Source of the DNA: Bacteroidaceae bacterium
Lineage (GTDB): Bacteria; Bacteroidota; Bacteroidia; Bacteroidales; Bacteroidaceae
Length of the DNA stretch: 64,000 nucleotides
Direction: 5' to 3'
Assembly: GCA_017469925.1 (NCBI GenBank)
Contig: JAFUFK010000020.1
Coordinates: 1-64,000, forward strand
The notes under the pieces are model-generated. The model did not search any database. It was not told the origin of the DNA and saw nothing but the letters and a program-made list of their open reading frames with translations. Both the position numbers and the translations under genes were made by a program. The number at the start of each line of letters is the position of its first letter. Positions within the stretch are counted from its first letter, which is position 1. Positions 1 through 64,000 of the stretch are shown piece after piece.

Positions 1-51
1 AAAAGACGCCGCGCAACGAAGCCTCTGCCTGGCACCCGGAATTACGGACAT
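1..51 (-). CDS. Possible 5' end of a gene running off the left edge
   Basis: Reading leftward from an ATG at 51 the frame is open to the window edge (17 codons, beginning MSVIPGAR). A GGA lies about 9 bases before the ATG, and a -33/-7 promoter at 168-199 points the same way. The frame is also open upstream of the ATG back to a stop near 129 but has no other usual start there. It is far too short to identify and could be chance. Confidence 0.2.
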   Translation of the reverse strand, partial: MSVIPGARQRLRCAASF

Positions 52-167
52 TTCTCTATCCTTTTGTTTCAGAATCGACGGTTCGATTCTCTTTGCCTGT
101 ACTACTTTCTTGTCTATGGAATCATGTCAAATAACGATTGCGACCTCGTTTTTCCGAGACGCGAATG

Positions 168-199
168 CAAAGTTACGGCGACTTTTCGAACTGGCCAAA
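168..199 (-). promoter_or_regulatory. Bacteroidales-type promoter firing leftward
   Basis: On the minus strand there is a TTTG at 199-196 and a TAACTTTG at 175-168, separated by exactly 20 bases. This matches the Bacteroidetes primary sigma promoter (-33 TTTG, -7 TAnnTTTG). It would drive a gene beyond the left edge. Confidence 0.6.
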
Positions 200-203
200 T
201 ATT

Positions 204-1373
204 TTACAGACTTTTTTTGCAAAAAGTGTAAAATCTGCGCATCGCCTCTCCTAAAATGGCACGTGGACATGCCAAATTGATGCGAAGATAGGTACTTCCC
301 GATGGATTATACTCCTCGCCAGCCGTGAACCAAACGTGGGCTTCCCGACGCAAGAGTTCCGACAATTGGCGAGACGGAATATTCAGTGCAGCACAATCCA
401 CCCATGCCAGATAAGTCCCTTCTATTCGGGTAACAGACAACTGTGGAAGCCGTTCGGCCAAGAACTGGCAAAGATATTGGTAATTGCCGTGGATGTACTC
501 CATCAGCTGGGTCAGCCACTCCTCCCCTTCCGGCGTATAGGCTGCCTGTAAGGCTTCGACGCCAAAGGGATTGACATCGCACGTCTCATTGATATTGATA
601 CCTTTATCTATTAATGCGCGCACGCGTGAGTCGGCAACGGTGATATTGGCTATCTGTAAACCCGCGATATTGAAACTCTTGCTCGAGGAGGTGCAGATGG
701 CACAATGCTCGGCATATTCGGGGTGCAAGCTTGCGAAAGGCGTATAATGATGGCCGGGCATGACCAGTTCGTTATGGATTTCATCGCTGATTACGAACAC
801 GTTGTGGCGCATACAGATGTCGCCCATGCGAGTCAGTTCCTCCGGTGTCCAGACGCGTCCCGTAGGGTTATGAGGATTGCAGAGTAGGAACACTTTCACC
901 CCTTCATTGACAATCTTTCGTTCGAAGTCCTCGAAGTCTATCTCGAAGTGATGGTTTTTGCATACGAGGGGATTCTCCACCAAGACATTTCCCGCATTGC
1001 GCAGGCACGAGAAGAAGCAGTTATAGACGGGTGTCTGCATGAGTACCTTGTCACCCGGCTTCGTAATGCTCTGCAAGATGGCAGCGATGGCCGGAATCAC
1101 ACCTGTCGTGTAGAGGATATGTTCGCGTTGCATCGTCCAGCCATGGCGACGGCTGAACCAATTGATTACAGACTGATAGTACGACTCTGGTACACGCACA
1201 TAGCCAAACACCCCATGGTCGAGGCGGCGTTGCAAGGCCTCCAGAATACAAGGCGCAGCACGAAAGTCCATATCGGCCACCCACAGGGGGAGCATGTCGG
1301 GGTCATCACTGTTGTCCCACTTGATACTGTGGGTTCCGCGACGCGGAATAATTTCGTCGAAGTTGTATTTCAT
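204..1373 (-). CDS. MalY/PatB-type PLP-dependent aminotransferase / C-S lyase
   Basis: A 389-residue fold-type I PLP enzyme of the MalY/PatB branch. Such enzymes cleave C-S bonds in cystathionine or cysteine conjugates in the cytoplasm, releasing a thiol, pyruvate and ammonia, and some have aminotransferase activity. Visible landmarks are LPLWVADMDF near residue 28, CNPHNPTGR near 165, SDEIH near 196, and SSSKSFNIAGLQ, in which Lys232 should hold PLP. Length and start match the family. It is the last gene of a leftward group (MATE exporter, DUF3737 protein, this lyase); the gap from the DUF3737 gene is a 7-base repeat tract. The exact substrate cannot be told from sequence. Confidence 0.9.
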   Translation of the reverse strand: MKYNFDEIIPRRGTHSIKWDNSDDPDMLPLWVADMDFRAAPCILEALQRRLDHGVFGYVRVPESYYQSVINWFSRRHGWTMQREHILYTTGVIPAIAAILQSITKPGDKVLMQTPVYNCFFSCLRNAGNVLVENPLVCKNHHFEIDFEDFERKIVNEGVKVFLLCNPHNPTGRVWTPEELTRMGDICMRHNVFVISDEIHNELVMPGHHYTPFASLHPEYAEHCAICTSSSKSFNIAGLQIANITVADSRVRALIDKGININETCDVNPFGVEALQAAYTPEGEEWLTQLMEYIHGNYQYLCQFLAERLPQLSVTRIEGTYLAWVDCAALNIPSRQLSELLRREAHVWFTAGEEYNPSGSTYLRINLACPRAILGEAMRRFYTFCKKSL

Positions 1374-1379
1374 GGTATT

Positions 1380-1414
1380 AATTAAGAATTAAGAGAGAAG
1401 AATTAAGAATTAAG
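1380..1414. repeat. Heptamer tract (AATTAAG-type)
   Basis: Five consecutive 7-base units: AATTAAG twice, AGAGAAG once, AATTAAG twice. The tract lies between two leftward genes and supplies the last codons and stop codon of the DUF3737 gene (stop at 1403-1405). Confidence 0.85.
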
Positions 1415-2254
1415 GACTTCGATGGTACAGTCGGCAGGAGCCTTACGGTTCTCGTCGATGATGATTTCACCCACTGAGCCACGCACGATAATGCTGCCCG
1501 ACGTGGGGTTCTTTATGCTATGGACGGGACCGTTAATCGTAGCATGGACGGTGCTGTACTCAAAGGCCAGGTTGGCATCCTCGCCCATGGTGCAGTCTTC
1601 CATTACCAGATTCTCGCAGTAGCACAAAGGCTGTTCGCCCGTGATGTGGCAACGCACGAGACGCAGGTTTTTGGAGTACCAGCCCAGGTATTCGCCATTG
1701 ATTTCAGAATCATAGACCGTGACGTTCTCCGTCTCCCAGAAAGCATCCTTCGTGTTCAGCAAGGCATTGTGTATCTCTACGTTCTTGCTATACTGGAACG
1801 AGTAGTTGCCATCTTGGCGATAGCGGTCGATGCGCACGTTCGAAGTGTGCATAAACAGATAGTCGCAATGCAGAATCCGACAGTCCTCGATGCGTACCGT
1901 ATCACAATCCCAAAGCATCTCCTGTCCGTCGGTGAACTCACAATCCTTCAGTGTGATGCCCGTTACGCGCCGGAACATCTTGGGAGCCTCGATGCGGCAA
2001 CGTGTCATCGTGCAGTCACTGCTATACCAAACCGAGGAACGAGCCGACGGAACAAACAGGCAATCATTGACACGGAACCCGCGACACTCCCAGAAGACAT
2101 ACTTGCCTTCGAACTGGCAGTGTTCGGCCTCGATGTTGCGGGTCTCTTTGATAGAAGACTCGCCAACGTGGATAGTCACATTCTCCAATCTGAGGTCATG
2201 TTCGCGATAAAGCGGGCGTTCGCCGCCAAATTCTTGGTTTTTAATCAGCTTCAT
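1403..2254 (-). CDS. DUF3737 family right-handed beta-helix protein
   Basis: A 283-residue protein made of repeated short strands of the type F-x-x-C-D-x-V-R-I-E-D-C-x-I, characteristic of the pectate-lyase-like beta helix annotated DUF3737. No signal peptide is seen, so it is probably cytoplasmic. Its function is unknown. The start overlaps the end of the upstream MATE gene by 14 bases, which indicates translational coupling. The C-terminal residues and stop codon fall inside a 7-base repeat tract, so a slippage event would change the last residues. The family assignment is confident from the repeat texture; no biochemical role should be inferred. Confidence 0.85.
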   Translation of the reverse strand: MKLIKNQEFGGERPLYREHDLRLENVTIHVGESSIKETRNIEAEHCQFEGKYVFWECRGFRVNDCLFVPSARSSVWYSSDCTMTRCRIEAPKMFRRVTGITLKDCEFTDGQEMLWDCDTVRIEDCRILHCDYLFMHTSNVRIDRYRQDGNYSFQYSKNVEIHNALLNTKDAFWETENVTVYDSEINGEYLGWYSKNLRLVRCHITGEQPLCYCENLVMEDCTMGEDANLAFEYSTVHATINGPVHSIKNPTSGSIIVRGSVGEIIIDENRKAPADCTIEVLNS

Positions 2255-3605
2255 GGATTCTTATCTTTTTTAGTTTCAATCTGAGAAGGAAGATTATGCC
2301 GCGTACGGTCAGTTCGATGGCCATAGCCAACCAGACGCCCTTCAAGCCCATCGTACGGGCCAGGATGGCGGCCAGCGGAATGCGTACGAGCCAGATGCTG
2401 CCCAGGTTCAGTATGCAGGGCACCAGCGTATCGCCCAGTCCCATGAATACGCCATAGACGACAATCGAAGCGGCATACATTGGTTCAGCAAAGGCCTCGA
2501 TGCGCAAGGCCATCACACCATTGGCCTGCACGGCCAGGTCGGGCGTCATCATCTGCATCAGTTCGGGAGCAGCCATATACATCACCACACCCAACAACGT
2601 CATTACGGCCATACCCAACCCCACGGTCAGGATGGAGAACGAACGTATCAGGTCGCCCCGCTTGGCCCCATAACTCTGTCCTATCAGGGTCGTAGCCGCA
2701 TCGCCGATGCCATAACCAGGCATGTAGCAAAGACTCTCTACCACCACGCCGATGGTATTGGCCGCAATGGCCACTGCACCAAGAGGTGCCACGATGAGTG
2801 TGCTCACAATCTGTGCACCGCAAAATACAACATGCTCCACGGCCATAGGCAGTCCGATGCGGAAACTGCGCTTGATGATGGTCCAGCGCGGACGGAAGTC
2901 ATTCCGCTCATGCTTCAGCAAAGCCAGTTCGGGACTACGGGTAATGAGATAGCCAAAACTGCACGCAGTGGTTATTGTGCCGGCAATTGTCGTGGCCAAA
3001 GCCGCACCTACGACGCCCCAGATGGGGATAAGCAAGAGGTTGAACACGACATCGAGCAGGGCCATCATGACACCCAGGAGCATGGGCGTCTTCATATTAC
3101 CACTGCTGCGCAACATGCCGTTCGAGAGGAACAGCAATTGCATGACGGGCACCGTCAGGCTCCAGACGAGGAAATACTTCGACGAGAGCGCCGCCACCTC
3201 AGGCGAACCGCCCAAGGCACGAGGCCACCACGAGTGGATGCTGACACAGAAGAGCGAAATCATCACGCCCAGCGAGAGACACACCAACAGGGCCTGGCGC
3301 AGGACCTTTCGGGCAGCTTCGTTCTCCTTCGCCCCGATATGGTGCGACACGAGCACGGCAAAGCCTGCACCCAACGAAGCCGAAAGGCCGCCGAAGAGCC
3401 AACAGGTCGTTGAGACGAGTCCTATCGAGGCCGTAGCATTGGCACCCAACTGGCCCACCATCATCGTGTCGATGTATTGCATCACGATGGTGCTCAGCTG
3501 TCCCAGTATGGCAGGCAGACTTAAGGCCAGCACGAGTTGCAGTTTCTCGCGCCTTGTCATCTGACCGCCATCGCGCAGTTTCGATAAGAGCAATTGTTTC
3601 TTCAC
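2241..3605 (-). CDS. MATE family multidrug/cation efflux transporter
   Basis: An inner-membrane antiporter of the MATE (NorM/DinF-like) family that expels drugs or other cationic compounds using Na+ or H+ gradients. About 12 hydrophobic segments are visible, with the family-typical LSLPAILGQLSTIVMQYIDT near the N-terminus and GIGDAATTLIGQSYGA in the second half. The longest open frame begins at 3671, but a perfect promoter (3631-3662) lies inside that extension, so translation should begin downstream. I chose the GTG at 3605, preceded by AGAAGGAACG; the ATG at 3560 (MTRREKLQ) is the other possibility. It leads an operon with the DUF3737 and MalY-like genes. Confidence 0.9.
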   Translation of the reverse strand: MKKQLLLSKLRDGGQMTRREKLQLVLALSLPAILGQLSTIVMQYIDTMMVGQLGANATASIGLVSTTCWLFGGLSASLGAGFAVLVSHHIGAKENEAARKVLRQALLVCLSLGVMISLFCVSIHSWWPRALGGSPEVAALSSKYFLVWSLTVPVMQLLFLSNGMLRSSGNMKTPMLLGVMMALLDVVFNLLLIPIWGVVGAALATTIAGTITTACSFGYLITRSPELALLKHERNDFRPRWTIIKRSFRIGLPMAVEHVVFCGAQIVSTLIVAPLGAVAIAANTIGVVVESLCYMPGYGIGDAATTLIGQSYGAKRGDLIRSFSILTVGLGMAVMTLLGVVMYMAAPELMQMMTPDLAVQANGVMALRIEAFAEPMYAASIVVYGVFMGLGDTLVPCILNLGSIWLVRIPLAAILARTMGLKGVWLAMAIELTVRGIIFLLRLKLKKIRIHEAD

Positions 3606-3630
3606 TACGGGCGTTCCTTCTTTCGGCCCA

Positions 3631-3662
3631 CAAAGATACAACATATTTTTCATTCTCCCAAA
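3631..3662 (-). promoter_or_regulatory. Promoter of the MATE-DUF3737-MalY operon
   Basis: Minus-strand TTTG (3662-3659), a 20-base spacer, then TATCTTTG (3638-3631). It lies 25 bases before the GTG at 3605 and rules out the longer open-frame start at 3671. Confidence 0.75.
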
Positions 3663-3791
3663 TGCGAGCACGCCAAAGCCTCGGCCAAGTTGTCACGAAA
3701 TCCGACAATATGCCGTATTTTGTCGCAAATGCCCACTTATTTGTGGACTAAAGGCTGAAGGCTAAAGATAATAAAGAAAGGAGACCAAGAT

Positions 3792-6302
3792 ATGAATCTG
3801 AACAAATTTACCATCAAGGCCCAGGAGGCTGTGCAGGAAGCCGTCAGGCGCGTACAGTTGCAGGGCCAACAGAACATCGAGCCGGAGCACCTTCTGGCCG
3901 GCATACTGAAGGTGGGCGAACAGGTCACCAACTTCGTATTCCGCAAGTTGGGCATCAACCCCACCCTCATCCAGCAAGCCACCGATGCCCAAATAGGCAG
4001 TCTGCCCCGTGTATCGGGTGGTGAACCTTACCTGAGCCGCGAGGCCAGCGACGTACTTACTCGTTCCGAAGACATGGCACAACGTCAGGGCGACGAATAC
4101 GTCAGCATCGAGCACCTCTTGCAAGCCATCCTGGCCAGCAACACCACGGCGGCCAAGATTCTGAAGGATGCCGGCATGACGGAGCGCGAACTGGCCTCGG
4201 CCATCAAGGAACTCAGAGGTGGACAGAAGGTGACTTCGCAATCCAGCGAGGACACGTACCAAAGCCTCTCGAAGTACGCCAAGAACCTTGTCGATGAAGC
4301 CCGTGCCGGACGGCTCGACCCCGTCATCGGGCGTGACGACGAGATACGTCGCGTACTGCAAATTCTCTCGCGCCGTACCAAGAACAACCCCATCCTCATC
4401 GGTGAACCGGGTACGGGTAAGACAGCCATCGTCGAAGGCCTTGCCCACCGCATCCTCCGTGGCGACGTGCCCGAGAACCTGAAACAGAAGCAACTCTACT
4501 CGCTCGACATGGGCGCCCTCATTGCCGGAGCCAAGTACAAGGGCGAGTTCGAGGAACGGCTGAAGTCGGTAGTCAACGAAGTCACCAAGAGCGAGGGCCA
4601 GATAATCCTCTTCATCGACGAGATTCACACCCTCGTGGGCGCCGGAAAGAGCGAGGGGGCCATGGATGCCGCCAACATCCTAAAGCCCGCCTTGGCGCGA
4701 GGCGAACTGCGCTCCATCGGTGCCACCACGCTCGACGAATACCAAAAGTACTTCGAGAAGGACAAGGCACTGGAGCGAAGGTTCCAGAGCGTCATGGTCG
4801 ATGAGCCCGACGTGCCCTCCAGCATCAGTATCCTGCGAGGCCTGAAGGAGCGTTACGAGAACCACCACCGGGTGCGTATCCAGGACGATGCCATCATTGC
4901 CGCCGTCGAACTTAGCCACCGCTACATCACCGACCGTTTCCTGCCCGACAAGGCCATTGACCTTATGGACGAGGCTGCCGCCAAACTCCGTATGGAGCGC
5001 GACTCGGTGCCCGAGGAACTGGACGAAATCACGCGCAAGCTGAAGCAACTGGAAATTGAACGCGAAGCCATCAAGCGCGAGAACGACCAACCAAAACTGG
5101 AGCAACTGAACAAGGAGATTGCCAACCTGCAAGAGCAGGAGACGCAGTTCCGCAGCAAGTGGCAGGGCGAGAAGGAGTTGCTGAACCGCATCCAGCAGAA
5201 CAAGCAGCAAATCGAACAACTCCGGTTCGAGGCCGAACGCGCCGAACGCTCGGGCGACTACGCCCGTGTGGCCGAGATTCGCTACGGCAAACTGCAATCG
5301 CTGGAGCTGGAGATAGAACAAGTCAAGGCCCAACTGCGCGAGGCCCAAGGCGGCGAGGCCATGGTCAAGGAGGAAGTAACGGCCGACGACATTGCCGATG
5401 TCGTAAGCCGCTGGACGGGCATTCCCGTCTCGAAGATGATGCAGAGTGAGCGCGACAAACTGCTCCATCTCGAAGAAGAACTCCACAAGCGCGTGATTGG
5501 TCAGGACGAGGCCATACAGGCCGTCTCCGATGCCGTGCGCCGCTCGCGTGCCGGGCTGCAAGACCCGAAGCGCCCGATAGGTTCCTTCATCTTCCTTGGA
5601 ACCACAGGCGTCGGCAAGACGGAACTGGCCCGCGCACTGGCCGAATACCTCTTCGACGACGAGCAGATGATGACCCGCATCGACATGTCGGAGTATCAGG
5701 AGAAGTTCAGCGTCTCGCGCCTCATTGGTGCACCTCCAGGATACGTCGGTTACGACGAGGGCGGACAACTGACCGAGGCCGTACGGCGCAAGCCCTACTC
5801 CGTCGTACTCTTCGACGAGATAGAGAAGGCCCACCCCGACGTGTTCAACACCCTCCTGCAGGTGCTCGACGACGGTCGGCTGACCGACTCGAAGGGCCGC
5901 ACGGTCAACTTCAAGAACACCATCATCATCATGACATCCAACCTGCGCCAGGAGCAGTTGCGCACGGCCATGCGTCCCGAGTTCTTAAACCGTATCGACG
6001 AGGTCATTGTCTTCCAGCCGCTGAAGGAGGAGGAGATTCGCCAAGTGGTTCAACTTCAGCTGAACAACCTCCAGCGGATGCTCGACCAGAGTGGTGTGAC
6101 GCTTGATGTCACCACCTCTGCCATCGACTTCCTGGCCCAGGAAGGCTACGATCCCGAGTTCGGTGCCCGGCCCGTCAAGCGCGCCATCCAGCGCTACCTG
6201 CTCAACGACCTCTCGAAGGCCCTCCTGGGCACCGACATCGACAAGTCGCGGCCCATCGTCGTCGAAGCTCAGGACGACCACCTCGCCTTCCGAAACGACT
6301 AA
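3792..6302 (+). CDS. clpB: ClpB disaggregase with shortened second AAA module
   Basis: Hexameric cytoplasmic AAA+ chaperone that threads aggregated protein through its pore with DnaK. Order of parts: Clp N-domain (about 1-150), AAA1 with Walker [10 protein letters not shown] and Walker [14 protein letters not shown], coiled-coil M-domain (about 400-520), AAA2 with [11 protein letters not shown] and [16 protein letters not shown], and sensor 2 [13 protein letters not shown]. At 836 residues it is about 25 shorter than usual Bacteroidales ClpB. The missing piece is between sensor-1 (IIIMTSN) and the arginine-finger region ([11 protein letters not shown]), where only LRQEQLRTA remains. The frame is unbroken, so it is a deletion, not a frameshift. 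AAGGAGA precedes the ATG; no CIRCE-like inverted repeat was seen. Confidence 0.95.
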
Positions 6303-6356
6303 ACAACTTTTAGCAGGTACGACAATAAAACACACAAGCACCCGCAAGCCAAAGGC

Positions 6357-6391
6357 AAAGGACCTGCAAGCCAATGCTTGCAGGTCCTTTT
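6357..6391 (+). terminator. Rho-independent terminator after clpB
   Basis: A GC-rich stem (AAAGGACCTGCAAG pairing with CTTGCAGGTCCTTT) closes a loop of about 6 bases and ends in a short T run, 55 bases after the clpB stop. Confidence 0.85.
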
Positions 6392-6489
6392 GCCAGTTCA
6401 AAGTTTTTCACTTCGTTCAAGCATAAATGCATAGTGCAAAGTTTTCCTAACAACAACTCTCAACTTTGAACTGATTCTTGGAAAGGAGC

Positions 6490-9400
6490 CTACTCCTTTC
6501 CAAGAATCTTATTCACCAGCTTCGTCACGTCAGCAATGGTTACCGAGCCGTCGCCGTTCACGTCGTACTTCGCAGTATCGTTGTCGAAATCCTGTTCCTC
6601 AATGCCAAGCTTGAAAATACTCTCCGTCCAGCCAGCAGCGATGTAGGCATCGCGAGTGCCCTTGGGAACTATAAGCTTTCGATTGGCAGCAGTAAAGCAA
6701 TTTGTGCCGAAAGCAAATGGTTCCTTTATTTTCGATACTACCGTATTAAGCCTAGAGCAGCCATAGAAGGTATAGTTTCCGATGGTAGTTACACTTTCCG
6801 GTATAATCACTTTGGTTAACTTCGTGCAGGAGCGGAATGCAGATCCCGATATCGTTTCAACACCGTTTGGAATATCGATAGAATCCAACTCGCACTCTGC
6901 AAATGCGTATCCCGATATTTCTTTGATATCCTCGGGAATCTTTGTGTTAACACATCCATACAGCAGTGTGTTTGTTGCCGTCTTAATCAACGCATTACAA
7001 GCATTACGTGAGTCATATACACTATTACCAGGCTCTACAGTGATTGCCAACAACGACGAACAAGACATGAGACTTCCAATTTCAGTCAAATTCTTAGGTA
7101 TAAATATAGATAGAAGACCTTTACAATTAGAGAAGACATGTGTTGCATTTTTTACATTCTCTGGTATAATTACATGCTTCAATGCATAACACTGAGAAAA
7201 CGCCTGAACACCGAGTGTCGTCAGATTTCTTGGTATGTTAATCTCCGGCAAGGCTGTGCACATCGCAAATGCGAAGGATCGAATCCTCTGCAATCCTTCA
7301 GGCAACTTCACAGAAGTCAAGGCAGTACAACCGTAGAAACTATAGTCCTTTATAGCAGTTACACTTTCAGGTATGACAACACTCTCTAATAAGGTACATC
7401 TATAGAACACCGAATCGGCAATCTCAGTCAGGCCAGTGAAGTACTGCAGTTCCTTAAACGAGGTGATTGTTTCGTTTTGCTTGAAGGGCGAAGAACCTCC
7501 CACCTTCAGCGTCGTCACGGCAGCAGCCTCCTGCTTCGAGAGTTCGCCGTCGCCGTCGGTGTCCCAGTTAGCGACGCAGATGGCCTTCACCACCGAGTCG
7601 GCAAACTCGATGAGGTCGGTGTGGGCCTTCTCATAGACAGCCATTAGCGAGGAGGCCTTGAACAGGCCAAGTGAGTTGGTATACGAGGCGGGCGAGATAC
7701 TGGCCCTCAAGAAATTGCCTGTACTGTTCAGGGTGAATTTGTCTGTAACCTCATTTCCGTCCCAGAAGGCTCTCAGCGTCTCTCCTTCCTTTGGCAGGGT
7801 CAGGCGGAACTCTACATAGCCATCGCAGGCTTCCTCGGTATAATCGATTTCGTCGGAATAGACACAGAGTTCCTGATAACGGCCAAAGTCCTCGGAGGCC
7901 TCAGTGCTGCGCAATAAGCGATAGTTGGAATCGACGTTCTTGTAGGCTAAGGCATCCACCTTGCCATCGCCAACCACCGACAGGGCAATCGTCATGTGTG
8001 GCTTGTCGGCATAGGCTACGGTCAGTCGGAACGTGCCCTCGCCCTGGTCGAATCCCGTGATGGGTACGCGGCAGGTATCGCCCGCCGTGATGTATGCGGC
8101 AGGGCTGATTGCGAGCGTGTCCATATAGATGGTATTCACCACCTTGCCCTCGTCGGGTTTGATGAGGGCATAGAGCTGGGCCGTGTTGGCATACTTGTCC
8201 ATGAACCCTGCCCCGGCGCCGACGGTGGCCAGCACCGTGGACTCTTCTCCACGACAGAGGTCGATTGTTCCGCCTTGGCCGTTGACGATGGAGAGGTTGC
8301 GGCTGTTGTCCTCATGGATAATCCTGATATCCATGTCGCCGACGATTTCTATAGAATAAGTGTACAAAGAATACTCGTCCGTATAGCTCTCGTCTATTTC
8401 TTGGGGCTCCATGGGAACATTATTGGCCAGGACCCTGACCGTATGGACCATGCCATCGTGAGGTTTCCTGCAAAGAGTCCAGAAGGTTATAAACGGGTCT
8501 TGCTCATAATTTGTGAAGGTATAGTCATGTTCTTCCCCATCATGATCCATGTCGTAAAGATCAAATTTTTCCTCCCCATCTTCATCCTGCTGGTTCCATT
8601 CGTTTTCCTCTGTAAATTGCATCTCACCATCGCCAACCATGGCAAAGTGAATATCGCATGTTGAGCCATAAGGAATCTCTAACATACGGTAACTGATTTT
8701 CAGTAAGTTCACCTGAGCTGTCAAATAGGCTGTCTTCTTATATATCAAATTCAGCGTGTCGTTGAGCACGATGCCGTTCACCCTTGTCTCGTCGGAGTTC
8801 TGCTGGAGATTTTCATAACCTATCGTGCTGTACTTGTCGAATATGCACCAATTGCTGTTGTAGTTCGCCTTGATGGCATATCTTTTTTCTACGCCGTCCT
8901 TTACTCCCACCAACGTACCCGTGGCGGCTCCGGGGTTCTCATACTTCACCTTACTGTAGTTCACCGACGGGTCGATGCTCTGGATGTTGAGGTTGCTCCA
9001 TACGGGGTTCTCGGCCTTCAGGTCGGCTATCTGCTTCTTGTCCAGGTTCATGTAGAAGGTGATGTTCTGGCCATTGTTATAGAAGTAGTCGCCGGCCGAA
9101 CCCGTCAGCGAGGGAGGATTGCCGTAGAAATAGACGGTCTTGAGCAACGCCGAGTTCTTGAAGCCCGTCCCGAGTACCACGTCGCCGTAGAAGTTCACAG
9201 CTTGCAGCGGGTTGCCTGAGAAGTCGGCCCCCGTCAGCGTGGCCTTTTTCTTGAAGGTCATTGTAACCAGACTTGGGAAAAGCGGCATGTTGCTGTATTG
9301 GTCAATCGTGAAGTCGCCTTCCAGTGTCAGCGATGCAACAGAAGGCTGATACAAGTTAGTGACTACGCCGGGATAGCCAAGGCGGTCAATATATGCCCCT

Positions 9401-10050
9401 CCATAATAGTCAGGGATAGTAAGCGATGTGTTATATTGACTATTAAAACTTAAGATTGCGGCATTTTTCCAGGATAAGCCTGTACTGAAATCTTTTGTCG
9501 TTTGGTATATACTATAGCGAAATACTGGAGAACTGCTTGTGTCGTCACAATATACATTCTTTACCTGGCTATGGTTGCTCCACGCCAGAAGGATATTTGC
9601 GGTTTCGCATAGACCCCAGAAGTTGTCTTGATACGAGAGGCGTGCTACATGTACGTCAATGTCTTTGGCGAAAGTGGCATCACCTACCTCCCATACATTA
9701 TTCGTAAAGTGAATTCTCTCCAGCTTGGGCATACCCGTGAAATTGCCTTTGAACACGCTATTCGGAAGCCCCCAAGCATTACCGGGATTCACCGTAGAGC
9801 CCCTACTGACATAGAGGTCGGTCAGATTGGGGCAATTGATATAGACATTAGAAGCAAAGGCTACAACTCCACCGAACGAAGGTATGGTCAACGTGGTGGC
9901 GTCGGTTTCAATCCTTTGTATCTCATGGTAGAGATAGCCACTACCCACAATTTCTTCATAAGTGATGCCATTCTGTTCGTTGGCAGTGGTTGCCCCGATG
10001 CCCGCCGCCCATAGCAGGAGCACGGAAAGGAGTAATCGTAAATGTTTCAT
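6490..10050 (-). CDS. Secreted BspA-like leucine-rich repeat protein with dockerin-like C-terminus
   Basis: A 1,186-residue surface or secreted protein. A signal peptide (MKHLRLLLSVLLLWAAGIGATTA) comes first. The middle is beta-rich and unrecognised. An EF-hand-like loop (DTDGDGELSKQEA) lies near residue 830. About ten BspA/LRR_5 repeats follow (pattern L-x-x-V-x-I-P-E-S-V-T-x-I-G-x-x-x-F-x-x-C, about 855-1120). The C-terminus is a single dockerin-like motif, DVNGDGSVTIADVTKLVNKI. LRR_5 proteins of oral and gut Bacteroidales bind host or bacterial surfaces; the ligand here is unknown. It stands alone, with a long hairpin (10187-10222) about 140 bases upstream. No clear -7 box was found. Confidence 0.85.
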   Translation of the reverse strand: MKHLRLLLSVLLLWAAGIGATTANEQNGITYEEIVGSGYLYHEIQRIETDATTLTIPSFGGVVAFASNVYINCPNLTDLYVSRGSTVNPGNAWGLPNSVFKGNFTGMPKLERIHFTNNVWEVGDATFAKDIDVHVARLSYQDNFWGLCETANILLAWSNHSQVKNVYCDDTSSSPVFRYSIYQTTKDFSTGLSWKNAAILSFNSQYNTSLTIPDYYGGAYIDRLGYPGVVTNLYQPSVASLTLEGDFTIDQYSNMPLFPSLVTMTFKKKATLTGADFSGNPLQAVNFYGDVVLGTGFKNSALLKTVYFYGNPPSLTGSAGDYFYNNGQNITFYMNLDKKQIADLKAENPVWSNLNIQSIDPSVNYSKVKYENPGAATGTLVGVKDGVEKRYAIKANYNSNWCIFDKYSTIGYENLQQNSDETRVNGIVLNDTLNLIYKKTAYLTAQVNLLKISYRMLEIPYGSTCDIHFAMVGDGEMQFTEENEWNQQDEDGEEKFDLYDMDHDGEEHDYTFTNYEQDPFITFWTLCRKPHDGMVHTVRVLANNVPMEPQEIDESYTDEYSLYTYSIEIVGDMDIRIIHEDNSRNLSIVNGQGGTIDLCRGEESTVLATVGAGAGFMDKYANTAQLYALIKPDEGKVVNTIYMDTLAISPAAYITAGDTCRVPITGFDQGEGTFRLTVAYADKPHMTIALSVVGDGKVDALAYKNVDSNYRLLRSTEASEDFGRYQELCVYSDEIDYTEEACDGYVEFRLTLPKEGETLRAFWDGNEVTDKFTLNSTGNFLRASISPASYTNSLGLFKASSLMAVYEKAHTDLIEFADSVVKAICVANWDTDGDGELSKQEAAAVTTLKVGGSSPFKQNETITSFKELQYFTGLTEIADSVFYRCTLLESVVIPESVTAIKDYSFYGCTALTSVKLPEGLQRIRSFAFAMCTALPEINIPRNLTTLGVQAFSQCYALKHVIIPENVKNATHVFSNCKGLLSIFIPKNLTEIGSLMSCSSLLAITVEPGNSVYDSRNACNALIKTATNTLLYGCVNTKIPEDIKEISGYAFAECELDSIDIPNGVETISGSAFRSCTKLTKVIIPESVTTIGNYTFYGCSRLNTVVSKIKEPFAFGTNCFTAANRKLIVPKGTRDAYIAAGWTESIFKLGIEEQDFDNDTAKYDVNGDGSVTIADVTKLVNKILGKE

Positions 10051-10142
10051 AGTGGTATAAATAAAAGTTTAATAGGTTAACAGGTTCTTGCTCATCTTCG
10101 TTACGCAAGCGTCACCCTTCGGGATGCCGAGCGAACGGGTTA

Positions 10143-10172
10143 AAGCGCTTCGCGCTGGTGAGAGGTGAAAGG
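10143..10172. repeat. AGCGCTT-palindrome element with adjacent GGTGAGA unit
   Basis: AAAGCGCTTCGCGCT is followed by GGTGAGAGGTGAAAGG. This is one of several copies in the window of a short palindromic core joined to 7-base GGTTAGA/GGTGAGA units. Confidence 0.55.
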
Positions 10173-10186
10173 GGGATATATACGCA

Positions 10187-10222
10187 GCATGCCGCACTCT
10201 CCCTTGGGAGGATGCGGCATGC
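10187..10222. promoter_or_regulatory. Long perfect hairpin upstream of the LRR gene
   Basis: GCATGCCGCA pairs with TGCGGCATGC, and the inner CTCCC pairs with GGGAG across a two-base loop. There is no T run on either side, so it does not look like a terminator. Lying about 140 bases before the LRR start it may be a leader hairpin or protein site; its role is unknown. Confidence 0.45.
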
Positions 10223-10286
10223 AGTATGTAACACGCTGATATGCAGTTGGTTATAGGGGGGGGGTAAGCATCTTGTAAAAGGTTAT

Positions 10287-10336
10287 AGCGCTTTGCGCTA
10301 GTTAGAGGTTAGAGGTTAGAGGGTTAGGGGTTAGAG
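10287..10336. repeat. AGCGCTTTGCGCT palindrome plus GTTAGAG heptamer tract
   Basis: AGCGCTTTGCGCT is followed at once by several GTTAGAG/GGTTAGG heptamers ending just before the HEPN gene stop (10342). It is the best-preserved intergenic copy of this composite element. Confidence 0.75.
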
Positions 10337-10341
10337 GTTTT

Positions 10342-10752
10342 CTATTCTTCGTTTACAGGAATAAGTTCATAGAGGTGGGCGATGAAGTAATCAACAGCTT
10401 CATGCAAGGGGGCAAGGTCATTCTTCACCACATCCCAGACAAGTTCAGAGTTGATATCGAAATAACCATGTGCAATGTGGTCACGCATACCCTTAACTTC
10501 TCGCCAAGGTATTTCGGGACGATGAAAGAGCAATTGTGCATTCGTCCGCTCATCGATACGGCGGAAACCTTCACCGATGGCTTCGATAAGCATGCAATTA
10601 GCCGCTAAAGTCTTCATCCCATCGGGGGATGTATGGAAATCGTCCGACGATGAGAATGAGGCGTTCCAGTCCTGAAGATTGTCTATTGCTTCGCGTATCT
10701 GAAGCAGTTGGTCCTCAACTACCTGTAACTGACGAAAAGATATTGACTCCAT
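10342..10752 (-). CDS. HEPN domain toxin (HepT-like, DUF86)
   Basis: A 136-residue all-helical HEPN protein carrying the catalytic RX4HXY signature as R90-DHIA-H95-G-Y97, which in HepT-type toxins is the RNase active site. It pairs with the nucleotidyltransferase gene directly upstream; the two overlap by 38 bases, the usual arrangement of MNT-HEPN (MntA-HepT) toxin-antitoxin modules, in which the nucleotidyltransferase neutralises the toxin by AMPylating the Tyr of this motif. I chose the ATG at 10752 (MESISFRQLQ) rather than the longer frame from 10854, whose first 34 residues lie over the antitoxin gene and do not resemble a HEPN start. It is probably chromosomal and could serve phage defence or stress control. 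Confidence 0.88.
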   Translation of the reverse strand: MESISFRQLQVVEDQLLQIREAIDNLQDWNASFSSSDDFHTSPDGMKTLAANCMLIEAIGEGFRRIDERTNAQLLFHRPEIPWREVKGMRDHIAHGYFDINSELVWDVVKNDLAPLHEAVDYFIAHLYELIPVNEE

Positions 10753-11026
10753 CACGCTCAATTTGTTTTCTAAAGAAAGGGCGCATGTTACGATGGTCCT
10801 GCACCAAATCGACACCACAACCCAAAAGATTTTCCAGATACTGAACTGCCGCAACGTGGTTGTAGAACTTTGCCGGCATGGTGACGAACAAATCTACATC
10901 ACTACCCTCGCGATGCTCATTCCTGGCTACCGAACCAAAAAGCCGCATCGAGGTGATACCAAAGCGCTGTTGCAGCTCGGCGGCATGGCTTCGGATAGTC
11001 TTGATGTATTCGCTTCGGGTTCTCAT
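10715..11026 (-). CDS. MNT-family nucleotidyltransferase antitoxin
   Basis: A 103-residue minimal nucleotidyltransferase. The family signature GSXARXXXXXXSDXDL is clear as G31-S-V-A-R-N-E-H-R-E-G-S-D43-V-D45-L, with the two metal-binding Asp. It is the antitoxin partner of the overlapping HEPN gene. The open frame begins at 11053, but a TATATTTG -7 box lies at 11051-11058, so the ATG at 11026 (MRTRSEYIKT), which also matches the family start, is preferred. The promoter's expected -33 position lies inside a 7-base repeat tract (11068-11095), which could make expression sensitive to repeat number. Confidence 0.88.
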   Translation of the reverse strand: MRTRSEYIKTIRSHAAELQQRFGITSMRLFGSVARNEHREGSDVDLFVTMPAKFYNHVAAVQYLENLLGCGVDLVQDHRNMRPFFRKQIERDGVNIFSSVTGS

Positions 11027-11050
11027 AGGCAAACATTTCGTTATTCGCCA

Positions 11051-11058
11051 CAAATATA
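11051..11058 (-). promoter_or_regulatory. -7 box of the MNT-HEPN module
   Basis: Minus-strand TATATTTG, 24 bases before the chosen ATG at 11026. No TTTG lies 20 bases further upstream; that position is occupied by a heptamer repeat tract. Confidence 0.55.
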
Positions 11059-11067
11059 CGAATAAAA

Positions 11068-11095
11068 GTTTAATGTTTAACGGTTAACGGTTAAT
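11068..11095. repeat. Heptamer tract (GTTTAAC/GGTTAAC-type)
   Basis: Four 7-base units: GTTTAAT, GTTTAAC, GGTTAAC, GGTTAAT. They cover the -33 region of the MNT-HEPN promoter. Confidence 0.85.
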
Positions 11096-11204
11096 TTTTT
11101 TTGCGGGTTGCTTACAAAAGAGGTGATGTAAGGGGCGCATCGCCTAAGCGCTTTGCCCGAAACGCCTGACTGCCTCTGGGGAAACGTATAGAAGTCTGTG
11201 ATGT

Positions 11205-11292
11205 AAGACGCGCATCTTACAGCCGAAAGACGCACATCTTACAAGCGAAAGACGCGCATCTTACAGCCGAAAGACGCGCGTCTTTCGGCACA
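11205..11292. repeat. 22-bp palindromic tandem array A (AAGACGCGCATCTT family)
   Basis: Four consecutive 22-bp units start at 11205, 11227, 11249 and 11271. Each begins AAGACGC(G/A)C(A/G)TCTT; with flanking bases the core is the near-palindrome GTAAGACGCGCATCTTAC, and the last unit holds the perfect palindrome AAGACGCGCGTCTT. The same family recurs at 46440-46527. The array lies in the 433-bp gap between the MNT gene and the beta-galactosidase. The rest of that gap holds a heptamer tract, AGCGCTT elements and a terminator, with no gene visible. Confidence 0.9.
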
Positions 11293-11330
11293 AACATATA
11301 GCCGGTAAAGCATAAGCACTGCGTGCTGGG

Positions 11331-11397
11331 GTAAGCGCTTCGTACTGGAGGGAGCGCTTACGCGCTGGTGAAAGGGGAGAGGGTTAGAGGTTAGAGG
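11331..11397. repeat. AGCGCTT elements with GGTTAGA heptamers
   Basis: Two diverged AAGCGCTT-C-G-palindrome cores, then GGTGAAAGG and GGTTAGA units. Same composite element as 10287-10336 but degenerate. Confidence 0.5.
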
Positions 11398-11411
11398 GGG
11401 ACGGCCTTAAG

Positions 11412-11455
11412 GAAAAAGAAAGGCCCTTTCGCCTCCGGCGGGAGGGAAAGGGCCT
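11412..11455 (-). terminator. Rho-independent terminator of the beta-galactosidase gene
   Basis: Inverted repeat AGGCCCTTTC / GAAAGGGCCT around a GC-rich loop; on the minus strand it is followed by TTTCTTTTTCC. It lies 32 bases past the stop of the leftward GH2 gene. Confidence 0.8.
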
Positions 11456-11486
11456 GTTACAAGGGGGGGCGGGTAACGCCGAGTCG

Positions 11487-14618
<3,132 letters not shown>

Positions 14619-14650
14619 TTAGTTTGGTTTGGTAATAGTATAGTTTGCCA

Positions 14651-14710
14651 CAAAGATACGGAATAATTATGAATTGTGAATTGTGAATTGTGAATTATTT
14701 TGTATCTTTG
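14651..14710. promoter_or_regulatory. Divergent promoters sharing one -33 position over a heptamer tract
   Basis: TATCTTTG on the minus strand at 14658-14651 (beta-galactosidase) and on the plus strand at 14703-14710 (DUF6057 operon). Counting the usual 20-base spacer, both -33 boxes would fall on the same four bases, 14679-14682. Those lie inside GTGAATT heptamers (14669-14697) and do not read TTTG. Confidence 0.6.
14669..14697. repeat. Heptamer tract (GTGAATT-type)
   Basis: About four 7-base units of TGAATTG/GTGAATT between two divergent -7 boxes. Confidence 0.85.
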
Positions 14711-14732
14711 TCCGCAACAACGACTAATAACG

Positions 14733-16622
14733 ATGAAAAACAAAGAGCGATACCTGGTTCCACTGCTGCTTGCGGTGGCGTTGGTCGTGATGGGTTGGAT
14801 GGTTTTACGCACGGAGAGCGAGGTGCTCTATCGCATGCAGGAACTGTCGCTTTGGTTGCCCACACGCTATTTCCTGAAGATTTCCACCTTCTATCCCGGC
14901 GGCCTGCTGACGTGGGCGGGAGCCCTGATGACGCAGTTCTTCTTCCATCCCTGGCTGGGCATGGGACTGATGGTGGTGGCTTGGGGACTCATCATGCTCC
15001 TCACATGCCGTCTGTTCCGCCTGCATGGCGTCTGGCAGGGATTGAGCCTGCTGGTGCCCCTGGCCCTCATGGCCGCCTTGGTGCAGACGGGCTACTGGCT
15101 CTATTACATGAAACTGCAGGGCCACGCGTGGGTGCCGACATTGGGCGTACTGACGGCCCTCCTGTTGGCCATCCCCTTCCGCCGCCTCACTAACCGCTGG
15201 GGCCGTCTTGCCTGGATGGCCATTGTCGGCATTCTGGGCTATCCCCTCATGGGAGCATGGAGTTTCCTGGCCTTGGGCCTGCAGACCCTCTCCCCTGCCC
15301 TCCAGAAAGACACGAAACCCCTCACCTCTCGCCTCTCACCTCTCGCTTTGGGAGTCTTCCTTATCGCCTTGGTGCCGCCCATCATGGTGCAACGGTTCTA
15401 TGGGCAGGTGGAGATGTCGCAGGCCTGGCTGGCTGCCATGCCCTCGTTCCAGTACGGCAAGACCGACTGCATGGCCTATCGCTATGCCTACTTTGCCCTG
15501 CCCGTCATATTCATCATCCTGGCCCTCCTTCCAAAGGAAAGTCCCTCCCAATCAAGGGGGAGGAATTGGGGGAGAGGGGCCCTCGTCGTGGTGCTTCTGT
15601 TGCTCGCTTGCTTTGGCGTATCGAAGCGGTGGAACCGAGACACGAACTTCCATAAGGAAGTCAGCATGACCAATGCCATCCACCGGCTCGACTGGGAGGG
15701 TGTCCTGCGCATAATGCTCAGCCAGGACATGGGCCCGACGATGCCCCCGACGCGCGTCATGGTAATGATGAAGAACCTGGCCCTCTTCCGCCTCGGAAGG
15801 GCCGGCGACGAGATGTTCCGCTATCCCGAAGGCGCCGAGCAGCAACATGCCGAATGGCAGGTCCGCATGACGCAGGTGGGCGGCAAGATGCTCTATTACC
15901 ACTACGGCAAGGCAGGCTTCTGCTACCGCTGGTGTATGGAGGACGGCGTAGAGTTCGGCTGGAGCGTGGATGTGCTGAAGTACATGACCAAGTGCAGCCT
16001 GCTGACCCACGACTGGGACGTAGCCCGCAAGTACATCGACATGCTTCGCCAAACCCTCTACCACCGCGAGTGGGCCGAAAAGTACGAACGCCTCATCGGC
16101 CACCCCGAACTGATGCTCGAGGACGAGGAGATGCGCCCCATCATCCCGATGGCCGAATTCCCCGACCGCCTCGACGGTGACAACACCCTGGTCGAACTCT
16201 ATCTGCTGCGCACCTTCTCGAGTGGTTTCGGTGCCGACCCGGGATATCAGGAGATGACGCTGCTCTCGGCACTCATCATGAAGGACATACCACTCTTCTG
16301 GCCACGATTCCACCAGTACCTGAACATGCACCAGCGGGAGGAGGGTTTCCACGTGCCCCGCTACTACCAGGAGGCGGCCTACCTCTACTCGATGCTTGAG
16401 CCGCAGAAGCCCAGCGAACTTTGGCCAGGTATCACCAACGCCGAGGCACTGGAGCACATACCCTTCGACGACAGCGTGAAGGAGACCTACCGCCGGTTTA
16501 TGGAGTTCAACACCCAGTGCGGTTCGATGTCGGAGGAGCAGAAACGCGTGGCCTTCCAACCGCAGTTTGGCGACACCTTCTACTTCTTCTACTTCCTCGT
16601 AAGAAATCAGAAGACCAATTAA
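14733..16622 (+). CDS. DUF6057 family multi-spanning membrane protein
   Basis: About 629 residues. The N-terminal half has roughly ten membrane segments (for example LLLAVALVVMGWMVL, LGMGLMVVAWGLIMLLTC, LVPLALMAALVQTGYWLYY). A soluble, TPR-like helical C-terminal half follows. It resembles the Bacteroidales DUF6057 family, of unknown function. The start is the ATG at 14733, since the -7 box at 14703-14710 lies inside the longer frame. Two stretches look like absorbed repeats: 15323-15349 encodes PLTSRLSPLA from a 7-base tract, and 15536-15588 encodes SPSQSRGRNWGRG from a C-rich hairpin element. It heads an operon with a TolB-like lipoprotein and a kinase-LRR receptor. Confidence 0.75.
   Translation: MKNKERYLVPLLLAVALVVMGWMVLRTESEVLYRMQELSLWLPTRYFLKISTFYPGGLLTWAGALMTQFFFHPWLGMGLMVVAWGLIMLLTCRLFRLHGVWQGLSLLVPLALMAALVQTGYWLYYMKLQGHAWVPTLGVLTALLLAIPFRRLTNRWGRLAWMAIVGILGYPLMGAWSFLALGLQTLSPALQKDTKPLTSRLSPLALGVFLIALVPPIMVQRFYGQVEMSQAWLAAMPSFQYGKTDCMAYRYAYFALPVIFIILALLPKESPSQSRGRNWGRGALVVVLLLLACFGVSKRWNRDTNFHKEVSMTNAIHRLDWEGVLRIMLSQDMGPTMPPTRVMVMMKNLALFRLGRAGDEMFRYPEGAEQQHAEWQVRMTQVGGKMLYYHYGKAGFCYRWCMEDGVEFGWSVDVLKYMTKCSLLTHDWDVARKYIDMLRQTLYHREWAEKYERLIGHPELMLEDEEMRPIIPMAEFPDRLDGDNTLVELYLLRTFSSGFGADPGYQEMTLLSALIMKDIPLFWPRFHQYLNMHQREEGFHVPRYYQEAAYLYSMLEPQKPSELWPGITNAEALEHIPFDDSVKETYRRFMEFNTQCGSMSEEQKRVAFQPQFGDTFYFFYFLVRNQKTN
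15323..15343. repeat. In-frame heptamer tract (CACCTCT-type) inside the DUF6057 gene
   Basis: Three 7-base units CACCTCT, CGCCTCT, CACCTCT, then a decayed CGCTTTG. It encodes LTSRLSPLA, nearly the peptide encoded by the longer tract in the GH2 gene at 28081-28150. Confidence 0.65.
15536..15588. repeat. C-rich hairpin element inside the DUF6057 gene
   Basis: GTCCCTCCCAATCAAGGGGGAGG followed by a GGGG/GAGAGGGG tail, matching the C-rich hairpin family also seen near 16.6, 24.4, 26.0 and 26.5 kb. It is translated without breaking the frame. Confidence 0.65.
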
Positions 16623-16781
16623 AAGACCCACCCCCTTCCCCTCCCTTGTATGGAGGGGAGTAATTACCAATAACTAATATAGAATTAATATAAATTATAG
16701 AATCGCATGAATATGATAAAGTTCAATCTTCGGAAGTATATACTCCCCTCCATACAAGGGAGGGGCTGGGGGGTGGGTCTT
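16623..16781. repeat. 40-bp inverted repeat flanking a start codon
   Basis: The left arm (16623-16662) and right arm (16741-16781) are near-perfect reverse complements, differing by a few bases around CTT/CAG. Each arm is itself a CCCCTCC...GGAGGGG hairpin. The 78-base AT-rich segment between them contains the start codon (16707) of the TolB-like gene, and the right arm encodes part of its signal peptide. There is no -7 box in the segment. Confidence 0.85.
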
Positions 16782-18239
16782 CTGGTTCTCCTTGCCGCCT
16801 GCTCCCACCCCAAGGCTCCCACGGCATTCAGCCAAAGCGAGCAACTACCGAAGACCTTCCCCGATTACGTCGACGTCACCGTGCCCGTCAACATTGCCCC
16901 GCTGACCTTCACCATCGAGGAGGAGGGCCTCGACTTCGTAACCCGCATCACCGCCGGCAAGGGCGAATGGCTCTACGCCGGCCGCGACGTATGTCCCTCC
17001 GAGAAGCAGTGGCGGCGGATGAAGGCAGACTCCGTCATCCACGTCGAAGTCTTTGTCGAGAAGCAGGCCGGGCGCTGGGTGCGCCTCATGCCCTTCAGCA
17101 TCCATGTCAGCCCCGACCCCATCGACCCCTACATATCGTACCGACTCATCGCACCCTCGTACGTCACCTACGAAGACCTGACCATCAACCAACGCTGCCT
17201 CGAGACCTACGAAGAGAGTCTCATCTACGGCAACATGTCGAACTCGGACGAACGCGACGGCCAGTGCATCAACTGCCACGCCTATCAGCAGTACAACCCG
17301 GAGCGCTTGCAGTTCCACGTCCGCCAGGCTCACGGCGGCACCATCATTGCCTACGATGGCAAGCTGGAGCGCGTCAATATGGTGACGGGCCACACCACCT
17401 CCGCCGGAGTCTATCCCGCCTGGCACCCCACGGAACGCCTCATTGCCTACTCCACGAACAAGACAGGCCAGTCGTTCCACACCCACGACAACCAAAAGGT
17501 GGAGGTGCAGGACACCTACAGCGACCTCATGCTCTACGACGTCGATGCCCATAAAGTCATGCCCCTCGAGCGCGACACCAACCAACTCGACTGCTTCCCC
17601 TTCTGGAGCCCCGACGGCAAGTATCTCTACTACTGCTCGGCCCACTATGTAAAACAGGACACAGCCCAGGCTACCACGAAGGAGTACGACCTCATCCAGC
17701 ACTACAAGGATGTGAAGTACAGTCTCTACCGTCGCCCGTTCGAACTCAATACCCGGCAGTTCGGCCCGCGCGAGATGGTCTTCGATGCCGCTCGCGACTC
17801 CATGTCCGCCACCCTGCCCCGCATCAGTCCCGACGGCCGATGGCTTATGTTTACGATGGGCGAGTTTGGCGTCTTCCACATCTGGCACCGCGACGCCGAC
17901 CTCTATCTGATGGATTTACAAAACGGTGAGGTACGCCCCGCCCAGGAGCTGAACTCCGACAACGTAGAGTCGTACCACTCCTGGTCGTCGAGCGGCCGCT
18001 GGGTCATCTTCAGTTCGCGCCGCACCGACGGCAACTTCACCCGTCCCTACATAGCCCACTTCGACGGCCAGGGACACTTTACGAAGCCCTTCGAACTGCC
18101 GCAGCGCAATCCCCGCTACCACCACGAACTCCTCCGTTCCTACAACATACCCGAGTTCATGACCGGCCCCGTCCGCATCCGCCCCCAAGAGTTCGCCGCC
18201 CAAGTCCGCCGCGACTCCATACAGGCCACGGCTGAGTAA
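16707..18239 (+). CDS. TolB/PD40 beta-propeller lipoprotein with a CXXCH motif
   Basis: A 510-residue envelope protein. The N-terminus GWGVGLLVLLAACSH ends in a lipobox (LAAC), so it should be lipid-anchored. Residues 187-191 read CINCH, a CXXCH c-type haem motif, in the sentence DGQCINCHAYQQYNP. From about 210 there are WD/PD40-like blades (VYPAWHPTERLIAYSTN, FPFWSPDGKYLYYCS, PRISPDGRWLMFTM, WSSSGRWVIFSSRR) as in TolB-type propellers. It sits between the DUF6057 membrane protein and a kinase-LRR gene, separated from the latter by 4 bases. The part of the signal peptide before the hydrophobic core is encoded by one arm of a 40-bp inverted repeat. Actual haem binding is unproven. Confidence 0.75.
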   Translation: MNMIKFNLRKYILPSIQGRGWGVGLLVLLAACSHPKAPTAFSQSEQLPKTFPDYVDVTVPVNIAPLTFTIEEEGLDFVTRITAGKGEWLYAGRDVCPSEKQWRRMKADSVIHVEVFVEKQAGRWVRLMPFSIHVSPDPIDPYISYRLIAPSYVTYEDLTINQRCLETYEESLIYGNMSNSDERDGQCINCHAYQQYNPERLQFHVRQAHGGTIIAYDGKLERVNMVTGHTTSAGVYPAWHPTERLIAYSTNKTGQSFHTHDNQKVEVQDTYSDLMLYDVDAHKVMPLERDTNQLDCFPFWSPDGKYLYYCSAHYVKQDTAQATTKEYDLIQHYKDVKYSLYRRPFELNTRQFGPREMVFDAARDSMSATLPRISPDGRWLMFTMGEFGVFHIWHRDADLYLMDLQNGEVRPAQELNSDNVESYHSWSSSGRWVIFSSRRTDGNFTRPYIAHFDGQGHFTKPFELPQRNPRYHHELLRSYNIPEFMTGPVRIRPQEFAAQVRRDSIQATAE

Positions 18240-18243
18240 GACC

Positions 18244-19839
18244 ATGCAGACGGCGAGCGAAACCTCCTACTTCAGCACATACACCACTTCGAGCCCACTC
18301 ACGGAACAGATTCGGCTCGAAATGGCCAGCCCTACCTATATATATTATAAGGTCGTGCGCGACGGGCGCTGCTACTTCATGAAGGCGCTGCACCCTGAAC
18401 TGCTTGCCAAGGAGTACTATCGTGAGACCCTGCGCAAGGAGTATGAACTGGGACACAGCCTCCAATGCGAATATCTCGTACACTACACCCAACTGGTGGA
18501 CACGCCCGACGAGGCCTACGTGCTCATGGAGTATGTCAATGGGCACACACTGGACGACTTCGTGTCGCAGCATCCCGACTACTTTGCTGACCGTGAGCAT
18601 GTCCGCAAGTTCCTCCGTCAACTCCTGCTGGCCCTGCGCCAACTGCATACCCATCAGGCACTCCATCTCGACCTGAAGCCCTCGAACATCATGCTCACCA
18701 GCGTCAACAACGACGTGCGGCTCATCGACCTCGGTTGCAGTTACACCGACGCACGCCCTTCGACCACGGGGCACACCGACCACTATGCGGCCCCAGAGCA
18801 ATTGGACGAAACAGGAGAGTACGACGCGCGCACCGACCTCTATGCCGTGGGGCGCATCCTCAACGAAATCGATAATGGCCATTATGCCGACATCGCACAG
18901 CGCCTGATGGCCGACGACCCCAACCAGCGATATACCTCTGCCGACGAGGTGCTGGCACTGGTGGACAGGCCTCGCCACCACCATTGGCCCATTCTGCTCC
19001 TCCTGACGCTCCTATTGGGTGGCTTGGCCATATGGATTTTCGGATATGGAGCCGTATGGCCAGGCATGTACCTCACCGACTGCCAGAATCAGGATACCCT
19101 CCACCTGCGCATACTCTCTCTGCGCCATCGCACCCTGGCCGTCGTGGCTCCGCCCCAGAGCTGTCGGGCCTATGCGGATGACGTCGTGCTCCCCGACTCC
19201 GTCGTCCATCGCGGACAGACCTTCCACATCACGGAAATCGCCCCACGGGCTTTTGCCGACTGCCACCAACTCGAGAACATCCACTTCCCCACTACCCTCA
19301 CCACCATCCGCAAAGGGGCGTTCGACCATTGCTGTCGTCTGACGGCCCTACAGCTTCCACCCTCGCTCACGCAGGTGGAGATGGAGGTTTTCCACAATTG
19401 CCGCAGCCTCTCGCTGGTCAGTTGGCCTCCCTCCTGTACCGAGGTGCCCCGCAACTGTTTCCTCAGTTGCGTCGCCCTCCGCTCCATCACGCTTCCCGAG
19501 GGCGTTACGGCCATCCATCAGGATGCCTTTGTGGGATGTGACTCTCTTACCGACGTTCAGTTGCCCCAGTCGCTTACGGCCATCGAGCGCGGTGTCTTCT
19601 ACGCTTGCCCTGCACTACGCGACATCACCATCCCCGTCCACGTCACGCTCTTGGGCGAATATCTGTTCTACGAATGTCCGTCGCTGCAAGCCATCCGTCT
19701 GCTTCCCACGACTCCACCTTATATGTCCACCATTGTCGATAAACATTTCGAGGGCACCATTTTGGTACCCTCTGCATCCCTCGAAGCCTATCGCACCGCT
19801 CCCGGGTGGAAAAATCTAAAGATTGAGGCTGACTATTAA
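18244..19839 (+). CDS. Membrane Ser/Thr protein kinase with extracytoplasmic LRR_5 repeats
   Basis: A 531-residue receptor-like kinase. The kinase domain is at about 20-235: ATP-anchoring Lys in CYFMKAL (46), catalytic loop HLDLKPSN (about 140; HRD has become HLD), metal loop DLG in LIDLGCS (about 161; usual DFG), AAPEQ, and RTDLYAVGRIL. A clear glycine-rich loop is missing. A membrane segment follows at about 248-272 (WPILLLLTLLLGGLAIWIFGYG). The rest is BspA-like LRR_5 repeats (about 320-490: I-A-x-x-A-F-x-x-C-x-x-L-x-x-I-x-x-P). The kinase is predicted cytoplasmic and the repeats outside. It follows the TolB-like lipoprotein by 4 bases, so the operon may couple envelope sensing to phosphorylation. 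Confidence 0.85.
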   Translation: MQTASETSYFSTYTTSSPLTEQIRLEMASPTYIYYKVVRDGRCYFMKALHPELLAKEYYRETLRKEYELGHSLQCEYLVHYTQLVDTPDEAYVLMEYVNGHTLDDFVSQHPDYFADREHVRKFLRQLLLALRQLHTHQALHLDLKPSNIMLTSVNNDVRLIDLGCSYTDARPSTTGHTDHYAAPEQLDETGEYDARTDLYAVGRILNEIDNGHYADIAQRLMADDPNQRYTSADEVLALVDRPRHHHWPILLLLTLLLGGLAIWIFGYGAVWPGMYLTDCQNQDTLHLRILSLRHRTLAVVAPPQSCRAYADDVVLPDSVVHRGQTFHITEIAPRAFADCHQLENIHFPTTLTTIRKGAFDHCCRLTALQLPPSLTQVEMEVFHNCRSLSLVSWPPSCTEVPRNCFLSCVALRSITLPEGVTAIHQDAFVGCDSLTDVQLPQSLTAIERGVFYACPALRDITIPVHVTLLGEYLFYECPSLQAIRLLPTTPPYMSTIVDKHFEGTILVPSASLEAYRTAPGWKNLKIEADY

Positions 19840-19859
19840 CCCGTTAAACTTTTAAACGC

Positions 19860-20429
19860 TTAACCTCTTACAAACCTCACCCCCTTGGTGCGCCCGCACA
19901 CATAGTTGACGGGCAAGGCTCCATCGCGCACCAGTCCGATGAGTGTCAGCGGCATCCCATCTACAATGTGGCTGCAATGGAACGTATCGCCCGGGCGCAG
20001 TTTGCTGTTTATCGACTCCACGACGGTGAACAAGTCCTCCCCCTCGTAGCGAATGGTCACCTGTCGGTCGGGCTGCCAGGTCAGTTGTATGTGCGCCCCT
20101 ATCCTCTGTTCCCGGGCAAAAAGGTGGCGACTGAACATGTTTCCACTCTCATCCTTCAGTCGTGTGTCTGCCTGACAGAAGGTGGCCCACTCCTGGTAGC
20201 CCACGAACTGCGACAGGATGTCCAGTGTCGAGCGCCGCGCCTTGTCGTCGTCGCGTTCCTTATCCACATAGCCCCAGAAGCGCTTCAGGGTCGAAACGCT
20301 CAACCGCTGCCTCGTCCGCTGGTATATCTGTTCCGACAATAGTTCAAAGTCCCTCGGTGTCTTCACCGCTGTGCCCAGCACCTTCTCGGCCAGTTGGCGC
20401 AGTTCGCCGTATTTGTCCTGTGTTATCAT
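19860..20429 (-). CDS. Conserved Bacteroidales hypothetical protein
   Basis: A 189-residue protein. The first 90 residues (LAEKVLGTAVKTPRDFELL..LSVSTLKRFWGYV..RRSTLDILSQFVGYQEWATFC) are helical and look like a DNA-binding-type module found at the head of many Prevotella hypotheticals. The rest is beta-rich and may form a small barrel. No catalytic motif was recognised. The start is firm: TAACTTTG at 20441-20434 lies only four bases before the ATG, implying a leaderless transcript. It converges on the kinase-LRR gene with a 20-base gap. Confidence 0.7.
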   Translation of the reverse strand: MITQDKYGELRQLAEKVLGTAVKTPRDFELLSEQIYQRTRQRLSVSTLKRFWGYVDKERDDDKARRSTLDILSQFVGYQEWATFCQADTRLKDESGNMFSRHLFAREQRIGAHIQLTWQPDRQVTIRYEGEDLFTVVESINSKLRPGDTFHCSHIVDGMPLTLIGLVRDGALPVNYVCGRTKGVRFVRG

Positions 20430-20433
20430 GCCA

Positions 20434-20441
20434 CAAAGTTA
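20434..20441 (-). promoter_or_regulatory. -7 box abutting the start codon of the 189-residue protein gene
   Basis: Minus-strand TAACTTTG followed by TGGC and then the ATG (20429). A transcript from here would begin at or near the ATG. No TTTG was seen at the -33 position. Confidence 0.55.
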
Positions 20442-20528
20442 CGGATTCTTTTCGACATACCATGCCCTTCATGCAATAAGAACCAAATATGAACCAATGA
20501 TTGCCGCCTGCAACTCACGCGAATTGCG

Positions 20529-20536
20529 TAATTTTG
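20529..20536 (+). promoter_or_regulatory. Probable -7 box of the TerB-like/SPFH cluster
   Basis: TAATTTTG 37 bases before the ATG at 20574. The -33 box is not convincing. Confidence 0.45.
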
Positions 20537-20573
20537 TAGGCGAAATAACAAACATTCAAATCTTAATAAAATT

Positions 20574-21299
20574 ATGTATTCAGAACAATTAGAAGCAATC
20601 ATCGACGCCGCATTGGCCGATGGAGTTTTAACAGACAAAGAACGTGAAGTGCTTCACAAACGTGCAGCACAGGAGGGTATTGATGCCGACGAATTAGACA
20701 TTGTTATCGATGGACGTCTGGCGAAGATAAAGAAGCAAGAGGACTGGTTGCGCCCGACTCCCCCTCCTGCAGAAGCCCCTACCAAAGTGGGCAACGTAAT
20801 GAAGTGTCCAAACTGTGGAACACCGTACGAACCAGGAACTTATAAATGTTCAGAATGCGGTCATGTCTTTCAGAACGTAGCTGCGTTGAAAAGCTCAGAA
20901 GAATTGGCTAAAGGAATACAAAAGATTCTTGAAGAACCATCTACGCTACTTAGTACATTGGGGTTAAACGTGAATGGAAACTCAAGAGTAAAGTCCTTTA
21001 TACTTAATTTTCCCATTCCTACAGCAAAAGCAGACATCGTTGACTTCTTACTCTCCCTTAGTGCAAAAAAGTCAGATCAGGTATACGGCGATACATATCG
21101 GGCAAAAATGAAAGAAGTGCGGGCAAAAGCGAAGATTCTATTCGCTGGTGATCCACAAGTAGAAGCAGCACTGGCCGAGACGACGGGGAACTGGTGGTCA
21201 GAAATGTCACGAACTGCAAAATTAGGAATTGGTTTTGTTCTCTTTTATGTTATTATAATGTTAATAGGAGGACTAATATCCTGGCTTTCGTTTGACTAA
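20574..21299 (+). CDS. TerB-like domain, zinc ribbon and C-terminal membrane anchor
   Basis: A 241-residue protein. Residues 1-50 (LEAIIDAALADGVLTDKEREVLHKRAAQEGIDADEL) look like the start of a TerB-like helical domain. A four-Cys zinc ribbon follows (CPNCGTPYEPGTYKCSECG, about 82-100), then a helical middle, and one membrane segment at the end (LGIGFVLFYVIIMLIGGLISWL). No enzyme motif is seen. It is AT-richer than its neighbours. It heads a rightward series of six closely spaced genes that includes an SPFH protein and two GYF proteins. TerB-like plus zinc-ribbon proteins beside SPFH genes recall membrane-stress or phage-defence-associated clusters, but this is inference. Confidence 0.65.
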   Translation: MYSEQLEAIIDAALADGVLTDKEREVLHKRAAQEGIDADELDIVIDGRLAKIKKQEDWLRPTPPPAEAPTKVGNVMKCPNCGTPYEPGTYKCSECGHVFQNVAALKSSEELAKGIQKILEEPSTLLSTLGLNVNGNSRVKSFILNFPIPTAKADIVDFLLSLSAKKSDQVYGDTYRAKMKEVRAKAKILFAGDPQVEAALAETTGNWWSEMSRTAKLGIGFVLFYVIIMLIGGLISWLSFD

Positions 21300-21366
21300 A
21301 AAGAGACGTGTTGTAACAATGTCCGTAGAAAATGATTCTGAAACTATATCATTTTAAGAATATACA

Positions 21367-22707
21367 ATGGGACTATTCAGTAGAGGCAAGAGTGGCGGCG
21401 TGATGAATGCCATCCGCTGCGACGAACAAGAGTACATTGTGTGGAAGTGGCGACCTGCAGGACAGGACGCGAATTCCACAAGTAGAGAAAACAGCATCCG
21501 CTGGGGCAGTAGCCTGCGTGTGAAGGACGGGGAGGTGGCCGTGTTTGTCTATAAGCAGAAAGACGGCTCGATGCAAGACTTCATCGTTGGACCTTTCGAC
21601 GAGACCATCAAGACCAGTAACTTCCCAGTGCTGTCAAGCATAGTGGGCTTGGCCTATGGTGGAGACTCGCCCTTCCAGGCAGAAGTGTATTTTATCAACC
21701 TGCAAGGGAACAACCAACTGCGGTTTGCCGTACCCTATTTCGACGTGTTCGACCCGCGCCTGCCCGACCATGGTGTACCTATGGCCGTGCGTGGTACCAT
21801 GACGTTTAACATCACTGACTATAAAGGATTCATCAAACTAGACCGTCTCGTCAACTTCGACCACGAGCAGTTCCGAAAGCAAATCAAGGATGCACTGAGT
21901 AAGTATGTGAAAGGCGTGGTCATGGATATTCCGCAAGAGATGGGTCTCCCCGTAGTACAGATGGAGCGCAAGGTGCTGGAGATTAACGACCGCATACAAG
22001 CCTACCTGAAGCCACGCCTTGAAGGGGACTTCGGTGTCAATCTGAAGGCTCTGGACATCAGTGCTTTGGAGATAGACAAAGATTCGCCCTACTACAACGA
22101 ATTGCGTCAGTTGACTGCGGGGAACACAGCTAAGACATTGAATGCACAGACGGATGTGAATATCCAGAACATGAAAGACACGCAGCACATCAATGCCGCC
22201 AACATGGAAGATACGATGCGCATCCAGCGCGAAGAAATGCAACGGGCACAACGCCTGCAGACAGAGACGAACTTCATGGGAGCCCACGCGCTCGACCAGC
22301 AAACGGAGGTGCTGAAGACCGGGGCACAGAGTCTTGGCCAGATGGGCAACTTCGGCGGAGGGGGCGGAGGCTCAAATCCCGCTGGTATGATGACTGGTAT
22401 GATAATGGGGGGCGCCATGGGTCAGCAAATGGCGGGCATGATGCAAGGCATGGGGCAGCAGATGCAGCAGGCTATGAACACGCCACCACCCATGCCCAAC
22501 GTGCAGTATCACGTTTCGGTAAACGGTCAACAGATGGGTCCTTTCAATATGCAACAGTTGCAGCAGATGGCACAGGGCGGGCAACTGACTCCGCAGACCT
22601 ACGTCTGGAAACAGGGTATGGCCAACTGGGACTTTGCCAGTAACGTGACCGAACTGGCCTCGCTGTTTGCTGCACCAGGTACACCACCTCCCCCTCCAAC
22701 GATGTAA
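21367..22707 (+). CDS. SPFH-domain protein with C-terminal GYF_2 domain
   Basis: A 446-residue protein of the virion-core-like/YdjI-type SPFH group. The SPFH part occupies about 1-250 (VAVRGTMTFNITDYKGFIKLDRLVNFDHEQFRKQIKDALSKYV...LEGDFGVNLKALDISALEI). A Gln/Met-rich coiled segment and a Gly/Met-rich linker (about 310-375) follow, then a GYF_2 domain (VSVNGQQMGPFNMQQLQQMAQGG..VWKQGMANW). SPFH proteins oligomerise at membranes, and GYF domains bind short proline-rich peptides. Two genes downstream carry related features (small membrane proteins and another GYF_2 protein), suggesting a membrane-scaffold complex. Function is unproven. Confidence 0.8.
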   Translation: MGLFSRGKSGGVMNAIRCDEQEYIVWKWRPAGQDANSTSRENSIRWGSSLRVKDGEVAVFVYKQKDGSMQDFIVGPFDETIKTSNFPVLSSIVGLAYGGDSPFQAEVYFINLQGNNQLRFAVPYFDVFDPRLPDHGVPMAVRGTMTFNITDYKGFIKLDRLVNFDHEQFRKQIKDALSKYVKGVVMDIPQEMGLPVVQMERKVLEINDRIQAYLKPRLEGDFGVNLKALDISALEIDKDSPYYNELRQLTAGNTAKTLNAQTDVNIQNMKDTQHINAANMEDTMRIQREEMQRAQRLQTETNFMGAHALDQQTEVLKTGAQSLGQMGNFGGGGGGSNPAGMMTGMIMGGAMGQQMAGMMQGMGQQMQQAMNTPPPMPNVQYHVSVNGQQMGPFNMQQLQQMAQGGQLTPQTYVWKQGMANWDFASNVTELASLFAAPGTPPPPPTM

Positions 22708-22728
22708 TATACTTAATATAAGAAGAGA

Positions 22729-23097
22729 ATGTCGAAACGCTTAAAAGGAAGTAGGCAAACAAAAATCAGAAATAGAAAGACTATGGAAAAAAGTAATTCT
22801 TTCGTAAAAGGAGTTAAACGTTTTATTGTTTCATTCATTTGGTTTTTAATCGCTTTTATTTTTAGCTTCCTCGGATTGCTGGCTGTGTGCGTAGGTGATA
22901 TGAAAGAGGTTTTACGAGATGAAGACGGAATTCCCATCTATCTTCTAGGAATAGGGCTTCCCTTGTTGGTTGCTATTATAACATTTCTTGTTCCTTACCT
23001 TCGCAAAAAAGGATCCCTCACCCTATGGTGTGGTTTAACCTGTCTTTTTGACGCGCTATGGTGGATATATCTTTTAATGCAATATCAGTTGAATTAA
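22729..23097 (+). CDS. Small membrane protein of the SPFH/GYF cluster
   Basis: 122 residues with a basic N-terminus and three predicted membrane segments (FIVSFIWFLIAFIFSFLGLLAVCV, LGIGLPLLVAIITFLVPYL, and a C-terminal LFDALWWIYLLM). The ATG at 22783 (MEKSNSF) is an alternative start. It begins 21 bases after the SPFH gene and is AT-rich. No family was recognised. Confidence 0.6.
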   Translation: MSKRLKGSRQTKIRNRKTMEKSNSFVKGVKRFIVSFIWFLIAFIFSFLGLLAVCVGDMKEVLRDEDGIPIYLLGIGLPLLVAIITFLVPYLRKKGSLTLWCGLTCLFDALWWIYLLMQYQLN

Positions 23098-23136
23098 CAT
23101 TTATCGGAATAAAGTGTAATCGTAAAAACTACAATT

Positions 23137-23625
23137 ATGAAACTCATGAAGAATGGCGATGTAAGCAGCAAATTTAACGGGCTTCTCAACAAAGTTAACA
23201 ATAAAGTTAAAGACTTTGCAAAAGAGAATGGCATAGAAAAGGAGGACATAGACGCGCTTAAAGAAATAGCCCAAGACCAGGCTGAGGATTATGTCACGGA
23301 CAAAGCTATAGATTACGCGACAGATAAGGCCATGGACTATGCAAAGGAAAAGGCTGTTGAATATGCCAAAGAAAACGGTGAAAAAATAACGAAAGAAGTC
23401 ACTGACAAAAGCGTTGACTATGCAAAAGATAAAGCCTTGGATTATGCGAAAGAGAAGGGTCTTGATGCTGTAAAAGACAAAGCCCTCGACTATGCAAAGG
23501 AAAAGGGTGCAGACTTTGTTAAAGAACAAGCCGTTGACTTAGTAAAAGACCAAGCCCTTAATGCCGTAAAAGAAAATGCAGGCTCGTGGATTTGGAGTTT
23601 AATAAAAGGAATTATAGGTCTTTAG
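23137..23625 (+). CDS. Helical protein of degenerate 11-residue repeats
   Basis: A 162-residue, highly charged protein. About ten degenerate 11-residue units of the form (D/E)-K-A-x-D-Y-A-K-E-K-G run from residue 45 to 150 (DKAIDYATDKA, DKALDYAKEKG, DKALDYAKEKG). Such 11-mer periodicity is typical of LEA-like, apolipoprotein-like or YtxH-like amphipathic helices that lie on membranes. The end (AGSWIWSLIKGIIGL) is hydrophobic and could insert in a membrane. No Cys or enzyme motif was found. It lies between the three-segment membrane protein and the second GYF gene in the same series. An amphipathic membrane-binding or scaffold role is inferred from composition only. Confidence 0.65.
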   Translation: MKLMKNGDVSSKFNGLLNKVNNKVKDFAKENGIEKEDIDALKEIAQDQAEDYVTDKAIDYATDKAMDYAKEKAVEYAKENGEKITKEVTDKSVDYAKDKALDYAKEKGLDAVKDKALDYAKEKGADFVKEQAVDLVKDQALNAVKENAGSWIWSLIKGIIGL

Positions 23626-23637
23626 CCTTTATAGATT

Positions 23638-23997
23638 ATGAACGACCAAAGTTGTTTCTACATTGATCGTCTGGTTGACTTCGGCCTTGGAATGGGCGTA
23701 GCTAACCAGATGGTGGGGATGATGAACCAATACATGCGCTCGATGGACATTCCCGGCTCCATTCAGCAATTGCAGAAGTCCGTAGCTCCCATCTATTACG
23801 TAGCCATTGACGGAAAGCCCGTAGGCCCGCTGAACGATAGTGAGATGGGCAGCCTGATTGCGCAGAAGCAAGTGAACAAGGACACGCTGGCATGGATGCC
23901 TGGCATGCTGGCATGGAAGCCCATAGAGGAAGTGCCGGCCATCTTAAAAATTGTGGCCTTGGCTCCTCCTCCATTACCCACTAATACAGCAGAGTGA
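23638..23997 (+). CDS. GYF_2-domain protein
   Basis: 119 residues. The second half is a GYF_2 domain (YYVAIDGKPVGPLNDSEMGSLIAQK..LAWMPGMLAWKPIEEVP), the same type as the C-terminus of the SPFH protein about 1 kb upstream. The first half (VDFGLGMGVANQMVGMMNQYM) resembles the Gly/Met-rich linker before the GYF domain of that protein, so the gene may be a duplicated and trimmed copy of its tail. It overlaps the next gene by one base. Confidence 0.75.
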   Translation: MNDQSCFYIDRLVDFGLGMGVANQMVGMMNQYMRSMDIPGSIQQLQKSVAPIYYVAIDGKPVGPLNDSEMGSLIAQKQVNKDTLAWMPGMLAWKPIEEVPAILKIVALAPPPLPTNTAE

Positions 23998-24347
23998 TGA
24001 AAGCAAACATATTCCTATCGTGCATCAGCGTGCTATTGGCGCTGCTGCTGGCCTACTGGACATTCAGCATTGCCAAGGGACAGGAGAACGACATCGTCTG
24101 CGGCGTGTGCAGCGGTGTGTGCTTCGTCGCCACTTTGCTGCCGATGCTTGCTATCCGATACGATTCGGGTCGCCAAACTACGAACCTGCGTGTTCTGTCG
24201 ATGTTGTTCTTCGTCGTGTTCCTCATCAGTCATTTCTGCTTCGCCTCGCTCGGTATTAGAATGCCATATTATGTTATTGTTAACGGCTTAGTACTACTTA
24301 TCTTCATTGCTTTTCTCTACACAATTAGCAAGAATAACGAGACATAA
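23997..24347 (+). CDS. Four-segment small membrane protein
   Basis: 116 residues, with four predicted membrane segments evenly spaced (IFLSCISVLLALLLAYWTF, VCSGVCFVATLLPMLAI, LSMLFFVVFLISHFCFASLG, VIVNGLVLLIFIAFLYTI). It begins with the ATG at 23997, whose A is the last base of the upstream stop codon (TGATG overlap), so translation is coupled to the GYF gene. It is the last gene of the cluster, followed by a terminator at 24384-24424. No family was recognised. Confidence 0.65.
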   Translation: MKANIFLSCISVLLALLLAYWTFSIAKGQENDIVCGVCSGVCFVATLLPMLAIRYDSGRQTTNLRVLSMLFFVVFLISHFCFASLGIRMPYYVIVNGLVLLIFIAFLYTISKNNET

Positions 24348-24383
24348 GAAAGAAGTGCTAAAGAAATTACTGTAAGAGTTACC

Positions 24384-24424
24384 CCCCTGCCCTCCCCATC
24401 ACGGGACGGCAGGGGAGTTCTTTT
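24384..24424 (+). terminator. Terminator of the SPFH/GYF cluster (C-rich hairpin family)
   Basis: CCCCTGCC pairs with GGCAGGGG around an inner CCTCCCCATCACGGGA, followed by GTTCTTTT. The inner part matches the C-rich hairpin repeats found inside genes elsewhere in the window. Confidence 0.6.
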
Positions 24425-24449
24425 CAGGGGCAAGAAATGTACAAATAAA

Positions 24450-24556
24450 TTTTACATTTTGCTCGCTTATCCGTACCTTTGACCTACGGTCGAAAGCACT
24501 CATGCTCGAAAAACTGCAAATAAATTTGCGTTTTTGCTCGCTTATCCGTACCTTTG
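24450..24556 (+). promoter_or_regulatory. Twin-promoter cassette upstream of the DUF4143 ATPase
   Basis: Two TACCTTTG -7 boxes at 24474-24481 and 24549-24556, exactly 75 bases apart, each with the same CTCGCTTATCCG lead-in. The second has a perfect TTTG (24525-24528) 20 bases upstream inside the palindrome CAAATAAATTTG. The 83 bases from one -7 box to the next match 33439-33521 upstream of dxs at about three quarters of positions. Confidence 0.8.
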
Positions 24557-24644
24557 CAGCGGAAAAGGAATTTGTTAAATTCGAAACCATACTTCCGATT
24601 TTTATAAGAATTTCGGGAGTACACTCGCTAAATTCAGAGGTATT

Positions 24645-25784
24645 ATGTATAAGAGAGTATTTGATATCAAGAGTAAGTTGGACGAAGGTATGTTCTTGTT
24701 TGGTGCCCGTCAGACAGGCAAATCCACACTCCTGAAAGAGCGATTCAAGGGTGCAGTTTATTACGATTTGCTTAATCCTGGTGTAAGAAGGGCTTTTAAG
24801 TTGAATCCTTATACACTCTGGGAGGCTCTTCAGGACAAGCCTGCGGGCACGCTTGTCATAGTGGATGAAATCCAGAAAGTCCCCGAACTGCTGGATGTAG
24901 TACACTCCCTAATGGTGGAAAAAGGCCTATTCTTCATCCTCAGTGGTTCCAGCGCAAGGAAACTCAAGCGCTCAGGGGCTAATACCCTTGGCGGTCGTGC
25001 CATCCCTGAAACACTTTACCCTCTTGTATGGCCGGAAGTGACAGACTTCCAGATTGACCGTGCCGTTCAGAATGGCATGATACCCCGTCATTATATGGTA
25101 GAAGATGCAACCAAGCGTCTTTCCGGCTATGTGAAAGTGTATCTGGACGAAGAAATCAGGGAAGAAGGAGAAGTCCGGGAACTTGACGCATTTGAGCGAT
25201 TTATGGAGGTAGCCGCCATCTCCGACGGGGAGATGCTGAACTATTCCAACATTGCTTCCGACTGTGGAGTGTCGGCAAAGACGGTGAAGTCGTATTTCCA
25301 AATCCTCTATGATACGCTGATAGGATACGAGATTCCCGCGTATAGGAAGGAAATCAAGCGGAAAATCGTTCAGGCTCCACGGTTCTACTATTTTGACGTT
25401 GGGCTTGCCAACTACCTCATGGGTCGTCACAACCTGAAACGTGGCACCGATGATTACGGACATGCCTTTGAGCACTTTGTGATGCAAGAAATCATTGCAT
25501 ACAAAGGATACAACGACAAGCGGGACGCTATCTCCTATTGGCACACCTACGACAAAAAGGAAGTGGATGCCGTCATCGGTGATGCAAAGGTGGCCATTGA
25601 GATTAAATCCACCGAGCACGTGGAAACAAAACACAAGAAAGGCCTCAAGGCTTTCAGGGAGGAACACCCCGACTGTCGCATGATTCTCGTGTCGCTCGAC
25701 CCGATTAGCCGAAAATCAGGAGATGAAGAACTCATCTTCGTCCTGGACTTCCTGAAGATGCTCTGGGATGGCGAAATATTTTAA
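24645..25784 (+). CDS. AAA_14 / DUF4143 family ATPase
   Basis: A 379-residue protein of the common bacterial AAA_14-DUF4143 family, of poorly known function. Walker A is GARQTGKST (20-28), Walker B LVIVDEIQKVPELLD (about 68), followed by the sensor sentence FFILSGSSARKLKRSGANTLGGRA. The C-terminal DUF4143 part carries HAFEHFVMQEIIAY and a PD-(D/E)XK-like EVDAVIG..AIEIK motif (E..D...EIK near 305-325), which may be a nuclease fold. A twin-promoter cassette precedes it. It ends 18 bases before a GH2 gene with no separate promoter seen; the grouping may be accidental. Base composition is lower in GC than the GH2 gene. Confidence 0.9.
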   Translation: MYKRVFDIKSKLDEGMFLFGARQTGKSTLLKERFKGAVYYDLLNPGVRRAFKLNPYTLWEALQDKPAGTLVIVDEIQKVPELLDVVHSLMVEKGLFFILSGSSARKLKRSGANTLGGRAIPETLYPLVWPEVTDFQIDRAVQNGMIPRHYMVEDATKRLSGYVKVYLDEEIREEGEVRELDAFERFMEVAAISDGEMLNYSNIASDCGVSAKTVKSYFQILYDTLIGYEIPAYRKEIKRKIVQAPRFYYFDVGLANYLMGRHNLKRGTDDYGHAFEHFVMQEIIAYKGYNDKRDAISYWHTYDKKEVDAVIGDAKVAIEIKSTEHVETKHKKGLKAFREEHPDCRMILVSLDPISRKSGDEELIFVLDFLKMLWDGEIF

Positions 25785-25802
25785 TATCAAACCATATTCC
25801 CT

Positions 25803-28460
25803 ATGAACTGGAAACGTATCGCACTGCTATTTCTCATTGCCTCATTTTCTCATTTTCTCACTCCCCTCTTCGCCCAGTACGAGGAGCATCGGGAACAGAA
25901 GGCAAGTGTAAACCGCCCCTTCGCGGACATCCCCGTCGTGGGCGACTTGCAAGAGGACAACACCCCCTCCCTTGGAGGGGGCAGGGGGAGGTTCAACTTC
26001 GACTGGCGCTTCCAACTGGGTAATCCCGAAGGGGCTGAGAGCGAGCAGTTCGACGACTCCGGGTGGCGACGGCTCGACCTGCCGCACGACTTCCAATGGG
26101 AACAGCCGTGGGACGAACGGGCTGGCGGGGCACGAGGCTTCAAGCCAAGGTGTGAGGGCTGGTACCGCAAGCACTTCCGGGCTCCCGAGGAGTGGAGGGG
26201 GCTGGAGGTTCTGCTCGACGTGGGCGGACTGATGTACTACGGCGACGTCTTTGTCAATGGGCAGAAGGTGGCCTCGTCGGAGTATGGCTATATAGGGTTC
26301 GAGGCCGAGGTGTCGCGCCATCTCCACTATGGAGCCGACAATGTGGTGGCCGTCTATGCCAATACGGGCAAGCCGAACGGCAGCCGATGGTACACGGGAG
26401 GCGGACTGTTCCGCGACGTCTGGCTGCGTCTGCAGAACCCGACGCACGTGGCACGGCACGGGATATATGTCCAGACCCTCCTCCCAACCTCCCCCCATAA
26501 TGGGGGAGGAGCAAAATCGGGTAACCAAAGTCCCTCCCCATCACGGGGGAGGGATTTAGGGAGAGGGTCTGCCACGGTAAACATTACCGTCGATGTCGAG
26601 GGCTTCCCGCACGGAAGCGGGGAACAGCCGCAGACGCTGGTGCGCGCCACGGTAAGAGACGGCGAGGGGAAGGCCGTCGGGCAGGCTGAAGCCTCCGTAC
26701 CCACCCTGACGAAGCATGGCCGGGACGAGATTGCCCTGCCTTCTATCGCCCTGACAAAGCCTACGCTTTGGGACATAGACAACCCTTATCTGTATTACGT
26801 AGAGGTGGACGTGATGGTCGATTCCTTGCTGGTTGACCGAAGGACGGAGCGCTTTGGCGTGCGGAATATCGAATACTCGCCGGAGTTTGGTTTCAAACTG
26901 AACGGGCGGAAGGTGTTCCTGAAGGGCATCGCCAACCACCACGACATGGGCGCCCTGGGCGCGGCCTCCTACGACGACGGCATCCGTCGCCAGTTCCAGA
27001 TGATGAAGGAGTTTGGCTTCAACTGCCTGCGCTGTTCCCATAATCCCTATAGCGAGAGCCTTACGCGCATTGCCGACGAGATGGGGGTGCTCATTGTGGA
27101 TGAACTCATCGACAAGTGGTCGGACGACGAATACTGGGGCGGGCGAAAGCTCTTCATGCAGATTTGGCCCGGCCTGATACAGGAATGGATAACGCGCGAC
27201 CGCAACTGCCCGAGCGTGGTATTGTGGAGCCTGGGCAATGAGTTGCAGATTCGCGACAACTGGTCGGGCTACAAGACCAACGACTGGGGCATCACGACGT
27301 ACCGCATCTTCGACCAGATGGTGAAGCGCTACGACCGGACCCGGCCCACCACCGTGGCCATGTTCCCAGCACGAGCAGGGGCTATACGTGAAGAAAAGGA
27401 GTTCAAGACGTACTTTGCTCCGCCCGAACTGGCCTGCCAGACGGAGGTCGCCAGCTTCAACTACCAGTGGGACTGCTACCCACGGTATTTCGAGTATAAG
27501 CCCGACATGATACTCTTCCAGAGCGAGGCCGTAACGAACCAGTTGCAGGCTCCCTTCTACGGGATGGACCGCGAACGCACCGTCGGCCTGGCTTACTGGG
27601 GCGCCATCGAGTACTGGGGGGAGTCGAATAAATGGCCGAAGAAGGGCTGGAACTACTCGTTCTTCAGCCATACCCTGCAGCCTTATCCGCAGGCTTGGCT
27701 CATCAAGGGAGCCTTCGAGCCAGAAGTGCCCGTGGTGCGCATCGGCGTGATGACGGGCAGCGAGACAGTCAGTTGGAACGCCATCGACGTAGGTCAGAAG
27801 ACCTATACCGAGTTGTGGAACTGCAAGGAGGGTTCGAGGCAACAGGTATCGACCTTCACCAACTGCGACGAGGTGGAACTCGTGCTTAACGGGCAGAGTC
27901 TTGGCCGACGGCAGAACGACACGACGGACGTCTTCCGCCGAGGTATCGTCAAGTGGGAAGTGCCCTATCAGGCCGGCACGCTCACAGCCATTGCATATAA
28001 TAAAGGTAAGGAGGTGGCCCGCCACCAGATAGCGACAGCCGGTAAGGCCGTGCGCCTGATTGTCGAAGAGGAAGAAATCACCTCTAACCTCTCACCTCTA
28101 ACCTCTAACCTTTCACCTCTCACCTCTAACCTCTCACCTCTCACCTCCCGTCAGCGCAAAGCGCTTAAGGCCGACGGAATGTCGCTTAAGTACCTGACCA
28201 TCCGTGCCGTAGATAAGCAGGGCCGTACCGTGCCCTCGTTCGACGAACCGCTGAGTGTCGCCATCGAAGGCGAGGCCACACTCGCCGGCCTGGACAACGG
28301 CGACCACTACACCGACCTGCTCTTCCACGATGTCACGACGAAGCCCATGCGCATGGGATACATGCAAGTCATCCTGCGCTCGACACGCAAGTCAGGCAAG
28401 GTCGTCGTACGAGCTCAGACGCCGTCGTTCAAGACCAGCCTGAAACTGGAAAGCAAGTAG
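25803..28460 (+). CDS. Exported GH2 beta-galactosidase-like enzyme with in-frame repeat insertions
   Basis: An 885-residue GH2 enzyme with a signal peptide (ending LTPLFAQ). Sugar-binding domain at about 70-220, Ig-like domain, then TIM barrel with acid/base Glu480 in WSLGNELQIRDN and nucleophile Glu575 in MILFQSEAV; C-terminal domains include DUF4982-like and Big-type folds. Three stretches are absorbed repeats: a C-rich hairpin near residues 53-64, two more at about 226-257 (PHNGGGAKSGNQSPSPSRGRD) at a domain boundary, and a 7-base tandem tract giving (TSNLSPL)x3 at about 760-785. All keep the frame. It is probably a beta-galactosidase or related exo-glycosidase, but specificity is uncertain. 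A GH53 endo-galactanase converges downstream. Confidence 0.88.
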   Translation: MNWKRIALLFLIASFSHFLTPLFAQYEEHREQKASVNRPFADIPVVGDLQEDNTPSLGGGRGRFNFDWRFQLGNPEGAESEQFDDSGWRRLDLPHDFQWEQPWDERAGGARGFKPRCEGWYRKHFRAPEEWRGLEVLLDVGGLMYYGDVFVNGQKVASSEYGYIGFEAEVSRHLHYGADNVVAVYANTGKPNGSRWYTGGGLFRDVWLRLQNPTHVARHGIYVQTLLPTSPHNGGGAKSGNQSPSPSRGRDLGRGSATVNITVDVEGFPHGSGEQPQTLVRATVRDGEGKAVGQAEASVPTLTKHGRDEIALPSIALTKPTLWDIDNPYLYYVEVDVMVDSLLVDRRTERFGVRNIEYSPEFGFKLNGRKVFLKGIANHHDMGALGAASYDDGIRRQFQMMKEFGFNCLRCSHNPYSESLTRIADEMGVLIVDELIDKWSDDEYWGGRKLFMQIWPGLIQEWITRDRNCPSVVLWSLGNELQIRDNWSGYKTNDWGITTYRIFDQMVKRYDRTRPTTVAMFPARAGAIREEKEFKTYFAPPELACQTEVASFNYQWDCYPRYFEYKPDMILFQSEAVTNQLQAPFYGMDRERTVGLAYWGAIEYWGESNKWPKKGWNYSFFSHTLQPYPQAWLIKGAFEPEVPVVRIGVMTGSETVSWNAIDVGQKTYTELWNCKEGSRQQVSTFTNCDEVELVLNGQSLGRRQNDTTDVFRRGIVKWEVPYQAGTLTAIAYNKGKEVARHQIATAGKAVRLIVEEEEITSNLSPLTSNLSPLTSNLSPLTSRQRKALKADGMSLKYLTIRAVDKQGRTVPSFDEPLSVAIEGEATLAGLDNGDHYTDLLFHDVTTKPMRMGYMQVILRSTRKSGKVVVRAQTPSFKTSLKLESK
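25966..25995. repeat. C-rich hairpin element inside the GH2 gene (first)
   Basis: CACCCCCTCCCTTGGAGGGGG followed by CAGGGGGAGG. Same family as 15536-15588 and 26481-26573; translated in frame near residue 55. Confidence 0.6.
26481..26573. repeat. Two adjacent C-rich hairpin elements inside the GH2 gene
   Basis: CCTCCCCCCATAATGGGGGAGG, then GTCCCTCCCCATCACGGGGG with a GGATTTAGGGAGAGGG tail. About 93 bases, in frame, between the sugar-binding and Ig-like domains. Confidence 0.75.
28081..28168. repeat. In-frame heptamer tract plus AGCGCTT palindrome in the GH2 gene
   Basis: About nine 7-base CCTCTAA/CCTCTCA/CCTTTCA units (28081-28149), then CAGCGCAAAGCGCTT (28153-28167). Because 3 x 7 = 21 the DNA repeat appears as a 7-residue peptide repeat TSNLSPL. 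It is the reverse complement of the composite element at 10287-10336. Confidence 0.9.
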
Positions 28461-28471
28461 AAACCGGATTT

Positions 28472-29824
28472 TTACCTTACCAACACCTTTCGGCCTGAGG
28501 ATATGACAAGACCTCGGGCCGATTTCGTTGTGCGACGGCCTGAGAGGTCATAGGTGACGGATTGGGAAGGAGTGGAAGTGAGAGGAGCCTTTATGCCGTC
28601 GCCATGAAGGAAAGTGGATAGCAGGGCGACGGGATTAGTACCGTCGGGAGCCACGAGCAGGGCATGGCGCTGGCTGCTACCGTTCTGCCAAAGTCCACGG
28701 TTTTGCCAACTGCGCATGACGGTCTGCGAGTAACCATTGCCACACTCCTCAGGCATCCAATAGTAGAGACCCGTGACCTGAGCGTAAGACTCGAGATAGG
28801 CGATGAGGTCGCGCAGGAAGTTGACCTGCCCCTGCGCATTGGCTGTCCAGTCGGCATTGAGTTGGGCAATGGTGTAGTTGGCACTACTGGGATACCAGTT
28901 GTTGTACCATGCCGTCTCCACGATTTGTATCTCCTTCTCACCAAAGTCCTTCTTCAGCGTAGAGAGCAGATTGCCCAGCACCGTCAGAGGGCCGTGCCAG
29001 AAGGGGTAATAAGAGAGGCCGATGACATCGTAGTTGTCGAATCCTGCCGTGCGCAGGTGGCGATAGAAGTTGTCGCCATTGCGCGTGGCACCGCCCATCT
29101 CGGTGTGGACGACAAGGCGCACCTGGGTGCTGTCGAATCCGCTGTCGGCAAAGGACTGGCGCACGCCATGGGCGGCATTGTTGAGCAGAGAGGCCGTGCG
29201 TTGCCACTGGCTGATGCCGTCGCTATAGGTGGCGCTCCATGTGGGACAATAGCCCGCGGAGACGTATTGCGAACTACTGCTGGGGTAACGTCCGTCGGTA
29301 GTGTCCCATAGCAGGCCATAGGTAATCTCGTTGCCAATCTGCACATAGTCAGGCGTGGCCCCGCCGGCGATGAGGGAGGAAACCACCGAGTGAGTATAGG
29401 CGTAGAGCTGAGAAGCGAGGGCCGCACGAGTATGGCTGGTCCACGAGGCTGGAATTTTCTGCGTAGAGGGGTCGGCCCAGGTATCACTGAAATGGAGGTC
29501 GAGCATGAAACGGAGACCTGCATCCTTCACGCGTTTGCCGAGTGCCATGACATAGTCGAGGTCCTGACAGACGGAGGGGTCGGAGTCCTGTGTGGGGTCA
29601 ACGAAGAGCCGCACACGCACGGCCGTCCACCCTTGCGAGCGGACATAGGCAAGGAGGTCCGCAATGGCCGAGCCACTGGCATCAAGCCACTGATCGCCCG
29701 CTTTTTCGTAGGCAGGAACCATACTCAGGTCACCCCCGACAAGACGGGGCTGGGCTGTGGCCATTCCTATAGGAAGAAGGCCTATAAACAGGGAAAGGAG
29801 CAGGAAGAATACGATGCGTTTCAT
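28472..29824 (-). CDS. GH53 arabinogalactan endo-beta-1,4-galactanase
   Basis: A 450-residue secreted enzyme cutting beta-1,4-galactan. A signal peptide (about 1-24, ending ATAQ) precedes GGDLSMVPAYEKAG. Catalytic residues are visible: acid/base Glu166 in YVQIGNEITYG and nucleophile Glu303 in IQIVETAWYNNW. The barrel spans about 28-390. The C-terminus (YDLSGRRTTKSARGLVISSG, ending KVLVR) resembles the short sorting tail seen on type IX secretion cargo and on the secreted protein at 51.5 kb. It lies 43 bases after murF-alr on the same strand but has no related function, so its own promoter may have been missed. It converges on the GH2 gene with an 11-base gap. Confidence 0.92.
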   Translation of the reverse strand: MKRIVFFLLLSLFIGLLPIGMATAQPRLVGGDLSMVPAYEKAGDQWLDASGSAIADLLAYVRSQGWTAVRVRLFVDPTQDSDPSVCQDLDYVMALGKRVKDAGLRFMLDLHFSDTWADPSTQKIPASWTSHTRAALASQLYAYTHSVVSSLIAGGATPDYVQIGNEITYGLLWDTTDGRYPSSSSQYVSAGYCPTWSATYSDGISQWQRTASLLNNAAHGVRQSFADSGFDSTQVRLVVHTEMGGATRNGDNFYRHLRTAGFDNYDVIGLSYYPFWHGPLTVLGNLLSTLKKDFGEKEIQIVETAWYNNWYPSSANYTIAQLNADWTANAQGQVNFLRDLIAYLESYAQVTGLYYWMPEECGNGYSQTVMRSWQNRGLWQNGSSQRHALLVAPDGTNPVALLSTFLHGDGIKAPLTSTPSQSVTYDLSGRRTTKSARGLVISSGRKVLVR

Positions 29825-29867
29825 GTGTTTTCGGAATTTCGTTATATCGTTATTCGGTCTGGGGGGA

Positions 29868-32252
29868 TTATTTCTTGAAATAGACTCGCTTTACGCGGTT
29901 CGAGACGCTGGTCAGAATCTCGTAGGGGATGGTCCCTGTCGTGTCGGAGAGGACAGTCACGGGCAGGTCATGACCAAAGATGACGGCCGTATCGCCCTCA
30001 CGGCAGGGGACATCGGTAACGTCTATCATGCAAACGTCCATGCAGATATTGCCCACATACGGAGCGGGACGACCATTGACCAGGCAGTAGGCCCGCCCGT
30101 TGCCCAAATGGCGGTCGAGTCCGTCGGCATAACCGATAGGCAGGACGGCAATGCGACTATCGCGCTGGAGACGGCCCTTGCGACTATAGCCCACCGTCTC
30201 GTTACGAGGTACGTCGTGGATTTGGAGGATGGTGGTCTTGAGGGTCGATACATTATTGATAATCTGGTTGTTGCGCGAGTTGATGCCATAGAGTCCCAGG
30301 CCCAGGCGCACCATATCCATCTGCCGCTCGGGGAAGTGTTCGATGGCCGCCGAATTGCAGATATGGCGCAGGATGGAGTGCTTGGGATAAGCCTTTTGCA
30401 GAGCCTCAGCACCCTGTTGGAAGAGTTGGAACTGACGGGCAGAGAACTCGTCGAACTGGTCGCTATCGCTACCCACGAAGTGAGAGAACACACTACGCGG
30501 CAGGATAGCCGACTGGCCCTTCAGTCGCTCCAACAGGCGGGGCATGTCGGCCACCGGGTCGAAGCCCAGGCGATGCATGCCCGTGTCGAGTTTGATGTGG
30601 ACGGGGAATCCCTTGATGCCCTCGCGCTCGGCGGCATGGATAAGGGCATCGAGCAGGCGGAAGGAATAGACCTCGGGCTCGAGGCTATAGCGGAACAGGG
30701 TGCGGAAGGACGTCATCTCGGGATTCATAATCATGATGCCCGTCGAGATGCCTGCCTGACGCAGTTCGACGCCCTCGTCGGCCACAGCCACGGCCATGTA
30801 ATCGACGCCATTGTCCTGAAGGAGGCGGGCCACCTCGACGCTGCCGGCCCCATAGGCATCGGCCTTGACCATACAGATGATGCGCACGCCCGGGCGAAGG
30901 AGCGAACGATAGTAGTTGAGGTTGGCCACGATGCCATTGAGATCGACCTCAAGGATGGTTTCGTGCACCTGCTCCTCGAGGCGGCTTACAAGGTCCTCGA
31001 AGTGGAACGAACGGGCACCCTTAATAAGGATGACCTCGTCGTGGAGTTCAGAAAAGACCTTGCTCGTGAGCAGGTCGGCCGTATCGGGGAAGAAGTGGCA
31101 CTCGGCGCCGCTGTGCTTCAGAATCGAAACAGCCTGGGCACAGATGCCCTCCCCCACTCCGATGAAGGTGCGGATGGCGTGTTTCTTGATCAGTTGGGCC
31201 ACCGCGGTATAGAGCACATCGTCGGGTGTGCCAGTCTGCTGCATGTCGCTCAGGATAAGCGTGTGGCTGCGCTCTTGCTCATTGGGACGACGGTTCATGA
31301 ACTCGAGGGCTATCTTCAGCGAATCGGGGTCGTTGTTGTAGGAGTCGTTGATGAGTGTGCAACCGTTCTGGCCGTTCATGACCTCGAGCCGCATGGGGAT
31401 GGGTTCGAGTTGCTGACGGCGTTGCTGGATGGCACCCTCGTCCATGCCCAGATAGCGACAGACGGCCACACAGAGTTCCTTGTCGAGTTCCCAAGGCGAA
31501 GAGCCTTCGGGCATAGCGACGGGGATAAACTGGCCGTGGAAGTTCAGTTGGCGAATGCAGATATCGACGACACGATTCCCCGTGGGATAGACGAGCACAT
31601 CGGCATGGCGGAAGAGCTGAAGCTTCTCCATACACTTCTGCTTATAGGAATTGAAGTTGTCCTGATGGGCATCGCCAAGACCCGTAAAGACACCAATGGT
31701 GGGGCGGATGATGTGCTCGAGCGAGTCCATCTCGCCCGGCTGACTGATGGCAGCCTCGAAGATGCCAATCTCGGTATCGGGCGTGAGCGTCCACACGCTC
31801 AGGGGCACACCTATCTGGCTGTTGTAGCTACGGGGCGAACGAGCCACCGTGTGGTCGGGCGAGAGCATCTGATAGAGCCATTCCTTGACCATGGTCTTGC
31901 CGTTGCTGCCGGCAATGCCGACCACGGGAATCTGGAACTGGCTGCGGTGGGCATGGGCCACTTGCTGCAAGGCACGCAGGGTATCGGGCACCAGGAAGAA
32001 GGTGGCTTCGTCGAACTGGCCTTCGGGCACCTGGCTGACGACAAACGAGCGCACGCCGCGCTGGTAGAGTTGGGGAATGTAGCGATGACCGTCGCCTCGC
32101 GGGGTGGTGAGGGCAAAGAAGAGGGTGTCCTCGGGCGAAGAGAGCGAACGGCTGTCGGTCAGGAGCCACTGAATGGGATATTCTGTCTCGCCCACGCGCT
32201 GAACACCGAGCGGGGCAAGGAACTGGGCAATTGTCTGAGTAGTATAGGACAT
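29868..32252 (-). CDS. Bifunctional MurF ligase / alanine racemase
   Basis: About 794 residues. The N-terminal MurF part (about 1-430) adds D-Ala-D-Ala to UDP-MurNAc-tripeptide, with ATP loop VVGIAGSNGKTMVKEW and INDSYNNDPDS. The C-terminal part (about 440-795) is a PLP alanine racemase supplying the D-Ala, with Lys in IICMVKADAYGAGS and catalytic Tyr in the ARLGLGLYG region. The fusion is typical of Bacteroidetes and links D-Ala production to its use in peptidoglycan synthesis in the cytoplasm. The ATG at 32252 (MSYTTQTIAQ) is chosen; a TTG frame from 32270 lies in a 7-base repeat tract. It follows the GSCFA gene by 7 bases. Confidence 0.95.
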   Translation of the reverse strand: MSYTTQTIAQFLAPLGVQRVGETEYPIQWLLTDSRSLSSPEDTLFFALTTPRGDGHRYIPQLYQRGVRSFVVSQVPEGQFDEATFFLVPDTLRALQQVAHAHRSQFQIPVVGIAGSNGKTMVKEWLYQMLSPDHTVARSPRSYNSQIGVPLSVWTLTPDTEIGIFEAAISQPGEMDSLEHIIRPTIGVFTGLGDAHQDNFNSYKQKCMEKLQLFRHADVLVYPTGNRVVDICIRQLNFHGQFIPVAMPEGSSPWELDKELCVAVCRYLGMDEGAIQQRRQQLEPIPMRLEVMNGQNGCTLINDSYNNDPDSLKIALEFMNRRPNEQERSHTLILSDMQQTGTPDDVLYTAVAQLIKKHAIRTFIGVGEGICAQAVSILKHSGAECHFFPDTADLLTSKVFSELHDEVILIKGARSFHFEDLVSRLEEQVHETILEVDLNGIVANLNYYRSLLRPGVRIICMVKADAYGAGSVEVARLLQDNGVDYMAVAVADEGVELRQAGISTGIMIMNPEMTSFRTLFRYSLEPEVYSFRLLDALIHAAEREGIKGFPVHIKLDTGMHRLGFDPVADMPRLLERLKGQSAILPRSVFSHFVGSDSDQFDEFSARQFQLFQQGAEALQKAYPKHSILRHICNSAAIEHFPERQMDMVRLGLGLYGINSRNNQIINNVSTLKTTILQIHDVPRNETVGYSRKGRLQRDSRIAVLPIGYADGLDRHLGNGRAYCLVNGRPAPYVGNICMDVCMIDVTDVPCREGDTAVIFGHDLPVTVLSDTTGTIPYEILTSVSNRVKRVYFKK

Positions 32253-32257
32253 GAGAA

Positions 32258-32278
32258 GTTCAAAGTTCAAAATTCAAA
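32258..32278. repeat. Heptamer tract (GTTCAAA-type) over the GSCFA stop codon
   Basis: Units GTTCAAA, GTTCAAA, ATTCAAA. On the minus strand they encode the last residues (LNFEL) and stop of the GSCFA gene and form the leader of murF-alr. Confidence 0.85.
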
Positions 32279-33216
32279 GTTATGTTTAGGGTTGGGTAAT
32301 CTTGCTGGAGTTGGGCCAGTTGCTTGCGCGTACGTTGCCGGAAGGCAGCATAGCCGGGAGCCTCGGGATGGAGCGGACGATGGCGTACGCTGCGGGCGAT
32401 GGGTTCCAGACGTGCGAGATAGGCCTTCGCGTCGTCAGCCATCCAACTGTCGCATAAGCGCGACCAGACGTAATCGACGGCCTGAGCCGACGGGTGCAGC
32501 ATGTCCTCGGCATAGAAGCGATAGTCGCGCAGTTCGTCCATCACAATCTCGTAGGCCGGGAAGTAGGCAATCCAGTCGGGATGGCGACGCCGCAACTCGT
32601 CGATGGCCAACAGCAGGCGCGACTTGCTCAGCTGGCTCTCGTGCATGCCATACTTTCGGTAGCGATAGGGGCTGACCGTCAGGACGACCACGAGACGTGG
32701 ATTCCGCTTGCGCAGGGCCAGGAGGGCCTCGCCGAGCGACCCGACAATCTCGTCTATCGAGAGGTCCTTCTCCGCAAACTCCGACTGAGGCACCCGATGG
32801 CAGTTGGCCACCAGTTGCCATCGCTCGCGAAAGACGTAGTAACGGCTCGTACCCAACGTCAGGAAGAGCAGGTCGGCCTCGGCCAGCGAGCCATGGAGAA
32901 GGGCCAGTGCCTCGTCTGTTGCCTGCCGACATTCGTCCTCGGTCAGGCGGGACAGACTGCTGTCGCCCAGCCAGGTGTGCCACAGGCCGTCGTGGTACGC
33001 GAAATCGTCGTCGCCCGACTTCGTGGTAGTCAGCAGTCGGACGATGCTCATCGGATTATACATGACGCCCAAGGGATTGACCACGGCCCGCAAACAAGCC
33101 TCGGAGAAGCGACCACCCACATGCTCGGCAAAGCACGAACCGAGGAACACGCTCCTGTCCGCTACACGAATGCCCCGTAAGGGCCTCCCTACGTCAACCG
33201 GTGTCCGAAACTCCAT
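32260..33216 (-). CDS. GSCFA domain protein (SGNH-like hydrolase)
   Basis: About 318 residues of the GSCFA family, named from the motif seen here in SVFLGSCFAEHVGGRF; the Ser is the probable nucleophile of an SGNH/GDSL-like esterase fold. Other family features are VNPLGVMYNPMSI, LFLTLGTSRYYVF, VLTVSPYRY and the C-terminal AEDMLHPSAQAVDYVW (DxxH). Substrate unknown; family members often lie beside murF-alr in Bacteroidales. The frame opens at 33234, but TATCTTTG ends only two bases before that ATG. The starts at 33219/33216 (MEFRTPV, the usual family start) leave a short leader, so 33216 is used. Confidence 0.88.
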   Translation of the reverse strand: MEFRTPVDVGRPLRGIRVADRSVFLGSCFAEHVGGRFSEACLRAVVNPLGVMYNPMSIVRLLTTTKSGDDDFAYHDGLWHTWLGDSSLSRLTEDECRQATDEALALLHGSLAEADLLFLTLGTSRYYVFRERWQLVANCHRVPQSEFAEKDLSIDEIVGSLGEALLALRKRNPRLVVVLTVSPYRYRKYGMHESQLSKSRLLLAIDELRRRHPDWIAYFPAYEIVMDELRDYRFYAEDMLHPSAQAVDYVWSRLCDSWMADDAKAYLARLEPIARSVRHRPLHPEAPGYAAFRQRTRKQLAQLQQDYPTLNITLNFEL

Positions 33217-33236
33217 CATCTCTCGTTTTAGCATCC

Positions 33237-33244
33237 CAAAGATA
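33237..33244 (-). promoter_or_regulatory. -7 box of the GSCFA-murF-alr operon
   Basis: Minus-strand TATCTTTG, with GTTG (not TTTG) at the -33 position. It decides between the 33234 start and the 33219/33216 starts. Confidence 0.6.
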
Positions 33245-33330
33245 CGTGTTTTTTAGCGAATGTGCAACTTTTCGGCTCTCTATTTCGTTTAGATACGAAT
33301 AAAAGTTCGGGCAATCTCGTCCCTTTTATC

Positions 33331-33396
33331 GTTCGACCACGGTGGAACGATGGTTCGTCCGCGGTGGAACGTTCGTTCGTCCGCGGACGAACGATG
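33331..33396. repeat. 22-bp palindromic tandem array C (GTTCG family)
   Basis: Three 22-bp units at 33331, 33353 and 33375. Cores are GTTCGACCACGGTGGAAC, GTTCGTCCGCGGTGGAAC and the perfect 18-bp palindrome GTTCGTCCGCGGACGAAC, joined by 4-base linkers GATG, GTTC, GATG. It lies in the 306-bp divergent gap before dxs, directly upstream of the first dxs promoter. The rest of the gap holds promoters only. Confidence 0.9.
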
Positions 33397-33414
33397 AAGA
33401 AATATCGAACAGAA

Positions 33415-33521
33415 TTTGGAAAATCGCTCGGCTTGCACTATCTTTGACCTGCGGTCTTAGATACTCTCGCTCGAAAATGCTCAAATAGATTTGGCATTTT
33501 ACTCGCTTATTCGTATCTTTG
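33415..33521 (+). promoter_or_regulatory. Twin-promoter cassette upstream of dxs
   Basis: Promoter 1: TTTG 33415-33418, 20-base spacer, TATCTTTG 33439-33446. Promoter 2: TTTG 33490-33493, 20-base spacer, TATCTTTG 33514-33521. The -7 boxes are exactly 75 bases apart, as in the cassette at 24450-24556. Promoter 2 ends one base before the dxs ATG. Confidence 0.85.
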
Positions 33522-33522
33522 C

Positions 33523-35391
33523 ATGATGAATCTATTGGAAACGATACAATATCCTGCCGATTTGAGGCGGTTGAGCACCGACCAACTGCCGCAACTTTGC
33601 GAGGAATTGCGCAGTTATATCATCCGCACGCTGGCCGACAATCCCGGCCACCTGGCCTCGAGCCTGGGCGTGGTGGAACTGACGGTGGCCCTGCATTATG
33701 TCTTCGACACGCCGGAGGACCGCATCGTATGGGATGTGGGCCATCAGGCCTACGGGCACAAGATACTGACAGGCCGCAGAGAGCAGTTCAAGACCAACCG
33801 CAGGCTGCACGGGCTGAAACCCTTCCCCTCGCCCGAAGAGAGCGAGTACGATACTTGCACATGCGGACATGCCTCGAACAGCATCTCCATAGCCCTCGGC
33901 ATGGCCGTGGCGGCACAGAAACAGGGTTCCAAACGCCATGTCGTGGCCGTAATCGGCGACGGCAGCATGACGGGCGGACTGGCCTTCGAAGGGCTGAACA
34001 ATGTGTCGGGGACGGAGAACGACATGCTCATCATCCTGAACGACAACGACATGTCGATTGACCGCAGCGTGGGCGGAATGGGTGAATACCTGCACAAACT
34101 GCACACGAGCAGCGCCTACAACAAGTTGCGCTACTCGGCCTCGAAGACCCTCTACCGATGGGGCGTACTGAACGACGACCGCAAGGGGCGCGTCCTCAGG
34201 TTCAACAATGCCATCAAGTCGCTGCTGACGAACCAGCGCAACATGTTCGAGGGCCTGAACATCCGATACTTCGGTCCCGAGGATGGCCACAACGTAGTGG
34301 AACTGGTGAAGACCCTGCAACGCATCAAGGAGATGCGGGGACCAAAGATGCTCCACCTGCATACCATCAAGGGCAAGGGCTTCCAGCCCGCCGAGCGCGA
34401 TGCCACCATCTGGCATGCCCCGGGCAAGTTCGACCCTGCCACGGGCGAGCGCATCAAGAACGAGAACAGCGAGCCGCAACCGCCCCGATTCCAGGACGTC
34501 TTTGGCGAGACCCTGCTCGAAATGGCGCGCCAGGACGAGCGCATCGTAGGTGTCACGCCCGCCATGCCTACGGGTTGCAGTCTGTGCATCATGATGAAGG
34601 AAATGCCCGAGCGCACCTTCGACGTAGGCATCGCCGAGGGACACGCCGTGACGTTCTCTGCCGGCATGGCCCGCGAGGGGCTGCTGCCCTTCTGCAACAT
34701 CTACTCGTCGTTCAGCCAGCGTGCCTACGACAACATCATTCACGACGTGGCCATCAGCCGGCTGCATGTGGTATTGTGCCTCGACCGCGCCGGACTGGTG
34801 GGCGAAGACGGACCCACACACCATGGGGCCTTCGACCTGGCCTTCCTGCGCCCGATACCGGGACTGACAATTGCCTCGCCGATGGACGAGAGAGAACTGC
34901 GCCGACTGATGTTTACGGCCGCGCAAACGGGACAAGGGCCCTTTGTCATCCGCTATCCGCGCGGTCGCGGCGTAGTGGCCGACTGGCGCTGTCCGCTGGA
35001 GACGGTGGAGATAGGCAAAGGCCGCAAGTTGCGCGACGGAGGGGGCGAGACGTGTGTGCTCTCCATCGGTCCCGTGGGCAATGTGGCCGCCGAGGCCATT
35101 GAGGAGTCGGGACGCGACGTGGCGCACTACGACATGCGCTTCCTGAAGCCGCTGGACGAGGACATCCTGGAGGAGGTGGCTCGGCGCTACCGGCGCATCG
35201 TCACCATCGAGGACGGAGTCGTCACGGGCGGACTGGGCTCGGCCGTACTCGAGTGGATGGCCGCCCACGGGTATCGGCCCGAGGTCGTGCGAATGGGGCT
35301 GCCCGACAAATTTGTCGAACACGGGACTCCTGCTGAGCTCTACCACATCGTGGGGCTGGACAAGGAGGCCATAATAAAGGCTATATCATGA
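33523..35391 (+). CDS. dxs: 1-deoxy-D-xylulose-5-phosphate synthase
   Basis: A 622-residue TPP enzyme making DXP from pyruvate and glyceraldehyde-3-phosphate, the first step of the MEP isoprenoid route. Landmarks: [17 protein letters not shown], the TPP/Mg motif [16 protein letters not shown] with NDNDMSI, and in the second half [18 protein letters not shown] and [19 protein letters not shown]. Length is normal. The ATGATG start lies one base after a -7 box, so transcripts from the near promoter should be leaderless, while the far promoter would give a leader of about 75 bases. The stop overlaps the trkA start (ATGA). Confidence 0.97.
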
Positions 35392-36782
35392 AAATCATCA
35401 TCGCAGGCGCCGGGGCCGTCGGAAGCCATCTGGCCCAGTTGCTATCGAGAGACGACCAGGACATCGTGGTAATCGACGAGAGTCCTGAAAAGACGGATGC
35501 CCTGACCGACTCGGGCAACTACGACCTCATGACCATCAACTCGCCGACGAGCAGCATCGCCAGCATGAAGGAGGCCGGCGTGGCCCATGCCAACCTGTTC
35601 ATCGCCGTCACCCCCGACGAAGCCCGCAATATCACCTGTTGCATGTTGGCCCACACGCTGGGTGCCAAGAAGACGGTGGCCCGTGTCGATAACGCCGAAT
35701 ACATGCAGCCGCAGTATCAGGAAATCTTCCACCGGATGGGCATCGACTCGCTCATCTACCCCGAAGTGCTGGCCGCTCAGGAGATACTGGAAGGTCTGAA
35801 GCACTCGTGGGTGCGGCAGTACTGGGAGATACATGGTGGAGCCCTCATCATGATGGGCATCAAACTGCGCGACAATGCCCACATCCTCGACGTGCCCCTG
35901 CGCGAACTCTGCCCGCCCGACGCTCCCTACCACATCGTCACCATCAAGCGCGACGACCAGACCATCATCCCCGGCGGTAACGACTCTCTGCGACTGGGCG
36001 ACATTGCCTACTTCATCACCACACGCAAATACACCCAGCACATACGCGAACTCGTGGGCAAGGAGGACTACCCCGACGTGAAGAGCGTCATGATTATGGG
36101 GGGCGGCCGCATCTCCGTACACATGGCCCACAAGAAGCCCGACTGGGTTTCGATGAAGATTGTGGAACAAAGCGAGGAGCGCTGCAAACAACTCAACGAC
36201 CTGCTGGAGAACGACGACATCGTGGTCATACACGGCGACGGACGAGATACGGGGACACTCGTCGATGAAGGTATCAAGAAGTACCAGGCCTTTGCTGCCC
36301 TGACGCCTGAGACCGAGACCAACATCCTCGCCTGCCTCGCCGCCAAACGCCTTGGCGTGAGGAAGACGGTGGCACTGGTCGAGAACATGGACTACGTCAA
36401 CATGGCCGAGAAGCTGGACATCGGCACCATCATCAACAAGAAGACCATCGCCGCAAGCCACATCTACCAGATGATGCTCGATGCCGACGTTACGACCATG
36501 AAGAGCCTGACCATTGCCAATGCCGACGTGGCCGAGTTTGTGGCGCTCGAAGGTTCACTTATCACGCAACGCCCCATTCGCGAGCAACGCTTCCCGCAGG
36601 GCGTTACCCTGGGCGGTCTCATCCGCGACAAGATAGGTATGCCCATCAACGGCAACACGGTCGTCCAGGCCGGCGACAGCGTGGTGGTATTCGCCATCGA
36701 CGGTCTCATCAAGAAGATGGACCGCTTCTTCCGCAAACCCGAAGACGGACTGGTTTCAAAGATTATCGATAAACTTTCGTAA
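35388..36782 (+). CDS. trkA: Trk potassium uptake regulatory subunit TrkA
   Basis: A 464-residue cytoplasmic protein with two RCK_N-RCK_C halves that gates the TrkH potassium channel in response to nucleotides. The first NAD-binding loop is [19 protein letters not shown] (1-19) and the second [15 protein letters not shown] (about 226). It overlaps dxs by 4 bases, so the two are probably co-translated. No trkH follows; the next genes converge, and the last 27 bases overlap the 3' end of the DUF4435 gene. The channel partner must be encoded elsewhere. Confidence 0.93.
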
Positions 36783-37751
36783 GTCTTCCCTAAGCCTCTG
36801 ATAGGGCTCGGAAAGACGGAACTTCGTGCTCTTGCGCAGCATCTGGTCGATGGGCGACTGGCGATGCTGATAGCACGAGAGTTCGTTCTGCCGTTGCTGC
36901 GAGTGCACGGCATTGCGGCGAATCTCGGCCTCGCGCTCCTTACGCAACTGGGTACAGATAGGGGTGAGCAGGGGCAGGACGACATTCTCGAACACCGCAT
37001 GGCCTTGGATGTAGAGGTACGTATCCTCGGGCTTCAATCCCAGGGCAAGCAGTTCCTCGCGCAAGGGCTTATAGGTCTTCTTCCCTTGGGGATAGTGTTG
37101 TTGCATCCAGGCAATCTTTCGGTTGACTGTACGTCGCAACTGCTCGAGGCTTCGCTCGGGATGATAGGGATTGATGTTGCTCAGGGTGATGAGCCCGGCA
37201 AAGTCCATCAGCGTAAAGCGGCTGTAGCAGTCGTAGCGATAGACCCACACGTTCCAGACAAACAGTGGCCAGACGATGGTGCTGAACTCGGTCATGAAGG
37301 CCTCCAGGTTGACGATTTCTTTGTCATTAAGTGTGGCCATCACGCACACCTCGTGCAGCCCGCGCGAGTAGCACTGATAGTTCTCGATGGCATAGACGTA
37401 GGTGTGGAAGACAAAGGGGTTCTCGATGATTTCCTTCGACAGAGGGGTCTGCCCTTGCATCAAGTAGTCGTAGTCGGCATCGACGCAGGCAATGAGCGAC
37501 TCGCCCAACTGGTTGCCCAACTGATTGGCCAGGACGTTCTTCTTGCCCTTCCCGAGGTTGGTCTTCGAAGGGAGCATGACCTCGAAGGTCAGTTTGTCCG
37601 ACTCGAACTCATCGAGCACAGAGCGCCAGAAAAAGACATCGTCGTAGCTCTCGACATAGGCCACCACACGCCTCCGTTCCCTATCTGGCCGCAAACGGTT
37701 CGCCGCCGCCAGATACTCCGATGTCAAGTGTTCAGTAAGTCGCTTGCCCAT
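36756..37751 (-). CDS. DUF4435 (TOPRIM-like) protein partnered with an ATPase
   Basis: A 331-residue protein. The first part shows a TOPRIM-like arrangement: Glu34 in VVAYVESYDDVFFWRSVL, then CVDADYDYL with Asp91 and Asp93. This is the DUF4435 signature, found for instance in AriB of the PARIS phage-defence system, where it acts as a nuclease released by its ATPase partner. The remainder is helical and basic. It begins 10 bases after the ABC-type ATPase gene, so the two form an operon. The 3' end overlaps trkA by 27 bases. Nuclease activity and a defence role are inferred; similar pairs are widespread in Bacteroidales and could do housekeeping work. Confidence 0.82.
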   Translation of the reverse strand: MGKRLTEHLTSEYLAAANRLRPDRERRRVVAYVESYDDVFFWRSVLDEFESDKLTFEVMLPSKTNLGKGKKNVLANQLGNQLGESLIACVDADYDYLMQGQTPLSKEIIENPFVFHTYVYAIENYQCYSRGLHEVCVMATLNDKEIVNLEAFMTEFSTIVWPLFVWNVWVYRYDCYSRFTLMDFAGLITLSNINPYHPERSLEQLRRTVNRKIAWMQQHYPQGKKTYKPLREELLALGLKPEDTYLYIQGHAVFENVVLPLLTPICTQLRKEREAEIRRNAVHSQQRQNELSCYQHRQSPIDQMLRKSTKFRLSEPYQRLREDLRKFIDNL

Positions 37752-37761
37752 ATCGCGTCCG

Positions 37762-38580
37762 TTAGCCCACTATGATATCATCTACGTCGGTCACGCAATC
37801 CATCCAACCGTCCATGAAGACGGCAGGACTGTGGGTCGTCAGTATCACCTGTGCATTAGGATTGAGGTCGCGCACCAGCGAGATGAGGCGTTTCTGCCAT
37901 TCGAAGTGCAGGCTTACCTCAGGCTCGTCCATGAAGAGGACGTATGGTTCGCGGTTCTGTACCAAGACGGTCAGCAGGATGATGAGCATCTGCTTCTCGC
38001 CCGAGGAGAGTTGATAAGGCTCCAACACCTCGTCGTACTGGAGGAAGCGAATCTCGTTTTCGTCGCGTTTGATAGTCTTTCCCGTCGAGGCAAACAGGTC
38101 ATCTACGACATCCTGGAAGTGAGCCTTCTCGCCCACCATCGCCTGCGCCCGTTGCTGGGCATCGGGGTCACCCGAGGTCAGCAGGGCAATCATGCGGTTC
38201 GAGAGATTCACCTGATAGTCGAGATAGCGCCGCTGAAGCATGTAGAGTTGCAGGTCGAGTTCGGTCTGTAGCTTCATGTCCGAGACCTTCTGCAAGAGTT
38301 CGCCGGATATCACGCTGCGGTCGAACGAGCGTATCACGTCGAACCTTACCGAGTCGGCATCCTCCGGGCTATAGGTCAGGGTCACGCCGTCGAGGTTCCG
38401 GTCCAGGTCGCGATACTCGAGCAGTTGCTTCACAACCCGGTTCAGGATGGTCGATTTGCCCACCCCGTTCACTCCGCTTAATATATTCACTGTCGGGCTC
38501 AGTTCCCACACCACATGTCGGCGCCCACTCCACAGGGCGTCAATTTCTATTCGTTGGATGTAATCGCCTGTCTTCTTCAT
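37762..38580 (-). CDS. ABC/SMC-type AAA ATPase (AAA_21-like)
   Basis: A compact 272-residue ATPase: Walker A LSGVNGVGKST (35-45), signature-like LSSGEKQMLIILLTVL (about 190), Walker B YVLFMDEPEVSLH (about 213), and H-loop LTTHSPAVF (about 250). It lacks the long coiled-coil or insert regions of RecF and OLD-type ATPases and is shorter than PARIS AriA. It is the first gene of a two-gene operon with the DUF4435/TOPRIM protein; such pairs usually sense DNA or phage proteins through the ATPase. TATCTTTG at 38612-38605 lies 24 bases before the ATG. Confidence 0.88.
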   Translation of the reverse strand: MKKTGDYIQRIEIDALWSGRRHVVWELSPTVNILSGVNGVGKSTILNRVVKQLLEYRDLDRNLDGVTLTYSPEDADSVRFDVIRSFDRSVISGELLQKVSDMKLQTELDLQLYMLQRRYLDYQVNLSNRMIALLTSGDPDAQQRAQAMVGEKAHFQDVVDDLFASTGKTIKRDENEIRFLQYDEVLEPYQLSSGEKQMLIILLTVLVQNREPYVLFMDEPEVSLHFEWQKRLISLVRDLNPNAQVILTTHSPAVFMDGWMDCVTDVDDIIVG

Positions 38581-38604
38581 GGCTTCTTGTCAGTTTTTCT
38601 ACGG

Positions 38605-38612
38605 CAAAGATA
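38605..38612 (-). promoter_or_regulatory. -7 box of the ATPase-DUF4435 operon
   Basis: Minus-strand TATCTTTG 24 bases upstream of the ATG at 38580; GTTG occupies the -33 position. Confidence 0.6.
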
Positions 38613-38761
38613 GAGTTTCAGCACGAAACTTCCAACAATTAAGGGCGAAATATTTTAGTAACAATTCATAAAAACCTTAATAATAATTAAATCAATTCGG
38701 CATATCTAACTATCAATCAGCAATAGTGTGTTTTAGAAAGTAACGAACAATCGTATGTTTT

Positions 38762-38822
38762 TTTGGTATGGTACTACTTTATTATTACCTTTGTATCGGT
38801 AATTAATAAAAAGTTACCGATA
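38762..38822 (+). promoter_or_regulatory. Promoter and start-site inverted repeat of the Cys-repeat peptide gene
   Basis: TTTG (38762-38765), 20-base spacer, TACCTTTG (38786-38793). Immediately after it TATCGGTAA (38794-38802) and TTACCGATA (38814-38822) form a perfect 9-bp inverted repeat with an 11-base loop. It covers the predicted transcription start, so it is either an operator or a hairpin at the extreme 5' end of the mRNA. The remaining bases 38613-38761 are AT-rich with nothing else recognised. Confidence 0.75.
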
Positions 38823-38850
38823 GTGTTTAATTACTTAATATTTAGAAACT

Positions 38851-39057
38851 ATGAAAAGAATGGATTTGAGCTTTGCACACACAGCTCAGGGTTTTCTGAA
38901 AATGAGTGAAAAGCCCGCTGCATGCGGTAGTGCCTGTGGTACAGGTGACAAGCCTGAAGAGAAACCCGCTGCATGCGGTAGTGCCTGTGGTACAGGTGAT
39001 AAGCCTGAAGAGAAACCCGCTGCATGCGGTAGTGCCTGTGGTACAGGTGATAAGTAA
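38851..39057 (+). CDS. Three-repeat Cys peptide, probable RiPP precursor
   Basis: A 68-residue peptide. A leader of about 19 residues (MKRMDLSFAHTAQGFLKMS) precedes three 17-residue units, EKPAACGSACGTGDKPE twice and the same less its last two residues. Each unit has two Cys in a C-x-x-x-C spacing, within an ACGSACGTGDK block. At DNA level the units are 51-bp near-identical direct repeats. The next gene, 5 bases on, is a radical SAM/SPASM enzyme, the expected maturase. ACGX-type repeat peptides with radical SAM partners have been described as a predicted family in other bacteria (recalled, not checked). Thioether crosslinks at the Cys are plausible. The alternative is a metal-binding peptide. 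Confidence 0.85.
   Translation: MKRMDLSFAHTAQGFLKMSEKPAACGSACGTGDKPEEKPAACGSACGTGDKPEEKPAACGSACGTGDK
38906..39054 (+). repeat. 51-bp direct repeats, nearly three copies
   Basis: The coding repeats of the Cys peptide. The units are near identical at DNA level (AAGCCC versus AAACCC, GACAAG versus GATAAG), pointing to recent duplication or active homogenisation. Confidence 0.9.
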
Positions 39058-39062
39058 GCCTT

Positions 39063-40097
39063 GTGGATTACTTTGCTTTTCAGTGGCACATCACTGACGA
39101 GTGCGACCAACGTTGCAAGCACTGCTACATCTTTTCCGAAGGGCATCCTCGTTTAGTGACAATGCCTTGGGAGAGGATGGTGGCAGTGCTTGCAAACGTT
39201 GAGCGCATGGCCAAACGAATGCAACGCCTACCATATTTATATATAACAGGAGGTGACCCTATATTACATCCGCGCTTCTGGGACCTACTGGAGTTGCTGC
39301 ATGCCCATGGCATCCCCTTCACGCTAATGGGCAACCCCTTTCATCTTACGGATGAGGTATGCAAGCGTATGCGACAACTCGGTTGTCGCAAGTATCAACT
39401 TTCACTTGACGGGCTTCGTGAGACGCACGACCGCTTCCGCAAACCTGGTTCCTACGACCGAACGCTGGCAGCAATTTCCACCATCCGCCGTTCTGGAATG
39501 CATTGCGCTATCATGACTACAGTCTCGGCCACCAACATCGCCGAGATACCATCGCTGATAGATGTTGTTGTGGAACATCAAGCAGACATCTTTGCCTTTG
39601 GACGCTACTGCCCAACGAGCGAAGACAAGGCCCACTTGGAAGCCTTTCATATCACGCCCATGCGCTATCGCCAGCTACTGGAGGCCTGTTGGAGGAAGTT
39701 CAAACTACATCGCGACAGCAATACGAGTTTCAACCTGAAAGACCATCTTTGGACTCTCTACCTCTACGAAGAAGGCATTTTCCAGATACCCGAAGGACTG
39801 ACCGAGGAGACCATCTATGACGGTTGCAACTGCGGTAACTGCCATTTCACTATTTCGGCCGAAGGGAGGCTGATGGCCTGTCGCCGCTTCGAAAGCTACG
39901 TCGGATCTGTAGATGAAGATATGTACGACATCTTCTACGGGCCAAAGATGGAACAATACCGTCAGCACGAACGCTTCGAGAAATGTCGCCGGTGCCCACT
40001 TCTCCGCTTCTGTCGCGGATGTCCCGCCGTCGCCTACGGATATACGAAAAACTTCTATGCTCCCGACCCACAATGCTGGCGCATAATAGACGACTGA
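39063..40097 (+). CDS. Radical SAM/SPASM peptide maturase
   Basis: A 344-residue enzyme. The radical SAM 4Fe-4S motif is CX3CX2C at C14-D-Q-R-C18-K-H-C21, followed by the TGGDP glycine motif. The C-terminal SPASM region is Cys-rich: CNCGNCHFTISAEGRLMACRRF, then CRRCPLLRFCRGCP and a late Cys (PDPQC), enough for auxiliary clusters. The start is a GTG at 39063, five bases after the peptide stop, with no strong Shine-Dalgarno, consistent with coupling. Such enzymes install thioether or C-C bonds in ribosomal peptides, and the upstream Cys-repeat peptide is the obvious substrate. No dedicated peptidase or transporter gene follows, so export is unexplained. Confidence 0.88.
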   Translation: MDYFAFQWHITDECDQRCKHCYIFSEGHPRLVTMPWERMVAVLANVERMAKRMQRLPYLYITGGDPILHPRFWDLLELLHAHGIPFTLMGNPFHLTDEVCKRMRQLGCRKYQLSLDGLRETHDRFRKPGSYDRTLAAISTIRRSGMHCAIMTTVSATNIAEIPSLIDVVVEHQADIFAFGRYCPTSEDKAHLEAFHITPMRYRQLLEACWRKFKLHRDSNTSFNLKDHLWTLYLYEEGIFQIPEGLTEETIYDGCNCGNCHFTISAEGRLMACRRFESYVGSVDEDMYDIFYGPKMEQYRQHERFEKCRRCPLLRFCRGCPAVAYGYTKNFYAPDPQCWRIIDD

Positions 40098-40139
40098 CTT
40101 TTATGCACACACAAACCGACATCGAAACTACTTATACAA

Positions 40140-40436
40140 ATGTCAGAAAAAATGATTAGACTCAATGCTTTTTTCACACTGAAGGAAGGCGTCAGCACTG
40201 AAGATGTGCTGGCAATTACCAACGAACTCGTAGCCAAGAGCCGACAAGACGAAGGCAACATCGGGTACGACTTGTACCAAAGCACCACCAACCCGCGCGT
40301 GTTCATGTTCTGCGAATCATGGGAGAATGCTAAGGTTCTGGATAAGCACTCCAAGGCTCACCACTTCACTGCCGCCGTGCCCAAACTGGGAGAACTGACA
40401 ACCGACGGGCTGAAGATTGAAAACTTCGAGAAGTGA
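40140..40436 (+). CDS. ABM-domain putative quinol monooxygenase
   Basis: A 98-residue ferredoxin-like antibiotic biosynthesis monooxygenase (ABM) protein: LNAFFTLKEG, the NELVAKSRQDEGNIGYDLYQS core, and FMFCESWENAKVLDKHSKAHHF with the family His. Members (YgiN type) oxidise quinols or degrade small aromatics as cofactor-less dimers. It overlaps the next gene by one base (TGATG) and lies 42 bases after the radical SAM gene. The link with an oxidoreductase and an HxlR regulator suggests quinone or electrophile stress. Confidence 0.85.
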   Translation: MSEKMIRLNAFFTLKEGVSTEDVLAITNELVAKSRQDEGNIGYDLYQSTTNPRVFMFCESWENAKVLDKHSKAHHFTAAVPKLGELTTDGLKIENFEK

Positions 40437-41407
40437 TGCGGGCTATTGTCATTGAAAAATGCTGCAAGGCAGAGGAGTTGCACGTCTGCGAGATACCCGT
40501 GCCTGAGGTACGTCCCGGTTGGGTGTTGATAAAGGTTCATGCTGCGGGTTTGAACCACAGCGAGGCATTGTTGCGCATGTATGAGGCAGATAACGAATAC
40601 ATCAATACGCCTGTTGTGCCTGGCATTGAATGTGTGGGCGAGGTTGCCGACCCATCGGATTCCCACCTGACAAAGGGTGATAAGGTCATTGCCCTGATGG
40701 GGGGCATGGGACGCTCGTTCAACGGCAGTTACGCTGAGTATGCCTTGCTACCCGAAAAAAACGTATTCCGAATTAACTCCAACCTTGATTGGGTGTCACT
40801 TGCCGCTGTGCCCGAGACCTACTACACAGCCTACGGGTCGCTCTTCGAATGTTTGCGACTCACGAAAGACGATACCCTACTTGTACGCGGAGCGACCAGT
40901 ACCGTCGGTCAAGCAGCCATTCAGTTAGCCAAAGCCATAGGAAGCCAGGTTATTGCAACGGGCAGGCGAAAGTCTTCCTTCGCAATGCTTCAGTCTATTG
41001 GGGCCGACTATTGTCTTATCGATGATGGGGTACTAAGTTCCGCCCCCTATGGGCAAGAACTACCGCGCCCCAATAAGATTCTGGAACTCGTCGGACCGAA
41101 GACCCTTCGCGACTCCCTGCTTACCGTCAGTCGTCCTGGCTACGTCTGCAATACAGGCATACTCGGCAATGTATTCACAGTGGAGCACTTCGACCCCATC
41201 AAATACATTCCCAATGGTGTGTTCCTGACAGGGTTCTACTCCAACTACCCGACTCAACCGAACATCGATGGGCTATTCAACCTCATCAACAGAAGCGGGA
41301 TTCAGCCGCTCTATAATAGGGTTTTCACCCTCGATGAAATTACTCAAGCCCATTCTTTACTTGAAGCCGGTGGGGCTGGAGGCAAAATTATTCTACAAAT
41401 ATGGTAA
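40436..41407 (+). CDS. MDR-family NADPH:quinone oxidoreductase
   Basis: A 323-residue zinc-independent medium-chain reductase: N-terminal GroES-like domain (VPEVRPGWVLIKVHAAGLNHSEALLR, PGIECVGEV) and a Rossmann domain (DTLLVRGATSTVGQAAIQLAKAIGSQVIATGRRKS). No structural or catalytic zinc Cys set is seen, which fits quinone oxidoreductases. It reduces quinones or enones with NADPH in the cytoplasm. It overlaps the ABM gene by one base and the HxlR gene by 7 bases, so the three form one translation-coupled unit. Confidence 0.88.
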   Translation: MRAIVIEKCCKAEELHVCEIPVPEVRPGWVLIKVHAAGLNHSEALLRMYEADNEYINTPVVPGIECVGEVADPSDSHLTKGDKVIALMGGMGRSFNGSYAEYALLPEKNVFRINSNLDWVSLAAVPETYYTAYGSLFECLRLTKDDTLLVRGATSTVGQAAIQLAKAIGSQVIATGRRKSSFAMLQSIGADYCLIDDGVLSSAPYGQELPRPNKILELVGPKTLRDSLLTVSRPGYVCNTGILGNVFTVEHFDPIKYIPNGVFLTGFYSNYPTQPNIDGLFNLINRSGIQPLYNRVFTLDEITQAHSLLEAGGAGGKIILQIW

Positions 41408-41778
41408 GAGAACAAGTTATAGACCCCTTTTTCCCACAATGTCCCGTACGCAACGTGCTGAGCCGAATTGGAGGCAAATGGCCACTATTAGTTTTACTAA
41501 CGCTCGACGAGGCCAAGGCGCCCCTACGTTTCACCGAGATTGAACGGAAAATTGGGGATATTTCACAGAAAATGCTGGCGCTGACACTACACGAGTTAGA
41601 GGCCGATGGGCTAATTAAACGACAAGCGTTTGCCGAGGTACCGCCTCGCGTGGAATATAGCCTTACTGAACGGACGCAGACTCTAATGCCCCTTCTTCAT
41701 CAGCTTGTTGGCTGGGCACTAGACAACCTAAGCGGTATTGTCCATGACCGCGAGGTGTTCAAAGAAAAATACTCTTGA
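41401..41778 (+). CDS. HxlR-family winged-helix regulator
   Basis: A 125-residue HxlR/DUF24 regulator. It has the N-terminal redox-type Cys in FFPQCPVRNVLSRIGGKW, the winged helix LRFTEIERKIGDISQKMLALTLHELEADGLIKR, and the wing VPPRVEYSLTE. Related proteins (YodB, HypR) sense quinones or oxidants through this Cys and repress nearby oxidoreductases, so it probably controls the ABM-reductase pair. The 9-bp inverted repeat before the Cys peptide gene is a possible site, but no matching repeat was found before the ABM gene. The 3' end overlaps the convergent glycerate kinase gene by 20 bases. Confidence 0.9.
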   Translation: MVREQVIDPFFPQCPVRNVLSRIGGKWPLLVLLTLDEAKAPLRFTEIERKIGDISQKMLALTLHELEADGLIKRQAFAEVPPRVEYSLTERTQTLMPLLHQLVGWALDNLSGIVHDREVFKEKYS

Positions 41779-42775
41779 ACAGTTTTCTTGCCACATCGGG
41801 GCACATGGCCTCAAGGATGGGCATGTCGGTAGGAGATAGGGGAAGAATGCGGGAGAAACCAGCCTCGGCCAGTTCCTTCCGGTCGCTCACCCGTCCGGCC
41901 ACGAGCCACACGGGGACGTTATGTGTTTGCGCACGACGGAGCACGACGGAGGGCAACTTGCCCATCAAGGTCTGGCGGTCGGCATGGCCCTCGCCCGTAA
42001 TGACAAGGTCGGCCGTCTGGAGGAGCGCATCGAAGTGAGCCACATCGAGCACAAGTTCTGCACCTGAGCGCCGCTCTGCACCGTAGAATTGCATCAGGGC
42101 ATACCCTACCCCGCCGGCTGCACCGGCACCAGGGCAATCGGCATAGTCATGTCCCATCCGCCGGGTACTCTCTTGGGCAAAGGCATGGGCACGACGTTCC
42201 AACTCCTCCACCATCTCCTCCGTAGCCCCCTTCTGAGGGGCAAAGACACGGGCTGCGCCATTGGGCCCACAGAGTGGATTGCAAACGTCGGTAGCAATCG
42301 TAAAGTGTACGCCCCGACAGTCCGCCCCTTCCAAGGCCCGCAGCATCCCCCGTCCGCAATCGCTCGTCGCACTGCCTCCGAGTCCTACGACTACCTCCCG
42401 GACACCCTTCCTCAGGGCATCAGCGATAAGTTGACCCGTGCCGTAAGTGGTGGTCTTGAGGGGATTACGTTCTTCGGGCCGGAGGAGGCAGAGCCCTGAG
42501 GCTTGCGCCAGTTCGATGTAGGCCCTATCATTGTAAAGTAAATAGCGTGCCTCTACGGGGCGCATCAGCGGGTCCATGACCTCACACATTACCGACTGGC
42601 CTCCCTGGGCAGTATGGTGTATGGCCTCGAGGAATCCTTCTCCACCGTCGCTCACCGCAACCGATATCACTTTGGCATTAGGCCAACGGAGGAGCAAACC
42701 CTCACGAGCCGCCTCGTTGGCTTCCGAGGAAGTGAGGCAGCCCTTCAGAGAATCTATGGCAAGGAGTATGCGCAT
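41759..42775 (-). CDS. Glycerate kinase (GarK/GlxK family)
   Basis: A 338-residue type I glycerate kinase phosphorylating D-glycerate to 2- or 3-phosphoglycerate. Typical sentences are MRILLAIDSLKGCLTSSEANEAAREG, VSDGGEGFLEAI, VVGLGGSATSDCGRGML, the LCGPNGAARVFAPQKGA stretch and GAAGGVGYAL; all match the family. It has its own -7 box (TAACTTTG, 42806-42799) 23 bases upstream, divergent from the TonB receptor gene. Confidence 0.93.
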   Translation of the reverse strand: MRILLAIDSLKGCLTSSEANEAAREGLLLRWPNAKVISVAVSDGGEGFLEAIHHTAQGGQSVMCEVMDPLMRPVEARYLLYNDRAYIELAQASGLCLLRPEERNPLKTTTYGTGQLIADALRKGVREVVVGLGGSATSDCGRGMLRALEGADCRGVHFTIATDVCNPLCGPNGAARVFAPQKGATEEMVEELERRAHAFAQESTRRMGHDYADCPGAGAAGGVGYALMQFYGAERRSGAELVLDVAHFDALLQTADLVITGEGHADRQTLMGKLPSVVLRRAQTHNVPVWLVAGRVSDRKELAEAGFSRILPLSPTDMPILEAMCPDVARKLFKSIFL

Positions 42776-42798
42776 CGGAAATAGGGATTTCTACGGAA

Positions 42799-42806
42799 CA
42801 AAGTTA
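42799..42806 (-). promoter_or_regulatory. -7 box of the glycerate kinase gene
   Basis: Minus-strand TAACTTTG; CTTG occupies the -33 position 20 bases upstream. Confidence 0.55.
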
Positions 42807-42895
42807 CAAAAAAGAGAGGACGCATGCAAGCGCAGGCGTAGCCAAGAGGGGAGAAATACCCGCACTAGGGTATTGCACATGCCGAAGAGAAAGCG

Positions 42896-42903
42896 TAACT
42901 TTG
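42896..42903 (+). promoter_or_regulatory. -7 box directly before the TonB receptor start
   Basis: TAACTTTG followed by CGGTC and then ATG (42909). ATTG lies at the -33 position. It implies a leaderless or near-leaderless mRNA and excludes the much longer open frame that begins at 42576. Confidence 0.65.
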
Positions 42904-42908
42904 CGGTC

Positions 42909-44825
42909 ATGAAACTATGGTTCTGCCTTATATGCTGCCTCGTCACGGGGCTTACGGTCGAGGCACAGGTTCTGAATCCCGACACGCTGCTCCAGGACAG
43001 TCTTGGCGACGTTACCATACGCTCGCGCCGCCCTGGCACCTTACGACTGGGAGGAGCCGAGAACGGATTCAACATAGGGCGGGAGGAACTCTTCCGGGCC
43101 GCTTGTTGCAACCTGGGCGAAAGTTTTACCACCAACCCTTCTGTAGATGTTAACTACTCAGATGCCACAACGGGTGCCCGCCAGATACGCTTATTAGGAT
43201 TGAGCGGCACCTACGTACAGATGCTCACAGAGCAATTGCCCGACTTCCGAGGCTCGGCCCTTCCTTATGCCTTGAGCTATGTGCCCGGACCGTGGATGCA
43301 GAGCATACAGGTCTCGAAAGGGGCTTCGTCGGTCAGGAACGGCTATGAATCGCTGACGGGACAAATCAACATCGAGTATCTGAAACCCGAGCAAGAGGAG
43401 GGGGCCTCCCTGAACCTTTACGGCAACACCAAGAGCCGCGTAGAGGCCAACGCCGATGCAAACATCCACATACGCGGAAAGGTGAACACCGAGTTGCTGG
43501 CCCACTACGAGGACGACTTCATGCAGATGGACGGGAACCACGACGGATTCGTCGATCAGCCCAGCGTCCGGCAGGTGAACGTGCAGAACCGTTGGGACTA
43601 CCTCGGACAGAAGTACATCTTCCACGCTGGGCTGGGACTCATCGACGAGAAGCGCAAGGGCGGACAGAAACATGGCGACTACAAGATAGGACTGGAGACG
43701 CGCCGCTACGAGGCTTATATGAAGCACGCCTTCGTCCTCAACCGGGACCACGGTACTAACGTGGCGCTCATGGCCAGCGGCAGCATCCACCGACTGGACG
43801 CATCGTTTGGTCACAAGACCTACAATGCAGACGAGCGCAACGGCTACATGCAACTGATGTTCGAAACCAACTTCACGGAGCGACACAACCTGTCGGCAGG
43901 CCTGAGCCTGAACCACGACGACATGGAGGACCGCGAGACGACTCCCGGCATCTACGCCCAGTACACGTTGAACCTTGGTCCTAAGCTGACGGCCATGGCC
44001 GGCCTGCGTGCCGACCACAGCAACCTCTACGGCACCTTCGTCACTCCCCGCGCCCATATCAAGTACGCCCCAGCCGACCTCGTCACCCTGCGCCTGTCGG
44101 CAGGCAAGGGCTACCGCTCGCCCCACCCGCTGGCCGAGAATCACTTCCTGCTGGCCTCGGGCCGACGATTGATTGTCGAAGCCCCTCAACAGGAGGAAGC
44201 CTGGAACACAGGACTGAGCGCCGCCTTCTACATCCCCCTGTGGGGCAAGACGCTGAAGCTAAATGCCGAGTATTACTACACTCATTTTCTACACCAAACG
44301 CTCATCGACTACGACTCCGACCCCATGGAAATTCGGCTAACGCAACTCCACGGCCGGTCGTACAGCCACACGTTCCAGGTCGATGCTTCCTACCCTATTA
44401 TTGACGACATGGACCTCACCCTGGCCTACCGCCTCAATGATGTACGCGCCACTTATGGCGGCCAGTTGCTCGAGCGCCCCCTGCAAAGCAGATGGAAGGG
44501 TCTGGCCACACTGGCCTATAAACCCTCACCAGGACTATGGCAGTTCGATGTCACCTGTCAACTCAACGGTAGCGGGCGCCTGCCGGGCACGACCAGCGAG
44601 CGATTCCCCGTCTATCCCCAATTAAGTGCGCAAGTGACCCGTTGGTTCCGCCACGTCAGCATATACCTGGGCGGTGAGAACCTGACCAACTATCGCCAGC
44701 CCCATCCAATAATTGGTACCGACCGTCCCTGGAGCACTGACTTTGAGCCCACGATGATATGGGGGCCAGTCCATGGCATTACGGCTTATGTGGGCTTGCG
44801 TGTCAACCTCGGAAAAAGAATGTAA
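42909..44825 (+). CDS. TonB-dependent outer-membrane receptor (metal-type)
   Basis: About 638 residues. Signal peptide (MKLWFCLICCLVTGLTVEAQ), a short segment without the usual carboxypeptidase-like domain, a plug domain (SFTTNPSVDVNYSDATTGARQIRLLGLSGTYVQML..SIQVSKGASSVRNGYESLTGQINIEY) and a 22-strand-type barrel to the C-terminus (VGLRVNLGKRM). It imports a ligand across the outer membrane with TonB energy. An HMA metal-binding protein follows after 12 bases, which points to a metal such as copper. The start at 42909 is fixed by the signal peptide and the adjacent -7 box. Ligand unproven. Confidence 0.92.
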   Translation: MKLWFCLICCLVTGLTVEAQVLNPDTLLQDSLGDVTIRSRRPGTLRLGGAENGFNIGREELFRAACCNLGESFTTNPSVDVNYSDATTGARQIRLLGLSGTYVQMLTEQLPDFRGSALPYALSYVPGPWMQSIQVSKGASSVRNGYESLTGQINIEYLKPEQEEGASLNLYGNTKSRVEANADANIHIRGKVNTELLAHYEDDFMQMDGNHDGFVDQPSVRQVNVQNRWDYLGQKYIFHAGLGLIDEKRKGGQKHGDYKIGLETRRYEAYMKHAFVLNRDHGTNVALMASGSIHRLDASFGHKTYNADERNGYMQLMFETNFTERHNLSAGLSLNHDDMEDRETTPGIYAQYTLNLGPKLTAMAGLRADHSNLYGTFVTPRAHIKYAPADLVTLRLSAGKGYRSPHPLAENHFLLASGRRLIVEAPQQEEAWNTGLSAAFYIPLWGKTLKLNAEYYYTHFLHQTLIDYDSDPMEIRLTQLHGRSYSHTFQVDASYPIIDDMDLTLAYRLNDVRATYGGQLLERPLQSRWKGLATLAYKPSPGLWQFDVTCQLNGSGRLPGTTSERFPVYPQLSAQVTRWFRHVSIYLGGENLTNYRQPHPIIGTDRPWSTDFEPTMIWGPVHGITAYVGLRVNLGKRM

Positions 44826-44837
44826 ACTCCGTATTAT

Positions 44838-45128
44838 ATGAAAAAGATTTTGTTATCACTTACCTTGCTGGTGGCCACGAGCCTACAAGCCAAGGACATC
44901 AAGACTCTGGTCGTAACCACCCAGCCGCAGATGCACTGCGAAAACTGTGAGAAGAAAATCAAGGGCAACCTGCGCTTCGAGAAGGGTGTGAAACGCATCG
45001 AGACGAATCTGAAGACCAAACAGGTTACCATCACCTACGACGCCGACAAGACGTCGCCCGAGAACCTCCTCAAGGCCCTGAAGAAGATTGGCTACGAGGC
45101 TCAGCCCGTTAAGAAGCCGGCACAGTAA
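44838..45128 (+). CDS. Exported heavy-metal-associated (HMA) domain protein
   Basis: A 96-residue protein with a signal peptide (MKKILLSLTLLVATSLQA) and one HMA fold. The metal site is M-H-C-E-N-C in TTQPQMHCENCEKKIKGNL, matching the MxCxxC copper/zinc site. It would act in the periplasm, receiving metal from the receptor encoded 12 bases upstream. No P-type ATPase is nearby. Confidence 0.9.
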   Translation: MKKILLSLTLLVATSLQAKDIKTLVVTTQPQMHCENCEKKIKGNLRFEKGVKRIETNLKTKQVTITYDADKTSPENLLKALKKIGYEAQPVKKPAQ

Positions 45129-45213
45129 CATAAGAAAGGGACTCCCAAGGAAAAAAATCTGCCCATGAGTGTAATTTTTCGCCACTTCGGTGCGTCTATA
45201 TATTGAGAGCCCT

Positions 45214-45711
45214 ATGGAAATGGAGAATACGGACCAAGACTTCAACGCCATCGTGGCGGCGTACAAGGAGACGATGTACACCATATGCCTCATGTACGCC
45301 CAGGACCAGGACGAGGCAAACGATATGATGCAGGAAGCGCTCATCAACCTCTGGCGTGCCCACGACTCGTTTCGCGGCGAGGCAAGCCTGCGTTCGTGGG
45401 TCTGGCGCATCTGCGTCAACACCTGCGTCTCCTATGAACGCGGCCAACGTCGCCATCGCAACACATTGCCCATCAGCGTTGCCGACCTGATGACGGCCCA
45501 GACGGACGACGACCAACAGATACGACTGCTCCACGACCGCATCCATCGCCTGCGCCCCTTCGACAGGGCGCTGGTGCTCCTATGGCTCGAGGAACTGAGT
45601 TACCAAGAGATAGGCGAGATACTGGGCATCACGGCGCAGAACGTGGGCATCCGCCTGTTCCGCATCAAGGAACAACTGCGCCGCATGTCGAACCCTAATA
45701 CTGAGCAATGA
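45214..45711 (+). CDS. ECF-type RNA polymerase sigma factor
   Basis: A 165-residue sigma-70 family factor. Region 2 is at about 10-75 (YKETMYTICLMYAQDQDEANDMMQEALINLWRAHDSFRGEASLRSWVWRICVN) and region 4 at about 105-160 (FDRALVLLWLEELSYQEIGEILGITAQNVGIRLFRIKEQLRR). The ATG at 45214 (MEMENTDQD) is preferred to the earlier frame. The stop overlaps the next gene by one base; that gene is a membrane protein in the usual position of an anti-sigma factor. It begins 85 bases after the HMA gene. Confidence 0.93.
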   Translation: MEMENTDQDFNAIVAAYKETMYTICLMYAQDQDEANDMMQEALINLWRAHDSFRGEASLRSWVWRICVNTCVSYERGQRRHRNTLPISVADLMTAQTDDDQQIRLLHDRIHRLRPFDRALVLLWLEELSYQEIGEILGITAQNVGIRLFRIKEQLRRMSNPNTEQ

Positions 45712-46382
45712 TGGAACAACAGCACACGACCGACGAACTGCAGGCACTCAAGGCCCCGATGGCCTTGTTGCGGGAGCGACTGCACAGGGAGGACATTGTC
45801 TCCCTCGACCAGATACGCGAGTCCATCGCCCAACTCGCCCATCGCCTGCGCCCACGTTGGTGGAAGATGGTCCTATGGTTGCTGATGGCCACCTACTGGC
45901 CGTTCCTCCTCATCACTGAGGGCACAAGGAGTTGGCAACAGGTTCTGCTCTATGCCTTCTTATTCCTTGCCTGTCTCCAAGCTGCCTACGACCGGTACCA
46001 GCGACGCAAGCGCTTCGACCGCCTCATGCAGGACGACAAAGACCTGGCCAAGCTACTGGGCCACATCGAGCGCATGCGTAAGGACTATAGTTACGTTTAC
46101 ATGGAAACGCCCTACTACTGGCTTGTGCCGCTGGTGCCTGCCACCTACCTCATCCTAAGCGAATACCTCACGCCCACAGGCCGTTACGTGCTGATTGGCG
46201 CACTGGCCGTCGGGCTCATCGTGCTCTTCCATGTCATCAATCGCATCTTCAAGAAGCACATCCACCTCATCAACGACATTACCGCCAACCTCAATCGCCT
46301 CTACTGGGGCAACCAAGAGGAACTGGACGAAGCACTCGACATCCTGCACCAAGACAGCAAGGAAGGACAGGCCGACACCTAA
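45711..46382 (+). CDS. Membrane protein coupled to the ECF sigma factor, possible anti-sigma
   Basis: 223 residues: a cytoplasmic helical N-terminus of about 50 residues (MEQQHTTDELQALKAPMALLRERL), two membrane segments (MVLWLLMATYWPFLLI, VLLYAFLFLACLQAAY), a charged loop (KRFDRLMQDDKDLAKLLGHIERMRKDYSYVYMETPYYW), two more segments (LVPATYLILSEYL, LIGALAVGLIVLFHVI) and a charged tail. It shares one base with the sigma-factor stop codon (TGATG), so the proteins should be made in fixed ratio. No zinc-binding anti-sigma motif was seen; the regulatory role is inferred from position. Confidence 0.7.
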   Translation: MEQQHTTDELQALKAPMALLRERLHREDIVSLDQIRESIAQLAHRLRPRWWKMVLWLLMATYWPFLLITEGTRSWQQVLLYAFLFLACLQAAYDRYQRRKRFDRLMQDDKDLAKLLGHIERMRKDYSYVYMETPYYWLVPLVPATYLILSEYLTPTGRYVLIGALAVGLIVLFHVINRIFKKHIHLINDITANLNRLYWGNQEELDEALDILHQDSKEGQADT

Positions 46383-46439
46383 GAGAACAGACACCGACAC
46401 CTAAGAGGTTGGGGCAAAACCTATAGGTGTCTTGCTTGT

Positions 46440-46527
46440 AAGACGCGCATCTTACAGCCAAAAGACGCGCATCTTACACGTGAAAGACGCACATCTTACA
46501 GCCGAAAGACGCGCGTCTTACAAACCT
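46440..46527. repeat. 22-bp palindromic tandem array B (same family as array A)
   Basis: Four 22-bp units at 46440, 46462, 46484 and 46506, each starting AAGACGC(G/A)C(A/G)TCTTAC. As in array A, the last unit is the perfect palindrome variant (AAGACGCGCGTCTT). It lies between convergent genes and is flanked by short CACCTAAGAG repeats (46400-46410, 46528-46540) and ACCTATAGGT. No gene is visible in the gap. Confidence 0.9.
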
Positions 46528-46623
46528 ATCACCTAAGAGAATCGGACGGAACGAGTAAGAGAATCGGTCCAGACACCTAAGTGTCCGGGCCGAAGACAGG
46601 GCAAGCGGGAAGGCTTGCATGGG

Positions 46624-47328
46624 TCAGAGGAAGAGGAAGATGGCAGGCGTCTTCGAGAGGTCAGGCAATTGCCGACGGCGCCACTCCGATACGGTGTGGG
46701 TCTGCACCCATTCGTCCTGTGTCGTAAGGCCCGCTGCCACGCAAAGGCGCGTCTTGGGACTGAGCGTGCGGACAAGGGTATCGAAGAGACGACGGTTGCG
46801 GTAGGGGGTCTCGATGAAGAGTTGCGTCTGGCGCTCGTGCTGGGCACGTTTCTCCAACACCTGCAGGCGCCGCGCCCGTTCGCCCTCGTCGATAGGCAAG
46901 TAACCGTTGAAGGCAAAGCTCTGACCATTCAGTCCGCTGGCCATGACGGCCAGAATCATGCTGTTGGGTCCTACAAGCGGGACGACACGAATGCCCCGAT
47001 GCTGGGCGATGGCCACCACGTCGGCACCCGGGTCGGCTACGGCCGGGCATCCCGCCTCGCTGATGACTCCGACGGGCAGTCCCTGGGCGATAGGTTTCAG
47101 GTAAGAGAGAAAGCGGGACTCATCCGAATGCTTCCCCATCTCATAGAAAGTGCTGTCGTCGATGGGGAACTCCCTATCGACGCGACGAAGGAAACGGCGC
47201 GCCGTCCTGACCTCCTCGACGATGAAGTGGCGAATCTGGCGTATCAACTCAATGTTATAGGGGGGCAGCACCTGCTCTGGCGGAGTGTCACCCAGCGTGC
47301 AGGGGATTAGGTATAGAGCTGTTTCCAT
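46624..47328 (-). CDS. RsmI-like SAM-dependent methyltransferase (tetrapyrrole methylase fold)
   Basis: A 234-residue enzyme of the tetrapyrrole methylase fold close to RsmI, which 2'-O-methylates C1402 of 16S rRNA. Motifs: LYLIPCTLGD near the start, VISEAGCPAVADPGADVVAIAQ, VVPLVGPNSMILAVMASGL and LFIETPYRNRRLFDTLV. It is shorter than true RsmI and lacks its usual EDTR sentence, so it is a Bacteroidetes paralogue with uncertain substrate. It overlaps the glycosyltransferase gene by 22 bases; mtaB, GT2 and this gene form one leftward operon. Confidence 0.82.
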   Translation of the reverse strand: METALYLIPCTLGDTPPEQVLPPYNIELIRQIRHFIVEEVRTARRFLRRVDREFPIDDSTFYEMGKHSDESRFLSYLKPIAQGLPVGVISEAGCPAVADPGADVVAIAQHRGIRVVPLVGPNSMILAVMASGLNGQSFAFNGYLPIDEGERARRLQVLEKRAQHERQTQLFIETPYRNRRLFDTLVRTLSPKTRLCVAAGLTTQDEWVQTHTVSEWRRRQLPDLSKTPAIFLFL

Positions 47329-48323
47329 GTTTTCTTTCCTTTAACGTGATACTGCCAAAGCAAGGAGAAGCGGGACTGTTCGGGCACGGACTTAAGTATG
47401 GCCCGGCGGAGGTTCTCTTTCCTGTCGTTGCGGAACTGGGGACGGAGGCGCCAGAAATCGCGACGCGCACGCCAAACGGCCAAGGCCGAACGGTACTGGC
47501 CCCGCAGGATGAAGCGGAGACTGGCAAGGGCATCGAGCCAGAAGCGCAGGAACATGACCTTCCACAGGCGGTCGTCGGGCAGGTTCTTATAGAGGAGCAG
47601 CAGGTTGTTGCGGAAGTTCAGGTAGTCCTTCTTCGGATTGCCCTGAGGCAAAGTCCCGCCGCCCAGATGGTAGGCCACGCTTTGTGGCACGCAGACCACC
47701 CCGCGACCGCGACTGCGAAGACGCCAGCAGAGGTCGATTTCCTCCTGATGGGCAAAGAAGCGCCCGTCGAGTCCGCCGACCTCCCAATAGTCACGGCTGC
47801 GGATGAGCAAGGCGGCGCCTGTAGCCCAGAGCACGGGCACGACGTCGTCGTACTGCCCATGGTCCTGCTCCACCGTTCCCATGAGACGGCCGCGGCAATA
47901 GGGATAGCCCAAGGCATCGACAAAGCCTCCGGATGCTCCGGCATACTCGAACATGTCGGGAGCCCATTGGCACAGCAACTTGGGTTGGCAGGCGGCCACC
48001 TCCGGGTGTGCTTCCATATACGAAAGCATGGGCTGGAGCCAGCCGGCACGCACCTCGACGTCACTATTCAAGAGCAGGTAATAGGGGGCGTCTATCTCTC
48101 GCAGGCCACGATAATAACCCTCGGCAAAGCCATAATTGCGGTCGAGCCGGACAATGCCGACCTCGGGCATCTCTCGCTCAAGCCACGAGAGACTGTCGTC
48201 GGTAGAACCATTGTCGATGACCACGACGTTGGCCTCTGGCGAGTTCTCGACCACCGAGGGCAGGAAGCGGCGCATCATGTCGAGACCGTTCCAGTTCAGT
48301 ATTGCTATGGTTAGTTGTTTCAT
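47307..48323 (-). CDS. Family 2 glycosyltransferase
   Basis: A 338-residue GT2 enzyme. IAILNWNGLDMMRRFLPSVV and VVIDNGSTDDSLSWLE bind the nucleotide sugar, LLLNSDVEV carries the DxD-type Asp, and RFFAHQEEIDLCWRLRSRG is the acceptor/catalytic region. It resembles rhamnosyl- or N-acetylglucosaminyl-type transferases of surface polysaccharide synthesis. The start is the ATG at 48323, overlapping the mtaB stop (ATGA), rather than the frame at 48362. No other polysaccharide genes are close by. Confidence 0.88.
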   Translation of the reverse strand: MKQLTIAILNWNGLDMMRRFLPSVVENSPEANVVVIDNGSTDDSLSWLEREMPEVGIVRLDRNYGFAEGYYRGLREIDAPYYLLLNSDVEVRAGWLQPMLSYMEAHPEVAACQPKLLCQWAPDMFEYAGASGGFVDALGYPYCRGRLMGTVEQDHGQYDDVVPVLWATGAALLIRSRDYWEVGGLDGRFFAHQEEIDLCWRLRSRGRGVVCVPQSVAYHLGGGTLPQGNPKKDYLNFRNNLLLLYKNLPDDRLWKVMFLRFWLDALASLRFILRGQYRSALAVWRARRDFWRLRPQFRNDRKENLRRAILKSVPEQSRFSLLWQYHVKGKKTWKQLYT

Positions 48324-49624
48324 ACAATCTCTCCTGTTAAAGCCGTCTCGTCGGCATTCCACCCCGTGAGCCGGACTTGGACAATCTGGTTATCTCGGAT
48401 AGTGGAACAGAGCTCCACCTTGATGTAGTTATCGGTAAACCCGCTGAGCATGCCCTTACGCTTGCTATGCTCGAGCAGGACGGGACGCACCGTGCCTATA
48501 TATTGAGTATAGAACGCACGCGTGTGCGCACGCGAGATGTCAAGCACCTGTTGGCTGCGTTCCTTCTTCTCCTGCGGGCTAACGCGATGCGGAATATTCA
48601 GCGCCTTCGTGCCGGGTCGCTCGCTGTAGCTGAAGACGTGGTACTGGCTGACGGGCTGACAATCCATAAAGCGACGAGCTTCCTGGAAGAGTTCGTCGGT
48701 CTCGCCCCGCATGCCCACGATGACATCAACCCCGATGAAGGCATCGGGCATCAACTCGCGTATGCGTTGCATCTTCTGAGCAAAGAGACTGGTATCATAG
48801 CGTCGGTGCATCAGGCGCAGCACTTCGTCGCTGCCCGACTGCAGGGGTACGTGGAAGTGAGGCATGAAGGCACGACTCCCTGCGCAGAAGCGCAAGACGT
48901 CGTCGGTAAGCAGATTGGGCTCGATGCTGCTGATACGATAGCGCTCGATGCCCTGCACCTGGTCAAGTGCCTCGATGAGCTGGAGGAACGACTCGCCTGT
49001 CGTCCGGCCAAAATCGCCGATATTGACACCCGTCAGGACGATTTCCTTGCCTCCCTGTCGGGCTACCTCCTCAGCTTGGGCCACGAGTGATGCGACAGAG
49101 CCATTGCGACTTCGGCCTCGGGCGAAGGGTATCGTGCAATAGGTACAGAAGTAGTCGCACCCATCCTGCACCTTCAGGAAGTAACGGGTGCGGTCGCCAC
49201 AAGAGCAGGAGGGGACAAATGCCATATTCTCTGTGCCCTCTGTCTTCTCTGTGCCCTCTGTGAAATGATTGCATATCATTTCCACTGCCCTACCCTTTTC
49301 GTTGGAACCGAGGACGAGGGAGACACCCTCGATTTTCGAAATATCCTCGGGGCGTAGTTGGGCATAGCACCCGGTAACGACAACAAAAGCCCCAGGATGG
49401 AGTTTCACCAGTCGGTGGATAGCCTGACGACACTTGTGGTCGGCGACCTCGGTCACGCTACAGGTATTGATGAAGCAGATGTCGGCTTGCTCGTCTTTTC
49501 GGGCACGAGTGACCCCCATGTCCTCAAGGCGTTGGGCGACGGTGGAGGTTTCGGCAAAGTTCAGTTTACAACCCAAAGTGAAGTAAACGGCCTTCCTTCC
49601 TGCTAATGTAGTCTCTGAAATCAT
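48320..49624 (-). CDS. mtaB: tRNA t6A37 methylthiotransferase MtaB
   Basis: A 434-residue radical SAM methylthiotransferase converting t6A37 to ms2t6A37 in tRNAs reading ANN codons. N-terminal MTTase domain (YFTLGCKLNFAETS, FINTCSVTEVADHKCRQ, VTGCYAQLRPEDI) with three cluster Cys, radical SAM motif GCDYFCTYCTIPFARGRSRN (CX3CX2C), and a C-terminal TRAM-like domain. At about 121-133 the joint between domains holds FTEGTEKTEGTENM, encoded by two copies of an 18-bp unit (49226-49262) that looks like an absorbed repeat. A perfect promoter ends four bases before the ATG, so the mRNA should be leaderless. Confidence 0.95.
   Translation of the reverse strand: MISETTLAGRKAVYFTLGCKLNFAETSTVAQRLEDMGVTRARKDEQADICFINTCSVTEVADHKCRQAIHRLVKLHPGAFVVVTGCYAQLRPEDISKIEGVSLVLGSNEKGRAVEMICNHFTEGTEKTEGTENMAFVPSCSCGDRTRYFLKVQDGCDYFCTYCTIPFARGRSRNGSVASLVAQAEEVARQGGKEIVLTGVNIGDFGRTTGESFLQLIEALDQVQGIERYRISSIEPNLLTDDVLRFCAGSRAFMPHFHVPLQSGSDEVLRLMHRRYDTSLFAQKMQRIRELMPDAFIGVDVIVGMRGETDELFQEARRFMDCQPVSQYHVFSYSERPGTKALNIPHRVSPQEKKERSQQVLDISRAHTRAFYTQYIGTVRPVLLEHSKRKGMLSGFTDNYIKVELCSTIRDNQIVQVRLTGWNADETALTGEIV
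49226..49262. repeat. 18-bp in-frame duplication inside mtaB
   Basis: On the minus strand ACAGAGGGCACAGAGAAG is present twice, giving TEGTEK-TEGTEN. The CACAGAGGGCACAGAG type of sequence is a familiar intergenic repeat in other bacteria. Confidence 0.7.
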
Positions 49625-49628
49625 GCTG

Positions 49629-49660
49629 CAAAGGTACTAATAAGTGCTCAAAACACCAAA
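49629..49660 (-). promoter_or_regulatory. mtaB promoter, four bases from the start codon
   Basis: Minus-strand TTTG (49660-49657), 20-base spacer, TACCTTTG (49636-49629), then CAGC and the ATG at 49624. Confidence 0.75.
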
Positions 49661-49719
49661 TATTGAAAAAAAAATGAAAAAAAGTGGCCCTAAGTGATAC
49701 AACGTATTGAAAAATGTCG

Positions 49720-49727
49720 TAACTTTG
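49720..49727 (+). promoter_or_regulatory. -7 box of the small lipoprotein gene
   Basis: TAACTTTG, 51 bases before the ATG at 49779. No TTTG lies 20 bases upstream. Confidence 0.5.
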
Positions 49728-49778
49728 CACCGGTTTTAAAAGCAATTGATTGTTTTATTAATTTAACTAAAGAGAAAA

Positions 49779-49973
49779 ATGAAAAAGTTAGCATTCTTGT
49801 TCGTAGCTGTTGCAGCTATTTCTTTCGCTTCTTGCGGTAACGGTACTCAGCAGGCTGAGGCAGTTGACACGCTGGCCGTTGACACCACCGTAGCTGAGGT
49901 AGTTGACACTACTATCGTTGACACCCTCGTTGAGGCTGTTGAAGAGGCTGTTGAAGCTGTAGTTGCTGAGTAA
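49779..49973 (+). CDS. Small low-complexity lipoprotein
   Basis: 64 residues. The signal MKKLAFLFVAVAAISFASC ends in a lipobox (FASC-G). The mature part is almost only V, D, T, A and E in repeating phrases (AVDTLAVDTTVAEVVDTTIVDTLVEAVEEAVEAVVAE). It should be a short acidic lipid-anchored peptide, perhaps abundant, given a monocistronic unit with a strong terminator. No family is known to me. Its EAVEEAVEA ending recalls the acidic tail of ribosomal protein L9 encoded by the convergent neighbour. Confidence 0.8.
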   Translation: MKKLAFLFVAVAAISFASCGNGTQQAEAVDTLAVDTTVAEVVDTTIVDTLVEAVEEAVEAVVAE

Positions 49974-50000
49974 TCAGTAGTCTTACGGACAATAAGTCTT

Positions 50001-50038
50001 GAGGGATTGCACGGAAGTGCGGTCCCTCTTCTTTTTTT
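50001..50038 (+). terminator. Terminator of the small lipoprotein gene
   Basis: GAGGGA-T-TGCAC pairs with GTGCGG-TCCCTC around GGAA, followed by TTCTTTTTTT. Confidence 0.9.
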
Positions 50039-50062
50039 GTGTACGGCAGGAGGCGGGCTGGG

Positions 50063-50101
50063 GAAAAGAAAAGACCCCGATGCCTCACGGCATCAGGGTC
50101 T
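50063..50101 (-). terminator. Terminator of the rpsF-rpsR-rplI operon
   Basis: Minus-strand AGACCCTGATGCC pairs with GGCATCGGGGTCT, followed by TTTCTTTTCC, 42 bases past the rplI stop. Confidence 0.88.
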
Positions 50102-50142
50102 GGCAATAATAATTCTAAGAAACACTTAACACAACTCCCTGC

Positions 50143-50712
50143 TTATTCAGCAGCGGGAGTTTCTTCTTCTACTTCTGCTTCAGGAGCAACCTCTTCGACT
50201 ACTTCCTCAACCACCTCTTCGACAACCTCTTCCTGGGCTGCTTCGGCGGGAGCCTCTTCCACTGCGGGAGCACCCTCGGCGATGACGGTGAAGGGAATCT
50301 CAGCGCTAACCTCCTTGTGGAGCTTGACGGTAGCTACATAGTCGCCTACAGTCTTCACGTCCTTCACGACGATGCGCTTGCGGTCGATGTCGAAGCCGAG
50401 CTTTGCCAGTTCGTCGGCAATCTGGAGCGAGTTCACGCTGCCATAGATAGAGCCAGAGTTGCTCACCTTGGTAGCGATAGTCAGGGCCACACCCTGAAGC
50501 TTATCGGCTACAGCCTGGGCAGCCTCCTTAATCTTGGCCAGCTTAACGGCCTGCTGACGCAGGTTCTCGGCCAGGACCTTCTTGGCGCTCTCACTGGCGA
50601 TGACGCCCTTTCCGGTGGGGATAAGATAGTTACGTCCGTAACCAGACTTCACATTCACGATATCGTTCTTGTAACCCAAGCCGATAACATCTTCTTTCAG
50701 AATAATTTCCAT
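50143..50712 (-). CDS. rplI: 50S ribosomal protein L9 with acidic C-terminal extension
   Basis: Residues 1-148 are normal L9: the N-domain MEIILKEDVIGLGYKNDIVNVKSGYGRNYLIPTGKG binds 23S rRNA, a long connecting helix follows, then the C-domain (LQGVALTIATKVSNSGSIYGSVNSLQIADEL). About 40 further residues follow, made mostly of E, V, A and P (EEAPAEAAQEEVVEEVVEEV repeats). The tail is absent from the usual 148-150-residue protein and should be disordered and negatively charged. Last gene of the rpsF-rpsR-rplI operon. Confidence 0.95.
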   Translation of the reverse strand: MEIILKEDVIGLGYKNDIVNVKSGYGRNYLIPTGKGVIASESAKKVLAENLRQQAVKLAKIKEAAQAVADKLQGVALTIATKVSNSGSIYGSVNSLQIADELAKLGFDIDRKRIVVKDVKTVGDYVATVKLHKEVSAEIPFTVIAEGAPAVEEAPAEAAQEEVVEEVVEEVVEEVAPEAEVEEETPAAE

Positions 50713-50731
50713 AATCTTACCTCCTACTTAG

Positions 50732-51001
50732 TTATTTCATCATATCAGTTACGAAGGGCAGCAGGGCAAGGTGGCGGGCACGCTTAACGGCCTGAGCCAC
50801 GCGACGCTGGTACTTCAGCGAGGTGCCTGTGATGCGGCGGGGCAGAATCTTACCCTGCTCGTTCAGGAACTTCTTCAGGAACTCGGGATCTTTGTAGTCG
50901 ATGTACTTGATACCGCTCTTCTTGAAACGGCAATACTTCTTACGCTTCGTGTCGATAGCAGGAGCGTTCAGATAACGGATTTCACTTGCTTGCTGTGCCA
51001 T
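50732..51001 (-). CDS. rpsR: 30S ribosomal protein S18
   Basis: An 89-residue small-subunit protein binding S6 on the platform. The core reads [63 protein letters not shown], fully typical. The Cys-type zinc-binding N-terminus of some homologues is not present. It starts 3 bases after the S6 stop and ends 19 bases before L9. Confidence 0.97.
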
Positions 51002-51004
51002 AGT

Positions 51005-51346
51005 TTAAGCCTCCTCCTTTTTAGATTTGTTTCTTCTCTTTTCAGCATACTCGGCGGCATACTTCTCGTTCTTGATGGTCAGGAAGCGGATGACACGCTC
51101 GTCGCGGCGGAAGTTCACCTCCAACTTCTTGATGAGTTCGGGCTGAGCCTTGAACTCGAACATCACATAGAAACCCGTAGATTTTTTCTGGATAGGATAA
51201 GCCAACTTCTTCAGGCCCCACTGCTCTTCGCTGATCAGTTCAGCACCACCATCGGTGAGCAGGCCCTTGAACTTGTTTACCGTTTCCTTCATCTGATCAT
51301 CAGACAAAACGGGAGTTAAAATGAAAACGGTTTCGTACTGGTTCAT
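51005..51346 (-). CDS. rpsF: 30S ribosomal protein S6
   Basis: 113 residues: [26 protein letters not shown], then [24 protein letters not shown] and [13 protein letters not shown], the standard S6 fold; the tail ([15 protein letters not shown]) is basic then acidic. It partners S18 and leads the operon. A perfect -33/-7 promoter lies at 51394-51425, giving a leader of about 45 bases; no autoregulatory hairpin was identified by eye. Confidence 0.97.
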
Positions 51347-51393
51347 AATACCTTTTAATTGGTTAATAAATTGATTTTTTGCATAAAGCGGTG

Positions 51394-51425
51394 CAAAGGT
51401 ACAACATTTTCACGACACGGCCAAA
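51394..51425 (-). promoter_or_regulatory. Promoter of the rpsF-rpsR-rplI operon
   Basis: Minus-strand TTTG (51425-51422), 20-base spacer, TACCTTTG (51401-51394). Confidence 0.75.
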
Positions 51426-51467
51426 ACTTTCCTGCCCCATTTTCGCTTTTTTCTCGATAAAAGATTG

Positions 51468-51475
51468 TATCTTTG
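51468..51475 (+). promoter_or_regulatory. -7 box of the secreted-protein pair
   Basis: TATCTTTG, 26 bases before the ATG at 51502. A consensus -33 box is not seen. Confidence 0.6.
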
Positions 51476-51501
51476 CAATCGAAACAAGCTAAACGCATAC
51501 C

Positions 51502-52548
51502 ATGAAACGAACTACACTCCTGTGTCTGCTCGCCCTTATGGCCACGTTATCGGCAAGGGCGCAGATGGCAGCCTCGCGCTACGCCACACTACTTGCTGCC
51601 AAGAATCTCATGCTCACCACCACCCAGGGTACTACCTACTACTACCTGGTCAGTTCTAACGACTCGCCGATGCTCCACCTCACAGCCGACTCTGTGCACA
51701 TCGGGTACGATACGTTTGCCAAGTCCAAGATACGCCAGATGCGTTTCCACGCCCTGCCCCGCCTTATCTTGGACGAGGACAGCCTGACCTGGAGCAAGAC
51801 GAAGACCCTCGACCACGGGCTCGTAGCCCTGCGCCGCGAGCTTGTGTTGGGCGAGTGGAACTCACTCGTTCTGCCCATAGAACTTACGGGGCGCCAGATA
51901 TGTGAAGCCTTTGGCGAGGACGCGCAGGTGGCCACCGTACGCGGCATAGCCGAAGACGACCAGACGGTCGTTGAGTTCCAGAGCCTCGAAGTGACGCCTG
52001 ATGCCGTCGTCATGAAGGCCAACTACCACTATCTCGTACGCCCGACCAAGGAGGCCGATGTCTCATCCACAACCAGTGTTACGGGCTTTGCCACTTCACG
52101 CATCAAGGGCCCCATCTACCTTCTGCCCGATGTCTCGATGAAGGCCAACCAGTCGGCTCGCTACCAGACGATTAAGTCCGACGACGAGGCGACTCAAGTG
52201 CGCTTCCGCGGTACCTACGTAGCCCTCGACGGCTCTACACGCACGACCAACAAACTCTTGGCACCAGGTGTCTATACGCTGGACGACGAGAGCCACCAGT
52301 TCCAGCTTCGCGAAGACTCCACGGCCCTGCTGGCCTTCCGTTCGTGGATTCAGGACATCAGCGCCGAGCCCCGCCCCCTGCGTTTCTATATCGACGGTGT
52401 GGAGATGACCGACGGGATTGCCGATGTTAGCGTCACCGATAACGTCAATGCCAACAACGCCATCTTCGACCTCTCCGGACGTCGCGTCGCTACACCCACG
52501 CGCAAGGGCATCTATATTATTAACGGTAAAAAAGTCGCCATCAGATGA
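51502..52548 (+). CDS. Secreted protein with type IX-like C-terminal tail
   Basis: 348 residues. Signal peptide MKRTTLLCLLALMATLSARAQ; a beta-rich body I do not recognise (ELVLGEWNSLVLPIELTGRQICEAFGEDAQVATV recurs in Prevotella secreted hypotheticals); and a C-terminal module IFDLSGRRVATPTRKGIYII ending in NGKKVAIR. The tail matches the short type A sorting signals of type IX secretion cargo in Bacteroidetes and parallels the GH53 C-terminus. It overlaps the next, metalloprotease-like gene by 4 bases, so the two are probably exported together and act outside the cell. Confidence 0.75.
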   Translation: MKRTTLLCLLALMATLSARAQMAASRYATLLAAKNLMLTTTQGTTYYYLVSSNDSPMLHLTADSVHIGYDTFAKSKIRQMRFHALPRLILDEDSLTWSKTKTLDHGLVALRRELVLGEWNSLVLPIELTGRQICEAFGEDAQVATVRGIAEDDQTVVEFQSLEVTPDAVVMKANYHYLVRPTKEADVSSTTSVTGFATSRIKGPIYLLPDVSMKANQSARYQTIKSDDEATQVRFRGTYVALDGSTRTTNKLLAPGVYTLDDESHQFQLREDSTALLAFRSWIQDISAEPRPLRFYIDGVEMTDGIADVSVTDNVNANNAIFDLSGRRVATPTRKGIYIINGKKVAIR

Positions 52549-54131
52549 AAAAGATAATCCTTACCCTCACCCTGCTCTGGGGCGTAGCCAACCTGCAACT
52601 CACTGCTTTGCACTTCGGACTGGGCTTCGTACAAGCCCAAGAGGACACCCTCTGGATACGTTACGACGACCGCTTCAAGGCCAACGGCCGACTTTTGCTT
52701 ACGGGCATTGACAGCCTCGAGGTCAAGTCCACCCAGTTCCGATTCTATGCCAACGACGGCACCTCGCGCGCACAGATATACACCCAACTCGTGCCCACCG
52801 ACGAGGCTAGCATGCAGTTCACCAACCCCGGTCGTATCCTGCTCAAACCCAGCATCTACTCCAGCACCAACTACACCAACGCCTCGGCCACTCAGGGCTA
52901 CAACTTCCAACACATGGTCGAGGGCGAGCACTTTGCCGTCTTCTGGGACGTGCGCTACGGCGAGAACGCAGCCAAGATACAATATCCCGGCGACGGCAAC
53001 GTGGCCAATGCCAATACGGTGCTCTCCATCGGCGAGAACTGCTGGAAGAAGTACTGCGAACTCGGTTTCATGAAACCCGGTGAGAGCACGACCGACCGAT
53101 ACAAAATCCAGCTCTACATCCCCTACCAGAGCGAATGGCGAGCCGACGCCTCGGGTACCGACGGAGCCTCGGGCGGCAAGACCGGCATCGGCCACTTCAA
53201 CCCCTGGGCAGCCAATGCCCGCGGAGGCCATACCATCGCCCACGAGGTGGGGCATACCTTCCAGTACCTCGTCTCGGCCGACCTGGGCATGAGCCACGGC
53301 TTCAACTACGGCTATGGCGACGGAGCCTCGGGCGGTAACGGCTGGTGGGAGAGCTGTGCCAACTGGCAAGCCTACAAGGTCTATCCCAGCCGCCAGTTCA
53401 CCGACGGCGAGTACTTCGAGGGCCATCTGCCCCTCCACCACCTCAACCTGCTCCACGAGGACTGGCGCTACCAGAACTGCTTCATCCAGGACTGGTGGTG
53501 CATGAAGCACGGCCAGGACTTCGTAGGCCGCCTGTGGCGCGAATCCAACAAACCGGAAGACCCCGTCGAGGCCTACAAACGCCTGTGCGGACTCAGTCAG
53601 GCGGAGTTCTGCGACGAACAGATGGAGGGCTACATGCGCATGGCCACATGGGACATCGACGGCATACGCGACGCCGCCCGTAGCCGCATCGGCCAACACC
53701 AGGGTGTCAACCACATCAAACTGGCCCAAGGCCAGACCGACACGTGGCAAATCGACTCTGCCCACTGCGTCCAGAACTATGGCTACAACATCATTAACAT
53801 GGCCACAGCCAAGGCAGGCACCACCGTACGCGCCCACTTCCACGGCATTGTCGGCGAGAAGGGCTACCGTTCCGTCCAACCCTCTCGGGCCGGATGGCGC
53901 TACGCCTTCGTTGCCCTTACCAGTTCTGGCCAGCGACTCTACGGCGACATACAGAGCGAGGCCGACGGTGTGGCCGAACTGACACTGCCCAGCACCATCA
54001 CGCGCCTCTTCTTCGTCGTCATGGGTGCCCCCACTACCCACTGGCGCCATCCCTGGGACGATAACCCCCAGAACGACGAGCAGTGGCCCTATCAGGTACG
54101 TTTCGAAGAAACCAAACCATTGGGGAAGTGA
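52545..54131 (+). CDS. DUF6055-like secreted putative metallopeptidase
   Basis: 528 residues. An N-terminal hydrophobic start (ILTLTLLWGVANLQLTALHFGLGFVQAQ) suggests export. The body contains GGHTIAHEVGHTFQYLV: HEVGH is a zinc-metallopeptidase HEXXH motif (about residue 230), with a downstream Glu-containing WWESCANWQAYKVYP that could supply a third ligand. Nearby FNYGYGDGASGGNGWWE and WDVRYGENAAKIQYPG match, from memory, the DUF6055 family of secreted proteins. The C-terminal part is a beta-sandwich-like region. It is translation-coupled to the upstream secreted protein. Peptidase activity is a prediction. Confidence 0.75.
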   Translation: MKKIILTLTLLWGVANLQLTALHFGLGFVQAQEDTLWIRYDDRFKANGRLLLTGIDSLEVKSTQFRFYANDGTSRAQIYTQLVPTDEASMQFTNPGRILLKPSIYSSTNYTNASATQGYNFQHMVEGEHFAVFWDVRYGENAAKIQYPGDGNVANANTVLSIGENCWKKYCELGFMKPGESTTDRYKIQLYIPYQSEWRADASGTDGASGGKTGIGHFNPWAANARGGHTIAHEVGHTFQYLVSADLGMSHGFNYGYGDGASGGNGWWESCANWQAYKVYPSRQFTDGEYFEGHLPLHHLNLLHEDWRYQNCFIQDWWCMKHGQDFVGRLWRESNKPEDPVEAYKRLCGLSQAEFCDEQMEGYMRMATWDIDGIRDAARSRIGQHQGVNHIKLAQGQTDTWQIDSAHCVQNYGYNIINMATAKAGTTVRAHFHGIVGEKGYRSVQPSRAGWRYAFVALTSSGQRLYGDIQSEADGVAELTLPSTITRLFFVVMGAPTTHWRHPWDDNPQNDEQWPYQVRFEETKPLGK

Positions 54132-54224
54132 ATTTTTCGCCGAATTGTTTCGCCGTCTCGATTTTTTTGTGTTACTTTGTAATCGAATAATGCGAATTTA
54201 AAAACAAAACATACACATAACGTC

Positions 54225-54389
54225 ATGAAAAAGTATCTTGGAATCCTCCTTATCGTGCTGGGCGCCCTCGTGCTGTTCCTCAGCTATTGGCTCGAACTGG
54301 TAGATTACAATCCCGTGCAGTTCACCGGCCTTGGCCTCATCCTTGCAGGCCTCATCGCCCACATCTTCATCACGAAGAAGACGAAGTAA
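54225..54389 (+). CDS. Two-segment small membrane protein
   Basis: 54 residues: MKKYLGILLIVLGALVLFLSYW, a short loop ELVDYNPVQFTG, LGLILAGLIAHIFI and a basic end TKKTK. This two-helix hairpin with cytoplasmic basic ends recurs in Bacteroidales as a small conserved membrane protein of unknown role. A -7-like TTACTTTG (54171-54178) lies upstream and a terminator at 54418-54456 follows. Confidence 0.8.
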   Translation: MKKYLGILLIVLGALVLFLSYWLELVDYNPVQFTGLGLILAGLIAHIFITKKTK

Positions 54390-54417
54390 CCGGGCCCACA
54401 CAAAGAAAGAAACAACT

Positions 54418-54456
54418 GAGGGTGTCCCAGTATCTGGGGCACCCTCAATCGTTTTT
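54418..54456 (+). terminator. Terminator of the small membrane protein gene
   Basis: GAGGGTG-T-CCC pairs with GGG-G-CACCCTC around a seven-base loop, followed by AATCGTTTTT. Confidence 0.88.
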
Positions 54457-54484
54457 ATTATCAGTCAGCTACTGTCAACCTGGG

Positions 54485-54572
54485 GTTGTGCCACCAATGG
54501 CACCGGGTTGTGCCACCAATGGCACGGAGTTGTGCCACCGATGGCACGGGATTGTGTCACCTATGGCACGGG
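54485..54572. repeat. 22-bp palindromic tandem array D (TGTGCCA family)
   Basis: Four 22-bp units at 54485, 54507, 54529 and 54551 with a partial fifth. The core GTGCCA-CCAA-TGGCAC is a 16-bp inverted repeat, and units differ at one to a few bases. It lies between convergent transcripts and ends 10 bases before the rprY stop. Confidence 0.9.
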
Positions 54573-54581
54573 GATGTGTCC

Positions 54582-55307
54582 TTAGGCGTGCGGTTCCTCG
54601 GTAATGGCAATGATGCCGTCGGGGACGATGAGTTTGTAGCCCTTGCCATGGACGTTATTGATTTCGACCTCGGGGTCGTCCTTCAGGTGCTTGCGCAGTT
54701 TGGTGATATAGACATCCATCGAACGGGCGTTGAAGTAATTGTCGTCGATCCAGATGGTCTTGAGTGCCATCTCGCGCAGCAGTACGTCATTGGCATGGGA
54801 GCAGAGCAGGACGAGGAGTTCGCTCTCCTTGGTGGTGAGTTTCGACTGGTGGTCGCCGATGGTGAGCAGCTGGCGCTGGATGTCGAAGGTGAAGCGGCCA
54901 AGCTTGTACTGAACGACGGGGAGGGTCTGAGGCCCGTGGACACGGCGCAGGATGGCCTCCATGCGGAAGACGAGTTCGTCCATCGAGAAGGGTTTCGTCA
55001 GGTAGTCGTCGGCGCCAATCTTGAAGCCCTCGAAGATGTCCTCCTTGAGGTTCTTGGCGGTGAGGAAGATGATGGGCACCTGGGCGTTGATTTCACGTAT
55101 CTCCTTGGCCAGGGTGAAGCCGTCCTTCTTCGGCATCATGACGTCGAGCACACACATGTCGAAGTGGCTCAGGACGAAAGCGCGGTAGCCAGCCTCGCCG
55201 TCGAGGTAGAGTTGGGCATCGTAGCCCTTGGCTTGCAGATATTCGCGGAGGAGCATGCCGAGGCTTTCGTCGTCCTCACAGAGCAGAATGCGTTGTTTGG
55301 TATCCAT
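54582..55307 (-). CDS. rprY: OmpR-family response regulator RprY
   Basis: A 241-residue regulator: receiver domain (ILLCEDDESLGMLLREYLQAKGYD, phospho-acceptor Asp55 in CVLDVMMPKKDGF, FLTAKN, DDYLTKPF) and winged helix (LTTKESELLVLLCSHANDVLLRE..RSMDVYITKLRKHLKDDP..NVHGKGYKL). It closely fits Bacteroides RprY, whose partner RprX is encoded directly upstream with a 5-base gap. It activates or represses envelope and oxidative-stress genes in relatives; targets here are unknown. Confidence 0.93.
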   Translation of the reverse strand: MDTKQRILLCEDDESLGMLLREYLQAKGYDAQLYLDGEAGYRAFVLSHFDMCVLDVMMPKKDGFTLAKEIREINAQVPIIFLTAKNLKEDIFEGFKIGADDYLTKPFSMDELVFRMEAILRRVHGPQTLPVVQYKLGRFTFDIQRQLLTIGDHQSKLTTKESELLVLLCSHANDVLLREMALKTIWIDDNYFNARSMDVYITKLRKHLKDDPEVEINNVHGKGYKLIVPDGIIAITEEPHA

Positions 55308-55312
55308 AGTCG

Positions 55313-56830
55313 TTATGATTTGAGTGTGGGTAATGTTATCGTAAAGGTAGTGCCCTGTCCGTGCTCGCTCTCGACGCGGATGGTGCCCTTGTGCTGGCGT
55401 ACGATGTTGCGCACGTAGGCCAGTCCGAGGCCGAAGCCTTTGACGTCGTGCTGGTTGCCGGTATGGACGCGGTAGAACTTCTCGAAGATGCGCTTCTGGT
55501 CCTCGCGGCGGATGCCGATGCCGTTGTCCGATATGGAGAAGAGGTACTTGTTGCCCTGGTTACGGCTTTGTACCAGGAGGTGGAGGGGCACCTCGTCGCG
55601 ACGGTACTTGACGGCATTGTCCAGGAGGGTGGAGACGACATTGGTAAAGTGCATCTCGTCGAAGTAGATGTTGGGATTCTCGGCCTCCAGCTGGGCCTCA
55701 ATATCGCCACCCAGGCGCTCTACCTTCAGGGCGAAAGAGGTGCCGATGACGTTCTCGATGAGTTCGTCGGCATTCAGTTCTACGGGCTTCAGGGCTATGT
55801 TGTCGTGGTCGTAGAGCGACATCTGCAGGACCTTCTCCACCTGGTAGCGCAGGCGCTTGGTCTCGGTGTCGATGACACGGCCCAGGCTGTCGTACATGGC
55901 AGGCGACTTGGTGACACTCTTGTCGGCCAGCATCTCGGCAGCCAGGGAGAGGCTGGCGATGGGGGTCTTGAACTCGTGGGTCATGTTGTTGACGAAGTCG
56001 TTCTTCATCTCATTAATCTTGCGCTGGCGCACGAAGAGGTAGATGGTGAACATGAAGGTGAAGAACAGGATGATGGTAAACACGAGTGCCGGAGCCATCA
56101 GTCGGGCCACGCCGAGGACATAGCGGTTGCGGCTGGGGAAGTGTACGCGCACGATGCCCATCTTATTGGCCGGGTCGTTGCGGAAGAGCGTCTGCGTATA
56201 GGAGTAGTCCTCGCCTCGTTCGTCGTAGTCGGGACAGCGATAGACCTCGCGCCCGTCGCTCGTCGAGATGGTGAAATGGAAGGGCAACGTGACGCCGTTC
56301 TGCTCCAGGGCCACGCGGATGCAGGCATCGAGGAACTTCGTGTTGATGCGTTCCTCGAAGGAGTGCTCGCTGGCGCTGTATAGAATGCTGTAGATGACCT
56401 CGTCGAGGATGTCCTTCTGATAGAGGTAGGCATTGCGCACGGCCATGCGGAACTGCTGGCTCGAGACACCGTAGATGGGCCGTTGGTTCATGCCCAGGGA
56501 GAGGCGAGGCAGGGTGCTGATGGTGTCGAAACGCTGTACGCCCATCAGGGTCGGGTTGCCCAGTATCTTGGTGGCGTGAGGCGACTGGGCGTCGTCATCG
56601 ACCTGCGTAAGGTCATCGACATAGTTGCTGACCACGCCCTCCAGATACGTAAAGGTCTCGTTTCGCTCGAGGTCGTGCGAGGCTCGGTCGAGGCTGCGCT
56701 TTACGCTCTCGTCGAACTGGTCCTTGCGCATCTTCACCATCATGCCCGTGTATTGGGCCTGCAGAATGAGCAGTACGACAAAGCTGATGCCGATGATGAT
56801 GCTGGTTATCCAAAGTACGGAACGTTTCAT
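55313..56830 (-). CDS. rprX: Sensor histidine kinase RprX
   Basis: A 505-residue inner-membrane kinase. Membrane segment 1 (VLWITSIIIGISFVVLLILQA), a periplasmic sensor of about 220 residues, segment 2 (LMAPALVFTIILFFTFMFTIYLFV, near 245), H-box NNMTHEFKTPIASLSLAAEML (His near 285), then N (TLLDNAVKYRRDE), G1 (SDNGIGI), F (IFEKFYR) and G2 (GFGLGLAYV) boxes. All catalytic parts are intact. TATCTTTG lies only four bases before the ATG, so the mRNA should be leaderless. Both genes are transcribed together. Confidence 0.95.
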   Translation of the reverse strand: MKRSVLWITSIIIGISFVVLLILQAQYTGMMVKMRKDQFDESVKRSLDRASHDLERNETFTYLEGVVSNYVDDLTQVDDDAQSPHATKILGNPTLMGVQRFDTISTLPRLSLGMNQRPIYGVSSQQFRMAVRNAYLYQKDILDEVIYSILYSASEHSFEERINTKFLDACIRVALEQNGVTLPFHFTISTSDGREVYRCPDYDERGEDYSYTQTLFRNDPANKMGIVRVHFPSRNRYVLGVARLMAPALVFTIILFFTFMFTIYLFVRQRKINEMKNDFVNNMTHEFKTPIASLSLAAEMLADKSVTKSPAMYDSLGRVIDTETKRLRYQVEKVLQMSLYDHDNIALKPVELNADELIENVIGTSFALKVERLGGDIEAQLEAENPNIYFDEMHFTNVVSTLLDNAVKYRRDEVPLHLLVQSRNQGNKYLFSISDNGIGIRREDQKRIFEKFYRVHTGNQHDVKGFGLGLAYVRNIVRQHKGTIRVESEHGQGTTFTITLPTLKS

Positions 56831-56834
56831 AGGG

Positions 56835-56842
56835 CAAAGATA
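56835..56842 (-). promoter_or_regulatory. rprXY -7 box abutting the start codon
   Basis: Minus-strand TATCTTTG, then CCCT and ATG (56830). The nearest TTTG is 16 bases upstream, shorter than the usual 20. Confidence 0.6.
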
Positions 56843-56860
56843 CGCGAAATGTTAAAAACA

Positions 56861-56895
56861 AAAAGAAGGAGAGCGAAAGATTCGCCCTCCTTTTT
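56861..56895 (-). terminator. Terminator of the EF-G2-type gene
   Basis: AAGGAG-A-GCGAA pairs with TTCGC-C-CTCCTT around AGA; T-rich on both exit sides, so it may work in both directions. It lies 57 bases past the EF-G2 stop. Confidence 0.75.
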
Positions 56896-56948
56896 AACAA
56901 GATTAACAATTCCGAGCCGTTCTGCGTCCGGAATCGAGCATAAACGAA

Positions 56949-59102
56949 TTATTCGGCTTCTTCGGCCTCGTGCTCCTTGACGAGCTTCTGCTGTACGTCG
57001 GCAGGCACCAGTTCGTAGCTTGCGAAGGTCATGGAGAAGCTGGCGCGGCCACCGGTAAGGCTGCTCAGTGCGGTGCTGTAGGAAGCCATCTCCTTCAGGG
57101 GCACGCGTGCAGCGAGTTTCTCGTAGCCCGACTCACTATTCATACCCATAATCATGGCGCGACGGCCTTGGAGATCGCTCATCACGTCGCCCAGTTTGTC
57201 GCTCGGCACGAGTACTTCTACGTCATAGATGGGCTCCAGAATCTTCGGTCCTGCCTCGCGGAAGGCCTGGGCAAATGCCTGACGGCCGGCAAGCATGAAG
57301 GAGAGTTCGTTAGAGTCAACCGGGTGCATCTTACCATCATATACTATCACGCGCACGTCGCGGGCGTAGCAACCCGTCAGCGGGCCTTGTTCCATGCGCT
57401 GCATGATACCCTTGAGGATGGCGGGCATGAAGCGTGCGTCGATGGCACCACCTACTACGGAGTTGATGAAGACGAGCTTGCCACCCCACTCGAGGTCGAT
57501 GACTTCCTCGCTCTTGGCGTTGATGCGGAACTCCTGACCACCGAAGCGGTAAACCTCCTGCGTGGGCGTACCCTCGACGTAAGGCTCGACGATGAGGTGC
57601 ACCTCACCAAACTGACCGGCACCACCCGACTGCTTCTTATGGCGATAGTCGGCACGGGCAGCCTTCGTGATGGTCTCGCGATAGGGCACCTTGGGCTCGT
57701 CGTACTGGATTTGTATCTTCTCGTTGTTCTCCATACGCCACTTCAGGGTGCGCAGGTGGAACTCGCCCTGGCCATGTACCAGAATCTGGCGCAACTCCTT
57801 CGACTGCTCAATCTGCCACGTGGGGTCTTCCTCACGCATCTTCTGCAGGGCGTTCATCATCTTCTCGGTATCGCTCTCGTTGACGGCACGGATGGCACGC
57901 GAGAACTTCGTGTTGGGATACTTGATGAAGTCGAAGCGGTTGTCGGCATTCTTATCGTTCAGAGTGTTGCCCGTCTTCACGTCCTTCAGTTTCACGGTGC
58001 AACCGATGTCGCCAGCAACGAGTTCGTCAACCTTGATACGGTTCTGGCCTGCGCAGCAGAAGAGCTGAGCCATGCGCTCCTTCGAACCGCGGTCGGCATT
58101 GGTCAGGTCGTCGCCTTCGTGAACCTTACCGCTCATTACCTTGAAGTACATAACCTCACCGATATGGGGCTCGACGCTGGTCTTGAAGAAGAACAGGCTG
58201 GTGGGAGCATTCACGTCGGGCTTAACCTCTACGCCACGGCTGTTGGCGACGGCAGGCATCTCGTCCACGAAGGGTACGACATTGCCCAGGAACTCCATCA
58301 GACGGCGAACGCCCATGTCCTTACCGGCACAAACGCAGAATACGGGATAGATGCCACGCATGGCCAGTCCCTTGCGGATGCCCTCGCGCATCTCGTCCTC
58401 GGTCAGAGTCTCGCTCTCGAAGAACTTCTCCATCAGGGCCTCGTCGTTCTCAGCAGCTGCCTCCACGAGTGCATGGTGCAGTTCGGTAGCCTTGTCGAGT
58501 TGGTCGGCGGGGATGTCTTCGATGGTGGGAGCACCGCCTTCGGGGCCCCAAGAGTACTTCTTCATCAGCAGCACGTCGATAACGGCATTGAAGTCGGGAC
58601 CAGTCTTCACGGGATACTGGATGGGCACAACCTTGGAGCCGTAGATTTCGTGCAACTGCTCCAGCACGCGGTCGTAGTCGCAGTTCTCGTCGTCGAGTTG
58701 ATTAACGAGGAAGATGACGGGCTTCTTCAGCTTTTCGGTGTAGCGGAAGTGGTTCTGAGTACCTACCTCTACGCCTGCGGAACCCTTGAGCAGCAGCACG
58801 GCTGCATCGGTCACGTTCAGGGCCGTGATGGCAGCGCCTGCGAAGTCGTCACTGCCGGGGCAGTCGATGAAGTTGAGTTTCTTGCCGTTCCACTCGGTGT
58901 GGAATACGGTGCTGAATACCGAGTAGCCATACTCGTGCTCAACGGGGAAATAGTCGCTAACGGTGGTGTGCTGCGAGACACGTCCGCGACGCTTGATGAT
59001 GCCTGCTTCGAAGAGCAGGCTCTCTGTGAGGGTTGTCTTACCTGCACCATCATTGCCCAGGATGGCAATGTTCTTGATCTCATGAGTTTGGTAAACTTTC
59101 AT
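56949..59102 (-). CDS. EF-G2-type elongation factor paralogue with altered GTPase motifs
   Basis: A 717-residue EF-G-like protein. Five-domain layout is kept, with GNDGAGKTT as P-loop (16-24), domain IV motif YDGKMHPVDSNELSFMLAGRQAF and domain V YDVEVLVPSDKLGDVMSDLQGRRAMIMGM. Key GTPase residues differ from EF-G: the catalytic His of DTPGHVDF is replaced in DCPGSDDF (Ser84), NKMD is NQLD (134-137), and switch I RGITI is YGYSV. The same losses mark Bacteroides EF-G2, which supports translation without GTP hydrolysis during carbon starvation and gut colonisation. It is thus not the housekeeping fusA or a TetQ-type protein. Single gene, terminator at 56861-56895. Confidence 0.92.
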   Translation of the reverse strand: MKVYQTHEIKNIAILGNDGAGKTTLTESLLFEAGIIKRRGRVSQHTTVSDYFPVEHEYGYSVFSTVFHTEWNGKKLNFIDCPGSDDFAGAAITALNVTDAAVLLLKGSAGVEVGTQNHFRYTEKLKKPVIFLVNQLDDENCDYDRVLEQLHEIYGSKVVPIQYPVKTGPDFNAVIDVLLMKKYSWGPEGGAPTIEDIPADQLDKATELHHALVEAAAENDEALMEKFFESETLTEDEMREGIRKGLAMRGIYPVFCVCAGKDMGVRRLMEFLGNVVPFVDEMPAVANSRGVEVKPDVNAPTSLFFFKTSVEPHIGEVMYFKVMSGKVHEGDDLTNADRGSKERMAQLFCCAGQNRIKVDELVAGDIGCTVKLKDVKTGNTLNDKNADNRFDFIKYPNTKFSRAIRAVNESDTEKMMNALQKMREEDPTWQIEQSKELRQILVHGQGEFHLRTLKWRMENNEKIQIQYDEPKVPYRETITKAARADYRHKKQSGGAGQFGEVHLIVEPYVEGTPTQEVYRFGGQEFRINAKSEEVIDLEWGGKLVFINSVVGGAIDARFMPAILKGIMQRMEQGPLTGCYARDVRVIVYDGKMHPVDSNELSFMLAGRQAFAQAFREAGPKILEPIYDVEVLVPSDKLGDVMSDLQGRRAMIMGMNSESGYEKLAARVPLKEMASYSTALSSLTGGRASFSMTFASYELVPADVQQKLVKEHEAEEAE

Positions 59103-59265
59103 AATATTAGTTTTTAAGTTTGTGATAATTGCTCTTTTCGGGGGCTATGGGCCCATTGGGTGTGCAATTTAGCAAAATCCCGCGAGGTGACCAAAACTTC
59201 ATGCCGTTTTTTCGTCACAAAGCACGAAAAAAGCACAAGGCGGAGGTGTTTAACCCTTTTTTCAC

Positions 59266-59273
59266 TACCTTTG
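59266..59273 (+). promoter_or_regulatory. -7 box of the DUF4878 lipoprotein gene
   Basis: TACCTTTG, 31 bases before the ATG at 59305. Confidence 0.55.
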
Positions 59274-59304
59274 CCATCAGAAGTATATTTAATTCTCAAG
59301 TATC

Positions 59305-59679
59305 ATGAAGAAACTGATTGTCATCCTTGCAGCAGGCCTGTTTCTGCTGACGTCGTGCTACGAGAGTCCGAGGGCTACGGCCGAGAGTTACATGACCGCC
59401 GTGCAGAAGGGCGACTGGAAGACGGCGCTCGACTACACCGCATTGGAACCAGAGGAGAAGGAACTCATCATCTCGCTCCTGGGCGAGACCACCGACCAAG
59501 CCATCGAGAAGCGCAACCAGATAGAGCAGTTCGAGGTCGTGGAGGAGGAACTGGGCGAGGACGGACGTACGGCCAACATCCGGGTGAAGGTGACCTTCGG
59601 CGATGGACACGAACAGGAGCAGACCATCCCCTTGGAACAGGACGCACAGGGGCGTTGGCTGGTGAAACGCATCAACTAA
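59305..59679 (+). CDS. DUF4878 family lipoprotein
   Basis: 124 residues with lipobox LLTSC (Cys near 18). The mature part is one NTF2-like cone typical of DUF4878: PRATAESYMTAVQKGDWKTALDYTAL, then RTANIRVKVTFGDGHEQEQTIPLEQDAQGRWLVKRI. It should be anchored in the inner or outer membrane facing the periplasm; function unknown. It lies 12 bases before hemW and probably shares its transcript. Confidence 0.85.
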   Translation: MKKLIVILAAGLFLLTSCYESPRATAESYMTAVQKGDWKTALDYTALEPEEKELIISLLGETTDQAIEKRNQIEQFEVVEEELGEDGRTANIRVKVTFGDGHEQEQTIPLEQDAQGRWLVKRIN

Positions 59680-59691
59680 CCCCCCTGGCCG

Positions 59692-60822
59692 ATGGCGGGA
59701 CTCTACATCCATATCCCCTTCTGCCAGAGCAGGTGTGTCTATTGCGACTTCTACTCCACCACCCTACCTCGGGTGTGGCAGATGCCTTACGTGCGCGCTT
59801 TGGTGGAAGAACTGAGGATGCGCCGGGCGGAGTGTGGTCCACAGGTGGAGACCCTGTATCTGGGCGGCGGCACACCCAGCCAACTCTCGCGCGAAGCCCT
59901 ACTCAAACTGTTTGAGGGGATAAGGGCGCACGCAGCACTATCGCCCACGGCCGAGATAACCATCGAAGCCAACCCCGACGACATCAGCCCCAAGTGGATA
60001 GAGACCCTGAGGGAGACACCCGTCAACCGGGTCAGCATGGGGGTGCAGTCGTTCGACGACGGCATACTGCGCACGCTCCATCGCCGCCATACGGCCGAAC
60101 AGGCGCGCAGGGCAGTCGGCATGCTGCAAGAGGCTGGATACGACAACCTGAGCCTCGACCTCATCTATGGGCTTCCCGGCCAGACTTTGGAAGCGTTCGG
60201 CGCTGACGTAGCGACCGTGCTCTCCCTCGGCGTGCCCCACCTGTCGGCTTATGCCCTGCAATATGAGTCGGGGACGCAACTCTACGAGATGCGCCGGCAG
60301 GGCCTCATCGAGGAGGCCGACGAGGAACTGAGCCTCAGCTGCTACCAACGACTGATAGACCTCGCGGAGGGGGCAGGACTGGAGCATTACGAGATATCGA
60401 ACTTTGCCCGGCCGGGACGTCGCTCCCGCCACAACTCGTCGTATTGGACGGGGGCGGCCTACGTAGGACTGGGAGCGGGGGCGCACAGCTACGACGGGGC
60501 CCGAAGGCGGAGCAGCAACGGGGAGGACCTGGCCGAGTACATCCGCAGTATAGAGAAAGGCGAACGGCCGTGCGACGAAGAAGTTCTGGACGACGACACC
60601 CTGTACAACGAACTCGTCATGCTTCGGCTACGCACCCGCGAGGGGTTGTACTTGCCCGAGGTGGAGGTTGTATATACCCCCGAGCGTCGGTTGTATATAT
60701 CCCGGATGGCCGAAAGAGCAATCAAGACCGGATGGCTGACGGAAAAGGCGGATGGGCATCTCTGCCTCACCCGCCAAGGTTTGTTTGTCAGCGACGACGT
60801 GATTTCCGACCTAATGGCCTAA
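59692..60822 (+). CDS. hemW: HemW-like radical SAM haem chaperone
   Basis: A 376-residue protein of the HemW (formerly CPO-like) family. Radical SAM motif C11-QSR-C15-VY-C18, then TLYLGGGTPSQLS, TIEANPDDI, NRVSMGVQSFDDGILRTLHRRHT, LSLDLIYGLPGQT, and the C-terminal HemW domain with HYEISNFARPGRRSRHNSSYWTG. The family transfers haem to target proteins and lacks coproporphyrinogen oxidase activity. It begins 12 bases after the DUF4878 gene. The 3' end overlaps the convergent DUF4827 gene by 4 bases. Confidence 0.93.
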   Translation: MAGLYIHIPFCQSRCVYCDFYSTTLPRVWQMPYVRALVEELRMRRAECGPQVETLYLGGGTPSQLSREALLKLFEGIRAHAALSPTAEITIEANPDDISPKWIETLRETPVNRVSMGVQSFDDGILRTLHRRHTAEQARRAVGMLQEAGYDNLSLDLIYGLPGQTLEAFGADVATVLSLGVPHLSAYALQYESGTQLYEMRRQGLIEEADEELSLSCYQRLIDLAEGAGLEHYEISNFARPGRRSRHNSSYWTGAAYVGLGAGAHSYDGARRRSSNGEDLAEYIRSIEKGERPCDEEVLDDDTLYNELVMLRLRTREGLYLPEVEVVYTPERRLYISRMAERAIKTGWLTEKADGHLCLTRQGLFVSDDVISDLMA

Positions 60823-61511
60823 AACTCCTGATAACTGATTTCGTAGAAGCAGGGATAGACGTTGCTCGTGGCGTCCTCCGTGCCTTGGCTATGGGGCACA
60901 ATCATGCGCACGAGTGCAATGCCTTCGTCCCCGGTCTTCTGGCGGCCCAGATTAATGTAAGAGAGGGGCACAATCCATCCTTTGGGGACAGCCGTCTTAC
61001 CATATATCATATACATGGCTCCGCCGCCTTTTTCAATATCAAAGCTAGCACTAATGGTGCCAGAGTTATTGCTGGCAAGCAAGACATCTGGGTTTGTTGC
61101 CCAATAGGGAGCAATGTCGGTGGTCTGTAGCGAGTCGCCCAGGATGTTGTACTCCCAATAGCGGCAGAGGATGCGCTTCGTCTCGCCATGCTGAAGTTTT
61201 TCGCCCGGGCCCTTACGCACAATCTGCATGTATATGCCCGTACTGCCAAAGAATACGAACTCGTTCTTCGAGACGTCGGTCATCGAGTCCTGAGCCTCGA
61301 ACTGCTCTTGCGTGATGACGTTCATCTTACTGATGTTGAGCAGGGTGTCGTTGTTGGCACCCATCAGTATCACGGGGGCACGCTCGAGGAAGGCATCCAC
61401 CACCTTGCGCTCCTTCTTCTTCTGGTCGGCATACGACTCATCATCCTTACAACTCGTTACGGCTGTGCCCACGAGCACCAAGCCCAATATTACCATTAAT
61501 AGTTTCTTCAT
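60819..61511 (-). CDS. DUF4827 family lipoprotein
   Basis: 230 residues with signal and lipobox (GTAVTSC-KDD). The rest matches the Bacteroidales DUF4827 texture: ERKVVDAFLERAPVI, NEFVFFGSTGIYMQIVRKGPGEKLQHGETKRILCRYWEYNI, FDIEKGGGAMYMIYGKTAVPKGWIVPLSYINLGRQ. The central FKBP-like sentence (VPKGWIVPLSYINLGRQ..ALVRMIVPHSQGT) resembles gliding-motility-associated FKBP-type lipoproteins, but peptidyl-prolyl activity is not shown. It follows nrnA by 19 bases on the same strand. Confidence 0.83.
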   Translation of the reverse strand: MKKLLMVILGLVLVGTAVTSCKDDESYADQKKKERKVVDAFLERAPVILMGANNDTLLNISKMNVITQEQFEAQDSMTDVSKNEFVFFGSTGIYMQIVRKGPGEKLQHGETKRILCRYWEYNILGDSLQTTDIAPYWATNPDVLLASNNSGTISASFDIEKGGGAMYMIYGKTAVPKGWIVPLSYINLGRQKTGDEGIALVRMIVPHSQGTEDATSNVYPCFYEISYQEF

Positions 61512-61530
61512 TATCCCTAGGTATTACGTA

Positions 61531-62571
61531 TTAATCTCTTAGTTTATCGGCAAAGGACGCCAAGGCGTTGTGCACCACTTCCCTGGCCTCTTCCATCGTC
61601 ATCCGCAGGCTTCCCCCCGAGGCATTCTTGTGACCACCGCCATTGAAGAACTGGGCACACAACTCGTTGCAGGGGAAGTCATCGACGCTACGGGTGGAGA
61701 CGCGTATGAGGCCCTTTTCCTCCGTATCCTCACGCAGGAAGATGCTCAGGCGCATGCCCTCCATCTCCAGAGGCATGTTGACGAAGCCCTCCGTGGCCCC
61801 GTTCTTGGTCTTGAAGCGCAGGCGCTCCTCATTGGTCATCGTGATGAGTGCGGTATGCAGTTCGGCCATGACCTCCATCTTGACGTAGAGCAGATAGCCC
61901 AACAAGCGGAAGCGGCCCTCGGTATGGGTATAGAAGACGTTGCGATAGATACGGTCCTTGTCGATGCCCGTCGTAAGCAGCAGGCCAATGGCCTCATATA
62001 TCTCCGGCCGGTTCGAGGCGTAGGAGAAGTTGCCCGTATCCGTCATCATGCCCGCATAGATGGCCGTGGCCACCTCGGGAGTCAGGTACTGCGTCCAGCC
62101 CATGTCAAGCATCACCCTGAGCAGTAGTTCGCAGGTGCTGCACATCTCGGGATGGGAGAGCGTGAGCCGACAGATGGGAGAGGGGTCGATGTGGTGGTCA
62201 ATCATCAGCATGGGCACCTCGAGGGCCAGCACCTTGTTGGCCAGGAGTTCGGTCATGCGCATGGGGGTATTGAAGTCGAGCATCACAACGAGGTCGGCCT
62301 GCCCGAGGGCGGTGTCCACCTTATAGTGTTGGCGATCGCCCAGGAGCACCTCCCCCGCCGTAGGTATCCACTGGAGGAAGAGTGGGAAGTTATTCGGGGC
62401 TATGGCAGTAACCTCCTTACCCATCTGCCTCAGGACCAGGGTCAGGGCGGCCATGCTCCCTATGGCATCTCCGTCGGGGTTCTTATGGCAGAAGAGCACC
62501 ACCCGACGGGCATCGCCCACGAGCCTCCCGAGTTGTACGATTTCGTCTTGTGTCAGTAGTTGTGTCAGCAT
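61531..62571 (-). CDS. nrnA: DHH-family nanoRNase / pAp phosphatase NrnA
   Basis: A 346-residue DHH-DHHA1 phosphoesterase degrading short RNA and dephosphorylating pAp. Motifs: FCHKNPDGDAIGSMAAL (motif I), VVMLDFN (II), LMIDHHIDPS (DHH, III), GMMTDTGNFSYAS (IV) and the DHHA1 GGGHKNASGGSL. All metal ligands are present. It starts 1 base after the stop of the endonuclease I gene, so it is probably co-transcribed with it. Confidence 0.93.
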   Translation of the reverse strand: MLTQLLTQDEIVQLGRLVGDARRVVLFCHKNPDGDAIGSMAALTLVLRQMGKEVTAIAPNNFPLFLQWIPTAGEVLLGDRQHYKVDTALGQADLVVMLDFNTPMRMTELLANKVLALEVPMLMIDHHIDPSPICRLTLSHPEMCSTCELLLRVMLDMGWTQYLTPEVATAIYAGMMTDTGNFSYASNRPEIYEAIGLLLTTGIDKDRIYRNVFYTHTEGRFRLLGYLLYVKMEVMAELHTALITMTNEERLRFKTKNGATEGFVNMPLEMEGMRLSIFLREDTEEKGLIRVSTRSVDDFPCNELCAQFFNGGGHKNASGGSLRMTMEEAREVVHNALASFADKLRD

Positions 62572-62572
62572 C

Positions 62573-64000
62573 TCAATTTTTCTTTCCCAAAATAATGTTC
62601 ACCAAGGCCGTCACGTCGGCAATGGTTCGCTCGCCGTCCTCGTTCACGTCGGCAGCCTCCAGGTCGTATCCCGCCGTGTCCTTGCCCAGGATAATGTTCA
62701 CGAGGGCCGTCACGTCGGCTATCGTCACCTCCCCGTCCCTGTTCACGTCGCCCGGGAGGGTGGCAACCTCTATCACGACTTTCTTGTAGAGTTGGATGGC
62801 ATTCTGCTTACCCGAGGCATAATAACGGAACCTGATACCATTGTTCGTGGACGTATTGAAGCGGAGATAATATCCCGACGTACCCTTGATGTCGATGTCG
62901 CCACTAGTGGAGACACTCAGCGTATTCAGCAATGGCGTACTCCCTTCGGTTATGGAATTAGAAGCGGAGGAACTGCCCATATATATGCCGCTCTTGCTCT
63001 TCACGGAATAGCCCGATTCGTACTGAACAAGCGTAAACTCAGCCGCTTCCGTCTCATTGCTTACGTCTATCTTGTCGTCGGCTATGGTTATGCGGATAAC
63101 ATTATTTGCAGCATCAAGCTTCGACAAACCGCCATTGAAGGCATAGCTACCGTCTTCATATACGATAAGGTATTGTCCCTCTGCGATGTCAGCACTAGAG
63201 GCAACCTTCACATAATAATCGCCTCCTACTACGGGAGCAGAGTTCTCGGTAACGGTCACGTTACAGGTGGCCGAGTAGGTGGTACTGTTCACGACCATGC
63301 TGGCCGTAATGGTGGTCGAACCTGCAGCCAAAGCCGTTACGACCCCACCCGAGACGGAGGCCACACCGCTGTTGCTGCTCTTCCACTGGACGGATGCCGA
63401 GCCGGCATTCTGCTTGGTGGCCGTAAGGGTGAGCGTGCTGCCCACTTGCAGGGTAGCACTCGCCTGGCTAAGCGATATGCTGGGGGTGGTGGAGGTGCCG
63501 TCATAGGGATTCTGGTAGTTCGAAGGGTCGAAGGCTACATTCGTATAATCGCCCCAGATGTATTGCTCGAGGCCGGGGAAATCGATAAAGGGATTACGAT
63601 TGCCCTGCGCCGTGGCATATACGGCTTCTATACGTGTGGTCTCCTTCGTGCTTACGGGGTCGTTCTTCGCCCATTTCAGGAGCATCGTCTTTGCCCAATC
63701 AGAAAAGGAGGGATAGGTCGTTTTGTTGAACATTCCATAGGAGCTCATCGAGGTCATCTTGGTCTGATAACAGGTAACGAAATAGAAGTAGGTGCGGGCA
63801 AAGTCGCCCTTGTATTCGTCATTGGGCTCAAAGACCTTACCTTCCTCGCAACCGTTAGTGGTCAGTTCCGTAGAAGGAGAGCCCCATTTGCTGAAGCCTC
63901 CGCTACTTTTGCCATACGCAGCCGAGGTGTTCACCTCTCCATGGCAGTAATTCCCACGTTCTCCATTAAGAGCCGCATCTATGGGATAGACATGATAGAG
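62573..64000 (-). CDS. Secreted endonuclease I with Big_2 domain and dockerin-like repeats (5' end missing)
   Basis: The gene enters from the right edge; the frame is open from 64000, beginning LYHVYPIDAALNGERGNYCHGE. That and FFVTCY-, RNPFIDFPGLEQYIWG-type sentences identify EndA/NucM-type endonuclease I, which degrades DNA outside the cell. A Big_2 domain follows (SISLSQASATLQVGSTLTLTATKQ..VASVSGGVVTALAAGSTTITAS), then a beta-rich domain, and two dockerin-like repeats (DVNRDGEVTIADVTALVNII twice with variation). The N-terminus, including any signal peptide and the catalytic His region, is outside the window. nrnA follows immediately. Confidence 0.85.
   Translation of the reverse strand, partial: LYHVYPIDAALNGERGNYCHGEVNTSAAYGKSSGGFSKWGSPSTELTTNGCEEGKVFEPNDEYKGDFARTYFYFVTCYQTKMTSMSSYGMFNKTTYPSFSDWAKTMLLKWAKNDPVSTKETTRIEAVYATAQGNRNPFIDFPGLEQYIWGDYTNVAFDPSNYQNPYDGTSTTPSISLSQASATLQVGSTLTLTATKQNAGSASVQWKSSNSGVASVSGGVVTALAAGSTTITASMVVNSTTYSATCNVTVTENSAPVVGGDYYVKVASSADIAEGQYLIVYEDGSYAFNGGLSKLDAANNVIRITIADDKIDVSNETEAAEFTLVQYESGYSVKSKSGIYMGSSSASNSITEGSTPLLNTLSVSTSGDIDIKGTSGYYLRFNTSTNNGIRFRYYASGKQNAIQLYKKVVIEVATLPGDVNRDGEVTIADVTALVNIILGKDTAGYDLEAADVNEDGERTIADVTALVNIILGKKN

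Follow-up and report, generated by a model that had tools for sequence, protein, structure and literature searches.

Mycofactocin is a radical SAM-modified peptide that works together with dedicated oxidoreductases. Among other described peptide-modifying systems, the maturase SbtM acts on Cys or Sec (PMC11002830), and the ranthipeptide enzyme PapB is described with a Cys-X3-Asp/Glu register (PMC9413430). Thiooxazole metallophores with EGKCG repeats are reported as stress-linked and as binding Cu (PMC12668002). In the lipoyl operon, a SirTM-type sirtuin modifies a carrier that works with oxidoreductases, two of which are encoded (PMC11490716, PMC4518038), and the targets of SirTM where no lipoyl carrier is encoded are described as an open question (PMC11490716). 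The genes acgA and acgM of the ACGX system were already known as a predicted peptide/enzyme family; new here are their operon partners, a swap between two reductases, operator-like repeats and the co-occurrence of one of the reductases (MDR) with acgM. In the open-licence literature we found neither a described product or function for the ACGX system nor a paper joining three of macrodomain, radical SAM, SPASM and sirtuin, and HxlR, nitroreductase and TIGR04 are absent from the main text of a Bacteroidales RiPP survey (PMC10352776).

The window, i.e. the whole stretch of 64,000 nucleotides from a Bacteroidaceae bacterium that was analysed here, carries an ACGX operon of five genes and its putative control region:

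38726..38744, no strand assigned: operator-like element GTGTG-N9-GTAAC, read from the sequence, with the right half-site GTAAC intact and the left one degenerate (3 mismatches)
38786..38793, forward strand: TAnnTTTG promoter element TACCTTTG
38794..38822, no strand assigned: perfect 9-bp inverted repeat TATCGGTAA-N11-TTACCGATA, candidate HxlR operator
38851..39057, forward strand: acgA, ACGX-repeat peptide, in which three ACGSACGTGDK units stand behind a leader of about 20 residues (TIGR04341; array 98%)
39063..40097, forward strand: acgM, radical SAM/SPASM enzyme of the ACGX system (TIGR04340, CxxxCxxC and SPASM cysteines)
40140..40436, forward strand: ABM-domain protein (antibiotic biosynthesis monooxygenase; PF03992, 58.6 bits)
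40433..41407, forward strand: MDR oxidoreductase of the quinone-reductase type, overlapping the ABM gene (PF08240/PF00107; closest solved chain 4dup)
41401..41778, forward strand: HxlR-family regulator, overlapping the MDR gene (PF01638, 93.8 bits)

An earlier note on this DNA had described a Cys-repeat peptide just 5' of a radical SAM/SPASM gene, and the open reading frames, the gap and the array all agreed with it. The acgA frame has an ATG start and encodes 68 aa with three near-identical ACGSACGTGDK units; after a spacer of 5 bases (39058-39062) follows acgM with a GTG start and 344 aa. The repeat forms a 51-bp array (38914-39054, 2.8 copies, 98% matches, score 275 in Tandem Repeats Finder), the top-scoring of the 16 tandem-array rows for the window, and a 39-bp stretch common to all three copies is 97.4-100% identical between them. 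The note's guess at the predicted ACGX family proved correct, as in NCBIfam profile searches the peptide matched TIGR04341 (ACGX-repeat peptide) with 64.1 bits (cut-off 28) and the enzyme matched TIGR04340 (radical SAM/SPASM, ACGX system) with 549.6 bits (cut-off 400). Cysteine makes up 6 of the 68 residues and is encoded as Cys, with no stop codon read as Sec.

Elsewhere in the window, a DUF4435 protein (PF14491) lies beside an AAA/ABC-type ATPase (AAA_21) on the reverse strand just upstream of acgA (36756-38580); the ATPase showed weak likeness to retron/defence ATPases, and the two genes possibly form a defence pair. Two 22-bp tandem arrays with the same consensus unit lie 35 kb apart (11205-11284 and 46440-46522), and other short arrays were found at 54482-54578 (22-bp unit) and 28078-28147 (7/21-bp unit).

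A scan of relatives with one genome per species (84,980 species) yielded 65 loci. Among 76 loci with sequence upstream of the enzyme, 74 had the peptide next to it, within about 1.2 kb; this count combines 63 of 64 loci with at least 300 bases upstream (five shorter ones were set aside) and 11 of 12 further loci (L111, L113, L137-L145, L148). The note's view that the peptide has a radical SAM/SPASM enzyme of its own was thus upheld: homologues of the peptide were not found consistently without this partner, and the enzymes did not match an unrelated substrate class, all 45 AcgM enzymes scanned matching TIGR04340. We regard the arrangement as beyond chance, because both proteins pass curated cut-offs and because it recurs so widely. 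A varying number of units, suspected between strains, was seen between species, with 0 to 5 double-Cys units in 59 peptides. Duplicates among the loci were L112 (same as L043) and L001 (the window). The two unpaired loci were L058, whose contig ends behind a panB gene, and L113 in genome G423, where no ACG peptide, MDR, nitroreductase or HxlR gene was present in the stretch read around the enzyme. This L113 enzyme is a long-branch TIGR04340 member and lies beside small genes with below-cut-off matches to RelB/YafQ-type toxin-antitoxin proteins. A panB gene (ketopantoate hydroxymethyltransferase) was also observed between the peptide and enzyme genes of L033 (Pfam match on the L033 copy); the panB-like gene directly before the enzyme of L058 takes its identity from this like gene.

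Carriers were few in all samples. The acgM cut-off was passed by 5 of 393 genomes of the order in a profile search and the TIGR04341 cut-off by 3 of 393, all three of which also carry the enzyme (the two 393-genome samples being taken as the same). Of the two enzyme carriers without such a peptide match, G298 has a divergent ACG peptide missed by the TIGR04341 model, and G423 is the genome of L113. Six of 299 genomes passed the enzyme cut-off in the phylum of the Oscillospiraceae locus L096, and 3 of 61 did so among near relatives; the distribution is therefore patchy. According to database records, the 65 loci come from Bacteroidales (Prevotella-like and others), Clostridia, Treponema and a methanogenic archaeon. 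By our own count, 41 of the 65 records mention the rumen or a ruminant animal, a share that sampling may explain, as most carrier genomes are metagenome-assembled. Copies of acgM also occur on plasmids of Roseburia, Subdoligranulum and Methanosphaera; among the 8 plasmid matches listed (of 155), four showed 54-58% identity, two of these being versions of one record, and the remaining four showed 28% or less. On the Methanosphaera plasmid pNP174 (L139) the peptide unit is of another kind, with the E three residues behind the Cys (+3); the annotation splits the enzyme into two coding stretches, and BREX genes are nearby. Two ACGX loci per genome were observed in one yak MAG (L057 and L064, on two contigs) and in archaeal G431 (two places). 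Locus L070, labelled Oscillospiraceae, falls with Bacteroidales on the enzyme tree, and MAG contigs can be misassigned. One relative, L137, lies on a viral contig with the usual ABM, nitroreductase and HxlR neighbours and was not taken as a sign of a phage trait. Weak TIGR04341 matches in G294, G077 and G044 fell below the cut-off, came with no TIGR04340 match at 1e-60 and were dropped.

The cysteines of AcgA stand in a regular context. Of the 374 cysteines in 61 peptides, 352 have A before them and 362 have G after them; 167 are the first of a pair with another Cys at +4. Where a C-G cysteine has no Cys at +4, this position is held by D/E in 177 of 187 cases, and D/E at +1, +2 or +3 was found in 0 of 194-195 each. 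Peptide starts vary by lineage (MKR..., MALKNLF, MTANEIF), and in some loci only about 9 residues precede the first ACG. At E 0.05, TIGR04341 was matched by 34 of 38 peptides. A match to the MovA family was found in 1 of the 38 peptides scanned; the window peptide matched it at E 0.015 with 15.2 bits (cut-off 33).

On the enzyme side, the CxxxCxxC motif and the SPASM cysteines form invariant or nearly invariant alignment columns of AcgM. The next-best family of the window enzyme was SbtM (TIGR04082; 173.8 bits, below the cut-off of 350), with a match that spans positions 199-515 of the 516 in the profile, i.e. the C-terminal two thirds, and SbtM was likewise matched by all 45 AcgM enzymes. Scores were lower for the mycofactocin maturase (TIGR03962; 78.1 bits, below the cut-off of 265) and for PapB (NF047865; 53.8 bits, below the cut-off of 340). 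In a fold comparison, anSME, 5why/5wgg, SkfB and SuiB were tied; SbtM and PapB were not named among the 50 fold matches listed, and a list without them excludes neither.

Since SbtM and the thioether enzymes act on Cys, and since the A-C-G context is kept, Cys is the likely target of AcgM. Our tentative preference, held with rather less than even confidence, is that AcgM would oxidise each ACG cysteine to a thiooxazole as SbtM does, a reading suggested by the profile match and the gene context. A thioether from Cys to the Asp/Glu at i+4 comes a close second, as the +4 acid would fit it better than a thiooxazole. Some other chemistry is rather unlikely.

The thioether is the basis of a ranthipeptide-like interpretation, the view of the earlier note, in which AcgM would link the unit-final Cys to the Asp/Glu four residues on and so build a chain of small rings, and in which the product could be either exported or retained. 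We consider this possible, though somewhat unlikely: the acid at +4 matches the register described for PapB (PMC9413430), but the next-best family of the window enzyme is SbtM and not PapB, and all 45 AcgM enzymes match SbtM. The likeness to SbtM would also suit an anaerobic counterpart of the captophorins, with thiooxazoles made by AcgM and a peptide that buffers copper or another soft metal. The ACG repeats recall the EGKCG repeats of the thiooxazole metallophores (PMC12668002), and the weak MovA match of the window peptide points the same way. However, this match is confined to a single peptide, and no metal pump, metallochaperone or metal regulator was recognised among the recurrent families of the loci (by eye and Pfam) or in the annotated Roseburia stretch, so that we regard a metal buffer as decidedly unlikely.

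The genes that follow acgM were overlooked in the earlier interpretation. In the window, the gaps between acgM, ABM, MDR and HxlR genes are 42, -4 and -7 bases. The nearest solved chain of the MDR protein (4dup) is a quinone oxidoreductase, and solved relatives of the HxlR protein include YybR, HxlR, YodB and QsrR, which have redox and quinone roles. Tight same-strand runs of genes that overlap or lie a few bases apart were found 3' of acgM in many loci, in the orders MDR-HxlR, ABM-MDR-HxlR, nitroreductase-HxlR, PNPOx/4Fe-4S protein-MDR-HxlR and PNPOx/4Fe-4S protein-nitroreductase-macrodomain-SirTM. In other loci HxlR lies upstream, often on the opposite strand. On the plasmid of Roseburia sp. 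831b, the names given by NCBI are acgA, acgM, nitroreductase, 4Fe-4S binding protein, protein-ADP-ribose hydrolase and Sir2. In eight loci (L046, L048, L050, L052, L057, L060, L064 and L068), a gene no more than about 5 kb away from the enzyme encodes a protein with a double ABM domain (Pfam on the L068 copy), and in L035 and L040 a small tautomerase-like gene lies between ABM and MDR (PF01361, 23.1 bits, cut-off 22).

The two reductases replace each other. In a survey of 77 loci, which covered 2.2 kb upstream and 3.7 kb downstream of the enzyme start at E 1e-10, MDR was the sole reductase in 38 and nitroreductase in 30; no locus had both, and 9 had neither. HxlR was near in 55 and the PNPOx/4Fe-4S protein in 27. 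At this threshold, MDR and nitroreductase are mutually exclusive. Among the nine loci without a reductase, three (L036, L038 and L110) show an MDR fragment where the contig ends, two are truncated, L058 on the upstream and L088 on the downstream side, and L065, L066, L090 and L113 had neither gene in the stretch examined. One locus with MDR, L079, has a weak nitroreductase-like stretch about 2 kb upstream (26% identity, E 3e-8), which lies below the survey threshold. MDR loci also gave short nitroreductase matches (about 40 residues) where the enzyme gene ends; these were discounted, as the query began with residues of the enzyme gene in another frame. On the enzyme tree the partner switched 14 times by parsimony, and at least 6 switches were forced by starred branches; the tree was built with a quick method, has some long branches that were flagged and omits L077, L094, L095 and L139, in which the enzyme is cut or split. 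The replacement of one reductase by an unrelated one suggests that both may carry out one shared reaction.

Loci of other radical SAM genes from related genomes served as a comparison. An MDR or nitroreductase gene lay within 1.5 kb in 39 of 41 ACGX loci vs 0 of 22 other loci, and HxlR in 27 of 41 vs 0 of 22, ratios that should be read in place of p-values, which overstate independence because the loci share ancestry and were collected through the similarity of their enzymes. Short loci (5 of 27 control and 25 of 66 ACGX) as well as L110, L112, L114 and L115 were left out of this comparison.

We also considered that acgA-acgM had merely been inserted into an old HxlR-MDR operon. For MDR this was rejected, since genomes lacking acgM yielded no close relative of it. 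At E 1e-40, the window MDR matched in 2 of 61 near relatives, both carrying acgM, and at E 1e-35 in 5 of 393 genomes of the order, three of which, at 71% identity or above, are acgM genomes; matches of at least 70% identity were thus confined to acgM genomes in both samples (2 of 61 and 3 of 393). The other two matches (G075 and G426) showed 41% identity, and no other partner gene was present in the stretch read. Not all acgM genomes had a listed MDR: G020 carries nitroreductase instead, G298 an MDR fragment at a contig edge (58% identity, absent from the order-wide match list) and G423 neither. The same test was weaker for nitroreductase, which among the 61 relatives was found in the acgM genome G020, with a 40% relative in G039; in G014 a nitroreductase-HxlR pair is cut by the contig start, and acgM was not found there.

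These associations bear on the idea that AcgM leaves the cysteines alone, with AcgA as a plain thiol buffer and the partner genes as passengers of a mobile stress island. Its Cys content and the stress-type neighbours would allow this, but the pairing, the exclusion between reductases and the co-occurrence of MDR with acgM argue for a working unit, and nearly every cysteine has A before and G after it; we consider the idea very unlikely. Slightly more improbable still is an exported antimicrobial or signal peptide that uses a general exporter. The short leader, the repeated core and the patchy distribution including plasmids would suit such a product, as would the MFS transporter gene that the Roseburia plasmid carries about 2.5 kb upstream of acgM. 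Against this, the operon partners are cytoplasmic-type enzymes, the stretch before the first ACG is in some loci no longer than about 9 residues, and no exporter or protease was recognised among the families recurring in three or more loci (by Pfam on single representatives). One of these families, present in 7 loci, shows a likeness to an ABC-transporter auxiliary domain that stays below the cut-off.

The region upstream of acgA carries possible regulatory sites. GTTAC-N9-GTAAC-like repeats are present at many Bacteroidales acgA promoters. Within one mismatch, the repeat was found in 14 of 61 upstream regions, 4 of them exact, compared with a mean of 0.43 and a maximum of 3 in shuffles, none of which was exact; with alternative spacers of 5 to 13, it was found in 0-3 regions. 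A TAnnTTTG box, which in the window is presumably a promoter element of the Bacteroidota -7 type, lies at the right distance before 33 of 59 peptides. Counting both orientations of the repeat, these 33 promoters carry it within two mismatches downstream in 17, upstream in 15 and on both sides in 10, with shuffle means of 0.3, 1.2 and 0.01, respectively; it is weak or absent (at least 3 mismatches) downstream in 16 and upstream in 18. In the window, the downstream inverted repeat (38794-38822) has one mismatch to the repeat of the relatives in one of two orientations, and the upstream half-site sits where relatives carry their GTTAC-N9-GTAAC-like repeats. The HxlR protein may bind these repeats.

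Two further genes were met in some loci. Among the 77 surveyed, 17 have a SirTM-type sirtuin close to acgA-acgM and 14 a macrodomain; 12 of the 17 SirTM loci are outside Bacteroidales (per database record or search group), and SirTM is on the opposite strand in some (L034, L060). Solved relatives were 5a3a for the sirtuin and 8rsi for the macrodomain, the latter being, as we take it, of the zinc type. In the window, neither gene was found in a stretch reaching from about 6.5 kb upstream to about 7.5 kb downstream of the enzyme start. We offer as speculation, and consider unlikely, that the mature ACGX peptide might be an encoded redox cofactor or scavenger that is recharged by a reductase of either of two unrelated folds. 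In SirTM operons it might replace lipoyl-GcvH-L and be the target that SirTM ADP-ribosylates and the macrodomain frees again, switched on and off under stress. This would give a concrete candidate for the SirTM target where a lipoyl carrier is not encoded, the question raised in PMC11490716.

With middling confidence we propose, from the sequence evidence, that acgA-acgM may be the core of a redox/electrophile-stress operon in which AcgA is cysteine-modified and remains intracellular. The HxlR-type regulator would sit on the repeats at the promoter and be released under thiol-active stress; AcgA would then be made and its ACG cysteines modified by AcgM in the cytoplasm. Mature AcgA would not leave the cell and would serve there as a sulfur-rich scavenger or redox carrier; a single dedicated oxidoreductase (MDR or nitroreductase) would act on AcgA or on the compound captured. 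Three things speak for such an intracellular stress role: the operon partners, the presence of an HxlR regulator, and the fact that no exporter was recognised. Sulfur locked in a thioether would make a scavenger role less natural. It counts against a specific reading of the context that HxlR regulators, MDR enzymes and nitroreductases are all encoded by common stress genes. In the light of its genomic context, the ACGX pair looks less like a secreted natural product and more like a mobile stress module acting inside the cell, which would be common to bacteria and archaea, with many examples from ruminant samples. Of the earlier interpretation, the predicted peptide/enzyme family thus stood, and the operon partners that point to an intracellular redox/electrophile role had been missed.

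Compared with known systems, the window operon is unlike bacteriocin-type exported RiPPs, as neither a dedicated exporter nor a leader protease is encoded among its five genes (acgA, acgM, ABM, MDR and HxlR), an absence that the earlier note had already pointed out. With captophorins and bufferins it shares repeated Cys-Gly motifs and a possible stress link (PMC12668002); captophorins differ in their MNIO enzyme, whereas here a radical SAM enzyme adjoins the peptide, followed by ABM, MDR and HxlR genes, the repeats are ACG and not EGKCG, and no copper genes were recognised near ACGX loci. Mycofactocin resembles our proposal in its dedicated oxidoreductases, but the window enzyme scores below the maturase cut-off and the AcgA core is repeated. 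The Cys-X3-Asp/Glu register links ACGX peptides to PapB/freyrasin ranthipeptides, but the window enzyme lies far below that cut-off and nearly half of the cysteines have a Cys at +4 (167 of 374). SirTM/zinc-macrodomain operons have oxidoreductases in common with ACGX loci, some of which lie near SirTM and macrodomain genes; unlike in those operons, GcvH and lipoate ligase are absent from the annotated Roseburia stretch. The thio(seleno)oxazole maturase SbtM is the best other family of the window enzyme and is matched throughout AcgM, although the score is half the cut-off and the match begins well inside the profile. The closest system is the predicted ACGX system itself (TIGR04340 rSAM_ACGX for acgM, TIGR04341 target_ACGX for acgA): the window proteins pass both cut-offs, their genes are adjacent, and an annotated acgA-acgM copy is carried by the plasmid of Roseburia sp. 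831b.
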